A DNA stretch of 64,000 nucleotides, taken from the NCBI GenBank assembly GCA_019113395.1, contig DXHL01000021.1, positions 180,237 through 244,236 on the forward strand. The letters are read 5' to 3'. Both the position numbers and the translations under genes were made by a program. This document shows positions 1 through 64,000 of this stretch, piece by piece (the first letter of the stretch is position 1; every line of letters starts with the position of its first letter). The DNA comes from Candidatus Rikenella faecigallinarum. Its GTDB lineage: Bacteria > Bacteroidota > Bacteroidia > Bacteroidales > Rikenellaceae. The notes under the pieces are model-generated. The model saw nothing but the letters and a program-made list of their open reading frames with translations, made no database searches and had not been told where the DNA came from.

Positions 1-1242
1 AAGGAGTTTTTCGTCGAACTCTTTCCCATCGACCGCCCGGGGAGCGGTTTCCAAACCCCGCTTTACCATTCGCTCCAAATCCATCAGCCATTCGATGCGG
101 GGTGTTTCGCCACGTTCGACGAAATTGTCCGTTCGAAATACAAATTTGCCCAATCTCGGTGGTTCGAAGGCTCCGCACCCGGGTACAACATGTACGACTC
201 GTCGATGCGTCGTGACCTGGTGATGGGTTGGTGCGGTCAGGCCGATTCGCCGGGCTTCGCGCTGCAAGTGCTCGAAAAGCGTCTGGGGGACTCCTGCATT
301 GTAGACCACGTACAACGGTCACTCGACTTTCTCACGCGTGCCCCAATGGCTGACGACCACCTCTTTGCCATCGGTTATCAGGTCGGCGAACAGAGCTGGT
401 ACGGTGGCGACCCGGTATCCTGCGGGCAGGCGATGTACAACTTTGCCCGCGCCATCGAACAGGGGCGCAAAGACCCGCGCTACGACACCCGCAAGTGGGA
501 AGATTTCCTGCGCACGGTCAGCGACCGCATCGCGGACCATCTTTTGGCCAAGGAGTGGAACCCCCGTTCCACGGCCGAAGCCTTTTTTATCGCTCCGTTG
601 GCCATCGCCTCGGAGCTGTTCGACGCGCCGCGCTACCGACAGGCCGCCGTACGTGCAGCCGAGCTGTTTGCCTCGCGCCATCTGCCTAACGCCTCCTACT
701 GGGGCGGCACGCTCGATGCCACGTGCGAAGACAAAGAGGGTGCCTGGGCCGCGTTTCAGGGATTTTTGGAGCTCTACGAACGTACCCGCGAGCCGCGTTA
801 CCTGGAGTGGGCCAAACACGCCATGGATGTATGTTTGAGCTATGTGGTGGTTTGGGATATTCCCCTGCCTGCGGGGCGACTGGCCGACCACCACTTCAAA
901 ACGCGCGGATGGACCGTCGTTTCGCCCCAAAACCAACACATCGACGTCTATGGTGTGCTGTTTGCCCCGGAGGTATACCGTATGGGGCAGTTGCTTGATA
1001 ACCCCGACCTGAAGCGGTTGGCGGAGGTGATGTTCCGCAGCTGCTTTCAACTGACCGACCCGGAGGGTTCCCAGGGCGAGCAGCTGCAACAGACCAACTT
1101 TGCCCAGCATGGAGACATGTCCGATGTGTACCGCCTGCGGGGCGGATATTCCGAGAGTTGGACGGTGTTTTGGATTACGGCCCACTTCCTGAATGCAGCG
1201 GCCAAGTTTGAGTTGCTGGGCTATCCGGGCACGCCGGCATAG
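1..1242 (+). CDS. six-hairpin (alpha/alpha) glycosidase-like protein, 5'-truncated by window edge
   Basis: Frame is open from base 1 (KEFFVELFPIDRPGSGFQ...) through the listed ORF; repeated helical W/Y-rich segments such as QVGEQSWYGGDP, GAWAAFQGFLELYE. Confidence 0.55.
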   Translation, partial: KEFFVELFPIDRPGSGFQTPLYHSLQIHQPFDAGCFATFDEIVRSKYKFAQSRWFEGSAPGYNMYDSSMRRDLVMGWCGQADSPGFALQVLEKRLGDSCIVDHVQRSLDFLTRAPMADDHLFAIGYQVGEQSWYGGDPVSCGQAMYNFARAIEQGRKDPRYDTRKWEDFLRTVSDRIADHLLAKEWNPRSTAEAFFIAPLAIASELFDAPRYRQAAVRAAELFASRHLPNASYWGGTLDATCEDKEGAWAAFQGFLELYERTREPRYLEWAKHAMDVCLSYVVVWDIPLPAGRLADHHFKTRGWTVVSPQNQHIDVYGVLFAPEVYRMGQLLDNPDLKRLAEVMFRSCFQLTDPEGSQGEQLQQTNFAQHGDMSDVYRLRGGYSESWTVFWITAHFLNAAAKFELLGYPGTPA

Positions 1243-1275
1243 CCTTCATGCAGTGTTTTTCCCCTATGCCCAAAG

Positions 1276-1313
1276 CGCGACGGGGCGCATCACCGTGGAT
1301 GCGCCCCGTCGCG
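1276..1313 (+). terminator. long perfect stem-loop downstream of the first CDS
   Basis: cgcgacggggcgcatc-accgtg-gatgcgccccgtcgcg, 16 bp stem, no strong T tract. Confidence 0.55.
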
Positions 1314-1493
1314 TATATCAGTTCCGTGGATTCCCGCGCTACAATCTCCTGCAAGACCACGAGTCCCCTGTGGGTGTGCAGCATTTTGGCACAGGTCTCA
1401 ACTTTTTTTGCGTAAGACTTACTGCCCCTCTGTCCATTCGTAAAAATACCGGCATCAGGGAAAAGGTCTGCATACTAATCAAGACACTGTCAT

Positions 1494-2768
1494 ATGCAAC
1501 TCATCATCCACCGAGGTACTCACGAAATCGGAGGCAACTGCATCGAGGTACGGAGCAGACAGACCAAAATTCTCCTCGATTTTGGTCTGCCGCTCGACTT
1601 TGCTACCCGCACCCCTGAAGAACAGGAGCACATCCGCCAGGAGGCCATCGAATGGGCACGAGATACCGATGCCATCTTCATCAGCCACTGCCATGCCGAC
1701 CATTATGGGTTACTCTCTGCCCTTCCGCATCCCCTCCTAACCTATGCCACGACCGGCACCATCACAATGATACGCGCCATCTCCACACTCTCCGGTCAGG
1801 CTCATGCCGAATATCTGAAGTATCTCCAACCCCTTCCGCGGCAAAAGGAGAATCGCCCCTTCGAGCCGCTTTGCATCGGCGATATCCGCATTACGTCGTA
1901 CACCGTTGACCATTCAGCATACGATGCCTGCGCTTTCCTGATAGAAGCCGAAGGCCGCCGTCTGCTGTACAGCGGCGACCTCCGGCTGCATGGCGTCAAG
2001 AAATCCCTCTATCGCCAGCTGCCCAAACGGGTGGATTGTTTGCTGCTCGAGGGCACCCACCTGGCGAACGATACAACGTACCCCACAGAAACACAAATTG
2101 CCGCCCGTCTAAAGAGACAGTTTCGCGCCGAGGGCGACAAGCTACACTATGTCTGGTGTTCGAACCAAAACATCGACCGCATCGTCCAACTGTACAAAGC
2201 CGCACGCGCCAGTTCCCGCAAACTGATTGTGGACACCTACACCGCCTTTATCCTGGAGAAGATACACGACCTGAACCCAGCCATTCCCTCGCCCCTTTCC
2301 CCCTTCCATGGGGACGACGTATTTCGCTATTTCCGTCTGAACAAGTTCATCCGCCGGCTTGAAGAGTCCGGAGAATTGAAAATGATTGAACGTCTTCAAG
2401 AGCTTCCCACCGTTGAGCCTGCCGACATAGGCCGTCATCCGGAACGATATGTATGGATGATACGACCCTCGATGTTGCCCTATATGCAGAAATTCATCCG
2501 TATTCCCTGTGTGGTAGTCACTTCGACCTGGGAAGGATATGAACAGGAGCACCCCGAATGGATATCCTGGATAGCGGAACACGGTTTTCCCAATCCGCAT
2601 ATCCACACCAGCGGCCATGCCGATACAGGATCTCTAAAACGGATTATCCGTCACGTAAAGCCTGCCCAGGTGATACCGATTCACACCTCATGTCCGGAAA
2701 GCATAAGCACACTATGCCCCCACACAAAGGTACGCCTGCCGCTTGACAACGAACCGATTGAATGGTAG
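1494..2768 (+). CDS. MBL-fold / beta-CASP RNase J-like metallohydrolase
   Basis: MQLIIHRGTHEIGGNCIEV, SHCHADHYGL metal-binding motif, YSGDLRLHG, HTSGHAD motif. Confidence 0.85.
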   Translation: MQLIIHRGTHEIGGNCIEVRSRQTKILLDFGLPLDFATRTPEEQEHIRQEAIEWARDTDAIFISHCHADHYGLLSALPHPLLTYATTGTITMIRAISTLSGQAHAEYLKYLQPLPRQKENRPFEPLCIGDIRITSYTVDHSAYDACAFLIEAEGRRLLYSGDLRLHGVKKSLYRQLPKRVDCLLLEGTHLANDTTYPTETQIAARLKRQFRAEGDKLHYVWCSNQNIDRIVQLYKAARASSRKLIVDTYTAFILEKIHDLNPAIPSPLSPFHGDDVFRYFRLNKFIRRLEESGELKMIERLQELPTVEPADIGRHPERYVWMIRPSMLPYMQKFIRIPCVVVTSTWEGYEQEHPEWISWIAEHGFPNPHIHTSGHADTGSLKRIIRHVKPAQVIPIHTSCPESISTLCPHTKVRLPLDNEPIEW

Positions 2769-2868
2769 GGCAATCGTTCCCGCAACAAGGGCCATGGTTC
2801 AGTTCGGACCGCTCCGCAGGGAGCGACAACGACAGGAAGAGCTGTGCACGCCGAGTTGCCTTGCCGCA

Positions 2869-3048
2869 TCAGTAGTGCTTTTCTGGCGGTATCAAGAACA
2901 CCTCCTGGCCGGGTTTCCAATTTTTCAGAGTCAGTACTCCAATACGTAGCCACTCGGTCATCTGTACCGTATGCGGGAGTCTGTAACTCCACATCCACGA
3001 AAGCCGTTTCAGCGCTCTTGCCACACCGCAGATGCCTATCCGCAACAT
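2869..3048 (-). CDS. candidate unlisted small protein, 59 aa (MLRIGICGVARALKRLSWMWSYRLPHTVQMTEWLRIGVLTLKNWKPGQEVFLIPPEKHY)
   Basis: Manual translation of the minus strand; below the length cut-off of the supplied track. The TEWLRIG..L..WKPGQEVFLI stretch is protein-like and vaguely SymE/AbrB-like. Confidence 0.35.
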   Translation of the reverse strand: MLRIGICGVARALKRLSWMWSYRLPHTVQMTEWLRIGVLTLKNWKPGQEVFLIPPEKHY

Positions 3049-3188
3049 CGCGCTGTTCTCTACAACAATACTGGATGAAATAATTTACCGTTTGAAATCC
3101 ATGTAAAAACATCACCAAAATTGGAAATCTGAACCTGCTTGTTTAATTTTGGTTATTAACCTTCTCACTATCTACTATTTATCTTATC

Positions 3189-4076
3189 ATGCAGTCCTCA
3201 GAATCTTCAACCGAATCCTTCCAATTTGTTTCAGCATTAACTGCCGACGCACCTTTATTCAAACTGTTGCAAAAGAATCCACCCTCATGGTGGAATACTC
3301 TTTTGGCCCATAAAGAGCTCTATGTGGAAATCCGAAAAGACAATTACATAAACGTATACTACCAAGGAGGTTCCATTGCCCGCATTATAGCCCGGAAAGA
3401 GAGTATTCGAGCCACAGCACACCCTCGTTACATGGGGCACCATGACATCACCAATCGGCAGTTTTACAGCAATACGGGCACTCCTATTTATACGGACTGT
3501 TCTGAGTTCATGGCGAATCATCTCGATGAGATGTTAAAGAATGTCGAACGAGCCTATTCCAATAAAAATAACCGAGGGGAGACGAACCCAGAAAAAATGT
3601 CTGAGAAAAAGATTCAGGGTAACCTAATCATTCATGACCGCAAGGAGTATCTCGATTCCGAGTTGGAATACCCGATATCCCGGGCGTACGGGGCAAATCG
3701 TTTCATCCGGATTGATTTGATTCGAGTGAGAGACAATCGGCTGCAATTTGTCGAGTTGAAACGTATTCAGGACAATCGACTGCTGAATCAGGACGAATCC
3801 GCTCCGGAAATCATCACCCAGATGAAGAGTTACTCCGACTTCATACAAGAAAATGCGGACCGGCTACTGTCCTATTACAAGACCCTGTACAAGATTAAAC
3901 GCGACCTGGGCCTCCCCACTCCCGTTATAGACGAGGAATCTCTGACTTTGGATACAAGCCCCGTGCTTATGATTAAAAATCTCTACACCAAGGAGACCCC
4001 ACAACGCCGTGCTCGTCTGTCAAGAATCATATCACACCTCCAACAAAACGCAATCACTTACGAACTATGCGATTAG
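3189..4076 (+). CDS. hypothetical protein with possible PD-(D/E)xK nuclease core
   Basis: RFIRIDLIRVRDNRLQFVELKR resembles the D...(E/Q)xK core; ~295 aa. Confidence 0.4.
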   Translation: MQSSESSTESFQFVSALTADAPLFKLLQKNPPSWWNTLLAHKELYVEIRKDNYINVYYQGGSIARIIARKESIRATAHPRYMGHHDITNRQFYSNTGTPIYTDCSEFMANHLDEMLKNVERAYSNKNNRGETNPEKMSEKKIQGNLIIHDRKEYLDSELEYPISRAYGANRFIRIDLIRVRDNRLQFVELKRIQDNRLLNQDESAPEIITQMKSYSDFIQENADRLLSYYKTLYKIKRDLGLPTPVIDEESLTLDTSPVLMIKNLYTKETPQRRARLSRIISHLQQNAITYELCD

Positions 4077-4287
4077 TCCTCCTTGGAGGACTTGATAAAA
4101 CAGTAGCAGTCGGATTGAGACACAGGTTCAAATGCTTCACCCCGTATGCAGTGGTGCTGAGGGGAGATTGTGCGAACCTTTTTTCGGTCCAGACTCCTAT
4201 TTAGTCCGCTATTGACCTTTTTATTTCTCCTGCAGCGGCTTGTGTTTTGAGGAAGATACCCCCCACAGAGTTCACGCCAAATATAAC

Positions 4288-4317
4288 AAAAGACGGTGCC
4301 AATTAAGCACCGTCTTT
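4288..4317 (-). terminator. intrinsic terminator of tRNA-Gly
   Basis: aaagacggtgc...gcaccgtcttt hairpin just downstream of the minus-strand tRNA. Confidence 0.7.
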
Positions 4318-4320
4318 GGA

Positions 4321-4393
4321 GCGGAAAACGAGACTCGAACTCGCGACCCCAACCTTGGCAAGGTTGTGCTCTACCAACTGAGCTATTTCCGCA
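4321..4393 (-). tRNA. tRNA-Gly (GCC)
   Basis: Minus strand: gcggaaatagctcagttggtagagcacaaccttgccaaggttggggtcgcgagttcgagtctcgttttccgc; cloverleaf with anticodon GCC. Confidence 0.93.
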
Positions 4394-4542
4394 GGATGTT
4401 GTCCACATCAGGAACCGCGTTCCCTTTGTTTGCGTTGCAAAGATAGAGCGAATTTTTCATTCCACCAAACACAATCTGCATTTTTTGAACATTTATTTGT
4501 AAGAAAGCCCTGTTCAACTGCGCTAAATCATTTAGAACCAAA

Positions 4543-4584
4543 CAAAAAAGCGGAGACTTTTTTTCACGCAAAGAGCCTCCGCTT
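4543..4584 (-). terminator. probable terminator of choloylglycine hydrolase gene
   Basis: aagcggag...ctccgctt with A-run (T-run on minus) at 4543-4548. Confidence 0.5.
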
Positions 4585-4635
4585 CAAGATATAAATGTAA
4601 TTACCCCTTCCCCGGTCTACCTCCAAACCACGCCC

Positions 4636-5718
4636 CTATCGTCCGACGCGAATCATCTCTACGGGCTGCTCCTGCACGGCGTCCATCGGCTCGGCCGTGT
4701 ACTTCACTCGAGTGAAATCAATGGCAGCCACATCGATACAACGTATCGTATTGTTGTAAGCCGTTTTATAGTACACCTTTTTGTGGGTCAGGTCGATAGC
4801 CGATGTCCACTGTGTCGCGCTCGGAATATCGGGGCACTGACCTTCAGGATGGTCGATGCCAATCGGGACATCAAAATTGTTGAGCAGATGGAAACATTCC
4901 GTGACTGTTTCGAATGCAGTTTCGCGTTGGGGGGCCGTTGCGCGGAAGAAGGCAGCACGCACGAAACGCGACGGCGGCGTATCGTCCCCCGGCAGCCCGA
5001 GAAATCCCGAATTGCTACCTGTCGGAACCAGGGTAATGCCGCTTAATGGACGCGAAGGAGCGTTCCCCGGCTGCAAATTGACATAGTTGTTCAGGTTGGT
5101 GAGGTGCCACTGGAAGCCCGGCGCATTGGTCAGCACCCCGACCTCATTTTCATAAAACGAGGCCTCTCCATTCACGATTTCCAGCACCACCTGCCTCCCC
5201 GACGGATCACCAATACGCCAGTGGACCACTGACGACGGATAGAGACCTACAACACGCACCGATGAAAGTGCTGCTTTCACTTCGTCAATCGTCGAGAACT
5301 GGGAGAGCATCCAGCCGGCCAGTTGCAGGTCCACGACCGTGCTGTCGTTGGCCGACGGCTCGTAGGATTGGTAACTGCCGTACTGCGGAAAGAAGAAGAG
5401 CCCTGCCGAGAGTCCCGCCTCGTTGATACCTTCTGCGATAAACTCTTTTTGGACTACGGCCAACCCCACCACACCATATTTGGCCGTGTATTGCAGCCCG
5501 TTTTGACCCGTTGGGGTCATTGAGCGGAGCGCCTGCCCGCGCGGGATAATTACATATTGGCTCACCAGGGGGCCTTCGGACCATTCGATGGTTCGGGATT
5601 GGATGTAGCTCCCGTCTTTGGCCGTCAGGGCGATACCGGTGCAGGCCGCAGCAGGTACGAGGGATGATGTCAGAAGTGCGGCACCTGCGATGAGAGAGAG
5701 AAGAGTTTGCTTTTTCAT
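4636..5718 (-). CDS. choloylglycine hydrolase / bile salt hydrolase family (linear amide C-N hydrolase), secreted
   Basis: MKKQTLLSLIAGAALLTSSLVPAAA signal peptide then CTGIALTAKDGSYIQSRTIEW, Ntn-hydrolase nucleophile motif. MKK start chosen over the upstream track start. Confidence 0.85.
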   Translation of the reverse strand: MKKQTLLSLIAGAALLTSSLVPAAACTGIALTAKDGSYIQSRTIEWSEGPLVSQYVIIPRGQALRSMTPTGQNGLQYTAKYGVVGLAVVQKEFIAEGINEAGLSAGLFFFPQYGSYQSYEPSANDSTVVDLQLAGWMLSQFSTIDEVKAALSSVRVVGLYPSSVVHWRIGDPSGRQVVLEIVNGEASFYENEVGVLTNAPGFQWHLTNLNNYVNLQPGNAPSRPLSGITLVPTGSNSGFLGLPGDDTPPSRFVRAAFFRATAPQRETAFETVTECFHLLNNFDVPIGIDHPEGQCPDIPSATQWTSAIDLTHKKVYYKTAYNNTIRCIDVAAIDFTRVKYTAEPMDAVQEQPVEMIRVGR

Positions 5719-5810
5719 AGGATACATATTTACCCCAATGAAGGTAGCAAATATCGTGCAATAGCCCTGCACTGCGCACAAAAAAGTCATTGACAGCTGC
5801 CCCCTCAAAC

Positions 5811-5842
5811 AAAAAAAGGAGGCAGACGTTCAGTCTGCCTCC
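5811..5842 (-). terminator. intrinsic terminator of tRNA-Thr
   Basis: ggaggcagac-gttca-gtctgcctcc followed on the minus strand by T7. Confidence 0.85.
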
Positions 5843-5853
5843 CAATCGAGAGA

Positions 5854-5924
<71 letters not shown>

Positions 5925-6069
5925 AACGGTAACGATGTCAATCATCCGATTAACGAGTGCAAAGGTAGACAAAAAATCAGAACTCGCAAACCTGCACCTC
6001 GATTTTTCTGCATTTTTTAGTTTTTCCCGTTTTTAACCTCCTCAACCGTATGCGAAAAACGCAGCACAC

Positions 6070-7320
6070 TTAAGAGAGTGCCTGCTGAATATCCGAGAGC
6101 AGGTCACCCGCATCTTCCAACCCGATGGAGAGGCGGATGGTGGTCGGTCGGATGTCCATATCGCGCCGCACCGCCTCGGGGAAGGGTCCGTAAATGGTAC
6201 TCCAGGGGTGGATAGCCAGCGACTTGTTATCGAAGAGGTTGGTAGCCCGGTGAATCAGCTTCAGCCGGTTCAGGAAGGCGAAGCAGGCCTCTTGGGAGGC
6301 GAGTTCAAGGGTCAGCATGGCACCGGGCGCCTCGCCGAACTGTCGGCGGGCAACCGCGTGAAACGGGTGTGACGGGAGCCCCGGATAGTGCACCGCTTCA
6401 ATCTGCGGCAGTTGTTCCAGCGCACGCGCCAACGCAAGGGTGGTCTGTGACATCCGCGCATAGCGCACTTCGAGGGTTTCGAGCCCCAACGACTGCTGAT
6501 AGGCGACCTGCGGGGTCATGTAAGCCCCCAGGTTGCGGTGGATTTCGCGCCGCAGTTTGGCCGTAAAGGCCGCCTGCGGCGGCACGCCATACTGTTCGGC
6601 CGCACGAGCCAGTTTGGGACGCCGACTCCAGTCAAAGGTTCCGTAATCGACGAGCAGTCCTCCGAGCCCCGTAGCCCCGCCCGAGAGGTATTTGGTGCTG
6701 GAGACAATTTCGAGGTCGATACCCCACTCCGCAGCACGAAAGGCCGAGAAGGGAATTACGGTGGTATCGGCCACCAGCGGCACCCCCTGCTGACGGCAAA
6801 CCGCCGACAACGCCTTCAGGTCGGCCACCTCCAGCTGCGGATTGGTCACCACCTCAAGGAAGAGCGCGCAGCTGTTGTCGTCCATCGCCGCGGCCACACA
6901 CTCGGGGCGGGTCACATCGACCCACCGCACTTCGACCCCGAAATCGGCCAGTGTCGAAGCCAGCAGCGAATAGGTATTTCCGAATAGGTGGGGCGAAGCG
7001 ACGATATTATCTCCGGCCCGTGCCACGGTCATCAGGAGGTTGGCAATGGCTGCCATGCCGGAGTTGAAGGCCGTTACGCTAAAGGCCCCCGTCGCCGCCC
7101 GCACGCGCGTTTCGAAGTGTTCGACCGTCGGGTTGGTGATACGCGAATAGGCGTGGTCGGCCGAACGTCCCGTAAAGGCGGGTTCCATGGCCTCGGCCGT
7201 TGCAAATTCATAGGCAGCCGTTTGGTAGACCGGCATATTGAGTGCCCCGTGGGGGTCGGGTTTTGCGGTCGGCACCGCGAGCACGGAAGCCGTAAAACCC
7301 CGTTTCGGATTGTCGTTCAT
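6070..7320 (-). CDS. PLP-dependent O-acetylhomoserine sulfhydrylase / Cys-Met metabolism family enzyme
   Basis: YSRITNPTVEHFETRVRAATGA, SSTKYLSGGATGLGG PLP-lysine region. Confidence 0.85.
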   Translation of the reverse strand: MNDNPKRGFTASVLAVPTAKPDPHGALNMPVYQTAAYEFATAEAMEPAFTGRSADHAYSRITNPTVEHFETRVRAATGAFSVTAFNSGMAAIANLLMTVARAGDNIVASPHLFGNTYSLLASTLADFGVEVRWVDVTRPECVAAAMDDNSCALFLEVVTNPQLEVADLKALSAVCRQQGVPLVADTTVIPFSAFRAAEWGIDLEIVSSTKYLSGGATGLGGLLVDYGTFDWSRRPKLARAAEQYGVPPQAAFTAKLRREIHRNLGAYMTPQVAYQQSLGLETLEVRYARMSQTTLALARALEQLPQIEAVHYPGLPSHPFHAVARRQFGEAPGAMLTLELASQEACFAFLNRLKLIHRATNLFDNKSLAIHPWSTIYGPFPEAVRRDMDIRPTTIRLSIGLEDAGDLLSDIQQALS

Positions 7321-7488
7321 CGGTTGTAACAGGAAAATAAGGAGAGCAAAGATAATACGCCAACCGGAACAGGCCACAAGAGGCGGCACGTTTTAGCACA
7401 TAAATGTCCTCCGCGGGCAAAAAGCAAGCCCTTCCACATCCCCCAAAAAAGGAGATGGAGAAGGGTTCCCGGGTTCTTGACACCCCAA

Positions 7489-8943
7489 TCAGGCTTCCGG
7501 TTCCGCCTTCGACTGCGGCGGCAACGCGGCCTCCTCGGCCAACGTCTCGTCTCCCGCCTCATCGTCCAGCGGAGTCAATGCCGCCGGCATCTTCTTGGCT
7601 GCCTTCACACCCAGTTTCCGCAACGACTCGGCGCGACGCACCAGATTGCCGTTTCCTTCGCGCAACTGCCCGAGGGCGGTTCGATAGGCCTTATCGGTAC
7701 GCCCCAGCGCATCGCCAATGGCCAAAAAGTTTTCGGCAAACCCCACAAACTTGTCGTAGAGCAATCCCCCCTGCCGAGCAATTTCGAGGGCATAACGGTT
7801 TTGGTTTTCGCGCCGCCAGAGGTCATCCACGATTTTGAGGATGGAGAAGAGGTTGGTCGGACAGCTGAGAATCACCTTTTTGCGATAGGCGTCGTCCCAC
7901 AGTTTTTCGTCGGCATGGAGCGCCATCAGAAAGGCCGGCTCACTCGGGATGAACATGATGACAAAATCGGGCGAGGCCTCCGTGAGTTTCTGATAACTTT
8001 TAGCGGCCAGTTCGTCGATGTGCTTGCGCACCGAAGCCACATGAGCCGTCTGCGCCGCTTTCCGTGCCGCCTCGTCCCCTGTCTCCTCGGCGTCAATGCA
8101 GTTGGCATAGGCCGTCAGCGAAACCTTCGAGTCAATAATCATCTGCTTCCCGTCCGGCAGGAGCAACACCACATCGGGACGCACGTGGTTCCCCTCCTCG
8201 GTGCGGTAATCGGCCTGCACACGAAAGTGCACCCCTCTCTGCAGTCCCGAATTTTCGAGCAGCGTCACGAGGGTCACCTCACCCCAGTCGCCCTGCATCT
8301 TGCTGTTGCCCCGCAGCGCCGTCGCCAGGTTGTTCGCCTCACGGCTCACCTGATTGCTCATCTCGTGGAGGCGTTTGATTTCCGCCTCCAGCACCTTGCG
8401 TTCGGAGGCCTCCTGTTCGATGCGCTGGCGGAAGCGCTGAATATCCTCCCCGAACGGTTTGAGCAGTTCAGCAATGTTCTTTTGGTTCGTATCCGTAAAC
8501 CGCCGGGATTTTTCCTCGAATATCGTATTGGCCAGGTTTTGGAAATAGTCCGTAAACTGTTTTTCGAGTTTTTCGCGTTCGGCCGTTTGCGACTGGAAGC
8601 GCTCGGACCAGATGCGCACATCGGCCTCGGCCGCCGCCACCCGTCGGTCGGCCTCGGCCTGCACCTCGGTCACACGCCGTTCCGTTTCGGAGCGTTGTTC
8701 GGCCAGCCGCCGTTCCGCCTCGGCAGCCGCCAACAGCTGCTGCCGCTCGGCTTCGGCGCGTTGTTCCAGCAACTGCGCCTGCGCCGCCTGCAGGTGCTGT
8801 TGCAGTTGCTCCCGTTCCGTACGCAACGCCACCGCCTCGGCCGCTCCACTGCGCGCCGACTGCTGTTCGGCGCGCAGCCGCACATACAACACTGCGGCCG
8901 CCACCGCCAACAATAATACCACGACTATCCAAATAATTTCCAT
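7489..8943 (-). CDS. rmuC: DNA recombination protein RmuC
   Basis: N-terminal TM plus long coiled coil, then GNSKMQGDWGEVTLVTLLENSGLQRGVHF, RPDVVLLLPDGKQMIIDSKVSL. Confidence 0.93.
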   Translation of the reverse strand: MEIIWIVVVLLLAVAAAVLYVRLRAEQQSARSGAAEAVALRTEREQLQQHLQAAQAQLLEQRAEAERQQLLAAAEAERRLAEQRSETERRVTEVQAEADRRVAAAEADVRIWSERFQSQTAEREKLEKQFTDYFQNLANTIFEEKSRRFTDTNQKNIAELLKPFGEDIQRFRQRIEQEASERKVLEAEIKRLHEMSNQVSREANNLATALRGNSKMQGDWGEVTLVTLLENSGLQRGVHFRVQADYRTEEGNHVRPDVVLLLPDGKQMIIDSKVSLTAYANCIDAEETGDEAARKAAQTAHVASVRKHIDELAAKSYQKLTEASPDFVIMFIPSEPAFLMALHADEKLWDDAYRKKVILSCPTNLFSILKIVDDLWRRENQNRYALEIARQGGLLYDKFVGFAENFLAIGDALGRTDKAYRTALGQLREGNGNLVRRAESLRKLGVKAAKKMPAALTPLDDEAGDETLAEEAALPPQSKAEPEA

Positions 8944-8982
8944 ACGCCATGTTCCTCTCTTATGGGGTCATTCCCCTTTCGA

Positions 8983-11106
8983 TTAACTTATCTGACTCAA
9001 ATCCAGTTCGACCTTTTTCTGCCGTCCGAGCCTTTCCAACGCTTCGCGCAACAGCGCGTTGCGCTCTTCGGCCAGCGCCGGGTCCTCGGCCAGCACCCCT
9101 TCGGCCACACTCCGCGCATACTCCAGTATTTCGCCATCCTTGGCCAGGTTCGAAACCTTGATTTCGATACCCTGACCGCTCTGCGCCGTACCGTCGATAT
9201 CCCCCGCGCCGCGCAACTGCAGGTCGAGTTCCGACAATCGGAAACCGTCCGTAGTCGAGACCATGGCCTCCATCCGATGCCGTGCTTCAGTGGTCAGTTT
9301 GTCGCCCGTCATGAGGATACAGTAGGACTGCTCGCCCCCCCGCCCCACACGCCCGCGCAGCTGGTGGAGCTGCGAAAGCCCGAACCGTTCTGCGCTCTCG
9401 ATAACCATCACCGTTGCATTGGGTACATTCACACCCACTTCGATAACCGTCGTTGAGATAAGGATTTGCGCTTTGCCCTCCTTGAAGAGTTCCATTCCGT
9501 AGTCCTTGAGTTTGGCGGGCATTTTGCCGTGCACCACCACACTGGTATATTTCGGCGGCGGGAACTCCCGTGCAATCACCTCGGCACCCGCCTCGAGGTT
9601 GGCCACGTCCATCTTTTCGGACTCCTGAATCAGCGGGTAGACGATATAGACCTGCCGTCCGCGTTCGATTTGCTCTCGGAGGAATCCGAAGAGCCTCAAC
9701 CGGTGCGACTCACGGGCATGGGAGGTGTGGATGGGTTTTCGTCCCGGGGGAAGTTCGTCAATCACCGAGACGTCGAGGTCTCCGTAGAGGGTCATGGCCA
9801 GTGTCCGCGGGATGGGCGTGGCGGTCATCACCAGCACATGGGGCGGCATCTCCTGATTTTTGAGTCTCAGTTTGGCCCGCTGCATCACCCCGAAACGGTG
9901 CTGTTCGTCAATCACCACAAACCCCAGCCTCGAGAACTGCACCCCGTCTTCAATCAGGGCGTGGGTACCTATCAGGAGGTTTATTTCGCCCGAGAGGAGT
10001 CCTTCGGCAATCTCTTCGCGTTTTTTTTTGCGTGTACTTCCGGTGAGCAGTTCCACTTTCAGACCGGTCGTTTCGACCATTTCGACTATCGAGCGGTAGT
10101 GTTGCGTGGCGAGGATTTCGGTCGGAGCCATGATGGCGCTTTGGAATCCGTTGTCGGCGGCAATCAGCACGCACAGCAATGCGACAATCGTTTTTCCGCT
10201 CCCCACATCGCCCTGCATGAGGCGGTTCATCTGGTGTCCGCTAATCATGTCGCCGCGTATCTCCTTCACCACCCGTTGTTGGGCTGCCGTGAGGGCAAAG
10301 GGGAGATTCTCGTGGTAGAACATGTTGAAATAGCCTCCGATTTTCGGCATCAGATAGCCTTGACTTTTCTCGGTTCTTACGCGCCGTTGCCCGAGCAGTT
10401 GGAGTTGGATGACGAAGAGTTCTTCGAACTTCAGCCGTCTCATGGCGGCATTCAGGGCTTCGGCCGATGCCGGGAAGTGAATATCGTGGAGAGCCTGAGC
10501 GCGGGTTACGAGCCCCTCACTCGCCAACAGATAGGACGGCAATGTTTCGGGGATATTGTCCTTGACCACTCCCCAGAGGGTCCGCATGGCATTGTATATC
10601 GCCCGCGTTCCCAGCCCCATGGAGGAGAGTCGTTCGGTGGTACTGTATATGCCCTGCATTCCGACGGGTTCCTGTCCCTCGACCACAATCGGGGGTTCGA
10701 ACTCGGGATGCACCATGTTGGGAGTTCCGTTGAACATTGTGGGTCGGCCGAAAAAGATATATTCCCGCCCCACTTCGAGTTTTTTCATCACATAGCGCAC
10801 CCCCCGGAACCAGACCACCTCCATTTCTCCGGTATCATCGGACACCACCAGCGACAGTCTTGCCTTGGGTCCGTGTCCGATAATTCCCATGTCCACGACC
10901 CGTGCCCTGACCTGAACGAATTGCGTTGCCATTTCATCGTTGAGTTGGGCAATGGGATAGATTTTCGAGCGGTCTACGTATCGGAACGGGATATGCATCA
11001 ACAGGTCGCCAAATGTCTCGACGCCGATTTCGGCCGCGAGCGTTTCGGCTCGTTTTTGTCCGATACCGGGGAGGTACTGTATGGGTCTGTCGAGGATAGT
11101 ATCCAT
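8983..11106 (-). CDS. recG: ATP-dependent DNA helicase RecG
   Basis: MQGDVGSGKT, DEQHRFGVMQR, MTATPIPRTLAMTLYGDLDVSVIDELPPGRKPI, QLRGRVGRG. Confidence 0.96.
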   Translation of the reverse strand: MDTILDRPIQYLPGIGQKRAETLAAEIGVETFGDLLMHIPFRYVDRSKIYPIAQLNDEMATQFVQVRARVVDMGIIGHGPKARLSLVVSDDTGEMEVVWFRGVRYVMKKLEVGREYIFFGRPTMFNGTPNMVHPEFEPPIVVEGQEPVGMQGIYSTTERLSSMGLGTRAIYNAMRTLWGVVKDNIPETLPSYLLASEGLVTRAQALHDIHFPASAEALNAAMRRLKFEELFVIQLQLLGQRRVRTEKSQGYLMPKIGGYFNMFYHENLPFALTAAQQRVVKEIRGDMISGHQMNRLMQGDVGSGKTIVALLCVLIAADNGFQSAIMAPTEILATQHYRSIVEMVETTGLKVELLTGSTRKKKREEIAEGLLSGEINLLIGTHALIEDGVQFSRLGFVVIDEQHRFGVMQRAKLRLKNQEMPPHVLVMTATPIPRTLAMTLYGDLDVSVIDELPPGRKPIHTSHARESHRLRLFGFLREQIERGRQVYIVYPLIQESEKMDVANLEAGAEVIAREFPPPKYTSVVVHGKMPAKLKDYGMELFKEGKAQILISTTVIEVGVNVPNATVMVIESAERFGLSQLHQLRGRVGRGGEQSYCILMTGDKLTTEARHRMEAMVSTTDGFRLSELDLQLRGAGDIDGTAQSGQGIEIKVSNLAKDGEILEYARSVAEGVLAEDPALAEERNALLREALERLGRQKKVELDLSQIS

Positions 11107-11178
11107 AGGGTCTATGACAAAGGTAACGAAATTCGGCGGCATTTTGGATGGGTACAAACGAAAAGTGGGGTCCACGGA

Positions 11179-11208
11179 TTGTTCAGACCGAAATAAGGAT
11201 TATATTTG
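11179..11208 (+). promoter_or_regulatory. Bacteroidetes-type promoter (TTG-N19-TATATTTG)
   Basis: ttg at 11179 and tatatttg at 11201-11208, upstream of the DUF3108 gene. Confidence 0.55.
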
Positions 11209-11320
11209 TTTTTTGCAGGAGCCGTTCAGGGAGATCGGCCGACGGAGTGGCGTTTCCGAACGCCGCGGTGCGACACCGGTATCGGCTTCTGACAGCCAGT
11301 ATTCAGTAACCGTACTCGTT

Positions 11321-12139
11321 ATGAAGAGACTACTGTTCGTATCGTTCGCCTTGTGGGGCATGTTCGGCCCCGCTCAGTCTCATGGTCAGTCGCTGTCGTT
11401 TCAGCCGGGCGAGGAGCTGACCTATACGGCCAGTTACAGTGCCGCCGTGCTGACCACCGATGTGGCGACGGTGACCTTCCGCACCACAACCGACCAGGTG
11501 GAGGGGATTCCCTGTTATCGGATTTGGGCCCGCGGAGTAACGCGTCCGTTCTACTCGGTCTTTTTCAAGATGGACGACGTGTATGAGACGTGGCTTGAGC
11601 AATCGAGCCTTCGTCCTCTCGTGGCCACCTCGGATTTGAAGGAGGGGAGCTACCGTTACCGCAGTCGGATGCAGTTCAACTGGAAGTCGGGGTTGGTCTA
11701 CACCTATGGTAAGAATCTGAAACGAGGCTACGAGAAGGGGAGGACCATGTCCGTCACGGGAGCCGACTTGGACCCTGTGTCCCATTTTTTCAACCTGCGC
11801 TGCCTCGGCGCGTTGAGCCAGATGAAGAGCGGTCAGAAAGGTCGTTTGAATTTGGTGATGGTCGATACGATACGCACCGTGGAGTACAAGTTTTTGGGGC
11901 GTGAGATTATCGAGACCCCGGCCACGGGTCCGGTTCGTTGTTTGAAGTTCACGTGTCAGTTGGCGCCGGACGATGCCCAGTCGTTCCAGGAGGGGACCGA
12001 TTTTTTCATTTGGTTGTCGGACGACCAGAACCGCATTCCGGTTTATCTGGAGACTCCGATACGTGTAGGTCGGGTTTTTGCTACGCTGACCGACTGGAAG
12101 AATCTGGCCCATCCCTTTTCGTCCCGCATACGGCAATAA
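11321..12139 (+). CDS. DUF3108 domain-containing secreted protein
   Basis: MKRLLFVSFALWGMFGPAQSHG signal; FQPGEELTYTASYSAAVLTTDVATVTF typical DUF3108 opening. Confidence 0.75.
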   Translation: MKRLLFVSFALWGMFGPAQSHGQSLSFQPGEELTYTASYSAAVLTTDVATVTFRTTTDQVEGIPCYRIWARGVTRPFYSVFFKMDDVYETWLEQSSLRPLVATSDLKEGSYRYRSRMQFNWKSGLVYTYGKNLKRGYEKGRTMSVTGADLDPVSHFFNLRCLGALSQMKSGQKGRLNLVMVDTIRTVEYKFLGREIIETPATGPVRCLKFTCQLAPDDAQSFQEGTDFFIWLSDDQNRIPVYLETPIRVGRVFATLTDWKNLAHPFSSRIRQ

Positions 12140-12199
12140 CCATTCCACAGACTTACCTTAAATCAAAATAATCAAAGAGTAGATAAACCACACAAAACA

Positions 12200-15064
12200 A
12201 TGACACATCAAGGCCTCAATTCGGAAGAAGTCGCCGCGAGCCGTGCCAAGCACGGCAGCAACAACCTTACCCCTCCCCCGCGCACTCCGCTGTGGAAGCT
12301 GTTTTTGGAAAAGTTCACCGACCCGGTGATACGTATTTTGTTGATAGCCGCCTTTTTGTCGTTGGGTATTTCGTTTGTGCACGGCGAGTTTTACGAGACC
12401 ATCGGGATTTTCTGCGCTATTTTTTTGGCCACCGGGGTATCGTTTTGGTTCGAGGTGGATGCCGCGCGCAAGTTTGACATTCTGAACCAGGTCAATGACG
12501 ACAGCCCGGTTCGTGTGATACGTGACGGTGAGGTTCGCGAAGTGGGGAAGAAGGAGATTGTGGTGGGAGATATTATTTTGTTGGAGACGGGCGATGAGAT
12601 ACCTGCCGATGCCGAGTTGTTGGAGTCCGTGTCTCTTCAGGTGAACGAGTCGAACCTGACGGGCGAACCGTCAGCTTCGAAGAGCATCCATCCCGAAGAT
12701 TTCAAGGCCGACGCGACCTATCCGGGCAACCATGTATTGCGGGGGACAACGGTGATTGACGGTCATGGGGTGGCTCGCGTGATACGGGTCGGGGACGCCA
12801 CGGAGTTCGGCAAGGTGGCGCGTCAGGCAACGGTGAAGTCGGAAGAGACGACCCCGCTGAACCGCCAGTTGGAACGGCTGGCCAAGCTGATTGGGGTGAT
12901 TGGTTTTGCACTGGCGCTGATTACGTTCCTTGCGCTGTTCCTGAAGGATGTGTTCGACGGTCAGGACAACTTTACACTGGGTCAAATCGGTCTGTTGGGG
13001 GCAGTATTGGCAGGTGCTGCCGTCGCGTTAGTAAAGGTATGGATACCGATAGTGTACGATGCCTTTTATTTGCTGGGCAAGCCCAAGGAGATGCCTGCCG
13101 CCGTCGAAAAGCTGGGATGGATGTTCTGGTTTGTCTTCGGGGTATTGGTATTTATTGCGATAGCTGCCATTGGGCTGCTGTTCGGAGTGAATCCGCTGTC
13201 GGGGGCTTCGTGGATTAGTCTGGAGGCCGCAGGACGTATTCTGAACTACTTTATGGTGGCGGTGACGCTGATTGTGGTAGCCGTTCCCGAGGGTCTGCCG
13301 ATGAGCGTTACGCTGTCGCTGGCTCTGTCGATGCGTAAGATGTTGAAGTCGAACAATCTGGTTCGGAAGATGCACGCCTGCGAAACGATGGGTGCCACGA
13401 CCGTAATCTGCACCGACAAAACGGGGACCCTGACCCAAAACCAGATGAGCGTCGAAGCGGCTCATTTTGATTACGGGGTTGCACCGTCACTGGTTTACGA
13501 GGGGATTGCAATCAATACGACGGCGAACCTGAACCACGACGACCCGGCCCATCCCAAGCCTCTGGGTAATCCTACCGAGGGGGCTCTGCTGCTGTGGCTC
13601 GAACGGGACGGGATGGACTATACCGCACTTCGCAACGGGGCTTCGGTGGTAGCTCAACTGCCCTTCTCGACGCGCCACAAGTATATGGCCACGATAGTAC
13701 GCTCTGGGGCCGATGGTGCTCAGGGCACTACCCTGCTCTATGTCAAGGGGGCTCCGGAGATGGTGCTGTCGCGTTGCAACAGTCTGAGCGACACTCAGAG
13801 GCAGGAGATTGAAGCCCGTTTGCTGGAGTATCAAGGTAAAGCGATGCGCACGCTGGGCTTTGCTTATCGGGTGCTGCCGGCCGAGACGGATTATTCACAC
13901 TATGATTCCGAGCAGATAAAGGCATTGGTGGCTGAAGGCGGGCTGACTTTTGCCGGCTATACGGCCATCATGGACCCTGTTCGTGGGGATGTACCGGCGG
14001 CAGTGGCCGAGTGTATGCGTGCGGGTATCGCCGTGAAGATTGTGACAGGCGACACGCCGGGGACAGCTCGTGAAATCGGTCGTCAAATCGGTTTGTGGAA
14101 TCCCGAGACCGATGGTCCTCAGAACGAGATTACAGGGGTTGAGTGGGAGGCTCTCACGGACGAAGAGGCGCTGGAACGGGTCTCTTCGATTAAAATCATG
14201 TCCCGCGCCCGCCCGATGGACAAGCAACGACTGGTTCAGATGTTACAGCGCCGCGGTGAGGTAGTTGCCGTAACGGGTGACGGGACCAATGATGCTCCGG
14301 CGCTGAACTTTGCGAATGTGGGTCTTTCGATGGGCAGCGGCACGTCAGTGGCCAAGGAGGCGAGCGACATTACCCTGCTGGACGACTCGTTTGCAAGTAT
14401 TGCGACTGCGGTTATGTGGGGTCGGTCGGTGTACCGGAATATCCAGCGTTTCGTGCTGTTCCAACTGACCATCAATGTAGCCGCGCTGACGATTGTCTTT
14501 ATGGGTTCGTTGCTGGGTTTCACGCTGCCGCTGACGGTAACCCAAATGCTGTGGGTAAACCTGATTATGGACACGTTTGCAGCAGGGGCATTGGCCTCTT
14601 TGCCGCCCGACAAGCGGGAGATGAACCATCCTCCGCGTCGTCTGACCGATTTTATTATCAGTCCGTTTATGCGTCGGTCCATTTTGTGGACAGGATTCAG
14701 TTTTGTCGTGTTGCTGCTGGTCCTGCTCTACATTTTTGGTCATACAGCAGGAGGGGTTACCCCTTATAAGTTGTCTATTTTCTTCACGGTCTTTGTCATG
14801 CTCCAGTTTTGGAACATGTTTAATGCGAAAGCCTATGCGAGTGGCCGCAGTGCGTTTCACGGCTTGACTCATGACACGGGATTTTTGGTGGTATCGCTGC
14901 TGATTGTGGTGGGTCAGATACTGATAGTGTCGTTTGGTGGCGAGGTGTTCCGCGTTGTACCGTTGTCGTTGCGCGACTGGGTGATAGTGATAGCCTCGAC
15001 TTCAGTCGTGTTGTGGATAGGCGAGGTCGTTCGTCTGATTCAGGCTCGCCGTTCTCGGTCATAG
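12200..15064 (+). CDS. calcium-translocating P-type ATPase, PMCA-like
   Basis: VICTDKTGTLTQNQM phosphorylation site, TGDGTNDAPALNFANVGLSMG, NESNLTGEP. Confidence 0.95.
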   Translation: MTHQGLNSEEVAASRAKHGSNNLTPPPRTPLWKLFLEKFTDPVIRILLIAAFLSLGISFVHGEFYETIGIFCAIFLATGVSFWFEVDAARKFDILNQVNDDSPVRVIRDGEVREVGKKEIVVGDIILLETGDEIPADAELLESVSLQVNESNLTGEPSASKSIHPEDFKADATYPGNHVLRGTTVIDGHGVARVIRVGDATEFGKVARQATVKSEETTPLNRQLERLAKLIGVIGFALALITFLALFLKDVFDGQDNFTLGQIGLLGAVLAGAAVALVKVWIPIVYDAFYLLGKPKEMPAAVEKLGWMFWFVFGVLVFIAIAAIGLLFGVNPLSGASWISLEAAGRILNYFMVAVTLIVVAVPEGLPMSVTLSLALSMRKMLKSNNLVRKMHACETMGATTVICTDKTGTLTQNQMSVEAAHFDYGVAPSLVYEGIAINTTANLNHDDPAHPKPLGNPTEGALLLWLERDGMDYTALRNGASVVAQLPFSTRHKYMATIVRSGADGAQGTTLLYVKGAPEMVLSRCNSLSDTQRQEIEARLLEYQGKAMRTLGFAYRVLPAETDYSHYDSEQIKALVAEGGLTFAGYTAIMDPVRGDVPAAVAECMRAGIAVKIVTGDTPGTAREIGRQIGLWNPETDGPQNEITGVEWEALTDEEALERVSSIKIMSRARPMDKQRLVQMLQRRGEVVAVTGDGTNDAPALNFANVGLSMGSGTSVAKEASDITLLDDSFASIATAVMWGRSVYRNIQRFVLFQLTINVAALTIVFMGSLLGFTLPLTVTQMLWVNLIMDTFAAGALASLPPDKREMNHPPRRLTDFIISPFMRRSILWTGFSFVVLLLVLLYIFGHTAGGVTPYKLSIFFTVFVMLQFWNMFNAKAYASGRSAFHGLTHDTGFLVVSLLIVVGQILIVSFGGEVFRVVPLSLRDWVIVIASTSVVLWIGEVVRLIQARRSRS

Positions 15065-15092
15065 ATTGGGATTGAGTTTTTGGACCTTTCAT

Positions 15093-15130
15093 CCGCGCTT
15101 TGAGATTTCTCAGAGCGCGGTTTTTGTTTT
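15093..15130 (+). terminator. intrinsic terminator of the Ca2+-ATPase gene
   Basis: ccgcgctttgag...ctcagagcgcgg followed by tttttgtttt. Confidence 0.85.
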
Positions 15131-15151
15131 GGGTGGTTGGCGGGTTGAATA

Positions 15152-15775
15152 GGTCGTAAGGACGCTTTCCCGGGGGCCGACGGCAGCACGATACTGCAAA
15201 CAGGAAACCCTAATGCACAGACTATTCCAATTTATGGAGCTGACGGAAGTTTATTGACCGAGGAGAGCACATTAGGATTACGATTTATAAAGATTACGAC
15301 AAGTGGCATATTGAGCGAAAACACCTCTCAAGTTTATGCGATTAAAAATCCGCTTGTATTTATTTGTGGAGTGTCATCTCTGTACGACTGGTATACTGAG
15401 TCTTTTCAGAACAATGCTTTGTGGGGCGATAATGTCGAGAAAAGTGCTTATGACCCTTGTCCCGCTGATTGGCGCGTACCAACAGATGCCTCCCTTACCT
15501 TCGGAGATATAACAGTAGAGACTACAACGGTATCCGGTACAGGAAGGGAAGTCGCCAATGGAAGGACTTATCAATCTATGGCCTGGTTTCCAATGGCCGG
15601 ACGTCGTAACAACGACAGTGGTACTTTGCGCTACGTAGGTGGTAGCAGTTGTTCTTGGTCTGCTTCTATTAGCGATACATACTCAATAAGTTTATACTAT
15701 GATACGAGCAATGTCGGCTCTGATTATCTTTACTCCCGGGCCTATGGACAAATGATTCGTTGCGTACAGGAGTAA
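15152..15775 (+). pseudogene. cassette A: start-less FISUMP-type C-terminal domain (silent donor cassette candidate)
   Basis: Open frame GRKDAFPGADGSTILQTGNPNAQTIPIYGADG...AIKNPLVFI...DPCPADWRVPTD...MIRCVQE*, preceded by in-frame TGA (15146-15148) and no ATG. Track start (TTG 15254) is internal. Confidence 0.8.
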
Positions 15776-15938
15776 TGTGAGGGGGAAGGGAAGGAGCGGG
15801 ATAAGGGGGGAGTAATCCGCAGGGGTATCCGTGTAGGGGAAGAGGGGGAAGGCGCAAGGAGCAGCTCAGGCTCTCCCGGAGGGAAGAGAGCGCAAAGAGA
15901 AGATAAACCCCAGGCGAGGAAACCCGGACACGCGAAGG
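15776..15938 (+). repeat. cassette 3' constant box, copy A
   Basis: Near-identical to 34747-34912, revcomp 55285-55451 and revcomp 63874-64000; shared gagtaatccgcaggggtatccgtgtaggggaa. Confidence 0.9.
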
Positions 15939-16340
15939 GTGCCGCTCGGCACTCGAACCAAACTGCACAGTCAAGGCAGTACCTCAGGTCGAAGCCGGCG
16001 GAGCATGCTCGCCTCAGAGCAGGCCTCCGCATGCGGCGGCTTCGGCCTGACACGAATTGCAAGCCATTCGCATTCTATTGCGGACACAAGTCGGCTCGAG
16101 CGCCGAGCGGCACCTCGGGAGCAGCCGGCGGAGAAATGCAAACAATGTGCGGTAGCGCATTTTTGCGGTTCTCCGCATCCCACCGGCTGCGAACCGCAAC
16201 GGTTGCTCGCGCAACCGCAGCTTCTCGGACAATCATTCCCGCCTCTTTCTGTCAGCGCCAACCCCCGAGCGGCACCCGCAGCCAGCCAAGGGGATCAGGA
16301 GTTTTTGGGGAGTATTTCGCCCCTCCGGCTCCTGCCGCTT
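15939..16340 (+). repeat. hairpin-array flank of cassette A
   Basis: Successive imperfect palindromes, e.g. caggtcgaagccggcgga...gcggcttcggcctg and ggttgctcgcgcaacc; homologous to other cassette flanks. Confidence 0.75.
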
Positions 16341-16424
16341 ACCAAATAGAATTTTTCGGGACATGCAGGGCTACAACGCGGGATATGCAGGGCTACAGCC
16401 TCTCATCATATGCGGAGGAGCGAG

Positions 16425-17417
16425 TTAGAGAATCATGCCACCGATACATCGTCTTGGGGCATCCGTTCCCAATGCGGCTACCGGAGCGTAATCCGGGAAA
16501 TCTTCCCGATTTTGTTCGACATGTTCGATGGCATAGCGGAGGAACATTCTGGCATCGCGCAGCGCTTGTTTGGCGAGGAGTTTCCATTCGTCGGAAGAGG
16601 CCGCCTGAAGGTTTTTCCGGGCAGTCGAAGAGGAAGAGTTATTTTGGGACTGCAAAGAGGTTTCAGAAGAGAGGTCTTTTGAGATGACATGATTTTGTTC
16701 CGCGCTGGAATTTACGGAACTTTCATCGGAAGCATCGACTTTCAGAGTAGTGTCCGAGGTATCATTTTGCGTGGATTGCACCGCTGTTTCACCGGAGTCC
16801 GAGGTATTTGTCGTTGTATCTTTCGAGAGGTCATCCTGAATGACTCTGGACTCTTCCGTCATGGATTCCGAGGAGGTGGTATTGAGTTGTTCCAGGATGG
16901 TATTTTGGTCAGTTTTTCTGTCGTTTTGCGTAAGGTTTTGCGTTTCCGTTACGGTTTGTTCATGGAGTTTGGATTCTTGTTTGGTGGATTTATCGGTAAT
17001 GTTTTTGGATGTGTTTTCGAGTTTGTTTTGGATGGTTGTTTTTTCTTCTACTTCGAGTTGGTTATGTTCTTCTTTGGAGGAGTCCGTTCGATTTTGGAGG
17101 TCATTTTTCGTTGCGGAGGCATTGCTGTCCACCTCCTCAACCGAAGGTTTGAGGACACCCTGGTCTGAGGCTCTGACGACGAGTTCTCCGATGAGTTCAT
17201 ATCGAATAAAGTGAGCGAGTGCCGGTTTAATGTATCCGGAGACAAAAGAGTTGTATTTTTCCAGAATCATATTTCGGTACATTTCCTGTCCGAAGGCCGG
17301 TCGGATGTATCGGATTTGAGCGATTTCGATTCTGGCGAGTCTGATATTTTCGGGTTTAATCGAGTCGTCGGGCGCGAATGCGATACCGAGGACCTCTTCT
17401 GGAGATATAAGTTGCAT
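16425..17417 (-). CDS. phage head-tail connector-like protein (DUF6712-like) with large S/T/N/Q-rich insertion
   Basis: Conserved-looking ends (MQLISPEEVLGIAF...; DEWKLLAKQALRDARMFLRYAIEHVEQN) around ~150 aa of low-complexity sequence; next to portal gene. Confidence 0.55.
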   Translation of the reverse strand: MQLISPEEVLGIAFAPDDSIKPENIRLARIEIAQIRYIRPAFGQEMYRNMILEKYNSFVSGYIKPALAHFIRYELIGELVVRASDQGVLKPSVEEVDSNASATKNDLQNRTDSSKEEHNQLEVEEKTTIQNKLENTSKNITDKSTKQESKLHEQTVTETQNLTQNDRKTDQNTILEQLNTTSSESMTEESRVIQDDLSKDTTTNTSDSGETAVQSTQNDTSDTTLKVDASDESSVNSSAEQNHVISKDLSSETSLQSQNNSSSSTARKNLQAASSDEWKLLAKQALRDARMFLRYAIEHVEQNREDFPDYAPVAALGTDAPRRCIGGMIL

Positions 17418-17486
17418 AAGGGGGTGGTATGAATAAGTTAGACGGAGCGTATAGGCGTGTGTCCATGCCTTAGCGTATGGCATGGG

Positions 17487-18683
17487 TTAGATTTGTGCGA
17501 GGAAGAGTTGTTGGGCCGGGTCATTGGGGTCGTAATCATAACCATCTGCTTTGCGGGCTTCCCAGACTCTCATGTAAGCGGGTTTCACGTCGAACGGGGG
17601 TTTATTGATAAAGTCGAGCGATTGGGTATTTTCGGCGAAGATATCGGCACATAGCGCTCGGACAGGTTCGATAATTTCCTGTTGTTCGACCCGGATGAGG
17701 GTATTCAGGGCGATGTTGTATTCGTGTTGGACACGGTCAGCGGAGAAACCGGAAGCGTACTCCATACCGCTGAGTGTACGGAACCAGCTGTGTGCGATGA
17801 TGATGTCGGAGACGGCCTGGTCGTGGAGCGATTTCCAGTCCCCGTCGCTGGAGGTAGTGATGGGCACGAATTTGGTGGTATCGTTGTCGATACCGTTTTT
17901 GACGAGGAACATGACCTGACCGGGTTTTCCGGCAAATCGTTCTTCGGCGAGTTTGGCTATTTCCGTAGCTTCCTGTTCGGAGTCCGTGTCCCCGTCGAGG
18001 ACCATGACACCGGAGGGTTGGAAAGCGTTGTCGAGGCGGGATATATTCCACTGGTCCGTTTTCCAGACGATGGCCGAAGCACCGAGCCCTGCGATGTATT
18101 TCGGGAGTCCGTAGTGTTCGAACATGGGTTCATAGTCCTTGTAGTGGATAACAGCTCGGAGTGATTTTCCGTTGTCGGATGTTTCCCAGAGGGGGTACAG
18201 CGGCAGTGTGCGTGCTTCACGGGGGTTGTAGGTTTTCCAGTCGTGGTGGATAATGACGTGTTGGTTGTCTTTGGTGAGTCGGCATTTGGTCGCATCCTGG
18301 TGGAATAGCGCGAGTTTCGTTTTTTGGGGGTTAGTGACGATTTCGAGGAATGCGTTTCCGAAGAGGCATCTGTCGAGAGCAATACGCTGGATGATTGTAC
18401 GGAGGGATTGTCCGCGGGGGTTGGCCAGGTTGATAAGGCGAGCGGTGGAAGGGGCATATTCATCGACGGTGAGTCCGGCCCCGCTGATGTAATCCGCCTT
18501 GTCATTGATAATTCGCCGGTGGATGGTCGAGCTTCTGGCGAGTGCGGCGAGGGCTTCGGGGAGTCTGTTGTCGGGTCCCCATTTCCAGACGCTTTTATGG
18601 GGAACGGGGGTATTGAGGAGTGCCGCTGGGGGTGTGTTTTGTCCGACGACGAACACTTTTTTGTGTGCAGTTTTCTGTTTCAT
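17487..18683 (-). CDS. phage portal protein
   Basis: WKWGPDNRLPEALAALARSSTIHRRIINDKADYISGAGL, FGNAFLEIV, GKPGQVMFL; neighbours capsid gene. Confidence 0.8.
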   Translation of the reverse strand: MKQKTAHKKVFVVGQNTPPAALLNTPVPHKSVWKWGPDNRLPEALAALARSSTIHRRIINDKADYISGAGLTVDEYAPSTARLINLANPRGQSLRTIIQRIALDRCLFGNAFLEIVTNPQKTKLALFHQDATKCRLTKDNQHVIIHHDWKTYNPREARTLPLYPLWETSDNGKSLRAVIHYKDYEPMFEHYGLPKYIAGLGASAIVWKTDQWNISRLDNAFQPSGVMVLDGDTDSEQEATEIAKLAEERFAGKPGQVMFLVKNGIDNDTTKFVPITTSSDGDWKSLHDQAVSDIIIAHSWFRTLSGMEYASGFSADRVQHEYNIALNTLIRVEQQEIIEPVRALCADIFAENTQSLDFINKPPFDVKPAYMRVWEARKADGYDYDPNDPAQQLFLAQI

Positions 18684-18702
18684 GGTGGATTAGGTATAAA
18701 AA

Positions 18703-18733
18703 CCGTTCTCCGCCGTGTGATGACGGAGAACGG
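18703..18733 (-). terminator. intrinsic terminator/attenuator between capsid and portal genes
   Basis: Minus strand ccgttctccg-tcatcacacgg-cggagaacgg followed by ttttta. Confidence 0.7.
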
Positions 18734-18759
18734 GGTATTTGTTGGCGGCTTTCTCGGGG

Positions 18760-19743
18760 TTAGATTTCCGAGTAAGCGGCCACGATAAGTTCGGGGAGGA
18801 GGTAGTCGCATCCGGCCATGAATGTAGCCCGTTGTCTGTTTTCCATGAGGTCGGGGTTGTACCACATGGCGACTTCGGAGCCGGGGAAGTCGGCGGTATT
18901 GACGGCGACGGCGAGGTTCCGTTTGTCGGTAAGGATAGCCCACGAGGAGGGCATGTCAGCGACGGTTTTGAGGTAGTCGTCGATTTGAATATCGACGACC
19001 GGGATACCTCGGAAGAGGAGTCTGTCGATACCGTTGATTTTAGCGGCGCGAACGCTGTCCAGGGAGCCGTTCAGGAGGGATTCTTCGTAGTTTTCGGCCA
19101 CGTCACCGGTCACGAGGAATACGAGGTTTCCGTCGTTTTTCATGTTTCGGAGTTGAGCCGGGGCAGCGTCGTAGAGTGCCTTAAGGAGTTTTTCGGCATT
19201 CCCTGCGGTGGCCATGTCGGTCATTTCGATTTTGTGGACGTCGTTTTCTTCGATTCCGGTATCTTCGATGATTCGTTTGAAGAATCCGTCGAAGGTGTTG
19301 AAGGCGCTTTCGCGGGTGGTATCTCCGACCCACATGGTGGCACGGATGGCTTCTGCGATGGTTTCCCGGAAGAGGGTTGTTTCGGCCTCTTCGAGTTCGG
19401 TTCCGGTGAGGTCTCCGAGGTTCACGTCCGGTTTCCCGACGATTCGTTCGTAGACCATCGAGAAGTAGTCATCTGCTCCGTATCCCATTTCGGCTTTGAC
19501 TTTGTGGAGTTCGATGACCTTTTGGAACTTGTCGGCGGCAGCAGCACCGTTCCAGCCGGCTGCATATTTTTGGAGGAGGTCAGCGCCACGTTTCCAGAAG
19601 TTGAGGGTTGTGGGGACGGGCATGTTGTAGAAGAGTCGGATACCGAGGTCGATGGCATTGGGTCCGGAGAGGATGGGTCGGAAGAAAACGGTTTCGAGTT
19701 CGTTTCCGGTGTAGTTTTTGGGGTTTTCGATAATTTTTCCCAT
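18760..19743 (-). CDS. phage major capsid protein
   Basis: MGKIIENPKNYTGNELETVFFRPILSGPNAIDLGIRL; ~327 aa; position downstream of ClpP-like protease. Confidence 0.65.
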   Translation of the reverse strand: MGKIIENPKNYTGNELETVFFRPILSGPNAIDLGIRLFYNMPVPTTLNFWKRGADLLQKYAAGWNGAAAADKFQKVIELHKVKAEMGYGADDYFSMVYERIVGKPDVNLGDLTGTELEEAETTLFRETIAEAIRATMWVGDTTRESAFNTFDGFFKRIIEDTGIEENDVHKIEMTDMATAGNAEKLLKALYDAAPAQLRNMKNDGNLVFLVTGDVAENYEESLLNGSLDSVRAAKINGIDRLLFRGIPVVDIQIDDYLKTVADMPSSWAILTDKRNLAVAVNTADFPGSEVAMWYNPDLMENRQRATFMAGCDYLLPELIVAAYSEI

Positions 19744-19873
19744 GACAGTAAGTAGATTAGGGGTTAATAAATAGGTTAAGGAGATAGTGTTGTATAGGGT
19801 TTTCCCTATGTTGATATTTTGTGTATAACTTCGGCGATTTCCCCGGCAGGAGACCAAGTTATTAACAGACTTA

Positions 19874-20761
19874 TTAACAATCCAGCCTCATTCGGGCGGC
19901 GTCTTCGGCGTAGGCGGAGGCGTTGCGGGAGAGCGTGTTGGGGTTGAGCCCGAACATGCCCGGGGGGAGGATGGCGGGGTCTTCGACGGGTTTGGTGCAG
20001 GAGGGTTGGGGCGAGAAGTCCGGGTCGGCAAGGGGTATGGCGGTCTCTTCCGATTGGGGGACAGGGGGGCGGGTGGAGGTTCCTGCGATATTAGGGGCAG
20101 CCATAGCCCTCTCGGGGAGGGGAGGGTTCCGCAGGAAGAGTCCTCGCAGGGTGTCGGTCACTTTGCGTCGTAGCGTAGCGAGCCGTGAGGGGAGGATGGC
20201 ATCGGCCAACCCTTCCTCGAGTGCTTCCTGAGCGCTGAGCCACTGCCCTTTTCCGGAGTTTCGCGCCATGATATCCGCATAGTGCTTCGGTTCTCGTTTC
20301 GCGTGCATGGCGTAGATTTCAGCCATTTTTTGGTCGGTTTGGCTGAGAAGTTGGAGGGTATGCCGTGCATCGAGTGCATTGCCTTCGAGGGCCGTAGTGG
20401 AGTTGTGGATGAGGTACATGGCCGACGGGGCAATGAGTCGGCATCCGGGGGATGCTGCCTGTGCGACAAGGGTGGCCGCCGAGGCTGCGTAGCCGTAGCA
20501 GCAGGTGGTGATTTGTATTCCCTGTTGTTTGAGTTGTTCGAGTTCCTCAAAGATGAGGAGTGCTTCGTGGATATCGCCGCCGTTTGAGCGGATGTTGAGG
20601 GTGATTTTGTCGGGTCGAGTCTCCAGGACTTTGCGCAGCTCTTTTTTGAAGTTATCGTAGGAGAGCACCTTATGAGCCTCCTGAGAGAGGTTATCAGGCC
20701 GCCCGATGGGTCCGTCGATATCGATGATGCGGTTTTTACGGTTTTCGGTTTTGGTGTTCAT
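19874..20761 (-). CDS. ClpP-like phage prohead protease
   Basis: ITLNIRSNGGDIHEAL, YGYAASAATLVAQA (Ser), YLIHNSTT (His); P-rich C-terminal tail. Confidence 0.8.
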   Translation of the reverse strand: MNTKTENRKNRIIDIDGPIGRPDNLSQEAHKVLSYDNFKKELRKVLETRPDKITLNIRSNGGDIHEALLIFEELEQLKQQGIQITTCCYGYAASAATLVAQAASPGCRLIAPSAMYLIHNSTTALEGNALDARHTLQLLSQTDQKMAEIYAMHAKREPKHYADIMARNSGKGQWLSAQEALEEGLADAILPSRLATLRRKVTDTLRGLFLRNPPLPERAMAAPNIAGTSTRPPVPQSEETAIPLADPDFSPQPSCTKPVEDPAILPPGMFGLNPNTLSRNASAYAEDAARMRLDC

Positions 20762-20858
20762 GGTTAGGAATCGAGGTTAGGGGTTGGGGGATGAGGTGAG
20801 CGGACTGAGGGGGGAGAGGAAACAGAATGTCAAAGAACGCAGGGGAACGACCTGATGG

Positions 20859-22391
20859 TTAGCGTTTGGTAAATCCGCCGAGTCGTATTTTCGCCGTTTT
20901 GGGGGCATTTTCGGTTTCGACGATACCGGTCAGTGCATCGGGAGCATCGTCGTGCGCGTTGGCTCGAAAGATTCGTTTGAAGGTTTCGAGGTCAGCCGCA
21001 AATTCAGGCCACCGTATTTTCCAGTCTTCCGGCATTCGGATGAGTTTTTGCACCGTAGGGGCGTAAGTGAGGATACGGGATTCTTTGTTGGCCGTTTGGT
21101 GGAAGAGTTTGACGGCACAGGTTCTGTACCCTTGAGCGAAGAGGTTTTTCTCGACGGCTCTGCCGAATCCCCGTCCTCCGTTGTTGCTTTCGATGCGGGC
21201 TTGTGTCGTTTGGTTTCGTTGGAGCATCTGCGCCACGGCCGTTTCAGTCAGTTCCATGGCCAGGTCGGTATAGACCACGTCTGTGATATAGCAGAGTCCG
21301 TTTTCGTCCGTCAGGTAACATATGGAGCAGAGTTTGTCGTTTCCGGTATCGGCCGTATCGGTATAGTTGGCCCGTTTGAGCGGGTTTTGAGGGAGTTTTC
21401 GGTAGGTTTGGAAGGTTTCGTACAGTCTTCCTTCTCGAGGTTCGGGGTTTCCCTGGAAGAGAGCCTCGAAGAGGTTTGGGTCAGCTTTTCGTCGTTGTTT
21501 GAGCCATTGTACGGAGTGTTTTTTCGGCCAGAGCGCCTCGCCGGGTTTTCTGGGGTCGAGTTGTGAGGGTGGCGAGGTTTTGAGGGCCTCGAACGAGAGT
21601 GCGAACCAGGTATCGGGTTTCGGGCGGTCGAGTTGTTCCCAGGAGGTCAGTTCGACCACGTTTTCACACTTTTTGAGTCGTCCGATGATGTCGTCTTCGT
21701 GCCAACGTGTTTCGACGATAAGTTCCTGAGCGGTGTTGTGCAGTCGGGTTCGCGCGACCGCGTTGTACCACTCCCAGACCCTTTCGCGGATAAGCGGCGA
21801 GTTGGCTTCGAGTGCATCTTTGTAGAGGTCGTCGAGGATAAGGAGGTCCACGGTGTTTCCGGTGAGCGAGCCCGTCCGTCCGACCGACCTCAGTCCCCCG
21901 TCATGGCCTACGCAGTCAAATTCGTGAGCCGTACGGCGTGCCGATTTGTTTTTTGGGTTTTGTGAGGCGCAGTTTTTGAGTTGCGTATGGGGGAATATGT
22001 TGTGATAGTTTTCGTCATCGATAATGCGTTGGATTTGTGCGGCGAATCGTCTTGCGAGTGCGAGTGAGTAGGATACGACCGTAATTTTAAGGTTCGGGTT
22101 TTTGCCGAGCATAAATGCGGGGAGGAATACGGAAGCTCCGAGGCTTTTCCCGTGTTGCGGGGGCACGGAGATGATGAGGCGTTGTATGGTTCCTTCGGCA
22201 AATTTTTGGAGGAGTTGGTAGTATGTATTGTGGAAGGGTGACCAGTCGAATTGGGGGTTGATTGCGGAGACGAAGGTGTTGATTGAGCGTCTGGCGCGTT
22301 CCGCCGCCGTTTTGTTCAGTTCGAGGACGGGCTTTTTGTTTTTGGGTATTTTTTGGGTAGGGTTTTGGTTTTCGGGGGAATTTCGGGACAT
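20859..22391 (-). CDS. phage terminase large subunit
   Basis: LIISVPPQHGKSLGASVFLPAF Walker A, VDLLILDDLYKDALEANS Walker B, nuclease-like C-terminus with DAPDALTGIVE. Confidence 0.9.
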   Translation of the reverse strand: MSRNSPENQNPTQKIPKNKKPVLELNKTAAERARRSINTFVSAINPQFDWSPFHNTYYQLLQKFAEGTIQRLIISVPPQHGKSLGASVFLPAFMLGKNPNLKITVVSYSLALARRFAAQIQRIIDDENYHNIFPHTQLKNCASQNPKNKSARRTAHEFDCVGHDGGLRSVGRTGSLTGNTVDLLILDDLYKDALEANSPLIRERVWEWYNAVARTRLHNTAQELIVETRWHEDDIIGRLKKCENVVELTSWEQLDRPKPDTWFALSFEALKTSPPSQLDPRKPGEALWPKKHSVQWLKQRRKADPNLFEALFQGNPEPREGRLYETFQTYRKLPQNPLKRANYTDTADTGNDKLCSICYLTDENGLCYITDVVYTDLAMELTETAVAQMLQRNQTTQARIESNNGGRGFGRAVEKNLFAQGYRTCAVKLFHQTANKESRILTYAPTVQKLIRMPEDWKIRWPEFAADLETFKRIFRANAHDDAPDALTGIVETENAPKTAKIRLGGFTKR

Positions 22392-22711
22392 GACGGGGTA
22401 TCGTGAGGAGTCACTGGTGAAGATTGGAGGTTATTCAGGGGGACAAGCGCGGCTTCCAGTTCATCGAGGGCGCTGTCCGATAGTTTTTCGAGGTCCACGG
22501 TGGCCAGTTGGGTATCGGGGAGTGGAGTTGCTTGCGAGGAGAATAGGTTGAATTTGATTTTGAGGATAAGGCAGCGTTCGAGTCCTTTGATAGCCGTGAT
22601 ATGTGCCGTGAGGTTTGGGGGTTCAGCGGCGATGGCGAGTTTAGCGGCTTTTCTGTATTCCCGTTCGAGTTTTTCGACGGATTTGAGTTGAGCAGATACG
22701 GGGTTCATCAT
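22316..22711 (-). CDS. small phage protein, possible terminase small subunit
   Basis: Overlaps the terminase start; helical, HITAIKGLERCLILKIKFNLFS; position argues for small subunit. Confidence 0.4.
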   Translation of the reverse strand: MMNPVSAQLKSVEKLEREYRKAAKLAIAAEPPNLTAHITAIKGLERCLILKIKFNLFSSQATPLPDTQLATVDLEKLSDSALDELEAALVPLNNLQSSPVTPHDTPSCPEIPPKTKTLPKKYPKTKSPSSN

Positions 22712-23100
22712 TGGAGTTTTTTTCGGAGTATGGCCGGGTCAAAATCGGAGCTGACAAGCGTTTGATTCATCCAGACGTGTGTACGGCAGTGGATAAAGGA
22801 GATTTTGTTTTTGAGAATGACGGGCGTAAGGCGGAGTATGATTTGGGTGTTTGGCGTTTCTATTTCGAGGATTTGTTCCTGGTTCCAGGTTTCGGGTTGT
22901 TGGGTGAATTCGGCGATATGGCGAGCGACAAGTCGATAGAGTTTAGGGGTGAAACGGAATATCATACGGTGCAGTAAGGGGTTCGGGGTCGGTTTGGGGG
23001 GAAATATTTTTGGGCGGATGGATTGCAGGGAGTTTGGATAATTTATATATTCGCATATTGTGATATGGTGTGTAGGTTGTATTGTTTTGATGTATTGCAA
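22708..23100 (-). CDS. hypothetical phage-associated protein
   Basis: ATGA overlap with the downstream phage gene on the same strand. Confidence 0.4.
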   Translation of the reverse strand: MQYIKTIQPTHHITICEYINYPNSLQSIRPKIFPPKPTPNPLLHRMIFRFTPKLYRLVARHIAEFTQQPETWNQEQILEIETPNTQIILRLTPVILKNKISFIHCRTHVWMNQTLVSSDFDPAILRKKLQ

Positions 23101-23326
23101 AGATATTTTTGGGAATTGAGAAGGCGAAACAGGAGTTCATCCTATTACGCAATATTTTTTAAGTTATTTATTATGAGTATTTTATGCACAGCTGCTCTAT
23201 TTTTATGATACGCAACACACCGTGAACGGGTTGTGTATGCTTCTTTTGTTGGGCATGGTATTGTATTGACGCAGCATCGAGTCTGCTTTTTGATTTATTT
23301 TCTATTTATTTTCCTGTATTTTTCTT

Positions 23327-23860
23327 ATGAATCCTTTACAATTATCCGCTTATGTTCACCATCATTACACCCCATTATCGTGTCCGGGTCTGAGCCGCTA
23401 CCATTATGTTCATCCGGCCATCGGTTATGTTTTTTCGGGTCGCAAGGTGTTTCACACGCCGAAGAGTCGTATTGTTGTGGAGTCCGGGGAGGTATTTCAT
23501 GTCGCCTCTGGGGAGTATGATGTGGAGAACGAGGTAGGTTTATCGGCCGGCCGTTTTCATCAGGTTTTGTTTTTTTATGCTCGTGAGGGGATGCGGCAGG
23601 CGTTTCTGTCGGAGCACTTGTTGGAGCGTGCGCGGGAGATGTGTCTTGGGTGTCGTCATTCCGGGGATGTGTATCATTATCCGGGTTGGCCTGCCTTGCA
23701 CCGTTTTTTTGAGCATACCGAGCGCGCCTCATCCGTTTTGTTGGAAGACAACGTTTTGAGTCATATGAAGCTGTGCGAGTTGGTTCATTTATTGATGTCT
23801 CATCCGGGTTGTTGTGTGAGTCGTCCGTTGAGTCAGGTCTATTTTGAGGATAGGCTCTAA
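23327..23860 (+). CDS. AraC-family-like sensor domain lacking the HTH domain
   Basis: MNPLQLSAYVHHHY...GYVFSGRKVFHTP...SGEVFHVASGEYDVEN..., LCELVHLLMSHPG; stops where an AraC HTH would begin. Confidence 0.5.
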   Translation: MNPLQLSAYVHHHYTPLSCPGLSRYHYVHPAIGYVFSGRKVFHTPKSRIVVESGEVFHVASGEYDVENEVGLSAGRFHQVLFFYAREGMRQAFLSEHLLERAREMCLGCRHSGDVYHYPGWPALHRFFEHTERASSVLLEDNVLSHMKLCELVHLLMSHPGCCVSRPLSQVYFEDRL

Positions 23861-23868
23861 AAAAACAT

Positions 23869-23904
23869 CAGGGGGATTTCTTTCGTTGGAAAGAAATCCC
23901 CCTG
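23869..23904. terminator. bidirectional terminator
   Basis: cagggggatttctttc-gttg-gaaagaaatccccctg, A-run on left. Confidence 0.8.
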
Positions 23905-23987
23905 AAACATCATCTTCATTCCATTCCCCAAAAATGACATTTTTCAGCCACCGCATCGGGAAGGGTATGTGCTTATAGAGAGAAGGC

Positions 23988-24725
23988 TTAGTCTTCGATT
24001 TTCATGTTGTGGTAAACGCGTTGCACGTCGTCGTCTTCCTCGAATTTTTCGATAAGTTTTTCGATGGCTTCGCGTTGTTCGGGCGTTACCTCTTTTTGGT
24101 CGTTGGGTATACGTTCAAACTCCCCGCTGAGGATTTCGTATCCTTTTTCTTCGAGGAAGTTTTGTATTTTATTGAAAGCGTCGTATGCGCCGTAGATAAC
24201 AATTTCCTGGGTTCCGTCTTCGTTTTCTTCGGCGAATACTTCGTCTACGCCGTAGTCGATAAGTTCGAGTTCGAATTCCTCGAGGTCGATGTTTTGGGGC
24301 GCTTTGATTTTGAATACGGATTTACGTTCGAACATGAAGTCGAGGCTTCCGGTCGTTCCGAGCGAGCCACCGGCTTTGTTGAAGTAGCTTCTGACGTTTG
24401 CTACGGTACGCGTATTGTTGTTTGTTGCGGCTTCGACGACGATAGCGATACCGTAGGGTCCGTAGCCGTCGTATTGAATTTCCTTGTAGTCGGCATCCGT
24501 ATCTTTGGAGACAGCCCGTTTGATAGCCCTTTCGACATTTTCCTTGGGCATATTTTCGGACTTAGCAGTTTGGATGAGCATACGGAGTCTGGGGTTCCCC
24601 GCGGGGTCAGGTCCGCCGGCTTTGACGGCGATAACGATTTCTTTACCGATACGGGTGAAGGTTTTGGCCATATTCCCCCACCGTTTGAATTTGCGTGCTT
24701 TACGGAATTCAAAAGCTCTTCCCAT
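23988..24725 (-). CDS. YebC/PmpR family DNA-binding regulatory protein
   Basis: MGRAFEFRKARKFKRWGNMAKTFTRIGKEI..., KENVERAIKRA, YDGYGPYGIAIVVEAATNNNTRTVANVR. Confidence 0.95.
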   Translation of the reverse strand: MGRAFEFRKARKFKRWGNMAKTFTRIGKEIVIAVKAGGPDPAGNPRLRMLIQTAKSENMPKENVERAIKRAVSKDTDADYKEIQYDGYGPYGIAIVVEAATNNNTRTVANVRSYFNKAGGSLGTTGSLDFMFERKSVFKIKAPQNIDLEEFELELIDYGVDEVFAEENEDGTQEIVIYGAYDAFNKIQNFLEEKGYEILSGEFERIPNDQKEVTPEQREAIEKLIEKFEEDDDVQRVYHNMKIED

Positions 24726-24949
24726 GGTATGTTAGTTAGCGTTTTTAAGAAAGCAAGAGTGAATAATTGGTTTCAAAGGTATTGCTTTTTCGGGTAAAAT
24801 GAAAGCCGGATTAAAAGTCAGCATGAAAGTGGGATTGAAAGTTGAAGATTTGTGCGGAAGGGTTTATCTTTGGAGGATAAGGAAGTTCGGAGTTTTCCGG
24901 GATTTTCCTGATTTGAATTGTCTACATAACAGCCAGTCCGACAGTCAGT

Positions 24950-26248
24950 ATGACGGAGTCCGAGCGTCGCCAGTTTTTGAAGGTGGTTTGGGGCCATCGG
25001 TTGTATGGTCCGACCGACGTGCGTTGGTCGGACGGTGAGGTTGCGTATGTGGAGCGCGGGGGTTATGCGAGTGAGACGAGTGGTGCAGTGACCGTGGGCC
25101 CGGACTTCGAGAATGCGGCAGTGGCTTGTGGGGAGAGTATGTTGTACGGAGGTGTTCGGGTGGATGGGATGGCCTCGACGTGGCGGACGGAGGGGGATAT
25201 GTCCTCGACGGCTTATGACAGTGTGCTGTTTCATGTGGTGGGTGAGCGCGACCGAGTGCTGTTTCGCAAGGGTCGCGAGGTTCGCACGCTGATATTGCAG
25301 GCCTCATCGGTTTTGGAGCGGATGTATGAGGAGATGCTGGCTGAATCGTCTCACGGGTCGGAGGGATGTTTGTCCTTTTTCGGTCGGTTGGCGGGGGTTG
25401 AACAGGAGCAGATAATGTCTCGGTTGCTGGCTGACCGTTTGCGTCGAAAGCGCCTGGAGGTGGAGGGGATTTATCGTTCGTTGAGCGGGAGTTGGGACGA
25501 GACGGCTTATGTGTGTTATATGCGTTCGTTGGGGATGGGCGAGCGGAAGCGTTCTTATGAGGCCTTGGCCCGTTCGGTTCCTTATGGGTGTTTGGTTCGT
25601 TGTCAGGGCGATGTGCAGCAGGGTGAGGCTTTGTTACTGGGGCAGTCGGGCTATTTGGCTACGGTGGGCTCATCGGGTGCCGCCATTCGGCAGTTGCAGG
25701 ATATCTATTTGACTTTGAAGGAGGAGTACGGGTTGCGTCGTCCGGTGGTGAGTTGGGGCGGGGCTTCGGTGCGTCCCTCCTCGTTGCCGCCGGCACAGTT
25801 GTCGAGTGCCGCCGCCTTTTTGGTTCGTACTCCGCAGTTGGGAGCGCGTGTACGAGAGGCGGTACTGGAGGGTGTGGAGGCTTTACGCACATTGTTCGGC
25901 GGGGTTTCGACGGACGCAGTACCGATGACGGGCGGAGGTCAAATCAGCATGGAGCGTGCCGATTTGCGGATAATCAATTTTGCGATACCGTATGCCGCGG
26001 CGTGGGGACGTTCGACGGGAGATGTTCGGATGCAGGAGGCCGCTTTGGGGCTGTATGACGGGGTCGCGGCGGAGCACAATCGTTATACTCGTAGATGGGG
26101 CGAGGTTTGTGAGGTGGAACGGGCCTCGGAGAGCCAGGCCATCGTTCAGTTGTGTACGGAGTATTGCGGTCGGGGTCGTTGCGGGGAGTGTCCGATAGGT
26201 GTATTGCGGTTGGTACGGTGTTGGCGGGGGTTGGGTAGCGGGGAGTAG
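24950..26248 (+). CDS. DUF2851 family protein
   Basis: GPDFENAAV, YDSVLFHVV, VERASESQAIVQLCTEYCGRGRCGECPIG C-terminal Cys cluster. Confidence 0.75.
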   Translation: MTESERRQFLKVVWGHRLYGPTDVRWSDGEVAYVERGGYASETSGAVTVGPDFENAAVACGESMLYGGVRVDGMASTWRTEGDMSSTAYDSVLFHVVGERDRVLFRKGREVRTLILQASSVLERMYEEMLAESSHGSEGCLSFFGRLAGVEQEQIMSRLLADRLRRKRLEVEGIYRSLSGSWDETAYVCYMRSLGMGERKRSYEALARSVPYGCLVRCQGDVQQGEALLLGQSGYLATVGSSGAAIRQLQDIYLTLKEEYGLRRPVVSWGGASVRPSSLPPAQLSSAAAFLVRTPQLGARVREAVLEGVEALRTLFGGVSTDAVPMTGGGQISMERADLRIINFAIPYAAAWGRSTGDVRMQEAALGLYDGVAAEHNRYTRRWGEVCEVERASESQAIVQLCTEYCGRGRCGECPIGVLRLVRCWRGLGSGE

Positions 26249-26270
26249 TATATCTCCGAAGCAGAAATTG

Positions 26271-26313
26271 GCAGGGGTCGCGCTTTTTCCATACGAAAAA
26301 GCGCGACCCCTGC
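26271..26313. terminator. bidirectional terminator shared by convergent genes
   Basis: gcaggggtcgcgctttttc-catac-gaaaaagcgcgacccctgc. Confidence 0.85.
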
Positions 26314-26341
26314 CGCTTACCGTAAAGTACAATCCCCTACC

Positions 26342-27577
26342 CTATTTCTGCGCCCAGAGTTGAGCGAGGTTGATAATGACCTGGGTTGCCGCGCGCATGG
26401 TGTCGAGCGAGGCATATTCGTATCGTCCGTGGAAGTTACCGCCTCCGGTAAAGATGTTCGGACAAGGTAGCCCCATGTAAGAGAGTCTGGCACCGTCCGT
26501 TCCCCCGCGAATGGGTTTGACGAGCGGAGCCACATCGGCCATTTCCATGGCCTGTTTGGCTTTTTCGATGATTTCAGGGAAGGGTTCGACCTGTTCGCGC
26601 ATGTTGTAGTATTGGTCTTTGAGGGTAAGTTCTACCGTACCCTCACCGTACCGTTGGTTGATAAAGGCGACAGCCGCGGTAACGACCTCTTTTTTGTGTT
26701 CGAATTTTTGACGCGAGTGGTCACGGATGATGTATTCCAGGGACGCACTGTCCACCTCGCCCCGAATGGCAATGGGGTGTATGAATCCATCGTAGTGGTC
26801 CGTGTGTTCGGGTCTTTCCCATGCGGGGAGGAGCGCGTGGAGTTCAAAGGCCACCTGGATGGCATTGACCATTTTATCTTTGGCATATCCGGGGTGGATG
26901 CTGCGTCCGTTGATTTTTATTTTGGCGGATGCCGCGTTAAAGTTTTCGTATTCGAGTTCCCCGACGGCACTCCCATCCAGGGTATAGGCCACTTGGGCTC
27001 CAAATCGTTCGACATTGAAGAAGTCCACGCCTCGTCCAATCTCTTCGTCGGGGGTAAATCCGATGCGGATTTTGCCGTGTTTGATTTCGGGATGTTGGAT
27101 AAGATATTCCGCGGCAGTCATAATCTCAGCCACCCCGGCCTTATCATCAGCCCCGAGGAGTGAGGTACCGTCCGAAGTGATAAGGGTATGCCCTTTGAGT
27201 AGGGCGAGTTCGGGAAAGTCATCCACCGACATGACCAGCCCCGCCCCTTTGAGGGGGATGTCTCCCCCGTCGTAGTTTTCGATGATTTGAGGTTTGACCC
27301 CTGCGCCATTCATTTCGGGCGAGGTGTCTACGTGGGAGATGAAGCCGATGACCGTCTCTGCCGCAGGTTGTGTAGCGGGAATGGTCCCCATAACATAGCC
27401 GTGTTCGTCAATTTCGACCTCCTGGAGGCCGAGTTGAATCATCTCTTCGAGGAGGTGGTTGAGCAGCAGGAGCTGTTTGGCCGTGGAGGGGAAAGTTTCG
27501 CTTTCGGGGTCACTTTGGGTATCGAACTGCGTGTATCGGATGAATCGTTCGAGGAGTCGTTGTTTGATATTTTCCAT
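26342..27577 (-). CDS. pepT: peptidase T (tripeptide aminopeptidase)
   Basis: FISHVDTSPEMNGAGVKPQII, LLGADDKAGVAEIMTAAEYL, GFTPDEEIGRGVDFF. Confidence 0.95.
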   Translation of the reverse strand: MENIKQRLLERFIRYTQFDTQSDPESETFPSTAKQLLLLNHLLEEMIQLGLQEVEIDEHGYVMGTIPATQPAAETVIGFISHVDTSPEMNGAGVKPQIIENYDGGDIPLKGAGLVMSVDDFPELALLKGHTLITSDGTSLLGADDKAGVAEIMTAAEYLIQHPEIKHGKIRIGFTPDEEIGRGVDFFNVERFGAQVAYTLDGSAVGELEYENFNAASAKIKINGRSIHPGYAKDKMVNAIQVAFELHALLPAWERPEHTDHYDGFIHPIAIRGEVDSASLEYIIRDHSRQKFEHKKEVVTAAVAFINQRYGEGTVELTLKDQYYNMREQVEPFPEIIEKAKQAMEMADVAPLVKPIRGGTDGARLSYMGLPCPNIFTGGGNFHGRYEYASLDTMRAATQVIINLAQLWAQK

Positions 27578-27619
27578 GGTTCAGTTTCAATAAACGAGGA
27601 TGACAAGGAGAGGGATGGA

Positions 27620-29638
27620 TTATTCGGTTTCGACTTTAGCCCGTTTGCTGTCCCAGATGAAGTAGAGAATCAGTGCGAGGTACATCACAATGGCGAGGTA
27701 GCCGGCCCCAGTCGAGGCATTCCATTGTGTAGCGAACCAGTCGCAGCCGAAGTATCGGAGCATGGCGCTGACCACCCCCATGAGGGCGCCGCCGGCAATG
27801 AATCCGGATGCGATGAGGGTTCCTCGGTCTTTACGAGCCGTATTGACAGCCTTGTCTTTCGAGCGGGTGGTGACATACCAGCTGATAAGCCCTCCGACGA
27901 GGAGCGGCGTGTTGAGTTCAAGCGGGATAAACATCCCGAGAGCAAAGGCCAAAGCGGGTACGCCAATCATGGTGAGGATAAGGGCCAGCGCTGCCCCAGC
28001 GCCATAGAGAAGCCAGGGCGTAGCGCCTCCCTCCATGAGGGGTTTGATAACTGCCGCCATGGCGTTTGCCTGCGGAGCAACCAATGCCCCTTCTCCTGTA
28101 AAACCGTAGGTTTTGTTGAGCAGAATCATGACCCCGCCGACGGTAGCAGCCGAGACGACGGTACCGAGGAATTTCCATGCCTCCTGTTTCGCAGGGGTTG
28201 TCCCAATCCAGTAACCGATTTTGAGGTCGGTGATGAAACCGCCTGCCATGGCAAGGGCCGTGCAGACCACGCCTCCAATAATCATCGCAGCGACCATTCC
28301 GCTGGTTCCGTGGAGTCCGACCCCGGCCAGGATAAGGGAACTGAGGATAAGCGTCATGAGGGTCATTCCGGAGACGGGATTGTTTCCGACGATGGCAATG
28401 GCGTTGGCAGCAACGGTAGTAAAGAGGAATGCGATGACAAAGACGATGAGGATACCGACAAGCGCCAAGGTGATGTTCTGCACGACACCGAGCGCGAAGA
28501 AGATAAAGAGTGCCACGAGCGTAACGAGGAGCCCGATGAGGATGATTTTCATCGGAATGTCGCGTTGGGTACGTACTTCGGATTCACCGTTTTGAGTTGA
28601 TTTTTTGCCTTTGAGCTCCGAGACGGCGAGTCCGACGGCCTGTCGAATGATTTTCGAGGAGCGGATGATGCCGATAATGCCCGCCATGGCGATACCCCCG
28701 ATACCGATGTGTCGGGCGTAGTTGCGGAAGATGTCTTCGGGCGACATTTGTCCGAGGAGCGCCGTGACGCCTTCGCCAACGGCAACGGTTTGCCCGTCTG
28801 CGAAGTAGCTGATGAAGGGGATAAGGACGAACCATACGGTGAACGAGCCGGCACAGATGATGGCGGCATATTTCAGGCCGACAATATAGCCGAGCCCCAG
28901 GACGGCGGCCCCTGTATTGACGCTGAATACGACTTTGGCTTTTTGCGCGAGGGCATCGCCCCAGGCGGCGATACGGGTCGAGATGGTTTCGGTCCACCAC
29001 CCGAAGGTGCTGATGACAAAGTCATAGAGCCCTCCGACGAGCCCGCTGACGGCAAGCAGTTTGGCCTGGTTCCCTTTTTTTTCGCCGCTGACGAGCACCT
29101 CGGTTGTAGCCGTAGCTTCAGGGAAGGGGTATTTCCCGTGCATATCCTTGACGAAGTATTTTCGGAAAGGGATAAGGAAGAGGATACCGAGGAAACCTCC
29201 GAATAGCGAGGAGAGGAATACCTGGTAGAAAGCGGCGTCAAGTCCGAGGATGTAGAGGGCCGGGAGGGTAAAGATGGCTCCGGCAACAATCACGCCCGAA
29301 CTGGCCCCGATGGATTGTATGATGACGTTTTGTCCGAGCATGTTTTTCTTGCCGGTGAGGTTTCCAACGCCGACGGCAATGATGGCGATGGGGATGGCGG
29401 CTTCAAAGACCTGTCCGACGCGGAGTCCGAGGTATGCGGCAGCGGCGGAGAAGATAACGGCCATGATAATCCCGAAGGTCACCGAGTATGGGGTTACCTC
29501 TTTGGGTTTGGGTGCGTTATCCGGGAGGAGGGGTTTGTAGGTTTCGCCGGGCGCGAGTTCGCGGTAGGCGTTTTCGGGGATGGAGGCAGGTGTTTGATTC
29601 TGCATCTCCTCGTGAGAAGGGTTTTCGTTGGGTTGCAT
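27620..29638 (-). CDS. OPT family oligopeptide transporter
   Basis: Polytopic; GIIMAVIFSAAAAYLGLRVGQVFEAAIPIAIIAVG, KYPFPEATATTEVLVSGEK. Confidence 0.9.
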   Translation of the reverse strand: MQPNENPSHEEMQNQTPASIPENAYRELAPGETYKPLLPDNAPKPKEVTPYSVTFGIIMAVIFSAAAAYLGLRVGQVFEAAIPIAIIAVGVGNLTGKKNMLGQNVIIQSIGASSGVIVAGAIFTLPALYILGLDAAFYQVFLSSLFGGFLGILFLIPFRKYFVKDMHGKYPFPEATATTEVLVSGEKKGNQAKLLAVSGLVGGLYDFVISTFGWWTETISTRIAAWGDALAQKAKVVFSVNTGAAVLGLGYIVGLKYAAIICAGSFTVWFVLIPFISYFADGQTVAVGEGVTALLGQMSPEDIFRNYARHIGIGGIAMAGIIGIIRSSKIIRQAVGLAVSELKGKKSTQNGESEVRTQRDIPMKIILIGLLVTLVALFIFFALGVVQNITLALVGILIVFVIAFLFTTVAANAIAIVGNNPVSGMTLMTLILSSLILAGVGLHGTSGMVAAMIIGGVVCTALAMAGGFITDLKIGYWIGTTPAKQEAWKFLGTVVSAATVGGVMILLNKTYGFTGEGALVAPQANAMAAVIKPLMEGGATPWLLYGAGAALALILTMIGVPALAFALGMFIPLELNTPLLVGGLISWYVTTRSKDKAVNTARKDRGTLIASGFIAGGALMGVVSAMLRYFGCDWFATQWNASTGAGYLAIVMYLALILYFIWDSKRAKVETE

Positions 29639-29807
29639 TGGGGTTTTGGCTTGATATGGGTAAATGGGGTGTTGTATTCGGTAATATTACAGGGGGGGAG
29701 GAGGGAGAGTATGCCCCGAGGAGTATCTGCTTTCTTTCACCGCACAGGCAGGAGGCATCGGGTCTCACGGCCCCGACCGCAGGAATGTCGTACGGGTCGA
29801 ATAACAT

Positions 29808-29833
29808 AAGAGGGGGACTCCTCTCCCCCTCTT
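29808..29833 (-). terminator. terminator of galE
   Basis: aagaggggga-ctcctc-tccccctctt next to the 3' end of galE. Confidence 0.6.
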
Positions 29834-29843
29834 GACGAAAGTT

Positions 29844-30881
29844 TTACAATCCTCTGACGTGTTTTTCCCAGGCCCACGCAGCGCGGAGCGTATCTCCGAG
29901 GTCACGTTCGGCTTTCCATCCGAGTTCCGTGTTGGCCAGTTCGGTCGATGCCCAGATTTTTTCCACATCGCCGGGTCTGCGGGGAGCAATTTTGTGGGGT
30001 ACGGGCACTCCATTGACCTTTTCGAAGAGATTGACGAGTTCCAGCACCGACACCGGCGTTCCCGTTCCGATGTTGAAGATTTCGAACCGTTCTTTGGTTT
30101 TCCCTTGCACCATTCTGTCCACGGCGACCACGTGCGCCCGTGCCAAATCGACCACATCGATATAGTCTCTGAGGCAGGAGCCGTCCGGGGTGTCGTAGTC
30201 GTCACCAAATACGGAGAGTTCCTTGCGAATCCCGGCCGCAGTCTGCGTGATGAAGGGCACCAGATTAGCGGGCACCCCCTTGGGGAGTTCCCCAATCAGT
30301 GCCGAAGGATGGGCCCCGATGGGGTTGAAGTATCGGAGGGCAATGGCCTGAAGGGAGGTAACTGCCGCCACGGTATCCTGAATGATGTCTTCGCTCATCT
30401 GTTTGGTGAGTCCGTAGGGCGAGTTTGCACGTTGGCGCGGGGTCTGTTCCGTAGCGGGGAGCACTTCAGGCTGCCCGTAGACAGTCGCCGACGAGGAGAA
30501 TACGATATTATGCACCCCGCACTCCTTCATCAGGGAGAGCACATTGAGGAGCGAGTCGAGGTTGTTGTGGAAGTATTTGAGCGGTTCGGCGACCGATTCC
30601 CCAACGGCTTTGAATGCCGCGAAGTGGATAACCGAGTCGAAGTCGTATTTGTCGAAGACTTGTCGTTTGAGGGTTTGGATGTCGCAGCAGTCCACCTGTT
30701 CGAATGGAACGGGGTGTCCGACGATTTGTTCGACGCCTTTTACTGCGGAGAGTTCCGAGTTGGAGAGGTTATCCGCAATGACCACGTTGTACCCTGCATG
30801 GATAAGTTCCACGGTGGTATGGGTACCGATGTACCCGGCCCCACCGGCCACGAGTACTGTTTTTTGTTTATTGGAAGACAT
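29844..30881 (-). CDS. galE: UDP-glucose 4-epimerase
   Basis: VLVAGGAGYIGTHTTVEL, SPYGLTKQMSEDI, RYFNPIGAHPS. Confidence 0.95.
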   Translation of the reverse strand: MSSNKQKTVLVAGGAGYIGTHTTVELIHAGYNVVIADNLSNSELSAVKGVEQIVGHPVPFEQVDCCDIQTLKRQVFDKYDFDSVIHFAAFKAVGESVAEPLKYFHNNLDSLLNVLSLMKECGVHNIVFSSSATVYGQPEVLPATEQTPRQRANSPYGLTKQMSEDIIQDTVAAVTSLQAIALRYFNPIGAHPSALIGELPKGVPANLVPFITQTAAGIRKELSVFGDDYDTPDGSCLRDYIDVVDLARAHVVAVDRMVQGKTKERFEIFNIGTGTPVSVLELVNLFEKVNGVPVPHKIAPRRPGDVEKIWASTELANTELGWKAERDLGDTLRAAWAWEKHVRGL

Positions 30882-30993
30882 GGTATGTGTGAGTAAAAAG
30901 TTACAAGGTTATCATCTCATTCTCCACAGTTCCGGACATTTTCATATCCCTATCGGCCGCAAGCGGAGGTTCTGCTGCCGTTCGGGTTCCGGC

Positions 30994-32130
30994 TTAGGGT
31001 TTCTGCATCACTTCGTGTTCGGCCAGTTCGCGTCCGTATCGTGCGATAAGTTTGTTGAGGGTAACGTTCACCCCGACACCAAGGAGGATATCGATAAGCA
31101 GAATCCAGGTAATCGCGACGTGACAGAGTTCAGCCAGGAGCACATTAAGAATAACATATCCGGCCTCCATCAGCAGGAGTATGCCCGTACTTTGGAGGTG
31201 GGTTCGATTGAGTTGCAGGAGTTTGTGGTGGATATGGTTTTTATCGGGGTAGAAAGGAGATTTTCCTTTGGAGATTCGGCTGACAAAGACCCGGCAGGTA
31301 TCGAACACGGGGAGCATAAGGAGTCCGAGGACCACCGCCAGTGTCAAGTGGAGTCCGAGGGTAATGAAGGTTGTATTTTCGAGGTTGATAAATTTGAGGC
31401 ACAGGAATATAATCATATACCCGAGCGAGAGCGAGCCAGTATCTCCCATAAAGACTTTGAGGCGTGTTCCGAGTACGTTGTACTGGAAGAAAGCAATCAG
31501 GACCCCGACCATGCCGAAGGCGAACATGGCATAGACATAGAGTTGGTTGTAGATAAAGAATCCTCCGAGGGTAGTGAGAATTATTGTTCCGAGTCCTGAG
31601 CAGAGTCCATCAACTCCGTCGATGAGGTTAAAGGCATTGACCGTCAGGACAACGACGACAATCGTCAGGAATGCGTCGAGCAGGAACGGGAGCCTGTGTA
31701 CTCCGAAGAGCCCCTGGAAGTCAAAGACCGTGACTCCGGCGAGCACCAGACATACGGCGGCAAAGATTTGCGCGATGAATTTGCTGCGGTATCCGACTCC
31801 GATGAGGTCATCGACCATCCCGACGAAGTACAGGATAAGCATTCCGGACATGACAAAGAGGAACTCGGTGAGGAGTTCGAGTTGGAGGTCAAATGAGATA
31901 TCGTACCCGTAGTAGTATCGTAGTCCGAGGACAAAGGCGAAAGAGAACAGGGCCGCGGGGAAGAACGAGAGTCCTCCGAGTCTGGGAATAGCTCCTTTGT
32001 GGACTTTACGGGCGTTATGTTCGTCGAAGAGGCGTTTGATTTTGGCAATGATGACGATACGGGGTATTGCGAACCACCCGATAGCTGCCGAAATAGCGAA
32101 AGTAAGTATGACAAAAAGGATATAGGTCAT
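30994..32130 (-). CDS. MraY/WecA-like glycosyl-phosphate transferase (undecaprenyl-phosphate GlcNAc-1-phosphate transferase family)
   Basis: VHKGAIPRLGGLSFF, NAFNLIDGVDGLCSGLG, FMGDTGSLSLGY. Confidence 0.9.
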   Translation of the reverse strand: MTYILFVILTFAISAAIGWFAIPRIVIIAKIKRLFDEHNARKVHKGAIPRLGGLSFFPAALFSFAFVLGLRYYYGYDISFDLQLELLTEFLFVMSGMLILYFVGMVDDLIGVGYRSKFIAQIFAAVCLVLAGVTVFDFQGLFGVHRLPFLLDAFLTIVVVVLTVNAFNLIDGVDGLCSGLGTIILTTLGGFFIYNQLYVYAMFAFGMVGVLIAFFQYNVLGTRLKVFMGDTGSLSLGYMIIFLCLKFINLENTTFITLGLHLTLAVVLGLLMLPVFDTCRVFVSRISKGKSPFYPDKNHIHHKLLQLNRTHLQSTGILLLMEAGYVILNVLLAELCHVAITWILLIDILLGVGVNVTLNKLIARYGRELAEHEVMQKP

Positions 32131-32210
32131 CGTCCAGATTTAAGCATGCATATAGTCAAAGACAAATATACGCAGATATTCGGAGTTGTCCAACAGCGTG
32201 AGGGGGATAG

Positions 32211-32243
32211 TTGTCGCAGTGCGATGAAAAATTCGTACCTTTG
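32211..32243 (+). promoter_or_regulatory. Bacteroidetes-type promoter of lysS (TTG-N22-TACCTTTG)
   Basis: ttg at 32211-32213, tacctttg at 32236-32243, 70 nt before the lysS ATG. Confidence 0.55.
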
Positions 32244-32312
32244 CAGGAGCGGATTCGTTTTCAGGAGCCCTGTCCGCGAGGGCGCTATACAGGCAAATCA
32301 GATTCACAGGAT

Positions 32313-34052
32313 ATGGAACAAACAGAATTGAGCGAGCAGGAGATATTGCGTCGCGAGTCGATGAAGAAGTTGCGGGAATTGGGCATCGAGCCCTATCCGG
32401 CGGCAGAATATAAGGTAACGGCCACGGCCGCCGAGATACGGGAGAAGTACACTCCGGATAGCACGGCGTATGGCGATGTTTGCATAGCCGGCCGTATCAT
32501 GAGTCGGCGTATTATGGGGAGTGCGTCGTTTTTCGAGTTGCAGGACCATACGGGTCGGATACAGGTGTATATCAAGCGTGACGACATTTGCCCGGAGGGA
32601 GACCCGACGCTATACAATGTAGTTTTCAAGAAGCTGTTGGACATTGGTGACATTGTCGGGGTTCGGGGTTTTGCTTTCATTACCCAGATGGGCGAGTTGT
32701 CGGTCCACTGCAAGGAGCTGACCGTCTTGAGCAAGTCGTTGCGTCCGTTGCCCATTGTGAAGGAGAAGGACGGTCAGGTGTTCGATGCGTTCAGCGACCC
32801 GGAGCAGCGTTACCGTATGCGGTATGTGGATTTGATTGTGAATCCCCAGGTGAAGGAGGTCTTTTTGCAGCGTTCGAAGATAATCGCAACGATGCGGCGT
32901 TTTTTCAACGAGCGCGGCTATGTGGAGGTGGAGACCCCGATATTGCAGCCGATACCGGGTGGCGCCGCCGCCCGTCCGTTCATCACGCACCACAACACGC
33001 TGGATATTCCGTTGTATCTTCGGATAGCCAACGAGTTGTACTTGAAGCGGTTGATAGTCGGGGGATTTGACGGGGTCTACGAATTTGCCAAGGATTTCCG
33101 TAACGAGGGTATGGACCGCACGCACAATCCCGAGTTTACGGTGATGGAGATTTACATTGCGTATAAGGACTACCGTTGGATGATGGAGTTCACGGAGCAG
33201 ATGATAGAGACTGTAGCGAAGGAGCTTCACGGCGGTCAGACGGAGGTTCAGATAGGCGAGCGCAAGATAGACTTTAAGGCTCCGTTCCGTCGGTTGTCGA
33301 TGACGGATGCGATACGTGAGAAGACCGGTTTCGATATTACAGGCAAGACGGAAGAGGAGCTTCGCACGGCATGTCGAGAGATGGGGGTTGAGATAGACGA
33401 CACGATGGGTAAAGGGAAGTTGATTGATGCGATTTTTGGAGCGAAGTGCGAAGAGGATTTGATACAGCCGACCTTCGTAACGGACTATCCGATAGAGATG
33501 TCTCCGTTGTGTAAACGGCATCGCGACAATCCGGAGCTGACCGAGCGTTTTGAGTTGTTTGTGAACGGGAAGGAGTTGTGCAATGCCTACTCGGAGTTGA
33601 ACGACCCGGTAGACCAGTTGGAGCGTTTCCAGGAGCAGTTGCGGTTGTCGGAGAAGGGGGACGATGAAGCGATGTTTATCGACATGGACTTTGTTCGGGC
33701 GTTGGAATACGGGATGCCTACCTGTTCCGGGATGGGTATCGGGATTGACCGCCTGACGATGTTCATGACCAATCAGGCTTCGATACAGGATGTCCTGTTT
33801 TTCCCGCAGATGCGTCCGGAGAAGAAGGTTGTTCGTGACGAGGAGGGAGCATATACGGCGCTTGGTGTGCCTGCGGAGTGGGTTTCTGTGTTGCAGAAGA
33901 TGGGTTATGTGACGGTATCGTCGTTGAGCGGTCTGGCTCCGGGCAAATTGTTCAATGACTTGTGCAGTTTCAACAAGAAGAATAAGTTGGGATTGAAGAA
34001 TCCGAGTGCAGAGGAAGTGAAGGGATGGATTTCCGGAGCAGGAGCCCAATAG
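32313..34052 (+). CDS. lysS: lysine--tRNA ligase, class II
   Basis: [40 protein letters not shown]; start [30 protein letters not shown] chosen after promoter. Confidence 0.96.
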
Positions 34053-34085
34053 CGAATATCATCTGCGCCCTTTATGGGTTATATA

Positions 34086-34117
34086 CAGCCACCGCTTCAT
34101 GCGGTGGCTGTTTTTGT
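34086..34117 (+). terminator. intrinsic terminator of lysS
   Basis: cagccaccgc-ttcat-gcggtggctg followed by tttttgttt. Confidence 0.92.
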
Positions 34118-34131
34118 TTATGGGGATATTG

Positions 34132-34746
34132 GGCCGCAAGGACGCATTTCCGGGGGCCGACGGCAGCACGATAGGTTCCACCCTCCAAACTATGTTAATT
34201 TATGACAGTAATAACACTCCACTGACTGATGGAAGTACGGGCGTAAAATTAGTGGATATTACAACGGAGGATGTATTGAATGAAAATATCGCACAAGTTT
34301 ATGCCCATAAGAATCCATTGACATTTATTTATAACGTAGACAATCTTGGGGATTGGTATACCAATAATTTTAGTTTTCAGGATAATATGTTGTGGGGGGA
34401 TAAGGATAAAAAGAGTGTGTTCGACCCGTGCCCCGCAGGTTGGCAGGTACCGACAGATTCAGAAAAGACATTTGGAGACTTTTCGACTACTACCATGACC
34501 TTATCGGGTTGGGGTATGAATGTATCCAATGGGAGAACTTATAGCAATACTTCATGGTTTCCTGCAACAGGGTATCGTAACCGCACTAGTGGTACATTAT
34601 ACAGTGTTGGCAGCAACGGCTACTATTGGTCTGTTTCCGTGAGTGGCACGAATGCCAAGTACATGTACTTTTCTATGAGCGAAGTCATCCCTACCCGTAC
34701 CAATGGCCGCGGTTATGGTTTTTCGGTCCGTTGCATACAGGAGTAG
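34132..34746 (+). pseudogene. cassette B: start-less FISUMP-type C-terminal domain
   Basis: GRKDAFPGADGSTIGSTLQ...AHKNPLTFIYN...LWGDKDKKSVFDPCPAGWQVPTD...RGYGFSVRCIQE*. The track ATG at 34099 lies inside the lysS terminator hairpin. Confidence 0.82.
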
Positions 34747-34912
34747 CGTGAGGGAATCGAAGGAGCGGGATAAGGGGGAGTAATCCGCAGGGGTATCCGT
34801 GTAGGGGAAGAGGGGGAAGGCGCAGGGAGCCGCTCAGCCTCTCCTGGAGGGAAGAGAGTGCAAAGAGCAGATAAACCCCAGGCGAGGAAACCCGAACACG
34901 AGAAGGGAGTCC
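34747..34912 (+). repeat. cassette 3' constant box, copy B
   Basis: Near-identical to copies A, C and D. Confidence 0.9.
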
Positions 34913-35560
34913 CCACAGCATGACCCCTCCGACTTAACACCCAAGCGAAGCCGACTGCAGCAGCAGTCGTGCAGGCCGAAGCCGCCCCCAGCGGAGGCCT
35001 GCTCTGAGGCGAGCATGCCCCGCCGGCTTCGACCTGAGAACGCTTTGTGGCAAAACACAAATCGATTCGCGCACCAAACGGCACCGGGTTGCCTCAGCAA
35101 AACGTATTCCCCGCTGCCGGCGAAGTGTGAGGTAAACACAAATCAGCTGGAGTCCCCGGCAACACCCGCAGCCAGAGAAGGGAAGAGAGAGCACGCCGCG
35201 CGGGCACTCTTTCAGCCCTTCGCCGGGGATGGCTGCGGGCTGACGGTTTCTAACGAAACCGTAGCGGCTCAGACTATTATTCCCTCCTCTTTCGGCGGCA
35301 CCGCCTCCCCCGCTGGCTGCGGCCTGACACAACTTCTGCGAAGTCGCATTCGATTTAATAACACAAGTCGGTTCGCGTGCAGAGCGGCACCCGGACGGAT
35401 CCAGTGGAGGACACGCGAGAAGCGCAGGCCTCCGCAGCCCTCCGCAGCCCGATGGCTTCGGCCTGTCACGGTTGCTCACGCAACCGCAGGCTTTTGTCAA
35501 TACAATTCGGTTCGGGTGCCGCTGGGTACTCCAGCCAAGCCGCCTCTACCCTCTATACTT
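34913..35560 (+). repeat. hairpin-array flank of cassette B
   Basis: Palindromes caggccgaagccg...cggcttcgacctg, cccgcagcca...tggctgcggg, acttctgcgaagt, ggtttctaacgaaacc, ggttgctcacgcaacc. Confidence 0.8.
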
Positions 35561-35811
35561 CACAAGCAGCAACCCGACAACACAAAATAGACTCCCGATA
35601 GTCAGCAAAACAGATAGGGATAGACACGGGCGACTGGTACATTTTAGAGAGTGTCCGCATTATTTTGGTTATCCGTATCTGAGCAAAGAACCTTGACAGG
35701 TTCACCTTTCACTCTTCAGACAGCCATTACCCTGCAATTCAGTTTCGCATCATAGAAAGGATAGAGACACACTTCTTCATTTGGTATAAATTCACACATT
35801 CCATAAAAAAA

Positions 35812-35846
35812 TCTCACCCCATCCAGCATGACCGGATGAGGTGAGG
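35812..35846 (-). terminator. terminator of secA
   Basis: ctcacc..atccag-catgac-cggatgaggtgag with T-run on minus strand. Confidence 0.75.
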
Positions 35847-35887
35847 TTCACATTCATATCAGGAAAGAGGTATACCCTAACAACCTG

Positions 35888-38800
35888 TTACATGGCTCCG
35901 TGGCAGTTTTTATACTTTTTACCGGAGCCACAGGGACAGGGGTCATTGCGTCCCACCCGTTTTTCGGCATGCGCCGGTGCCGGTTTAGCGCTCGTCGAAG
36001 AGGCCGAGCCTCCTCCCGCCACAGCACGGGGCGGCACAGGCCCTTCATTCCGTGAAGTTTGCATACGATTCATGTCGGGACGATTCCGAGCCGGGATAGC
36101 CTGCTGCGGTTGAGCCTGAGGTGTCGGTTGGGGGGCACCCTGCCCTGCTCCGGCCGGCGCCAGCGGCAGGTAGACCTTGAAGAGCATTGAGAGCACTTCA
36201 CGATTGATTTTTTCAATCATTTTACGGAAGAGTTCGAACGATTCGAACTTATAAATCAAGAGCGGGTCTTTCTGTTCGTAGGCGGCATTTTGGACCGATT
36301 GTTTGAGGTCGTCCATGTCGCGGAGATGTTCTTTCCAGTCGTCATCGATGGTGATGAGCATCATCACACGGCTAAATGCCTTATGGATTTCCAGCCCTTT
36401 GGATTCCACGGCGCGTTTGAAATTGACAGGCACATTCAGCCCGCGTTTTCCGTCCGTCAGCGGAATCGTAATGTTTTCGAACTTATCGCCCTGCTCTTTG
36501 TAGATGGCCTCGAGCACAGGATATGCCTGTTGAGCAATCTGGGAAGCGCGACGTTTGAGGGCGCTGCGCATATCGCCGAGGAGCATTTCGGCCAGTTGCT
36601 GGTCTTTGAGGTCATTGTACTCTTCTTCGGTGAAGGAGGGTTCAATGGAGATTTGTCGGATAAGTTCAACTTTGAACTCCTCGAAGGGGAGTCCCCGATA
36701 ATTTTCAATAAAGGTTTCAGCAAAGTCGGTCATCATGTTATTGACATCGACTTCGATACGTTCGCCGAAAACGGCATTGTGCCGACGCGTGTAGATAACT
36801 TCGCGCTGGGAGTTCATCACGTCGTCGTATTCGAGGAGGCGTTTACGAATCCCGAAGTTGTTCTCTTCAACCTTCTTTTGGGCACGTTCAATGGCACGGC
36901 TCATCATACCTGCCTGGATGACCTCGCCTTCCTTCAGCCCCATGGAGTCCATCAGTCGGGCAATGCGTTCGGAGCCGAAGAGACGCATGAGGTCATCTTC
37001 GAGCGATACGAAGAATTGCGACGAGCCGGGGTCTCCTTGACGTCCGGCACGCCCGCGGAGCTGACGATCCACACGCCTCGACTCGTGGCGTTCGGTCCCG
37101 ATAATGGCCAACCCGCCGGCCTCGCGCACCTCGGGGGTCAGTTTGATGTCGGTACCACGCCCCGCCATGTTCGTGGCGATGGTCACCTGTCCGGGCCGAC
37201 CCGCTTCGGCCACGATTTGGGCTTCGAGCTGGTGTTGTTTGGCATTGAGGACGTTGTGTTTAATCCCCCGCAGTTTGAGCATCTTGGAGAGGAGCTCGGA
37301 GATTTCGACGGAGGTAGTCCCCACCAACACCGGTCGCCCTTCACCGACGAGTTTGACGATTTCGTCAATCACCGCGGCATATTTTTCGCGTTTGGTCTTG
37401 TAGATAAGGTCCTGGTAGTCTTTACGGATAACCGGGCGGTTTGTCGGGATAACGATAACGTCCAGTTTGTAGATATTCCAGAGTTCCGATGCTTCGGTTT
37501 CGGCTGTCCCGGTCATCCCGGCCAGCTTGTGGTACATACGGAAATAGTTCTGGAGGGTAATGGTGGCAAAGGTTTGCGTTGCCGCCTCCACTTTCACACG
37601 CTCTTTAGCTTCGATAGCCTGGTGGAGGCCGTCCGAGTAGCGTCGCCCGTCAAGGATACGTCCCGTCTGTTCATCGACAATCTTCACCTTGTTGTCCATG
37701 ACCACGTATTCGGTATCCTTTTCGAAGAGGGCATAGGCTTTGAGGAGTTGATGCACGGTGTGTACGCGTTCCGATTTGAGGGCGTACTCACTGAGCAACT
37801 TATCCTTGGCCGCCAACCGTTCTTCGACGGTCATATCGCTTTTTTCGAGGGTAGCAATTTCGCTTCCTATGTCGGGCAGGATGAAGAATCGCTTGTCGTT
37901 CATGTTCCCCGCCAGCGCATCGTGTCCCTTGTCGGTGAGTTCCACGGAGTGCAGTTTCTCGTCGATAACGAAGTAGAGGTCATCGGTCACTTCGTGCATC
38001 CGTTTGCTGTTGTCCTGCATGTAGAAGTTTTCGGTTTTCTGCATGAGGGCTTTCATTCCGGGTTCGGAGAGGAACTTGATAAGGGGTTTGTATTTGGGGA
38101 GCCCCTTGTGCACGGCCAACAGGAGTTTTCCGCCCTTGGCTTCGTCCCCCTCGGCAATCACTTTACGAGCTTCGGCCAGCAGGGAGGTGCAGAGGTTGCG
38201 CTGAAGGTTGTAGAGCGATTCGACCTGTCCGCGGTACTCTTCGAAGAGCTGGTCTTCGCCGCGGGGTACGGGTCCCGAGATAATCAGCGGGGTACGTGCA
38301 TCGTCGATAAGGACGGAGTCCACCTCATCGACAATGGCATAGTGGTGTTCGCGCTGCACGAGGTCACCCGGGTCGATGGCCATATTGTCGCGCAGGTAGT
38401 CGAACCCGAATTCGTTGTTGGTCCCGAAGGTAATGTCGCAGTTGTATGCTTTGCGGCGTTCGTCGGAGTTGGGTTGGTGTTTGTCGATGCAATCGACCGT
38501 GAGGCCGTGGAACTGGTAGATGGGGCCCATCCACTCCGAGTCGCGTCGGGCAAGGTAGTCATTGACAGTCACCACGTGCACCCCTTTTCCCGCGAGCGCA
38601 TTCAGGAAAACGGGGAGCGTAGCCACGAGGGTTTTCCCTTCACCGGTCGCCATTTCGGCGACATTGCCTTTGTGGAGTGCCACCCCGCCGAAGAGTTGGA
38701 CATCGTAGTGAATCATGTCCCAGGTGATTTCGTTTCCACCGGCGAGCCAGTGGTTTTGGTAGACGGCTTTATCCCCGTCGATGCGGACAAAATCTTTCCC

Positions 38801-39232
38801 CTGTGCGGCGAGTTCACGGTCAGCGTCTGTTGCCGTTACGGTAATGGTTTCGTTTTGAGCGAAGCGCCGTGCCGTATCCTTGACAATAGCAAAGACCTCG
38901 GGCAGAATCTCATTCAGGACCGATTCAATGGTTTCATTGACGTGTTTTTTGAGTCTGTCGATTTCGGTGGCGATTCGTTCCTTTTCGTCGATTTCGACGT
39001 CTGCCGCTTCGAGTTTGGCCTTGAGTTCGGCGATTCGGTCTTCGTCTTCGCGGAGCCGTTCGCGGATAAGTTCTTTGAAGGCGGTGACCCGTGCTCTCAA
39101 TTCATCGTCCGAGAGGGTTTGAATTTGGGGGTAGACGGCCAGGATTTTATCCACGATGGGCTGTATTGCCTTGCGGTCTTTGTCGGCTTTGCTGCCGAAG
39201 AAGAGTTTGAGCAGGCTGGCAGTAACACTCAT
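35888..39232 (-). CDS. secA: preprotein translocase subunit SecA
   Basis: [42 protein letters not shown]-terminal [18 protein letters not shown] zinc motif. Confidence 0.98.
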
Positions 39233-39314
39233 ATATAACTGGTTTTCTTTTGATTATCGTTTTATCAGGCGAGCCCGGTCGGTTTAGGCTGCGGCCCCGG
39301 CTTTCGGAAAGTAC

Positions 39315-39322
39315 CAAAGGTA
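39315..39322 (-). promoter_or_regulatory. candidate -7 box (TACCTTTG) upstream of secA
   Basis: Reverse complement caaaggta; no clear -33 TTG. Confidence 0.3.
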
Positions 39323-39444
39323 ACAATAATTCGTGGAAATCGTGCAGTTTGCGGCTCAGAAAGTGCACCACGGAGGGTGTGGAGTCGTCTCCCCGTTCCA
39401 ACCGCATTCCTGCAGAGAGACGCCTCTACCCCACCCCGACCACG

Positions 39445-40035
39445 TCAGATGGGCTTGCGGTTCCGGAGGGCGTGGGTAATGGTGAGTTCGTCGGCATATT
39501 CGAGTTCGTCGCCGAAGCCGATACCGCGCGAGATGACCGAGACAACCACGCCGAGGGGTTGGAGTTTTTTGGTCAGGTAGTAGGATGTGGTTTCCCCTTC
39601 GATGGTGGTACCGAGGGCAAGAATGACCTCTTTGACCCCGAGGCGGCGGATATTGTCCAGCAGCAAATCGACATGGAGGTCCGAGGGCGAGATGCCCTGA
39701 ATGGGCGAGATAACCCCTCCGAGGACATGATAGAGGCCGTTGTATTGTCGGGTATTTTCGATGGAGATAAGGTCCCCGACCTGTTCGACGACACAGATGG
39801 TCGAGTGGTCTCGTTTGGGGTCGGAACAGATGGGACAGAGTTCTTCATCGGAGAGGTTGCGGCACTGCCGACACCAACGGATGTCGCGGCGGAACTGGTA
39901 GATGGAGCCGGCAAAGAGGTCCACGTCTTCGACCTCCTGTTTGAGGAGGTGGAGGGCGAGCCTCAGGGCCGTCCGTCTGCCGACGCCGGGCAGTTTGGCG
40001 AGTTCCGTGACGACATTTTCCAGAAGTTTGGACAC
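39445..40035 (-). CDS. recR: recombination mediator protein RecR
   Basis: LPGVGRRTALRLALHLL, CRQCRNLSDEELCPICSDPKRD, YHVLGGVISPIQGISPSDL. Confidence 0.96.
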   Translation of the reverse strand: MSKLLENVVTELAKLPGVGRRTALRLALHLLKQEVEDVDLFAGSIYQFRRDIRWCRQCRNLSDEELCPICSDPKRDHSTICVVEQVGDLISIENTRQYNGLYHVLGGVISPIQGISPSDLHVDLLLDNIRRLGVKEVILALGTTIEGETTSYYLTKKLQPLGVVVSVISRGIGFGDELEYADELTITHALRNRKPI

Positions 40036-40039
40036 GGCA

Positions 40040-40957
40040 CTACTCTCCTATGGTCTGAGTGTTTTGTGGGACTACCGCTTCGATGGCATTGGAGGCAATC
40101 CAGCCTTTGTTACCGTCGGAGAGGATGATTTCGGTCCAGCCGTCGAGTTGTTCGAGCATACGGACTTTGGTTCCTTCGTGGAGGACAAAGATATCCTTGC
40201 TACCCGCCCCCGGAGAGCTTTTGACGGGAGCCACCAGGTTCATAACAATGGCTTCGTCGCTGTGGAGGAGTCGTGTCCGTTGGTTTTGGGCGTAGAGGGT
40301 GGAGACGATGCAGAGCAGCAGCGCCACTATTCCGCCATAGAATCCGAGTTTCCGCAGGGGCAGCGTTGCGGCGAGCAGCCACAGGATGACCGCCGCAAAG
40401 GTAATGCCGAGGAAGACCAGTCCCATGACGGCCCAGGTGTCCGAACTGAAGCTTTGTCCGAGTTTACGGAACCAGGTTTTGAGGAAGAATTCGGGGACGG
40501 AGTCGATTTTGTCTACGATGCGGACATTGGCCATGGCCAGGTTGTATTGGGTATCTTCGTCCGTGGGGTCGAGCAGCAGGGCACGGCTGTAGTTCAGGAT
40601 AGCCTTGCCCATTCGTTCCTGTTTGAACCAGCTGTTTCCAAGGTTGTAGTAGAGTTTGCTGCTGTGGACGCCTTGTCGCAGGAGCTCTTCGTAGAGCTGT
40701 ACGGCGAGGCGGAATTGTCCGTTGCTGTATGCGGCATTGGCCTGGGCCCAGAGGGTATCCTGCGCGGGTTTTCCTGCCACGGGAGTCGGTGCGAGGTCGG
40801 TCAGCACGGCCGAGGTATCTGTCGAGGCCTGCGCGACGGTATCAGCGGCTGCCGAGGCAGGCAGCGCCTGAGCAGCCGGAGCAGTCAGGGTGACCGTCAG
40901 GAGAAGAGCAACCCCCGCCAGCCATCCTTTTCGATATGTTGCATTGCGTTTCATCAT
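40040..40957 (-). CDS. batE: BatE-like TPR + SH3 domain protein
   Basis: MMKRNATYRKGW signal, TPR YEELLRQGVHSSKLYYNLGNSWFKQ, C-terminal SH3-like WTEIILSDGNKGWIASNAIE; operon position. Confidence 0.75.
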   Translation of the reverse strand: MMKRNATYRKGWLAGVALLLTVTLTAPAAQALPASAAADTVAQASTDTSAVLTDLAPTPVAGKPAQDTLWAQANAAYSNGQFRLAVQLYEELLRQGVHSSKLYYNLGNSWFKQERMGKAILNYSRALLLDPTDEDTQYNLAMANVRIVDKIDSVPEFFLKTWFRKLGQSFSSDTWAVMGLVFLGITFAAVILWLLAATLPLRKLGFYGGIVALLLCIVSTLYAQNQRTRLLHSDEAIVMNLVAPVKSSPGAGSKDIFVLHEGTKVRMLEQLDGWTEIILSDGNKGWIASNAIEAVVPQNTQTIGE

Positions 40958-40964
40958 GGCATCA

Positions 40965-42857
40965 TCAGATTTTGGATTCGAAGCGCCCAATGAGGTCGAG
41001 TGCCGCCTGATAGGCTTTTCCCATTTGGATACCGGCCGCCGGGGAGTATTGGGCAAATTCGCAATCGGCAATCAGGCCCAGGAACTCCCGTGCCTGTTCT
41101 TCCGGGACTCCTCGCCGTTCGACCAGTTCGGCCAGTACGCGTTCCTTGGTGAGGTTGGCCACGTCGATGGCCAGTTTGTCCCCCATATAGCCCCACAGAG
41201 CCCGCAAGAGCTCTTCGAAGAAGAGGGTCTCCTTGCCGTCGTTCATGAAGACTTTGGCCCGTTTGAGTCTTCGGAGCGCGACTTTGTTTGCCTTTTTGGT
41301 TTTGACACGGACTACGTCGGCGCGGTCGCGGATATTTTTACGCAGGTAGAGGAGCGTTGCGACAAACAGCGCCACCAGCAGCACGAAGGTGAGGAACCAG
41401 CCCCAGGACCAGAGGAAGGCCCGTCCCTGCGGCACCAGTCTGGGGTTTCCGATGCGGATAAAGCGGATGTCGGAGCCGAGCATTTTGAGGTCCTCTTTGG
41501 TGACGCCGGAGACCATGCCGAGCCCGCTGGTTCCGCCCGATTCATCACGCAGAATTTCGACGTCGAAATCGGGCGTAGTAAGATGTTTATAGGAACCTGC
41601 CGCGGGGTCGAAGTAGGAGAACTGTACGCCCGGCAGCGTGTATTGTCCTTCGGCTCGGGCAATAAAGGGGAACTCAAAGGTTTTCTCCCCCGAGGTTCCT
41701 CTTGCCGTGGTGGCGAGTTGTTCGTTGGTCTTCATGTCGAACTGCTCGAATGCTGCGGGCAGGTCGATTTTCGGAGCTTCAATCAGGGGGAAGTTGCCCG
41801 TTCCGTTGAGTCGGAGGGTAATCGAGCCGGCGGTATTGGCCGCGAAACGGTCACCCGAGATAACCCCCGTCAGGTCGAACTGTCCGACGGCTCCGGTAAA
41901 GTCGGCAGGCATGGGCTTGGGCAGCTCCTTCACGCGCACCTTCACCACGGGCGATGCCAGTTTGACCGACACATTCTTCACCTGCGGGGCGTTGAAGAAA
42001 AAGTCTAATGGGGAGCCTGTGGCAGGCGCCTGCGAGACCAGTTGGGCAATGGCCGTAAACTGAGCCTGTTCGATTTCGAGAGTTCCGCTCCGTTGGGGAT
42101 AGAGGAGCCATTGGCGCAACACTTGCGAGTGGTACTCTTTCCCTCCGAGGGTTGTCCGTCCGTCACCCTGCCCCGAGACATCCATCTCCTGAGCCCAGAA
42201 ACCGTTGAGAGCCGGGTATTTGATATTTTCAAATCCCGCAATATTGACCTGCGTATAGATTTTGAGGCTTGCCACGAGCGGTTCTCCGCGATAGACCTCG
42301 GTTTTGTTTACCTCAATGCGCAAGAGGATATCCGTTGCATTCACCGAAGTTTTCCCATTAGCGGCCGCGTTATTACGATTATCCCGCTGATTGGCCGCTC
42401 CGCCTCCTCCGCCTCTTTGGGCGGCCTGGTCTGCCGAGAGGCTTTCAACGGTCAGCACCTTCGTCCGATAGTCCTGTCCGCCGATTGTCATCGTCGCAGC
42501 GGGTATGCGGATGGTTCCGGCCTGCTGTGCCTTCACCCAATAGGTATAGGTGATGCTTTTCTGCATCTGCGTGGCACCGTTAAACGACGAGATTTGCATG
42601 CCGGTTGATTTTACGGGTCCCGACATGATATCCAGTCCGCTCCACGCCGGCGGGGTAAAGTCTGCTTCGGCGATATCGTTTTGCGAGGTTGCCTTGAATT
42701 CGATTTTGAAGGGTTCGCCTTGGAGCACCTGCAGCGGAGCATTGGCATCCACCTGAATATCCCCTTGAGCGGCAGCGGGCAGCAGCGTCAGGCACCAGCC
42801 GACCATCAGCAGGGCGATGTATCGTAGAGATGACTTGTATGACTTCATCTTGTCCAT
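40965..42857 (-). CDS. batD: BatD family protein
   Basis: QGDIQVDANAPLQVLQGEPFKIEFKAT, YTYWVKAQQAGTIRIPAATM. Confidence 0.85.
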   Translation of the reverse strand: MDKMKSYKSSLRYIALLMVGWCLTLLPAAAQGDIQVDANAPLQVLQGEPFKIEFKATSQNDIAEADFTPPAWSGLDIMSGPVKSTGMQISSFNGATQMQKSITYTYWVKAQQAGTIRIPAATMTIGGQDYRTKVLTVESLSADQAAQRGGGGGAANQRDNRNNAAANGKTSVNATDILLRIEVNKTEVYRGEPLVASLKIYTQVNIAGFENIKYPALNGFWAQEMDVSGQGDGRTTLGGKEYHSQVLRQWLLYPQRSGTLEIEQAQFTAIAQLVSQAPATGSPLDFFFNAPQVKNVSVKLASPVVKVRVKELPKPMPADFTGAVGQFDLTGVISGDRFAANTAGSITLRLNGTGNFPLIEAPKIDLPAAFEQFDMKTNEQLATTARGTSGEKTFEFPFIARAEGQYTLPGVQFSYFDPAAGSYKHLTTPDFDVEILRDESGGTSGLGMVSGVTKEDLKMLGSDIRFIRIGNPRLVPQGRAFLWSWGWFLTFVLLVALFVATLLYLRKNIRDRADVVRVKTKKANKVALRRLKRAKVFMNDGKETLFFEELLRALWGYMGDKLAIDVANLTKERVLAELVERRGVPEEQAREFLGLIADCEFAQYSPAAGIQMGKAYQAALDLIGRFESKI

Positions 42858-42877
42858 CCGAAAGTATATGCGTCGTG

Positions 42878-42885
42878 CAAAGTTA
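42878..42885 (-). promoter_or_regulatory. candidate internal -7 box (TAACTTTG) before batD
   Basis: Reverse complement caaagtta, 21 nt before batD start; no clear -33. Confidence 0.3.
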
Positions 42886-42939
42886 ATTATTTGCGGTTTT
42901 ATTTATTGCGTATCGTTTTTCCACCGCGTCGTCAGCGTT

Positions 42940-43956
42940 TTACGATTTGAAGACCGAGATACGGGCCAGGAGTCGGTTTTTACGGTCAATCATCAGGAAT
43001 TCGAAGAGCAGGATGGCCAGCGCAGCCGCGAGCAAGTAGTGGAACTGGTCGTTGTATTCGGCAAAGGCCATGGAGGTGAACTCTTTTTTCTCCATTTGGT
43101 TGATTTGCCGGAGGATTTCGTCGAGTCCCACGGAGCGTTCCGAGGCACGCACGTAGCTTCCCCCGGTGAGGACGGCAATCTGCTGGAGGGTCTGTTCGTC
43201 GAGTTTCGAGACGACGATTTGTCCGTTTTCGTCTTTCATGGTTTCACCGTCAATGGTGATGGGCGCCCCCTGCGGGGTTCCGATACCGACGGTGTAGATA
43301 ACCACTCCGGCCTCTTTGGCAAGTTGTGCCGCGGCAATGGGGTCATCGTCGTGGCTTTCGCCATCCGTCACGAGGATAATGGCTCGGCTTTGGTGGCTCT
43401 GTTCCGAGAAGGAGCGGGTAGCCAGTTCAATGGCTCGGGCGAGCGAGGTACCCTGAACGGGCACCATATTGGGATTGAGCCCCGAGACAAAGCTTTTGGC
43501 CGAGATGTAGTCCGAGGTGATGGGCAGCTGGATATAGGCATCGCCGGCGAAGACCACCATGCCGACGCGGTCTTTGTCGAGTTGTTCGATAAGTCTGCTG
43601 ACGGCGTTTTTGGTTCGTTCGAGGCGGTTTGGGGCAAAGTCTTCGGCCAGCATACTGTTCGAGACATCGACCGCGAGCATGATTTCGACCCCTTTTCGGG
43701 TGACTTCATGGAGTTTGGCTCCGAACTGGGGTTGGCCGAGCGCCAGAATCATCAGGGTAAGGGCCAGCGTGGTGAGGACGAACTTGTTACGGACCCGTTT
43801 GTGTGATGCTTCGGGCATGAGTTGTCCGATGACCTCCGGGTCACCGAAGCGAGCCAGACGACGTTTCTGCGCACGTCGATAGAAGATATAGATAACGACC
43901 GCCAGGGGCACCAGCAGCAGGAGCCAGAGGAAATCGGGTTGAGCAAAGCGGAACAT
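42940..43956 (-). CDS. batB: BatB, VWA domain membrane protein
   Basis: VEIMLAVDVSNSMLAEDFAPNRLERTKNAVS MIDAS motif; TM at both ends. Confidence 0.85.
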   Translation of the reverse strand: MFRFAQPDFLWLLLLVPLAVVIYIFYRRAQKRRLARFGDPEVIGQLMPEASHKRVRNKFVLTTLALTLMILALGQPQFGAKLHEVTRKGVEIMLAVDVSNSMLAEDFAPNRLERTKNAVSRLIEQLDKDRVGMVVFAGDAYIQLPITSDYISAKSFVSGLNPNMVPVQGTSLARAIELATRSFSEQSHQSRAIILVTDGESHDDDPIAAAQLAKEAGVVIYTVGIGTPQGAPITIDGETMKDENGQIVVSKLDEQTLQQIAVLTGGSYVRASERSVGLDEILRQINQMEKKEFTSMAFAEYNDQFHYLLAAALAILLFEFLMIDRKNRLLARISVFKS

Positions 43957-44035
43957 ATGGCGCGTGGTGTGTGTTTGTATTTTGCGGGTTCAGGGTAGTT
44001 CGGGCAGTTTGAGCCGCCACAGGGGGGGGAGCATC

Positions 44036-45034
44036 CTACGGTATTTGTCGCAGGAAGAGGTATCGGCTGAGCATTTCGAGCATCAGCAGCCCCACAGCCA
44101 GCAACAGCCAGAAGTGATAGACCTCGGAGTATTTGACAAAGTTTTCGACTTCGACTTTGGTTTTTTCGAGTTGGTCGATTTCGGCGTAGATTTCGGCCAG
44201 TTTGGTATTGTCCGTGGCACGGAAGTATCGTCCTCCGGTTTTATCGGCAATCTGACGCAGAATATCCTCGTCGATTTCGACTTTGGCCTGTACGAACGAG
44301 ATGCCGCCCCATTCATTGATGGTGGGGGTGGGTGCCACTCCTTCGGAGCCGACTCCGATGGTATAGACCCGAATGCCGTAGTCTGCGGCAATCTGGGCAG
44401 CGGTCAGCGGGTCGATTTGGCCGCTGTTGTTCACCCCGTCAGTCAGCAGGATGATGACTTTGCTGGGTGCATCGCTCTCTTTGAGGCGATTGACGGCCGT
44501 AGCGAGTCCGTTTCCGATGGCCGTTCCGTCGGCAATCATCCCACTTTTGATTTGGTTCATGAGGTTCACCAGCGAGACGTGGTCCGTGGTGATGGGCGAT
44601 TGGGTGAAGGCCTCTCCGGCGAAAACGACCAGCCCGATTCGGTCCGTGGGACGGGCAATGATGAATTTGGAGCCGATGTCTTGTGCGGCAGTGAGACGGT
44701 CGGGCGAGAAGTCTCGGGCGAGCATCGAGCCGGAGATGTCGAGGGCCATAACGATGTCGATACCTTCTGCATTGACGTTTTGCGACTCTTCGGAGGATTG
44801 GGGCCGTGCCATGGCAAAGATGACGAGCGCCACGACCAGGAGTCTCAGGACGAATGGTGCGTGCCTCAACCAGTATCGGTAGGTATGCCGGAGTTTGAGG
44901 AGGCCGCTGACCGTCGAGACCTGGATGGCAGCGCGTCCCTGTAGGGTACGGTAGACGTAGTATGCCACCATGGGCACCAGCAGGAGCAGGAGCCAGAGGA
45001 TACGCGGGTTTTCGAAACGGACGATGTCGAGCAT
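44036..45034 (-). CDS. batA: BatA, VWA domain membrane protein
   Basis: IDIVMALDISGSMLARDFSPDRL; adjacent to batB. Confidence 0.85.
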   Translation of the reverse strand: MLDIVRFENPRILWLLLLLVPMVAYYVYRTLQGRAAIQVSTVSGLLKLRHTYRYWLRHAPFVLRLLVVALVIFAMARPQSSEESQNVNAEGIDIVMALDISGSMLARDFSPDRLTAAQDIGSKFIIARPTDRIGLVVFAGEAFTQSPITTDHVSLVNLMNQIKSGMIADGTAIGNGLATAVNRLKESDAPSKVIILLTDGVNNSGQIDPLTAAQIAADYGIRVYTIGVGSEGVAPTPTINEWGGISFVQAKVEIDEDILRQIADKTGGRYFRATDNTKLAEIYAEIDQLEKTKVEVENFVKYSEVYHFWLLLAVGLLMLEMLSRYLFLRQIP

Positions 45035-45239
45035 CAGCGTGTAGTTGGTTTAGTGTGAGTTATTACGTTTAGTTGCCGGCACTCGGGGAAGGAGAGGTCG
45101 GCGGAGCGGATAAGGCGTCTGTGCAGCCCCGTGAGTTTGGCATTTCGGGTGCCTCCTGACGAGCACCGCCCCCTGCCCTTCTTATCCTGCGCACGGGTTT
45201 CTGTCCGCCCCCACCGCTCATACAGACCGAAGAGGTAGA

Positions 45240-46028
45240 CTACCACTGCTTTCCACCCCGCGTGCCCACAGCCTGCGCCTTTTGCGCATCCACTTTCTTT
45301 TTGGTATTGTCTTCACTGGCCTGAATGGCCCTCAACAGCCGTTCCGACTCGTCACGATTGGCCGAGGGTTGCTGTTGCTGCTGTTGTTGCTGTTTATCGC
45401 GGTCGTTGTTGTCGGGATTCTTGTTGGAATCGTTGTTCTGGTTTTGGTTCTTATCCTGATTCCGGTTGTTATCCTGATTTTGGTCTTGGTTCGGGTCGTT
45501 GTTTTGGTCCTGGTTGGGGTTGTTGTCCTGACCTCCACCGCCCTGATTTTGATTTTGATTCTGGTCCTGATTTTGGTTTTGGTCCTTTTTCTTCTCCTCT
45601 TCCTGCTTCAGTTTTTTGGCATAGGCCAGATTAAACTTCGCTTCCCGGTCTTCGGGCACCAGCCGCAGAGCATTCTTGTAAGCTTCGATGGCCTCGTCCA
45701 GTTTCCGCTGTTTGACGTACGTATTCCCGAGGTTGTAGTAGGTCGCCGCCTGCCGCTGGATATCGGTACCGTCCTGCGACAGTTTCAGATAACTGGCCGC
45801 CGCATCGTCATACCGCCCCTGCTTGTACAGTGCTCCCCCGAGGTTGAAGTTCGCCTCGTAGGAGTTGATATTTTTCTCGATAGCCCGTTTGTAGCCCACT
45901 TCGGCTTCGGGATATTTACCTTCGTAATAGGCTCTGTTCCCCTGTCGAATATCGGCACGTTCTTTCTGGGCCCACCCGGCCAGGGGGAGCAGGAGCAGTG
46001 CTCCCGCCATCCACATCCGTTTCATCAT
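45240..46028 (-). CDS. batC: BatC-like TPR protein with Q/N/D-rich C-terminal tract
   Basis: TPR YPEAEVGYKRAIEKNINSYEANFNLGGALYKQ; DQNQNQDQNQNQ... tail. Confidence 0.75.
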   Translation of the reverse strand: MMKRMWMAGALLLLPLAGWAQKERADIRQGNRAYYEGKYPEAEVGYKRAIEKNINSYEANFNLGGALYKQGRYDDAAASYLKLSQDGTDIQRQAATYYNLGNTYVKQRKLDEAIEAYKNALRLVPEDREAKFNLAYAKKLKQEEEKKKDQNQNQDQNQNQNQGGGGQDNNPNQDQNNDPNQDQNQDNNRNQDKNQNQNNDSNKNPDNNDRDKQQQQQQQQPSANRDESERLLRAIQASEDNTKKKVDAQKAQAVGTRGGKQW

Positions 46029-47110
46029 CGGGTCTCCTCCTTCTGTTCGTTATCCGGAGTTATCTCCATCGGCTCTTCGGCCGGCATGTCGGTCGTGTCG
46101 GTAGCCGTTGCTCCGGGGGCAGCGGGAGCCTGCCCGGGTTCCGGCAGCTGTTTGGTCTCCTCGACATAAAAATAGGCATCGAAATAGGCCTGTTCATTAT
46201 CCTCGGGCGAGGGAGCCATTTTGGCGAATTTCACTAAGTCGGCCAGCGAGAAGAGTTCGCGAAGTTTTTCGCGCAGCCGTTCGTCATTAACCTCCCGCAT
46301 GGCTTCGAGGATTTGGTCCGAGGTCATCTCCATGGCCCCGATTCCATAGCGGTTTTCGATATATACCCGGACAATATCCGCCAGTTGCGAGTAGTACTCC
46401 TTGTGTTTCCCGTTTTGCCAGAGTTTCCGGCTGTGGAGTTTTTCGAGGGCACGGATAGCCACCACATGGGGCGGAATCACCCGTTTGGGTCCGGTCCGTT
46501 TTTTTCGTCGGCGGACGTAGAGGATGATGAGGTAGATAACGGCCGCCAGAGCCACAGCCGCCGCTGCCCCCCAGTAGACGTATTCTTTGATTTCGTCAAA
46601 GATAAGAGGGGTGTTGATGGGTCGTTTGATATCGAAGATTTGCTGTTTGGTGGTATCGATATCGAAGGTGGCGACGGTCAGCGAGAGCACTTCGGGCGCC
46701 AGTACGGTATCGGCTTTGCCGGCCTGAGCATCCTGCAGCGATGCCGACCACACCACGGGAAATCCTCCCACGGTATGCGTACCCTCGTCAAACGAGGTGA
46801 GGCGATAGCTCACCCGCACCTTGACCCTTCGTCCGTTTTGGCTGAGGGTATCGATGCGGTCGATGCCGAGGACTTCGATTTGCGGGGTGAGTTGATTTTT
46901 TTCGAACTGGGGGAGTTGTATTTCCTGGGCCACATCCTTGTCGATGTCGAGGTGCAGCCCGAACTGGTCCCCAATCATGATGGTATCTGCCGTGAAGCGG
47001 GTATGTACTTCTGGGGCTTTGGATTGTGCGGCGAGCGAGAGCGGAGCGAGGGCCGCCAGCAGCCACCCCGCCACGCGAGCCACACCGCCAAGTATCGTAA
47101 AACGTTTCAT
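46025..47110 (-). CDS. Bat operon membrane protein (BatD-like/DUF4381-like)
   Basis: Signal peptide, one TM, LADIVRVYIENRYGIGAMEMTSDQIL; overlaps the next gene by 4 nt. Confidence 0.7.
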   Translation of the reverse strand: MKRFTILGGVARVAGWLLAALAPLSLAAQSKAPEVHTRFTADTIMIGDQFGLHLDIDKDVAQEIQLPQFEKNQLTPQIEVLGIDRIDTLSQNGRRVKVRVSYRLTSFDEGTHTVGGFPVVWSASLQDAQAGKADTVLAPEVLSLTVATFDIDTTKQQIFDIKRPINTPLIFDEIKEYVYWGAAAAVALAAVIYLIILYVRRRKKRTGPKRVIPPHVVAIRALEKLHSRKLWQNGKHKEYYSQLADIVRVYIENRYGIGAMEMTSDQILEAMREVNDERLREKLRELFSLADLVKFAKMAPSPEDNEQAYFDAYFYVEETKQLPEPGQAPAAPGATATDTTDMPAEEPMEITPDNEQKEETR

Positions 47111-47120
47111 CCTCGTTGTA

Positions 47121-48011
47121 TTATCTCATCTTGAAGAGTCGGAGCAGTGCTGCTACATAGTCTTCACCGGTGGCCACCGCCACGCTGTCCACGCGACATT
47201 TGGTCAGGGTGTGTTCAATGGCGGCTGAGGCCACCTCCCAGTAGCGGGCATAGGAATCTCGGGTTTTGGCCGAAGCCGTATCGACCCATACTTTACGTCC
47301 CGTTTCAGCATCCTGCATTTCGACAATTCCGACGTTCGGGAGAGCCGTTTCGCGCACGTCGTAGATGCGCAGTCCCACCAGGTCGTGGCGCGAGGCGGCA
47401 ATTTTGAGTCCCTCCTCAAAATTGACGTTCTCGCCCGACGGAGCGAGGTCCATAAAGTCGGTGAGCAGAAAGGCCGTACACCGTTTCTTCATCACATTGG
47501 TAAAGAACCGCAGGGCTCCGTTAATGTCGGTTGTTTTACCCTGGGGTTCGAAATCGACCAGGTCGCTGATGATGCGCAGCACGTGTTGCCGTCCTTTTTT
47601 CGGGGGGACATACTTTTCGATGCGGTCCGAGAAGAAGATGCAGCCGATTTTATCGTTGTTCTGTGCGGCCGAAAAGGCGAGCACGGCCGCAATCTCGGTC
47701 ATGAGGTTCTTTTTGAGCTGTCCCTGCGTCCCGAACATGCGGGAGGCACTCACATCCACCAGCAACATCATGGTCAGCTCGCGTTCCTCTTCGTAGACTT
47801 TGATATAGGGTTTTCTATTGCGCGCCGTGACGTTCCAGTCAATGTCCCGAATATCATCCCCGATGCGGTAGTCGCGGACTTCGCTGAAAGCCATCCCACG
47901 TCCTTTGAACGCCGAGTGGTATTTGCCGGCAAAGATGTCGTTGGAGAGTCCCCGGGTTTTGATTTCGATTTTGCGGACTTTTCGGAGTATGTCTTCTTCG
48001 TTTTCCTTCAT
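47121..48011 (-). CDS. DUF58 domain-containing protein
   Basis: GRGMAFSEVRDYRIGDDIRDIDWNVTARNRKPYIKVYEEERELT. Confidence 0.92.
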   Translation of the reverse strand: MKENEEDILRKVRKIEIKTRGLSNDIFAGKYHSAFKGRGMAFSEVRDYRIGDDIRDIDWNVTARNRKPYIKVYEEERELTMMLLVDVSASRMFGTQGQLKKNLMTEIAAVLAFSAAQNNDKIGCIFFSDRIEKYVPPKKGRQHVLRIISDLVDFEPQGKTTDINGALRFFTNVMKKRCTAFLLTDFMDLAPSGENVNFEEGLKIAASRHDLVGLRIYDVRETALPNVGIVEMQDAETGRKVWVDTASAKTRDSYARYWEVASAAIEHTLTKCRVDSVAVATGEDYVAALLRLFKMR

Positions 48012-48102
48012 GGTGGAGGCGGGTCATGAAACGGTTAGGCATACGCGGACCGCAGCGTGAGGGCTGCGGGCCGCAGGGAAGGTACCCAAAGCGGGAGGTT
48101 GC

Positions 48103-49101
48103 CTACGGCACTTCGACCGTATTCAGGATTTCGGTGATGATATCTTCCGAGGTGATGTTTTCGGCTTCGGCTTCGTAGGTGAGTCCGATACGGTGTCGCA
48201 TCACGTCGGGACATACGGCCCGCACATCTTCGGGGATGACATATCCGCGGCGTTTGATAAAGGCATAGGCTTTGGCGGCCTTGGCCAGTGCGATGGAGGC
48301 ACGGGGCGAACATCCGTAGCCAATCATCGTAGCGAGCCGGTCGAGCCCATACGAGGCGGGTTCGCGTGTGGCAAAGATGATATCGACAATGTATCGTTCG
48401 ATTTTCTCGTCCATATATACCTCACTGACCACCTCACGCGCTTTCACGATGGCTTCGGGCGTGACCACTTTCGATGCTTTGGGGAATTTGGCCCCGAGCA
48501 TGTTTTGACGGATAATGAGGCGTTCTTCCTCTTTTTTGGGGTAGTCGATTTTGACTTTGAGCATGAAACGGTCTACCTGTGCTTCGGGGAGCGGATAGGT
48601 ACCCTCCTGTTCGAGGGGGTTTTGGGTGGCCATCACCAGGAAGGGTTTGGGTAGGGGGTAGGTTGTTTCCCCGATGGTAACCTGGTGTTCCTGCATGGCT
48701 TCGAGCAGTGCCGACTGTACTTTGGCCGGCGAGCGGTTGATTTCATCGGCCAGCACGAAATTGGCGAAGATGGGGCCGAGTTTGACGGTGAAGTCTTCGT
48801 TTTTCTGGCTGTAGATGAGTGTTCCGGTGAGGTCGGCCGGCAGCAGGTCCGGCGTAAACTGGATACGGCTGAATTTGGCATCGATGGCATCGGCCAGCGT
48901 ATTGATGGCCAGCGTTTTTGCCAGCCCAGGGACCCCTTCGAGGAGGATATGTCCGTCGCTGAGCAGACCGATAAGCAGCGATTCGATAAGGTGTTTTTGT
49001 CCGACGATGACTTTGCTCATTTCGAGGGTGAGCAAATCGACGAAAGCGCTTTGTTGTTCGATGCGTGCGTTGAGCTCCTGAATGTTTACGACTTCGCTCA
49101 T
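48103..49101 (-). CDS. MoxR family AAA ATPase
   Basis: LLEGVPGLAKTLAINTLA, IFANFVLADEINRSPAKVQSALLEAMQE. Confidence 0.95.
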   Translation of the reverse strand: MSEVVNIQELNARIEQQSAFVDLLTLEMSKVIVGQKHLIESLLIGLLSDGHILLEGVPGLAKTLAINTLADAIDAKFSRIQFTPDLLPADLTGTLIYSQKNEDFTVKLGPIFANFVLADEINRSPAKVQSALLEAMQEHQVTIGETTYPLPKPFLVMATQNPLEQEGTYPLPEAQVDRFMLKVKIDYPKKEEERLIIRQNMLGAKFPKASKVVTPEAIVKAREVVSEVYMDEKIERYIVDIIFATREPASYGLDRLATMIGYGCSPRASIALAKAAKAYAFIKRRGYVIPEDVRAVCPDVMRHRIGLTYEAEAENITSEDIITEILNTVEVP

Positions 49102-49190
49102 AGGTTTAGGTTGGAGTTAGTTACATCCGATTGTACAATGCCCCCGAGAAAGAGAAACGGTCGGCGGCCCGAATTATTTTGTCGGATGAA

Positions 49191-49198
49191 CAAAGTTA
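49191..49198 (-). promoter_or_regulatory. candidate -7 box (TAACTTTG) upstream of moxR
   Basis: Reverse complement caaagtta, ~90 nt before moxR start. Confidence 0.35.
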
Positions 49199-49278
49199 AT
49201 GGAATTTTTGAAGCGTGCACGGGGTTTTGTGCGATAAATGGGGGATGTGTCGAAAAACGAGCGGGTCGGAGGCTGTGA

Positions 49279-49321
49279 AAAAGGGGCGGGCTGCGAAACA
49301 GATTTCGCAGCCCGCCCCTTT
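49279..49321. terminator. intrinsic terminator of TlpA-like gene
   Basis: aaggggcgggctgcgaaa-caga-tttcgcagcccgcccctt. Confidence 0.85.
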
Positions 49322-49346
49322 CGGTCGTTATATGACGTGCAGGATT

Positions 49347-50378
49347 TTATTGCGCCGTAGTAGCGTAGAGTTCGTCGAGTTTTTGGATGAGGGCATCGCC
49401 GGTGAGGTTACGCGCCACGATGGTGCCGTCGGGGCCAATCAGGACATTCGAGGGAATGGAACGCACGCCGTAAGTCTGTGCCGGGCCGCAATCCCAGAAT
49501 TTGAGGTCGCTGACGTTAGTCCATGTGAGTCCGTCCTTTTCGATGGCTCGTATCCAGTCTTCACGCCCCGTGGGACGGTCGAGCGACACACCGAAGACCG
49601 TAAACCCTTTATCCTTGAACTGGTTGTATGCCGCCACCACGTGGGGGTTTTCCATGCGGCAGGGTCGGCACCACGAGGCCCAGAAGTCCAGCAGCACATA
49701 GTTTCCCTGTCCGGCGATTGACGAGAGAGCCACGGGAGTACCGGTCGTATCGGGCAGCGTGAAGTCCACAAAGGGGTGTCCCGGGCTGGTCATTTCGAGG
49801 CGGTTGGCCATGTCTGCGACCAGTTGAAGGTAGATGGATTGGTAAAGCGTGGTGTCAAAACCAGCCAGGAACTCCCGCATTTCGGGATAGTTCATGCTGG
49901 GGGTGATGCGACGGAAGAAGATATAGGCAGCCGCAGCACTGTTGGGATTGGCTTTGACGAAGTCGCGTCCGAAGACTGTCATCTGGGCATAGTTGCGCAG
50001 CGTATCGACCGTTTCGAGGTATTGGCGATAGATATCCTGTTCGGCCGAGCCGGTAATCTGGATGCTGTCGGGTTGTTCCATCGAGCCACGCACCAGAATG
50101 GGGCTGTTTTCGAGGAAGAACTGCGAGAGGGGTTGTCCGAGGCTGTCGCCGACCGTGATTTGGGCCAGCATCGGGAGCGCCAGTTCACCCTTGAAGATGG
50201 CCCGTCCGTCGGTCACCACGGCCGAGTCGATGACCTGCGGCAGTTTACCCTGGAGCACCGAGAGGTAGAGGGTTTGTCCCTCTTCGAGGCCGTCGATGGA
50301 GGTTTTGACCTGAAATCCTTTTTGGGAGCAGGCTGCCAGCGTCAGGGCAGCGAGTCCGCCGAGTACGATTTTTTTCAT
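49347..50378 (-). CDS. TlpA-like thioredoxin lipoprotein with DUF4369-type N-terminus
   Basis: MKKIVLGGLAALTLAACSQKGF lipobox; DFWASWCRPCRMENPHV. Confidence 0.88.
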   Translation of the reverse strand: MKKIVLGGLAALTLAACSQKGFQVKTSIDGLEEGQTLYLSVLQGKLPQVIDSAVVTDGRAIFKGELALPMLAQITVGDSLGQPLSQFFLENSPILVRGSMEQPDSIQITGSAEQDIYRQYLETVDTLRNYAQMTVFGRDFVKANPNSAAAAYIFFRRITPSMNYPEMREFLAGFDTTLYQSIYLQLVADMANRLEMTSPGHPFVDFTLPDTTGTPVALSSIAGQGNYVLLDFWASWCRPCRMENPHVVAAYNQFKDKGFTVFGVSLDRPTGREDWIRAIEKDGLTWTNVSDLKFWDCGPAQTYGVRSIPSNVLIGPDGTIVARNLTGDALIQKLDELYATTAQ

Positions 50379-50503
50379 CGGTTTACGCGTCTTTTTTATT
50401 TTGTTTATTGTTTTGTAATCCTTGTATTCACGCTGTTCACAGCCGTTTACCCTCCCACCCCCATCGAGGCGAGGCATCAACGGCCCACCAAGCAGTATTA
50501 TAT

Positions 50504-51145
50504 TTATTTTACCTTGTCAGGGTTGTTGGCCACAAAGGCCGCCCAGCTGGAAGCCCCTCCCGTCACTCCGCCTTCCGAGCGATGTTCGCCCACGGCCGTT
50601 CCAAAGGGACTCGATGCAATGTAGTAGTGACACAGAGCCACCGCCAACCCGTCCGTAGCATCCAGTTCTTTGGGGGTTGTTCCGATGCCGAGAATTTTCT
50701 GGAGCAATGCTGCCACCTGCTCTTTGGAGGCGCCGCCTTCGCCCGTAATGGCCTGTTTGACCCGTCGGGGGGAATACTCAAAGACGGGAATATCCCGCAC
50801 CAGCGCCGCCGTCATGGCCACTCCCTGCGCCCGTCCCAGTTTGAGCATACTTTGCACGTTGTCGCCATAGAAGGGGGCTTCGAGGGCCATTTCGTCGGGT
50901 TTGTATTCGGCCACCAGGGCAGAGACCCGCTCGAAGATATGCCGCAGTTTCTGGTAGGGGTTTCGGAACTTTCCGAGCGAGACCACTCCCAGCACCCGAC
51001 ATTTCGGCTCCCCGCCGACAATCTGCAACACCCCGTACCCCAGCACATTGGTACCGGGGTCAATGCCCATGACCGTTTTCCCCTCCATGGGGTCGGTGGT
51101 CAGGGCCAGTTCCTGTCGTTCGGCGCGGCTGCGGCGGATAATCAT
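50504..51145 (-). CDS. ruvC: crossover junction endodeoxyribonuclease RuvC
   Basis: VMGIDPGTNVLGYGVL, ALEAPFYGDNVQSMLKLGRAQGV, DATDGLAVALCHY. Confidence 0.95.
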   Translation of the reverse strand: MIIRRSRAERQELALTTDPMEGKTVMGIDPGTNVLGYGVLQIVGGEPKCRVLGVVSLGKFRNPYQKLRHIFERVSALVAEYKPDEMALEAPFYGDNVQSMLKLGRAQGVAMTAALVRDIPVFEYSPRRVKQAITGEGGASKEQVAALLQKILGIGTTPKELDATDGLAVALCHYYIASSPFGTAVGEHRSEGGVTGGASSWAAFVANNPDKVK

Positions 51146-51214
51146 GGCGTATTGAGAGAAATACCCTTATTGGTGGTGAGAAAAGCGAATTCCTCTCCAC
51201 CCAATAAGTATGGG

Positions 51215-52285
51215 TCAGGCTTTGTCAGCCGTGAGCGCCGCCAGTTGGCGTTTGAGTTCTTCGATTTGTTTGGCCATTTCCGTCACCTGTTTGCGCATCT
51301 CGGGGAGTTGTTTGACGGAGGCCTGTATGCGGTGTCCTTCGAGGCCGGGATATGCCGGGGTTCCAAAGACGGTGATACCCGGTTTCAGGATATTGTTCGG
51401 GATACCCGACTGCGAACCAATCTTCACTCCGTCGGCAATGGTGATATGCCCCACTACACCGACCTGACCGCCCATCATCACATGACTTCCGACCTTCGTA
51501 GAGCCGGCAATACCGACCTGGGCCGCCATCACCGTGCTTTCGCCAATCACCACATTGTGCGCCACCTGAATCAGGTTGTCGAGTTTCGCCCCCCGACGAA
51601 TGCGTGTCGAGCCCATCGTAGCCCGGTCGATGGCACAGTTGGAACCGATTTCGACGTCGTCTTCAATCACCACGTTACCGATTTGGGGGACTTTCTGGAA
51701 CGTTCCTTCTTCGGTAGGAGCAAACCCGAATCCGTCACCGCCGATAACCGTTCCGCCATGCACGGTCACATGATTTCCCAGCACGCAATCCTCGTAGATT
51801 TTCACGCCGGGAAAGAGTTTCACGCCCTCTCCGAGCCGCACCCGGTCACCGACGTAGACCTGCGGCCACACCTCCGAGCCGTTTCCCACCACGGCTCCTT
51901 CATCAATCACCGCATACTCGCCGATATAGACATCCTCCCCGACCATTGCCGAGGGGTGAATCGAGGCCAGCGGACTGATGCCGCGTTTTTTGGGTTTGTT
52001 GGCGACGTAGAGGTCGAGCAGCGAAGCGAAAGCCTTGTACGCATTATCCACCCGCACGAGGGTCAGCCCCGACGGGATGGGGTGTTGGGGCTGGAAGTCA
52101 CGATTGACAATCGCAATCGTAGCCCCGGTATGATAGAGGTGTTCTTCGTATTTCGGATTGGAGAGGAATACCAGGTCTCCGCTCTTCGCCTCTTCGATTT
52201 TCGCCACGGAGCTGACCGCAGCCTGTTTATCTCCTTCGATGGTTCCGCCCAGGAACCCGGCAATGATTTCGGCAGTAAATTGCAT
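51215..52285 (-). CDS. lpxD: UDP-3-O-acylglucosamine N-acyltransferase LpxD
   Basis: Left-handed hexapeptide repeats; [46 protein letters not shown]. Confidence 0.95.
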
Positions 52286-52317
52286 GGCGATAACTGTGTG
52301 TAAAGGATGATAGATTA

Positions 52318-53487
52318 TTATTTTGTGGCAAGCGAGTCGAGCAGCGTATAGAAAGCGGGGTCTTCACCCGTAATACGTGCCACAACCGCACCCTGCGGGT
52401 CGAGCACCAGTTTCGTGGGGAAGGCCTCCACGCCGAACAGCACCGGGATATCATCCCCCTCAGCGCGAACGTTCACCCAGGGCAACTGCAGTTTTTCCAC
52501 ACTCTTTTTCCATACCTCCTCCTTGTCGCCGCAGTCGATGCCGACGATTTCCAATCGGTTGCGATACTGCTCGTAGGCTTTTTTCATATCGGGCATTCCC
52601 TTCATGCACCAGCTGCACCACGTTCCCCAAAAGTCCAGCACAATATATTTCCCGCCACCGTAGAGCGAGGAGAGCGTAAAGGATTTCCCGTCCACATCGG
52701 TCAGCGTAAAATCGGGTGCCTGCGCCCCTTCGACCACCGCCTCACGAGCTTTTTGTGAAGCATTTGCCCGGTCGGCCAACTCTTTTTGCAGGTCGAGCCA
52801 CTCTTTGAGGGGGCCCTGTTTGACCCGGTCATCAGTCAGGGCATAGAGGCTGTCGAAACGGGCATTGTTCGGGAAGGTGGTCAGCACAAAAGCCGATACG
52901 GCGTCCGAGGGATTCGCTCCGACATATTCGCTCTTGATGCTGTCAATCTGCTCCTGCAGGCGTTTCATTGCGACAAAGATACTGTCCTCGGGCGCCAGCC
53001 CCTGAGGCGACATCATGATGGCCGCAAAGTTGAGCAAATCCAGTTGCAGTTGCACTGAATCGTAGGTTTTCTGAAAGTCAAACCACCGCTGCTGGTCGTC
53101 CGAGCCCTGCAACGTATAATCAATCCGTTTGCTTTTCGGTTCATACACCGCCTGTACGTAAGGTGTTTCCCCGGGAAGCAGGAAGAGTTCCATATTTTGA
53201 TGCGGTCCGTCGGCCCGAAAGTTCTGCGGAGCCAGAAAGACCTTGTATACCTGCTGGTTGTCGGGCATGTCAATCGAGAATGTGATTTTGTCACCCTGAC
53301 GTTCACCGCCGACCATGAAGGTGGTCATATCGCCCCGTTCCCGCACGGTTGCAGGAGAAAAATACGAACAGATTAAGCTGTCATCGGTCATTCCCTGTAC
53401 TTCAACCGTAAGACGTTTTTGTCCTCCGCCGGCACATGCAACCAGCAGCAGGGGCAAAATCACGAGCGAGGTAAGTTGTTTTTTCAT
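52318..53487 (-). CDS. TlpA-like thioredoxin lipoprotein
   Basis: [21 protein letters not shown] lipobox; [17 protein letters not shown]. Confidence 0.88.
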
Positions 53488-53527
53488 AATGATTCGATTG
53501 GAGTTCATTCGGTTTGTCTTCTCTGGG

Positions 53528-54130
53528 TTAGAATCTCAGACCGAGGTTAATGGACCAGTTTCCGTTTTTAGCGTGATTTTTCCGTTCGTCAGGAATTCTG
53601 ACGGTCGAGATGTCGTAGCGCACCCCGATATCGAAGAGTCTGGAGAACTGGCAGTTGAGTCCCACGGGAATCGAGAGGTCGAAGGGTTTGCTGGAGCCGA
53701 GCAGGTCTTGAGAGGTAACAACGGTTCCGCTCTCATTAATCACATTGACCTCCTTGGATTGTGCTCTCACCAACCAGTTGAACGAGACCCCGGCCTCGAT
53801 GTTGAGTCCACCGATAAGGTAGAGTTTGGCCAACACCGGAATTTTAATGTAGTTATAAGAATATTTTTCGGGACTGTTTGTCATCTGATATCCTTGGAGC
53901 GAGTAGAGCGCTTCGGCCTGGAGTCCGATAAGGTCGTTAATTTTGTATCCTGCCATCAGGCCGAAACTGGCACGCGCACGAGCCTTTGCATAAGTTGTTT
54001 TGGTGACGGTACTGATGTTGAGCCCGACACGGGGTCCCCAATAAAATCCTTGGGCCTGAGCCGTTCCGTACATTCCGGCGGCCATTCCGACAGCCACAAC
54101 CACCATTCGCAGGTATTTAGCAATCTGCAT
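53528..54130 (-). CDS. PorT/OmpA-like outer-membrane beta-barrel protein
   Basis: Signal peptide MQIAKYLRMVVVAVGMAAGMYGTAQAQG; GPRVGLNISTV, terminal F (NLGLRF). Confidence 0.75.
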   Translation of the reverse strand: MQIAKYLRMVVVAVGMAAGMYGTAQAQGFYWGPRVGLNISTVTKTTYAKARARASFGLMAGYKINDLIGLQAEALYSLQGYQMTNSPEKYSYNYIKIPVLAKLYLIGGLNIEAGVSFNWLVRAQSKEVNVINESGTVVTSQDLLGSSKPFDLSIPVGLNCQFSRLFDIGVRYDISTVRIPDERKNHAKNGNWSINLGLRF

Positions 54131-54429
54131 AAGAAGAAGATGTTTGTTTGAGAAGAAACAGGTTTTAACTGTCAAAGATAGTATTAATTCGGGAGTTTGT
54201 GTCACCAGGCGTCTAAAAAGTGGATTTCCCCGCCGCAGCCTCAATCTGGAGAGAAGGTCAGACACAACAACATTTTAGCTATTCTGTGCAAAAAGGGAAT
54301 CGTCAGGTATTTCGAGAGATTGACCTCAAAGTCTGTTTCTTATCCATAATTTGAGAGAATCGTGTTCTTTCTCTGTCAGGGTAAGCTGTTGTCGGATGAT
54401 ATGTATCTACGACGTTTTGTATTGCTCAA

Positions 54430-55284
54430 GCCACCGTGTCCAACCGCAGGTGCCGCGGGCACTCCGAGAAAGAGTTTGCTCGACGAATAAGCGGAGGCTG
54501 TCCTTGTGGAGCAATCCCGCCGGCTTCGACCTGAAGTGTTAGCTCCACACATCCAACTAATTAATATTCGGCAAAAGCGGTTGCGCAGCAACCGTGTCAG
54601 GCCGGAGCCATCGGGCTGCGGAGGCCTGCGCTTCTCGCGCGTCCTCCACTGGCTCCGTCCGGGTGCCGCTCGGCGCTCGAACCGACTTGTGTTATTAAAT
54701 CAAATGCGATTTCGCAGAAATTGTGTCAGGCAGCAGGTTCCGTCGGGTATAGTAACCGACTCTTGTCTGAAAGATTCGGTTTCGTTAGAAACCGTCAGCC
54801 CGCAGCCACCCCGGCGAAGGGCTGAAAGAGTGCCCGCGCGGCGTGCTCTCTCTTCCCTTCGCTGGCTGCGGGTACTGCCGGGTACTTCTGCTGATTTGTG
54901 TTTACCTCACACTCTGCCGGCAGCGGGGAATACGTTTTGCATTTTCAGATAGGCCCTGTGAAGTAAGGGGTAGAGGCAGCGCGGCACTCGAGCCGACTCG
55001 TGTCTGTCTGTAGAGTGCGGCATCGTGAAGACCGGAGCCGGCGGAGGCGGAAAAGCGAACCCGTGCGGGTGAGTTTTTCAGCCCTCCGCATGGGTCGGCT
55101 CCGGTCTGACGAGTTGCCTCAGCAACCCGGTGCCGTTTGATACACGAATCGATTTGTGTTTTGCCATAAAGCGTTCTCAGGACGGAACCAGTGGGGGATT
55201 GCGCCTTAGCGCAGGCCTCCACCGAGGGTGGTTCCGGCCTGACATAGGGAGTTTGCTCTGCCTATGTTTGACGCCATAGCTTGA
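54430..55284 (-). repeat. hairpin-array flank of cassette C
   Basis: Palindromes cagcccgcagcca...tggctgcggg, gaccggagccggcggagg...cctccgc..ggctccggtc, cggtttcgttagaaaccg, atttcgcagaaat; homologous to B flank. Confidence 0.8.
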
Positions 55285-55451
55285 CACCCTTCTCGTGTCA
55301 GGGTTTCCTCGCTTGGGATTTATCTGCTCTTTGCGCTCTCTTCCCTCCGGGAGAGGCTGAGCTGCTCCCTGCGCCTTCCCCCTATTCCCCTACACGGATA
55401 CCCCTGCGGATTACTCCCCCCTTATCCCGCTTCTTCGATTCTCCCCTCACT
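55285..55451 (-). repeat. cassette 3' constant box, copy C
   Basis: Reverse complement nearly identical to copies A and B. Confidence 0.9.
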
Positions 55452-56102
55452 CTACTCCTGCACGCAACGGACGGATACGCTATATCCTCGACTACTTGTG
55501 CTGTTAGGAGAAATATTTGTCATCTGATAATATAAGCGTTTAACAGCATTTATTTCATTAATTGAGGAAGACCAAAAAGCAGCATTAAGACCTACATAAT
55601 ACAAAACTCCTGAGGTAGCATATCGTGTTCCAGAAGAGGGATACCAAGCCAACTGGTTGTATAATCGACCATTCAGAGCGGATTTGTTTCCAGAAGAGGA
55701 TAACATACCTTCATTGTAATGTGGAGCGGATGTAGTAGAAAAATCTCCCCATGTTATTTCTGCATCTGTTGGTATTCTCCACCCTTTTGGACAGGGATCA
55801 TAATTGCTTTTTTTGTTTCCATCACCCCATAAATCATCATTTTGGTAAATCACATTGTTGGTGTACCAGTCCCATGGAGATGCTGTATTGTAAATAAAGG
55901 ATAGAGGATGCTTTATCGCATAATTTTGTGAATTAGCACCATTCATTACGTCTGCAGTTGTGATATTTACTTTGCCATATCCTGTACCATCCTCTGATAA
56001 TTTTTCGCCTGAGGCTCCATAAATTGGTATGGTTGTGGCATTTTGTCCATCAATTTGAGTTATCGTGCTGCCGTCGGCGCCCGGGAAACCGTCCTTGCGG
56101 CC
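55452..56102 (-). pseudogene. cassette C: start-less FISUMP-type C-terminal domain
   Basis: (LYQW)GRKDGFPGADGSTITQIDGQ...AIKHPLSFIYN...DPCPKGWRIPTD...RGYSVSVRCVQE*. The ORF upstream of 56102 runs through a terminator hairpin, so the track start is artefactual. Confidence 0.82.
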
Positions 56103-56128
56103 CCACTGGTACAAATGACGACGCTTAA

Positions 56129-56165
56129 CAAAAAACGCCGCTACCTCCTCAAAGAGGTAGCGGCG
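56129..56165 (-). terminator. intrinsic terminator of PNGase F-like gene
   Basis: Minus strand cgccgctacctc-tttgag-gaggtagcggcg followed by ttttttgtt. Confidence 0.92.
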
Positions 56166-56204
56166 CATACTCAAGACAACGATACTAATACTACATCAAT
56201 GGCT

Positions 56205-57623
56205 CTACTTGTCGAACCCGAACAAATCCACTTCGACAAAATAAGAGGCTACACCATCATCCGACTTGGGACCTTCAAACTCTGAAATAAAGGCCTCCAG
56301 GTCGAGGTTCAGCGTCATCTGACCTCCCCCTTCCGGAACGTCCAAAATCTTCCAATAGTGTGTATGAGCCGGGTTGCCCGGGCAGAAGTTGGCACGGTCA
56401 AAGTAGTAGGTGCCGGCCTGTGCATAATTGTCGCCACATTCGACAAAGATAGTCCCCGGATAAGCCGCCGACACACCATTGACCGTCACCGTATAGGTGT
56501 TGTAGTCAAACTCTGCACAGTTGTTGGTGCTGTATCCCGTACGGTTCGGGAAGGTGCCCTGGTCATGGCCGTAACCCGTGAAGGTCGCCTTCATTTCGAT
56601 GCTCTTCACATTGGCCGGAATGGTGAAGGTGCGTTCGCCCATACGAGCGGCCCCTTCAATGTCGTTTTCGCCCGAGAAGCCGTAGCCCCAGCGGCGATAC
56701 CCCGTGTTGTCGTTTTCGTGGCTGTCGTACACCTTGGCCGACCATACCGTGGTGCGTTCGGGTTCCCCCTCGTAGAGGTCGAACGTCAAGGTTACCGTAT
56801 GACGTTTCCCTGTTCCGTTCGGACCGCCCCAGTCGCCGTCAAAGTAGATACGGAACTCTGTCGCCCCGCTCAGCATCGGCAGATAGTCCGTCACATCCAT
56901 ATAAAAGGTCTTGGACCATGATGCGTCAAACGAACCGCCGTAAGGCGTAATGGCACGCGTAATTTCATACCAGTTGCCTGTGGTTTTGTCCTTCACGAAA
57001 ATCATCGTCGTGTAGTCCCAATCATTGGGGCCGCCGTTCATCCCGCCCATGGTGTAGTTCAGAATGGCGCGACGATACGATTTGGTCTGCGTATCCGGGA
57101 AGGTGAGGCTGAATTTGTAGTCATTATCCATTCCCCAACCGAAGAAATAGAGCGGAATGGCACCGCTGGTCACCACCGTGCTGGGCGAGGCCTTGGTGGT
57201 CAGTTCTTCCGGGTATTTTTCATAGTACGGGGCACGGTCGAGCAGCTGAGCACCCTGATTAACCGTTCCGGCCTGGGTGACCGTAATGGTACGGGTCAAG
57301 ATATCTTTTTGCGCACTGGTGCCGGCTGTCACCGTAATGGTGGTCGAGCGTTCGGTTTCACCATAGTTATAGTCGGCGTTGATAATCAGTGTGTTGTTAG
57401 CGCCTTTGGATGCCGAGCACCACGACTGGCTCTCGTCGACGGAGAACATCCACTGAGGTTGATTGGTGGTAATGGTCAGGGTTTGGCTGGATGCCGTGGC
57501 TTCGAGGGTGACGCTTTCGGCGGGGTCGATACTCAGGGACGGCTCTTCGGTGGTTTTTTCCTTACAGCCGGCCAGCATCACCGCCGCGCACAGCGTCGAG
57601 AGGGATAACAGTTTGAGGTTCAT
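56205..57623 (-). CDS. BACON domain + peptide-N-glycosidase F-like lipoprotein
   Basis: LAGCKEK lipobox; BACON-like PAESVTLEATASSQTLTITTNQPQWMFSVDE; PNGase F-like ATFTGYGHDQG...NNCAEFDYNTYTVTVNG. Confidence 0.7.
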   Translation of the reverse strand: MNLKLLSLSTLCAAVMLAGCKEKTTEEPSLSIDPAESVTLEATASSQTLTITTNQPQWMFSVDESQSWCSASKGANNTLIINADYNYGETERSTTITVTAGTSAQKDILTRTITVTQAGTVNQGAQLLDRAPYYEKYPEELTTKASPSTVVTSGAIPLYFFGWGMDNDYKFSLTFPDTQTKSYRRAILNYTMGGMNGGPNDWDYTTMIFVKDKTTGNWYEITRAITPYGGSFDASWSKTFYMDVTDYLPMLSGATEFRIYFDGDWGGPNGTGKRHTVTLTFDLYEGEPERTTVWSAKVYDSHENDNTGYRRWGYGFSGENDIEGAARMGERTFTIPANVKSIEMKATFTGYGHDQGTFPNRTGYSTNNCAEFDYNTYTVTVNGVSAAYPGTIFVECGDNYAQAGTYYFDRANFCPGNPAHTHYWKILDVPEGGGQMTLNLDLEAFISEFEGPKSDDGVASYFVEVDLFGFDK

Positions 57624-57724
57624 ACGATTTGAGTTTGGGTTGAGTGGTTAGTTTATTGTGACGTTATCACAAGGGTAAATTTAAGACAATTTTTCGCGGA
57701 AATCCTAATGCCTCGGAGGATTTT

Positions 57725-59857
57725 CTAATCGACCCGCTCGAAAACCAAGGCTGTACGGCTCACGTTGTATATGCGCATATAGTGGCGTGTGATGCCGTCA
57801 CCGTCCGTGCGGGCGCTGGTAAAATACTCGCCGCTCTGGGCACCGTCCGTCACACGGCCCTGACCGCCGAAACGGGTGGCGTCGCTGCTCAGTACCACGC
57901 ACCATTTGCCCGGCGAAGGGGCCGGCAATTCGTAGTCGGGGATGCTGGCCGTGGGGTGCCAGTTGAAGACAAAGAGCAGTCCCGCCTGTTCGTAGATAAG
58001 AGTTTTGTTGGCTTCATCCACTTTGATGCGGTAACCGTAACCGGCGCTCAGGATGCGGTGTTGTTTGAGCAGTGCCACCATGGCCCGGTCGAAGCGCCAC
58101 AGGTCGATATAGCGCAGGTAGTCGGCCTCGGCCAGTGACCACTGGCGGCGCGCATGGGCATAGCTCCAGCCGTTCCCTTCGCGCGGAAAGTCAATCCATT
58201 CGGGGTGTCCGAATTCGTTGCCCATGAAGGTGAGGTAGGCTTCGCCGCCGAGGGTTGCCGTAATCAGACGAATCATTTTGTGGAGGGCGATGCCGCGGTC
58301 GATAATCAGGTTTTGCGACTCGCGGTTCATGCAGAAGTACATTTCCTTGTCCATCAGGCGGAAGGCGATGGTCTTGTCGCCGACCAGCGCCTGGTCGTGC
58401 GACTCGCAGTAGGCCACCGTGTGGACATCGGGCAGGCGGTTGCAGAGCACCTCCCACATGCGGTAGAGGTTCCACTCTTCGTCGGGCACGTCTTTGAGGT
58501 ACTCAATCCAGAAGTCGGGGATAGCCATGCCCAACCGATAGTCGAATCCCACACCGCCATCGGCAATGGGCACGGTCACTCCCGGCATGCCGCTGACATC
58601 TTCGGCTATGGTCACCCCGTGCGGTTTGAGGGAGTGTACCAAGTCGTTGGCCAGGGTGAGGTAGAGGATGGCGTCGCGGTTGGCACCGTCTCCGAAATAG
58701 GCGTCCAGTCCCCATTCGGGAGCCTGTACGCCATGGTGGTGGTAGAGCATGGAGGTGACGCCGTCGAAACGGAACCCGTCGAAATGGAACTCGTCGAGCC
58801 AGTATTTGATGTTCGAGAGCAGGAAGTGCTGCACTTCGTACTTGCCGTAGTCGAAGAGCATCGAATCCCACTGGGGGTGTTCGCCGCCCGGGCCGGGGAT
58901 GGAATAGAGGTGGTCGGTGCCGTCCAGACGGTTGATGCCTTCGTTGATGTTTTTGACGTAGTGGGAGTGGACCAGGTCCATCACCACTCCGATGCCCATG
59001 GCGTGGGCTTGTTTGACGAGCTCTTTCAACTCTTCGGGGGTTCCGAAACGCGAACTCGGCGCAAAGAAACTGCTCACGTGGTACCCGAAACTCCCGTAGT
59101 AGGGGTGCTCGGCAATGGCCATCAGCTGCACGGTATTGTAGCCCAGTTCTTTAATGCGCGGCAGAATCCTGTCCGTAAACTCCGCGTAGCTTCCCACCCC
59201 TTCGGTCTCCTGTGCCATACCCACATGAGCCTCGTATATCAACAGCCCTCCGTCCCGACGGGCCGTTTCGGTCAGTCGGTAGTCGTCGCCCTCCCAGTCA
59301 AACGGCGTTTGGGGTTCCCACACCTGTCCGCAATAGTCTTTGGTGGTGTCATTCTGCACCACGCGGCGGATGTAGGCCGGGATACGGTCCATCCACGAGC
59401 CGTCGGCTCCGTGGACGTACATCTTCACCAGGCTCCCGTGCCGCAACCGTCCGTCTGTCGCCTCGTCCGAGAGGAAGAGGCTCCACACGCCGTTCGAGTC
59501 GGGTTCTCGTTCGGCGGGGAACTGCGTCCGTTCCCAGTCGTTGAAGTCGCCGAAGAGAAAGACCTCCCGTGCTCCGGGCAGCCACTCCCGAAACCACCAT
59601 CCGCGGCGCGAGGGGTCGTAATGGATGCCGAAGTAGAGGTGGGCGTTGGCATAGTCGGTCAGTGAGCCGCTCCAGCGACAGATGTCGTGCTTACGCTCCA
59701 GAAAACGTTGGGCGCGTGCCACAAGTTCCGCTTCGGCGGGTTGGAGCCAGGGGTCGCGTTCGACCATGGGCAGCGGAAGGGTGAGGAGGGAGGTTGCGTG
59801 TGCCATGACGGTAGAGACGGTTGGTGAATACTGTACAGAGAGAGGGTCTATGGACAA
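57725..59857 (-). CDS. glgB: 1,4-alpha-glucan branching enzyme (GH13)
   Basis: GGLLIYEAHVGMAQE, DEFHFDGFRFDGVTSMLYHHHG, GNEFGHPEWIDFPREGNGWSY. Confidence 0.92.
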   Translation of the reverse strand: MSIDPLSVQYSPTVSTVMAHATSLLTLPLPMVERDPWLQPAEAELVARAQRFLERKHDICRWSGSLTDYANAHLYFGIHYDPSRRGWWFREWLPGAREVFLFGDFNDWERTQFPAEREPDSNGVWSLFLSDEATDGRLRHGSLVKMYVHGADGSWMDRIPAYIRRVVQNDTTKDYCGQVWEPQTPFDWEGDDYRLTETARRDGGLLIYEAHVGMAQETEGVGSYAEFTDRILPRIKELGYNTVQLMAIAEHPYYGSFGYHVSSFFAPSSRFGTPEELKELVKQAHAMGIGVVMDLVHSHYVKNINEGINRLDGTDHLYSIPGPGGEHPQWDSMLFDYGKYEVQHFLLSNIKYWLDEFHFDGFRFDGVTSMLYHHHGVQAPEWGLDAYFGDGANRDAILYLTLANDLVHSLKPHGVTIAEDVSGMPGVTVPIADGGVGFDYRLGMAIPDFWIEYLKDVPDEEWNLYRMWEVLCNRLPDVHTVAYCESHDQALVGDKTIAFRLMDKEMYFCMNRESQNLIIDRGIALHKMIRLITATLGGEAYLTFMGNEFGHPEWIDFPREGNGWSYAHARRQWSLAEADYLRYIDLWRFDRAMVALLKQHRILSAGYGYRIKVDEANKTLIYEQAGLLFVFNWHPTASIPDYELPAPSPGKWCVVLSSDATRFGGQGRVTDGAQSGEYFTSARTDGDGITRHYMRIYNVSRTALVFERVD

Positions 59858-59991
59858 ATATACTTTTTTTCGGTGACAAAAACCAGCGCGCAGCAGATGA
59901 TAAGCGAACGGTTGTGAGCGTAGCCGGGAGGGAGCGGATGCCGACCGTAAAATCTTTACCCGAAGGTGGGCCTATCTTGACTCTTTTGTGC

Positions 59992-59999
59992 TAACTTTG
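59992..59999 (+). promoter_or_regulatory. candidate -7 box (TAACTTTG) upstream of GH2 gene
   Basis: ctaactttgt, 64 nt before ATG at 60063. Confidence 0.4.
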
Positions 60000-60062
60000 T
60001 CAGATAACCGTTCGTTTGCTCGAGCAAACAACCGACGCATAACCTTATTTAACCCGAACCGC

Positions 60063-62756
60063 ATGAAAAAATCTCTCCTTTATTTGTTGAGCGCCACCTC
60101 GCTGGCCATGGTATCGTGCCACACGACGGATGTGGCGCAGTTGTTGGCCGAGTCCCCCCAGCGCAGCGAACAGACCCTGACCGAGGGTTGGGTTTTCCGT
60201 CAGGCGGCGGACCCGACCGATACGCTCGCGGCGCAGAGTGCCCGCAGCGTGCCCGATTGGTTGTCGGCCACGGTGCCCGGCGTGGTGCACACCGACCTCT
60301 TGGCACATGGGCTGATACCCGAACCATTTGCCGGCACGACAGAACCTGACCTGCAGTGGGTGGGCGACCAGACCTGGGAATACCGCATGGAGTTTACCCC
60401 CGCGGCCGACATCCTGGACAAACAGGTGCAGGAGCTGGTATTCAAAGGTCTCGATACCTATGCGGATGTCTACCTGAACGACTCGCTGGTGCTGGGCGGA
60501 GCCGATAATATGTTCCTCGAGTGGCGTATTTCCGTGGCGGGGCTGTTGCGTCCCGATACGCTGAATACCCTGCACGTCGTGTTCCACCCCGCCTATCAGA
60601 CGGCACTGCCGATGGCTCAGGCGTGGCCGGTGAAACTCCCCAACGACAACGACAAGGGCGAGTGGAAAACCAGCGTCTTTACCCGCAAGGCCCCCTACCA
60701 TTTCGGATGGGACTGGGGACCGCGTTACCTGACCGCCGGAGTGTGGCGCCCGGTCTATCTGGATGCCTATTCGACGGCTGCGATTGAAAACGTGCAGTTT
60801 GTGCGGGGTCGTCAGGACTCCCTGCAGGGTGACTTTACGGCGCGCGTCACGGTGACCGCAGCGGCCGAGCAGGCTCCGGTGCGGATTATTGTGGCCGACT
60901 CGACGGGACGGGATATCTATGCCAAAGCCGATGTGATGCTGGACGGAGGAGAAAATACCGTCGAATTGCCTTTCTCCATCACTCACCCGAAATTGTGGTG
61001 GCCCAATGGGTTGGGTAAGCCCAATCTCTATACGGTGCATACGTTCGTGACCGACAAGTCGGGCCGGCTGCTCGACCGCAACACCCAACGCATCGGGGTG
61101 CGCACCATCCGCCTGGTACAGGAACCCGACAGCGTGGGCGAAGGCGAGAGCTTCCAATTTGTCGTAAACGGCATTCAGACCTTTATCAAAGGAGCCAACT
61201 ACATCCCGCAGGATGCCTTCCTGCCTCGGGTGGATACGGCCCGCTATGAACGGCTGATTGAGACGGCCGTCGCCTCGAATATGAACATGCTCCGCGTCTG
61301 GGGCGGAGGGATTTACGAGGAGGACCTGTTCTTTGACCTGTGCGACGAACAGGGGCTGATGGTGTGGGAAGACTTTATGTTTGCCTGCGCATTCTACCCG
61401 TGGGATACGGCCTTCCTGAACAACGTGGAACGCGAAGCGGTGTATAATGTGCGTCGGTTGCGCAACCACCCGTCGCTGGCGCTGTGGTGCGGCAACAACG
61501 AAATCGACGAAGCCTGGAACCACTGGGGCTATCAAGCGCTCTATGCCTGGGATTCGACCGAACAGGCGCAGGTAAAACACGGCATCGATACGATTTTCCG
61601 CGGCATTCTGGCCGATGTGGTGGCTCGCGAGGACAGCGGCCGTCAATATCACCCCAGTTCCCCGATGTATGGGCGCGGCAATCCGTTGAGCCAAATCAAA
61701 GGCGATGTGCATTACTGGGGCGTGTTCCACGACGAGGAACCCTTCTCGGTTTACAAGGACAAACCGGGCCGTTTCAGCAACGAATACGGTTTTGTGTCGC
61801 TGCCGTGCTACGACACCTATCGCGAATATTTCCGACCGGACGAAATGTGGCTCTACTCGCCGGCCATGAAACTCCACCAAAAGACGCCCAAAGGGTATCG
61901 TCTGCTGGAACAGTACATGGTGCGCGACCTGCCGCTGCTCAAGGAGGATTTCCGCACGTATGTCTACCTCTCGCAACTGCTCCAGGCCGAGGGGATTAAA
62001 ATCGCCATGGAGGGGCAGCGCAGCAAGCGACCCTTCAATCAGGGGACGATGTACTGGCAGTTGAATGACTGCTATCCGGCCATTTCGTGGAGTTCGATGG
62101 ACAGCCGTTACCGCTGGAAGGCATTGCAATATTACGCCGTGCGGAGCTACGCTCCGACGCTGCTGTCGTTCGAGCGGGTCGATTCGTCGGCCACGGCCGT
62201 GCTGTGGGCCATTACCGACAAACAGGCTCCGCAGGCGGGAGAGGTGACGCTGCGTCTGCAGGATTTTGCCGGAAAGGTGGTTTGGGACAGTACGCTGCGT
62301 GTGGATGTGCCGGCCAATGCCAATCGCGAGTTGCTGCGAGCCGCCGATACCACGCTGTTGCGTGGTCAGGCGGCAGCGCAAATGGCTCTGGTGGCCGAGG
62401 GGGTTGTCGGTGGCGACACGTTGAGGTCGATATACTGGTTCGTTCCGTTGAAGGATTTGCAACTGCCGAAAGCAGACTATACGGTGACCTATCGTCAGAC
62501 AGGACCGCGGAGCGTAGCCGCTACGCTGACGGCACGCAACCTGCTCAAGTCGGTGCTTTTCGAGGCCGAAGCGTTGCAGGACAATCCCTCGGATGCCTAT
62601 TTCGATATGCTGCCGGGTGAAACGCGAACCATTACGCTCAACTTCACCGAACCAATACCTGCAACGGGTGTTGATGGATTGGGAATAAGCCTCCGCACGC
62701 TGAATGACCTGGTGGGGCGTCCATCGGCAGTGCCGGTGTCGCAAAATGTCCAGTAG
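60063..62756 (+). CDS. GH2 beta-mannosidase lipoprotein
   Basis: MKKSLLYLLSATSLAMVSCHTT; WDWGPRYLTAGVWRPVYLD, CGNNEIDEAWNHWGY, GTMYWQLNDCYPAISWSSMD. Confidence 0.93.
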   Translation: MKKSLLYLLSATSLAMVSCHTTDVAQLLAESPQRSEQTLTEGWVFRQAADPTDTLAAQSARSVPDWLSATVPGVVHTDLLAHGLIPEPFAGTTEPDLQWVGDQTWEYRMEFTPAADILDKQVQELVFKGLDTYADVYLNDSLVLGGADNMFLEWRISVAGLLRPDTLNTLHVVFHPAYQTALPMAQAWPVKLPNDNDKGEWKTSVFTRKAPYHFGWDWGPRYLTAGVWRPVYLDAYSTAAIENVQFVRGRQDSLQGDFTARVTVTAAAEQAPVRIIVADSTGRDIYAKADVMLDGGENTVELPFSITHPKLWWPNGLGKPNLYTVHTFVTDKSGRLLDRNTQRIGVRTIRLVQEPDSVGEGESFQFVVNGIQTFIKGANYIPQDAFLPRVDTARYERLIETAVASNMNMLRVWGGGIYEEDLFFDLCDEQGLMVWEDFMFACAFYPWDTAFLNNVEREAVYNVRRLRNHPSLALWCGNNEIDEAWNHWGYQALYAWDSTEQAQVKHGIDTIFRGILADVVAREDSGRQYHPSSPMYGRGNPLSQIKGDVHYWGVFHDEEPFSVYKDKPGRFSNEYGFVSLPCYDTYREYFRPDEMWLYSPAMKLHQKTPKGYRLLEQYMVRDLPLLKEDFRTYVYLSQLLQAEGIKIAMEGQRSKRPFNQGTMYWQLNDCYPAISWSSMDSRYRWKALQYYAVRSYAPTLLSFERVDSSATAVLWAITDKQAPQAGEVTLRLQDFAGKVVWDSTLRVDVPANANRELLRAADTTLLRGQAAAQMALVAEGVVGGDTLRSIYWFVPLKDLQLPKADYTVTYRQTGPRSVAATLTARNLLKSVLFEAEALQDNPSDAYFDMLPGETRTITLNFTEPIPATGVDGLGISLRTLNDLVGRPSAVPVSQNVQ

Positions 62757-62780
62757 CTATCCTAAGGTACTGATAATATG

Positions 62781-62819
62781 AGCGGGGCTGACCATCAATA
62801 AGATGGTCAGCCCCGCTCG
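62781..62819. terminator. bidirectional intrinsic terminator
   Basis: gagcggggctgaccatc-aataa-gatggtcagccccgctc. Confidence 0.85.
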
Positions 62820-62838
62820 TTTGGTGGGATGATACCGC

Positions 62839-63174
62839 TTAGGCCTGCGGCTGTGTCGTTGCGGTGGTGCTCTCCACGAGCGGAGCATCGTGATTGTATT
62901 CGGCCTGTTTGAGCAGCACGGGACATTTCATCGACGAAATACGGCATCGGAAAGCCTCCTGAATAATGATGCTTTTCCGCTCCAAAGCATCTTCTTTCGT
63001 TTCGAGTTTGGTCTCCAATTTCTCAACTTTAACCGTCAGGCGGCCGATTTCATCCTGCAGGAGGGTCACAATCTTCGAAGTTTCGTCAATCCGTCGGCTG
63101 TTCTTTCCCAAAATCCAACTCACCAGCGCAACGGCAATCGGTGCAATGACATAAATAATCCAAGTGTCCATCAT
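62839..63174 (-). CDS. small phage-like membrane-anchored coiled-coil protein
   Basis: N-terminal TM WIIYVIAPIAVALVSWILGK then heptad-rich coiled coil (LLQDEIGRLTVKVEKLETKLETK) and CRISSMKCP; resembles short proteins of Bacteroides prophages. Confidence 0.45.
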   Translation of the reverse strand: MMDTWIIYVIAPIAVALVSWILGKNSRRIDETSKIVTLLQDEIGRLTVKVEKLETKLETKEDALERKSIIIQEAFRCRISSMKCPVLLKQAEYNHDAPLVESTTATTQPQA

Positions 63175-63344
63175 ACATCAGTCTAAATATTCGATAGTAT
63201 TTTTAACAGGTTATGCGACAAAAATGTGCTGTTTGTCTTTTCTCACCAAGCGAGATGTGATGGTTTGTTCCTAATATCCAATGCCCATTGGAGATATGTT
63301 CCGTTTCGGGTTGCTTCGAACCGATGTAGCTGCGCTCTTTAATC

Positions 63345-63873
63345 GAATATGCTTTACTTCAAACTCTGCTGGTTGGAGTGTCCAGCGGCACCAGCTTTCC
63401 ATATGGGTCGGCTCCGCTTGACATTAGGAGTTGATAAGCTGTCGTTTGGCTTGCCAGCCAATTCGTGTTTGAGCACAAGCAGTTGCGGTTCTCAGCCGCC
63501 CGAATGCGGAGAGCCAGTGCCGCTGGGCACCCGAGCCGACTTGTGTCTACCCCATACTTCGCAGGCTGCAATTCGAGGCAAACTGCCTGTAGAATGCGAC
63601 TTCGTTAGAAGTCGTGCAGGCCGAAGCCGCCCCCAGCGGAGGCCTGCTCTGAGGCGAGCACGCTCCGCCGGCTTCGACCTGAGAACTTTGTGTAGTCTGA
63701 TATAAGTCTGTTCGGGTACCGCTCGGCACCCGGAGCCGGCGGAGGCAAAAAAGCGAACCCGAACGGGTGAGTTTTCAGCCCTCCGCATCCGGGCGGCTCC
63801 GGGCTGACGGGTTGCCTCAGCAACCCGAGGGGATAGAAGGAATATTTGTTTTCAGTTATAGCATACGGTATTG
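63345..63873 (-). repeat. hairpin-array flank of cassette D
   Basis: gacttcgttagaagtc, caggccgaagccg...cggcttcgacctg, gagccggcggagg...cctccgc..ggctccgggctg, gggttgcctcagcaaccc. Confidence 0.8.
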
Positions 63874-64000
63874 CCCTCGTTTCAGGGCTTCCTCGCTTGG
63901 GGTTTATCTGCTCTTTGCTCTCTCTTCCCTCCGGGAGAGGCTGAGCTGCTCCCTGCGCCTTCCCCCTCTTCCCCTACACGGATACCCCTGCGGATTACTC
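63874..64000 (-). repeat. cassette 3' constant box, copy D (truncated by window edge)
   Basis: Reverse complement of the constant box; implies a fourth cassette reading in from the right. Confidence 0.88.

Follow-up and report, generated by a model that had tools for sequence, protein, structure and literature searches.

A start-less frame between two terminators

What is an open reading frame of 204 codons, lacking a proper start, doing in the gap between the terminators of two convergent genes? The frame lies in the stretch of 64,000 nucleotides analyzed here (“the window”; C34:180237-244236) of the Candidatus Rikenella faecigallinarum genome (G000; 2.07 Mb, 98.65% complete). It occupies window positions 34132-34746 on the lysS strand and reads GRKDAFPGADGST...RCIQE*, with GRKDAFPGADGSTI at its start and FSVRCIQE at its finish, followed by a TAG stop at 34744-34746. 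A sequence-only reading of this DNA had taken the frame, here called donor B, for a donor-like FISUMP cassette that starts about 15 nt after the lysS terminator, has only two ATGs nearby and, together with the sequence behind it, fills the gap between lysS and secA.

All of these local observations were reproduced. The lysS terminator (34085-34119, plus strand; hairpin detected at 34085-34111) is an 11-pair stem followed by TTTTTGTTT and lies immediately 5′ of the cassette. Homology of donor B to the full-length gene described below begins at 34131/34132, ~15-20 nt past the hairpin, and the only in-frame ATGs 5′ of the frame are at 34099, inside the hairpin, and at 34120, just past it. lysS ends at 34052 and secA at 35888. 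Most of the 1.8-kb gap between them is taken up by the cassette, a constant box and a hairpin array (34132 to ~35590), and the secA terminator, detected on the minus strand (35845-35813), closes the block. Against PF09603 (Fib_succ_major, FISUMP), donor B reaches 28.1 bits, which is below the Pfam gathering cut-off of 33.9.

Sequence comparison of donors and column conservation divide the block into (i) a 5′ box (GRKDAFPGADGSTI; 34132-34174), the conserved left arm; (ii) a variable coding segment (34175-34710); (iii) the conserved C-terminal codons and stop, about FSVRCIQE* (34711-34746); (iv) a noncoding 3′ constant box (34747-34907), the conserved right arm; and (v) the hairpin array (34915-35590), which has a fold z of -7.4. 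Parts (i) to (iv) are on the plus strand, and the array is assigned to neither strand.

A dispersed family with conserved arms

The frame and its family are far beyond chance. G000 holds 48 FISUMP segments, comprising 47 dispersed donors and one full-length gene; the 43-nt 5′ box is present in 48 copies, and a protein search also lists dozens of matching segments, so the frame proposed from the sequence is real. In the common layout, the 43-nt 5′ box leads into a coding middle that is divergent between donors; a noncoding 3′ box of ~160 nt follows, and in most cases a hairpin array comes after this box. Besides donor B, the window contains donor A with its 3′ box (15152-15939, plus strand; box at 15758-15939), donor C with its 3′ box (55283-56102, minus strand) and, at 63876-64000 on the minus strand, the 3′ box belonging to another segment that the contig end truncates. 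The overlap there with contigs C12 and C21, at their ends, is exactly 131 nt.

The two arms and the middle differ sharply in conservation. Among uncut donors, the coding middle has a median pairwise nucleotide identity of 56% and a maximum of 71%. With the 3′ box as a query (34747-34905), we found at least 40 places with 90-95% identity (40 of 60 candidates were scored), all of them by such segments or at contig ends. The noncoding box is therefore far better conserved than the coding middle, and noncoding arms kept better than the coding core are what recombination homology arms would be expected to look like. The box is G-rich and purine-rich (median G4Hunter maximum, 1.96), and a relaxed G-quadruplex pattern occurs in 42 of 43 boxes, with the strict pattern in 11. 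A structured RNA at this position was considered and rejected (fold z -1.0; no convincing Rfam match).

At the other end, the 5′ junctions are abrupt and differ in position from donor to donor: homology to the expressed gene sets in somewhere in a range of ~40 nt that extends from AAGGCTTTTGG into the GRKD box, and the sequence further upstream is unrelated. Short sequences 5′ of the junction are common to two pairs of donors, GAGGTGCGATATGAGCGG... to C25:146(-) and C8:18937(-), and GGTGCGATATGG to C25:53721(-) and C21:7548(+); these might mark insertion sites or spread from donor to donor. Sequence related to the hairpin array is found behind 35 of the 48 segments. Spread of the array by a REP/RAYT mechanism was rejected, as G000 has no Y1-type transposase (PF01797).

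Many contigs of G000 (C6, C12, C13, C21, C23, C24, C25, C30, C34, C2, C17, C33 and C35) end in cassettes or 3′ boxes. The cassette system itself fragments the assembly. In annotation, such donors appear as dozens of hypothetical proteins or as nothing, and assemblies break within them.

One full-length gene in a fimbrillin-like operon

When the 545-residue N-terminal part of the longest frame was used as a query, a single full-length gene was identified in G000, C6:192-1826 (minus strand), which runs on to the contig end (G000:C6:1-1826). Its protein begins MKRLLIIALSGMMLGSCTKS, a lipoprotein-type signal, and its FISUMP part is preceded by the Pfam domains P_gingi_FimA and DUF4906. The preceding gene encodes an Mfa-like fimbrillin lipoprotein, and a Bacteroidetes-type promoter motif lies ~96 nt before it. 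From this neighborhood, we infer that the product is a fimbrial, probably tip, subunit. Contig C6 ends within the variable part, so that the 3′ half of the gene and any 3′ box lie outside the sequence. The downstream half of the locus was sought by synteny; G000 lacks the gene found downstream in G002 and G006. Two other long frames, of 447 codons on C26 and 354 codons on C36, were rejected as extra expression loci: neither has a homologous N-terminus, and the C26 frame passes through an upstream hydroxyethylthiazole-kinase-like gene in an alternative reading frame.

The full-length gene is a mosaic of two donors

As far as the end of C6, the recipient (the full-length gene) has a variable part composed of 79 nt identical to donor C28:38288(-), 18 of which fall in the 5′ box, and then 113 nt that match donor C21:7548(+) exactly. 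The recipient and both donors all contain the 13-nt stretch in which the switch takes place, GGAAATACGCTGA, and both donors are on contigs other than C6. The next best donor match to the recipient is 18 nt. As background, the longest identical run over the same stretch in 1081 donor-donor pairs has a median of 8 nt and a 99th percentile of 19. Where contig ends were found to overlap in the assembly, they do so by exactly 131 nt, and the 113-nt match is internal to contig C21; the chimera is thus not a contig-overlap effect. The only comparable match is that between the contig-end donors of C25 and C30, with at least 131 nt in common, which points to recent copying between donor loci. Older mosaicism among donors is also present, since 22 pairs contain a 60-nt window of at least 85% identity compared with 0-3 pairs in 20 column shuffles.

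These matches raise the question of direction. The full-length gene could be the source and the dispersed copies archives written from it: donors must have been seeded somehow, their 5′ ends cluster within 40 nt, as outward copying would leave them, and the two loci with at least 131 identical nt could be read in the same way. However, two donors that meet at one 13-nt junction in the recipient are most simply the product of one inward conversion, and archives that were never reused would lose their frames. We therefore regard the archive explanation as very unlikely, while both directions of copying may occur.

Occupied and empty sites in related genomes

The genome collection contains one genome per species, the source species included. 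All eight genomes contain lysS. In four congeners (G001, G002, G003 and G006), secA adjoins it or is nearby, and no FISUMP segment lies between the two genes; thus, cassette B represents a site that is occupied in the source species and empty in four relatives. The sequence-only reading had named this comparison as its check, and the block proved not to be invariant. The gap is not always bare, as G003 and G006 have related hairpins there and G002 has inserted genes.

Numbers of fragments, full-length genes included, range widely within the genus: 0 in G001, 11 in G002, 10 in G004, 40 in G007, 49 in G003, 53 in G006 and 133 in G005. Many of those in G004, G005 and G007 are mini-donors of ~190 nt that extend from PGYR to FQVRCLQ. 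Because they end before the stop codon, the mini-donors of G004 and G007 cannot be genes of their own. The mini-donors correspond to the part of the G000 donors that varies most (residues ~206-264 of the modeled domain). In G007, one mini-donor matches the last part of the full-length gene at 94% identity over 140 nt, with exact homology from the CCCGCCCCGGGCT motif; for the full-length gene of G006, an exact donor match was not found, the best donor being 90% identical. Clusters of mini-donors of ~190 nt, separated by spacers and having neither start nor stop, are seen at L157:1700-3600 and L160:3900-5900. The genus thus offers a natural comparison, with 0 to >130 fragments, long donors versus ~190-nt donors, and different 3′ ends.

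Several further observations were made in these genomes. L149 (G003:C215) and L150 (G006:C83) each carry about four full-length fimbrillin-FISUMP genes in tandem, where G000 has a single recipient. In three congeners, a serine recombinase gene lies beside the operon of Mfa-like and FISUMP genes (L152:4252-4905, L151:13446-14000 and L133:1473-1907; L133 and G007:C129 are the same contig). The assignment is by Resolvase PF00239 in L151 and by evident sequence likeness in L152 and L133. This recombinase may flip the operon promoter; at the G000 locus, no such gene was seen. In a second genus of the family (g11), a first look for PF09603 gave candidates in G036 (130), G046 (41) and G017 (47), many in long frames, which are perhaps a second expanded FISUMP system. 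A model of the congener FISUMP domain built from 50 sequences has a pLDDT of 87 (an earlier model from 23 sequences, 44). No solved structure resembles it, and neither a C-type-lectin nor an FGE fold is assigned to it here; its best match is a phage FISUMP protein (E 3.9e-4).

Open frames that are probably not genes

The 43 donors that escape truncation by a contig end are all open, over 202-233 codons. The forty-third, C25:12759, ends in VRCVQQ and departs from the others only in the end pattern used to recognize them; it was counted as open. Third-position changes are in excess in the coding middle, as in constrained proteins, with a pN/pS of ~0.5 computed with synonymous sites near saturation. 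Intact frames under such constraint are what would be seen if each segment were an independently expressed small gene with an odd upstream start, belonging to an ordinary paralogous family of surface proteins, and the donor B frame could in principle begin at 34099 or 34120. Most of the anatomy speaks against this reading, which we consider highly improbable. No in-frame ATG precedes 36 of 45 donors (one is present in the other 9), and donors have neither a signal peptide nor the N-terminal domain. Many are directly behind terminators: the upstream flank has a terminator-like structure in 18 of 46, compared with 5.5% in shuffles, and in 32 of 46 an open frame of at least 200 codons on the same strand ends no more than 400 nt upstream, compared with 27% of random window positions. 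The two Bacteroidetes-type promoter motifs in the window equal the chance expectation, and neither is near any donor. The better conservation of the noncoding 3′ box and the stop-less mini-donors of the congeners are likewise at odds with small genes.

If the segments are not genes, they might be decaying pseudogenes, or debris from past duplications of the full-length gene or from a mobile element. Sharp, staggered junctions on dispersed units resemble inserted copies, and congeners have full-length genes in tandem. Yet every uncut segment is open despite ~44% nucleotide divergence, two segments match the recipient exactly, and G000 encodes no PF01797 or PF00078 protein; decay, too, is hardly credible as an explanation. 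Finally, FISUMP-type domains are reported among the target proteins of diversity-generating retroelements (DGRs; PMC4159848), but the notion that reverse-transcriptase mutagenesis uses these copies as targets or templates can be put aside almost entirely, since 98.65% complete G000 has no RVT_1 match in a search that gave matches in control genomes, the donors differ by blocks, insertions and deletions (56% identity) and not by adenine-specific changes, and the recipient is a block mosaic.

A silent-cassette model

Donor B is very probably a silent donor cassette in a system that varies a surface protein by segmental gene conversion, which bears out the donor-like interpretation made earlier. 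The case is built at the sequence level from (i) the dispersal of the copies, (ii) their lack of proper starts, (iii) their kept frames, (iv) conserved arms around a divergent middle, (v) the single recipient, (vi) its two-donor mosaic and (vii) the empty site in relatives. According to this model, ~47 start-less copies of the C-terminal ~205 codons of the FISUMP part, placed singly behind other genes and not themselves expressed, would serve as a reservoir. Non-reciprocal copying of RecA type would transfer segments from a donor into the single expressed gene, with the 5′ and 3′ boxes and short internal identities presumably used for recombination. The outcome would be an altered antigenic or ligand-binding surface of the fimbrillin-like lipoprotein.

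How the donors multiplied is a separate matter. One possibility, which we put forward tentatively and consider somewhat doubtful, is that new sites immediately downstream of genes receive copies of the complete unit of 5′ box, variable segment, 3′ box and hairpin array. The route would depend on neither a reverse transcriptase nor a Y1 transposase and would leave imprecise 5′ ends. If true, the library would be self-expanding, which would account for the 0 to >130 fragments and the differing fragment lengths within the genus.

Comparison with known systems

Antigenic variation by silent-cassette gene conversion has been described chiefly in pathogens. The source of G000 is a gut bacterium that is not known to be one, and it appears to employ a large version of the copy-and-paste variation of Neisseria, Borrelia and Anaplasma. 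This would allow a direct test of whether the persistence of commensals in the face of IgA, phages or changing ligands depends on programmed variation of their surface. Bacteroidales also vary surface fimbrial genes by DNA rearrangement, through invertible-promoter and shufflon systems. Unlike these, the G000 locus has no inversion cassettes or recombinase, and blocks would be replaced from distant donors. What places G000 in the silent-cassette class is one complete gene with incomplete copies, conserved arms with a variable middle, and a mosaic allele. We found no description of a silent-cassette or gene-conversion system for FISUMP, Rikenella or Bacteroidetes in the open literature, outside which lie most subscription papers and all preprints, so absence of such a description is not proven.

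DGRs with FISUMP-like targets (PMC4159848) share with G000 the kind of domain and its diversification at the C-terminal part; unlike them, G000 has no reverse transcriptase, and its variation would come from recombination of stored cassettes rather than from mutagenic copying. In Borrelia vlsE, as in G000, segments within a lipoprotein are replaced from silent cassettes. The vls cassettes, however, form a contiguous array with ~90% identity to vlsE (PMC11499132), whereas the G000 donors are dispersed and ~56% identical to one another.

In Neisseria pilE/pilS, silent copies that lack a promoter and a start supply one expressed fimbrial gene through short identical stretches, much as proposed for G000, and both systems have a G-rich element near the arms. 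A G4 has been reported for pilE (PMC4534519), and the G-rich 3′ box recalls it, which is only a lead. The pilS copies are at few loci, often in tandem, compared with ~47 copies genome-wide in G000, and type IV pilin is unrelated to fimbrillin; by Pfam, the G000 protein is not a type IV pilin.

Anaplasma msp2/p44 uses functional pseudogenes and one expression site, with segmental mosaics in the expressed gene (PMC4534519, PMC2789410). G000 similarly has one full-length surface-protein gene with a segmental mosaic. It differs in the protein (P_gingi_FimA, DUF4906 and Fib_succ_major in a Pfam scan, not pfam01617), in the organism (a gut member of the Bacteroidota, not an intracellular pathogen) and in its donors. 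These are mostly single and lie directly behind genes and terminators; their right arm is noncoding, and most are followed by a hairpin array. The best reading of these likenesses and differences is a segmental gene-conversion system of a known type, in Bacteroidota, that would act on a protein unrelated to those of Neisseria and Anaplasma.

Follow-up and report, generated by a model that had tools for sequence, protein, structure and literature searches.

Arrays of covarying palindromic repeats in Candidatus Rikenella faecigallinarum: a probable REP/BIME-like mosaic family beside putative silent lipoprotein cassettes

Among repeat systems described in bacteria, two seem closest to the arrays that we analysed in Candidatus Rikenella faecigallinarum (GCA_019113395.1), namely REP/BIME elements as the nearest structural kind and, as a functional analogy, the Neisseria pilS loci lying in NIME arrays. 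REP/BIME elements of the GTAG and CGTC super-families are dispersed intergenic palindromes, often occurring as pairs of opposite orientation, and CGTC REPs, which have no dedicated transposase, were reported in Bacteroidetes (PMC3733652). TnpA-REP subclass 2.6 of the Bacteroidetes displays atypical repeated secondary structures (PMC6006769). The neisserial intergenic mosaic elements (dRS3/RS arrays) surround the silent pilS loci, forming intergenic mosaics of hundreds of base pairs that contain short inverted repeats, lie near surface genes and contain the silent cassettes that act as donors in gene conversion (PMC3898611). In Neisseria pilE/pilS, as in Borrelia vls, such silent cassettes supply tracts to one expressed gene for a surface lipoprotein or a pilin (PMC2632889, PMC3898611). 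Similar traits recur in the dispersed palindromic repeat family of the arrays described here, which we named X, and in the putative silent cassettes next to them.

Unless another contig or locus is named, coordinates refer to the window, that is, the whole stretch of 64,000 nt of contig DXHL01000021.1 that was analysed. Within it, array B (34913-35560) contains three X units, scored with a covariance model (R1, see below): B1 (34945..35037, minus strand; 94.3 bits) with its long and small hairpin, B2 (35162..35268, plus strand; 30.0 bits) with the core GCAGCC/GGCTGC and the small hairpin GGTTTC-TAAC-GAAACC (35245-35260, plus strand), and B3 (35390..35493, plus strand; 46.8 bits), in which the long hairpin is interrupted and the small one reads GGTTGC-TCAC-GCAACC. 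These are followed by a Y module, GGTGCCGCTGGG...CTCTACCC (35514..35552, plus strand), which elsewhere forms the apex of X units and of which dispersed copies were found in the R. faecigallinarum genome and in G002 and G006. Further units lie in array A (A1, 15984..16077, 92.8 bits, and A2, 16115..16224, 38.4 bits, both plus strand), in array C (C4, 54571..54663, 73.5 bits, and C3, 54770..54878, 38.7 bits, on the minus strand; C2, 55027..55135, 42.4 bits, and C1, 55177..55271, 58.3 bits, on the plus strand) and in array D (D2, 63590..63682, minus strand, 104.3 bits; D1, 63723..63833, plus strand, 36.3 bits). Six of seven distinct window units folded with z-scores of -3.1 to -6.0 (B1 -4.5, B2 -5.4, C4 -3.1, C3 -6.0), zero or one of 200 dinucleotide shuffles being as good, and the seventh, B3, gave a weaker fold (z -2.3; 4 of 200). 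The hairpins named by the first-pass annotation are all present at the sequence level, including GACTTC-GTTA-GAAGTC at 63598 and GGGTTGC-CTCA-GCAACCC at 63809. Its example of a compensatory change is likewise real, as a single C:G to T:A swap separates the small hairpin ACTTC-TGC-GAAGT of array B (plus strand) from its array C counterpart ATTTC-TGC-GAAAT (54709-54721, minus strand); the former, however, occupies 35332..35344 and not a position shifted by one to 35333. In contrast, GGTTTC-TAAC-GAAACC (35245) and CGGTTTC-GTTA-GAAACCG (54777), which had been presented as different stems, are reverse complements, i.e. the identical sequence on opposite strands.

The X unit measures about 93-110 nt and is bipartite, consisting of a long imperfect hairpin, a linker of 3-5 nt and a small hairpin of 6-7 bp such as CGACTTC-TAAC-GAAGTCG. 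In copies collected from stretches of the R. faecigallinarum genome, the 5' arm of the long hairpin is exemplified by CAGGTCGAAGCCG-GCGGAG and the 3' arm, which carries an asymmetric bulge, by CTCCGC-TGGGGG-CGGCTTCGGCCTG; the apex is variable and swapped among copies, and in some units is replaced by the Y module. The model R1 (93 nt, two hairpins, 32 pairs) was seeded with twelve units aligned without structure. Each X unit can furthermore adopt a second fold, in which the segment 5' of the 3' arm pairs with the end of that arm (CAGGCC/GGCCTG or CAGCCC/GGGCTG) to give a compact, REP-sized hairpin of ~34 nt. Covariation is seen in this compact hairpin too, with 94.2 % of cells paired and double changes in 79 of them; because it uses bases of the long hairpin, the two folds compete. 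Three congener loci (L249 697-1501, L250 and L248) show AT-rich palindromes, TTAACCNTANGGTTAA, between their X units.

X units are numerous and widely distributed. The stretches fetched from the R. faecigallinarum genome (2.07 Mb) hold 133 copies, and R1, run on 266 kb of its loci, matched 116 units at E<=0.01. With 150 candidates scored per genome, there were at least 126 matches in this genome and at least 113, 110, 105, 84, 83 and 53 in six of seven congeners, and none among the 150 candidates of G004, which belongs to the same genus and thus provides a natural negative control. Copies with the structure kept are also present in the sister genus g10. As to their surroundings, 89 of the 133 units have a cassette tail within 1 kb on their upstream side (48 are in sense and 41 in antisense orientation to the cassettes) and 44 lie elsewhere, and an X unit occurs in the 1 kb after 44 of 51 cassette tails, an association that is overstated, since the genome was read only as stretches around matches, picked partly by their similarity to array B.

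That hairpin arrays are a feature of cassette flanks, as had been claimed for this DNA, did not withstand comparison with the congeners. Matches to FISUMP, the domain type of the cassettes, numbered 32 in the R. faecigallinarum genome, 6 in G003, 5 in G005, 4 in G002 and 2 in G001, and none was found in G004, G006 and G007. X units are thus not cassette parts, because G006 and G007 possess them (84 and 53) without a FISUMP match and arrays of G003 and G005 are free of cassettes, which rules out a cassette-specific element. The latter arrays are found at the lysS-secA locus, where the upstream gene is one that we take to be lysS from its sequence. X units occur downstream of this lysS-like gene in G000, G001, G002, G003 and G005. 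In G003 and G005, a convergent secA-like gene follows within ~800 and ~760 nt, respectively, and the gap, which could not hold both a cassette and an array, is mostly array (3-4 X units) and lacks a cassette, while G004 has kept the convergent secA with neither array nor cassette. We infer that at this locus the arrays came before the cassettes in this lineage. At the second locus compared, that of cassette C, the array did not prove to be conserved in position: none was detected within 1.5 kb in G001, G005 or G004, and G006 gave only a weak partial match.

The first-pass annotation had argued that the structure is conserved by compensatory base changes, and this was borne out in two independent sets of units, each aligned by fitting to R1. 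Among the 116 units of the R. faecigallinarum genome, both partners had changed in 28 of the 32 pairs (525 cells), and 92.9 % of cells were paired, with a covariation score of 0.382 compared to 0.152 for shuffled alignments and at most 0.082 when partners were slid. The 81 distinct congener units gave almost the same picture (27 of 32 pairs, 340 cells, 94.7 % paired; score 0.351 vs 0.114 shuffled and 0.057 slid). Under a tree-aware null in which tree and substitution count are held fixed, an R-scape-like procedure used in place of R-scape, 6 of 32 structure pairs in the R. faecigallinarum genome reached E<0.05, along with three further pairs, two of them inside the small hairpin and one belonging to the compact hairpin; in the congeners, 8 of 30 structure pairs and no other pair did so. 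The covariation hence exceeds phylogenetic expectation in both sets, and the outcome that had been named as fatal to the claim, no covariation above that expectation, did not occur. In an alignment of 62 units made without structure, the top covarying pairs traced these helices again as antidiagonals, with only three pairs at E<0.05, one of these in the small-hairpin loop. What covariation shows is that pairing has been maintained among related gut bacteria; taken alone, it leaves selection for a folded molecule, template switching and exchange of units as alternative causes.

Our best reading of X is a new REP/BIME-like mosaic family. The arrays would probably be mosaics of this family that spread as DNA palindromes, with the cassettes, as a separate matter, acting as silent donors. 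X units may be kept and spread through copy-to-copy exchange, possibly aided by an activity on single-stranded hairpins. Like REPs, they contain a short palindrome that lies between genes and has a copy number in the range of tens to thousands, although the full X unit is longer, and the mixed orientations and interleaved Y modules correspond to a BIME-type mosaic array. Unlike REP/BIME, X is a bipartite unit of 93 nt whose long and compact folds compete. No GTAG tag occurs at the hairpin foot, and the CGTC and TGTC foot tags, carried by only 58 of 116 units in R. faecigallinarum and by about 4 of 86 in the congeners, are not conserved, for which reason membership in the CGTC REPs was discarded. 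Furthermore, and unlike TnpA-REP subclass 2.6, X comes without an associated Y1 tyrosine transposase: a search for PF01797 detected none in the R. faecigallinarum genome or the six congeners searched (G001 and G003 to G007), and RAYT/Y1 as its mobiliser was dropped for want of an intact gene in these genomes. A broken Y1/RAYT copy in the sister-genus genome G016 was the sole one among eight relatives searched, leaving X with no known mobiliser. This speaks against our reading, as do the poorly kept tags, the size of the X unit, the G.T excess described below and the lack of positional conservation beside cassette C.

How did the paired changes arise? When changes were reconstructed on the tree, steps to G.T in the long hairpin exceeded those to A.C (~53:21 in the R. 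faecigallinarum genome and ~35:15 in the congeners), and many single-sided intermediates were seen. The small hairpin displayed no such strand asymmetry and had changed mostly by concerted one-step doubles (~38 vs 14 single transitions in the R. faecigallinarum genome, 43 vs 10 in the congeners). Replication template switching, a documented mechanism, can yield paired changes without selection for a folded product (PMC8794818). It is therefore conceivable, if rather doubtful, that the covariation involves no function at all and that pairing is upheld by template switching and by swaps of whole hairpins between array copies. The concerted doubles of the small hairpin fit this explanation, as does a stretch of 97 % identity that G003 and G005 have at different places in their arrays; the intermediates and the G.T bias of the long hairpin speak against it, and persistence across genus-level divergence suggests some maintenance.

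The first-pass annotation had concluded from covariation that a functional folded DNA or RNA must exist. This does not follow, as the units occur in both orientations (48:41), the asymmetry is confined to the long hairpin and the small hairpin evolves through concerted doubles, so that neither an RNA nor functional selection is proven. Still, the G.T excess hints that one strand matters in the long hairpin, where alone strand-specific folding is suggestive; for the X unit as a whole this idea was abandoned. X shares with structured RNA families strongly covarying helices beyond phylogeny, and the G.T excess is what would be expected if the X strand folds. Nevertheless, a functional structured RNA, either a small RNA or a cis-acting 3'-UTR element whose fold is under selection, appears unlikely to us, given that both orientations occur within arrays, loops and most unpaired columns are variable, no X unit matched Rfam at E<=5, the small hairpin lacks strand asymmetry, and the family is wholly missing from the congener G004.

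Quite improbable, in our estimation, is that the X hairpins serve as a single-stranded DNA signal for an enzyme that is neither of the Y1 nor of the integron type and that both spreads the repeats and seeds new silent cassettes at their side. Finally, attC-like single-strand recombination sites mobilising the cassettes can be set aside as highly improbable, for although the bulged long hairpin with its exchangeable apex lies beside gene cassettes and follows 44 of 51 cassette tails within 1 kb, no integron integrase (TIGR02249) scored over cut-off in any of eight genomes (the best matches miss profile positions ~185-237), X units are frequent away from cassettes, and the homology blocks at both cassette ends together with the tract-chimera expressed copy fit homologous conversion.

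Returning to the reading of the arrays as REP/BIME-like mosaics, the cassettes next to them would be explained separately. In the window, silent cassette B (34131..34746, plus strand) covers a FISUMP-type domain in its C-terminal part, beginning with GRKDAFPGADGSTI, a start common to ~37 copies, and ending in a CIQE-stop (Fib_succ_major 2.2e-6, below the Pfam cut-off). It is followed by a conserved G-rich tail of ~160 nt (34747..34911, plus strand), of which 40 copies in the R. faecigallinarum genome are 89-100 % identical. Cassette A (15152..15775, plus strand) has an in-frame stop two codons upstream, and cassette C lies at 55452..56103 on the minus strand. The tail and its equivalents at A, C and D show regular G-runs, a possible G-quadruplex that recalls pilE, and are also the homology that the cassettes have in common at their 3' ends. 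In this genome, no fewer than 39 complete cassettes and 51 tail matches were counted. The complete ones begin with GRKD[A/G/C]FPGADGSTI or close to it, and their C-terminal stop is of the CVQE or CIQE type; most lie directly 3' of a neighbouring gene's end. They have homology blocks in common at both ends. Of their internal 30-mers, just 10 of 20138 are shared. The reading frames of the window cassettes and of the 39 complete copies stay open despite their silent look.

A candidate expression gene was found on contig C6 (3-1886, minus strand), where a DUF4906 lipoprotein-like gene runs in frame into a cassette and is cut by the contig end. The first 203 nt of its cassette part, up to the contig end, form a mosaic of silent copies, equal to cassette C28_38288 over approximately the first 100 nt (3 early mismatches) and then to C21_7548 exactly, even though complete cassettes have hardly any internal 30-mers in common. 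This one chimera is sequence evidence of templated, segmental conversion, on the basis of which the cassettes look like silent donors for one lipoprotein gene. Ten contigs (C2, C6, C17, C20, C24, C25, C30, C33, C34 and C35) break within a cassette or next to one, which repeats would be expected to cause, as would a population mixed at the expression gene. A 691-aa ORF on contig C9, also considered as the expression gene, proved to be a lipoprotein of a fimbrillin-like cluster without a GRKD cassette; this cluster (C9:35500-41408, L039) contains two large lipoprotein-like genes, both with FISUMP/Lcl-like domains at their ends.

The cassettes would thus donate segments, by gene conversion, to a single lipoprotein gene that is expressed, and might adjoin arrays because these are non-coding, repeat-rich and gene-adjacent, so that they tolerate duplications and readily permit homologous recombination. 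Unlike those of vls and pilE, the cassettes are scattered over the chromosome after unrelated genes and encode a FISUMP-type domain, placed behind DUF4906 in the expression gene; they are known from a single assembly, and the closest named relative that turned up, at 51 % identity, is an uncultured Rikenella MAG. Unlike NIMEs, X units are longer, have two hairpins with covarying stems and another sequence, belong to another phylum and are known here without a phage integrase target. Within the set of papers searched, none relevant to silent copies in Bacteroidetes or Bacteroidales came to light.

X thus represents a covariation-backed palindromic repeat family without a known transposase, whose presence in six congeners and absence from a seventh lends itself to a comparative study of how REP-like elements spread and are kept up. 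If the role proposed for the cassettes is true, variation of a surface lipoprotein by gene conversion would extend to gut Bacteroidales, with a large scattered silent repertoire and a two-donor chimera.
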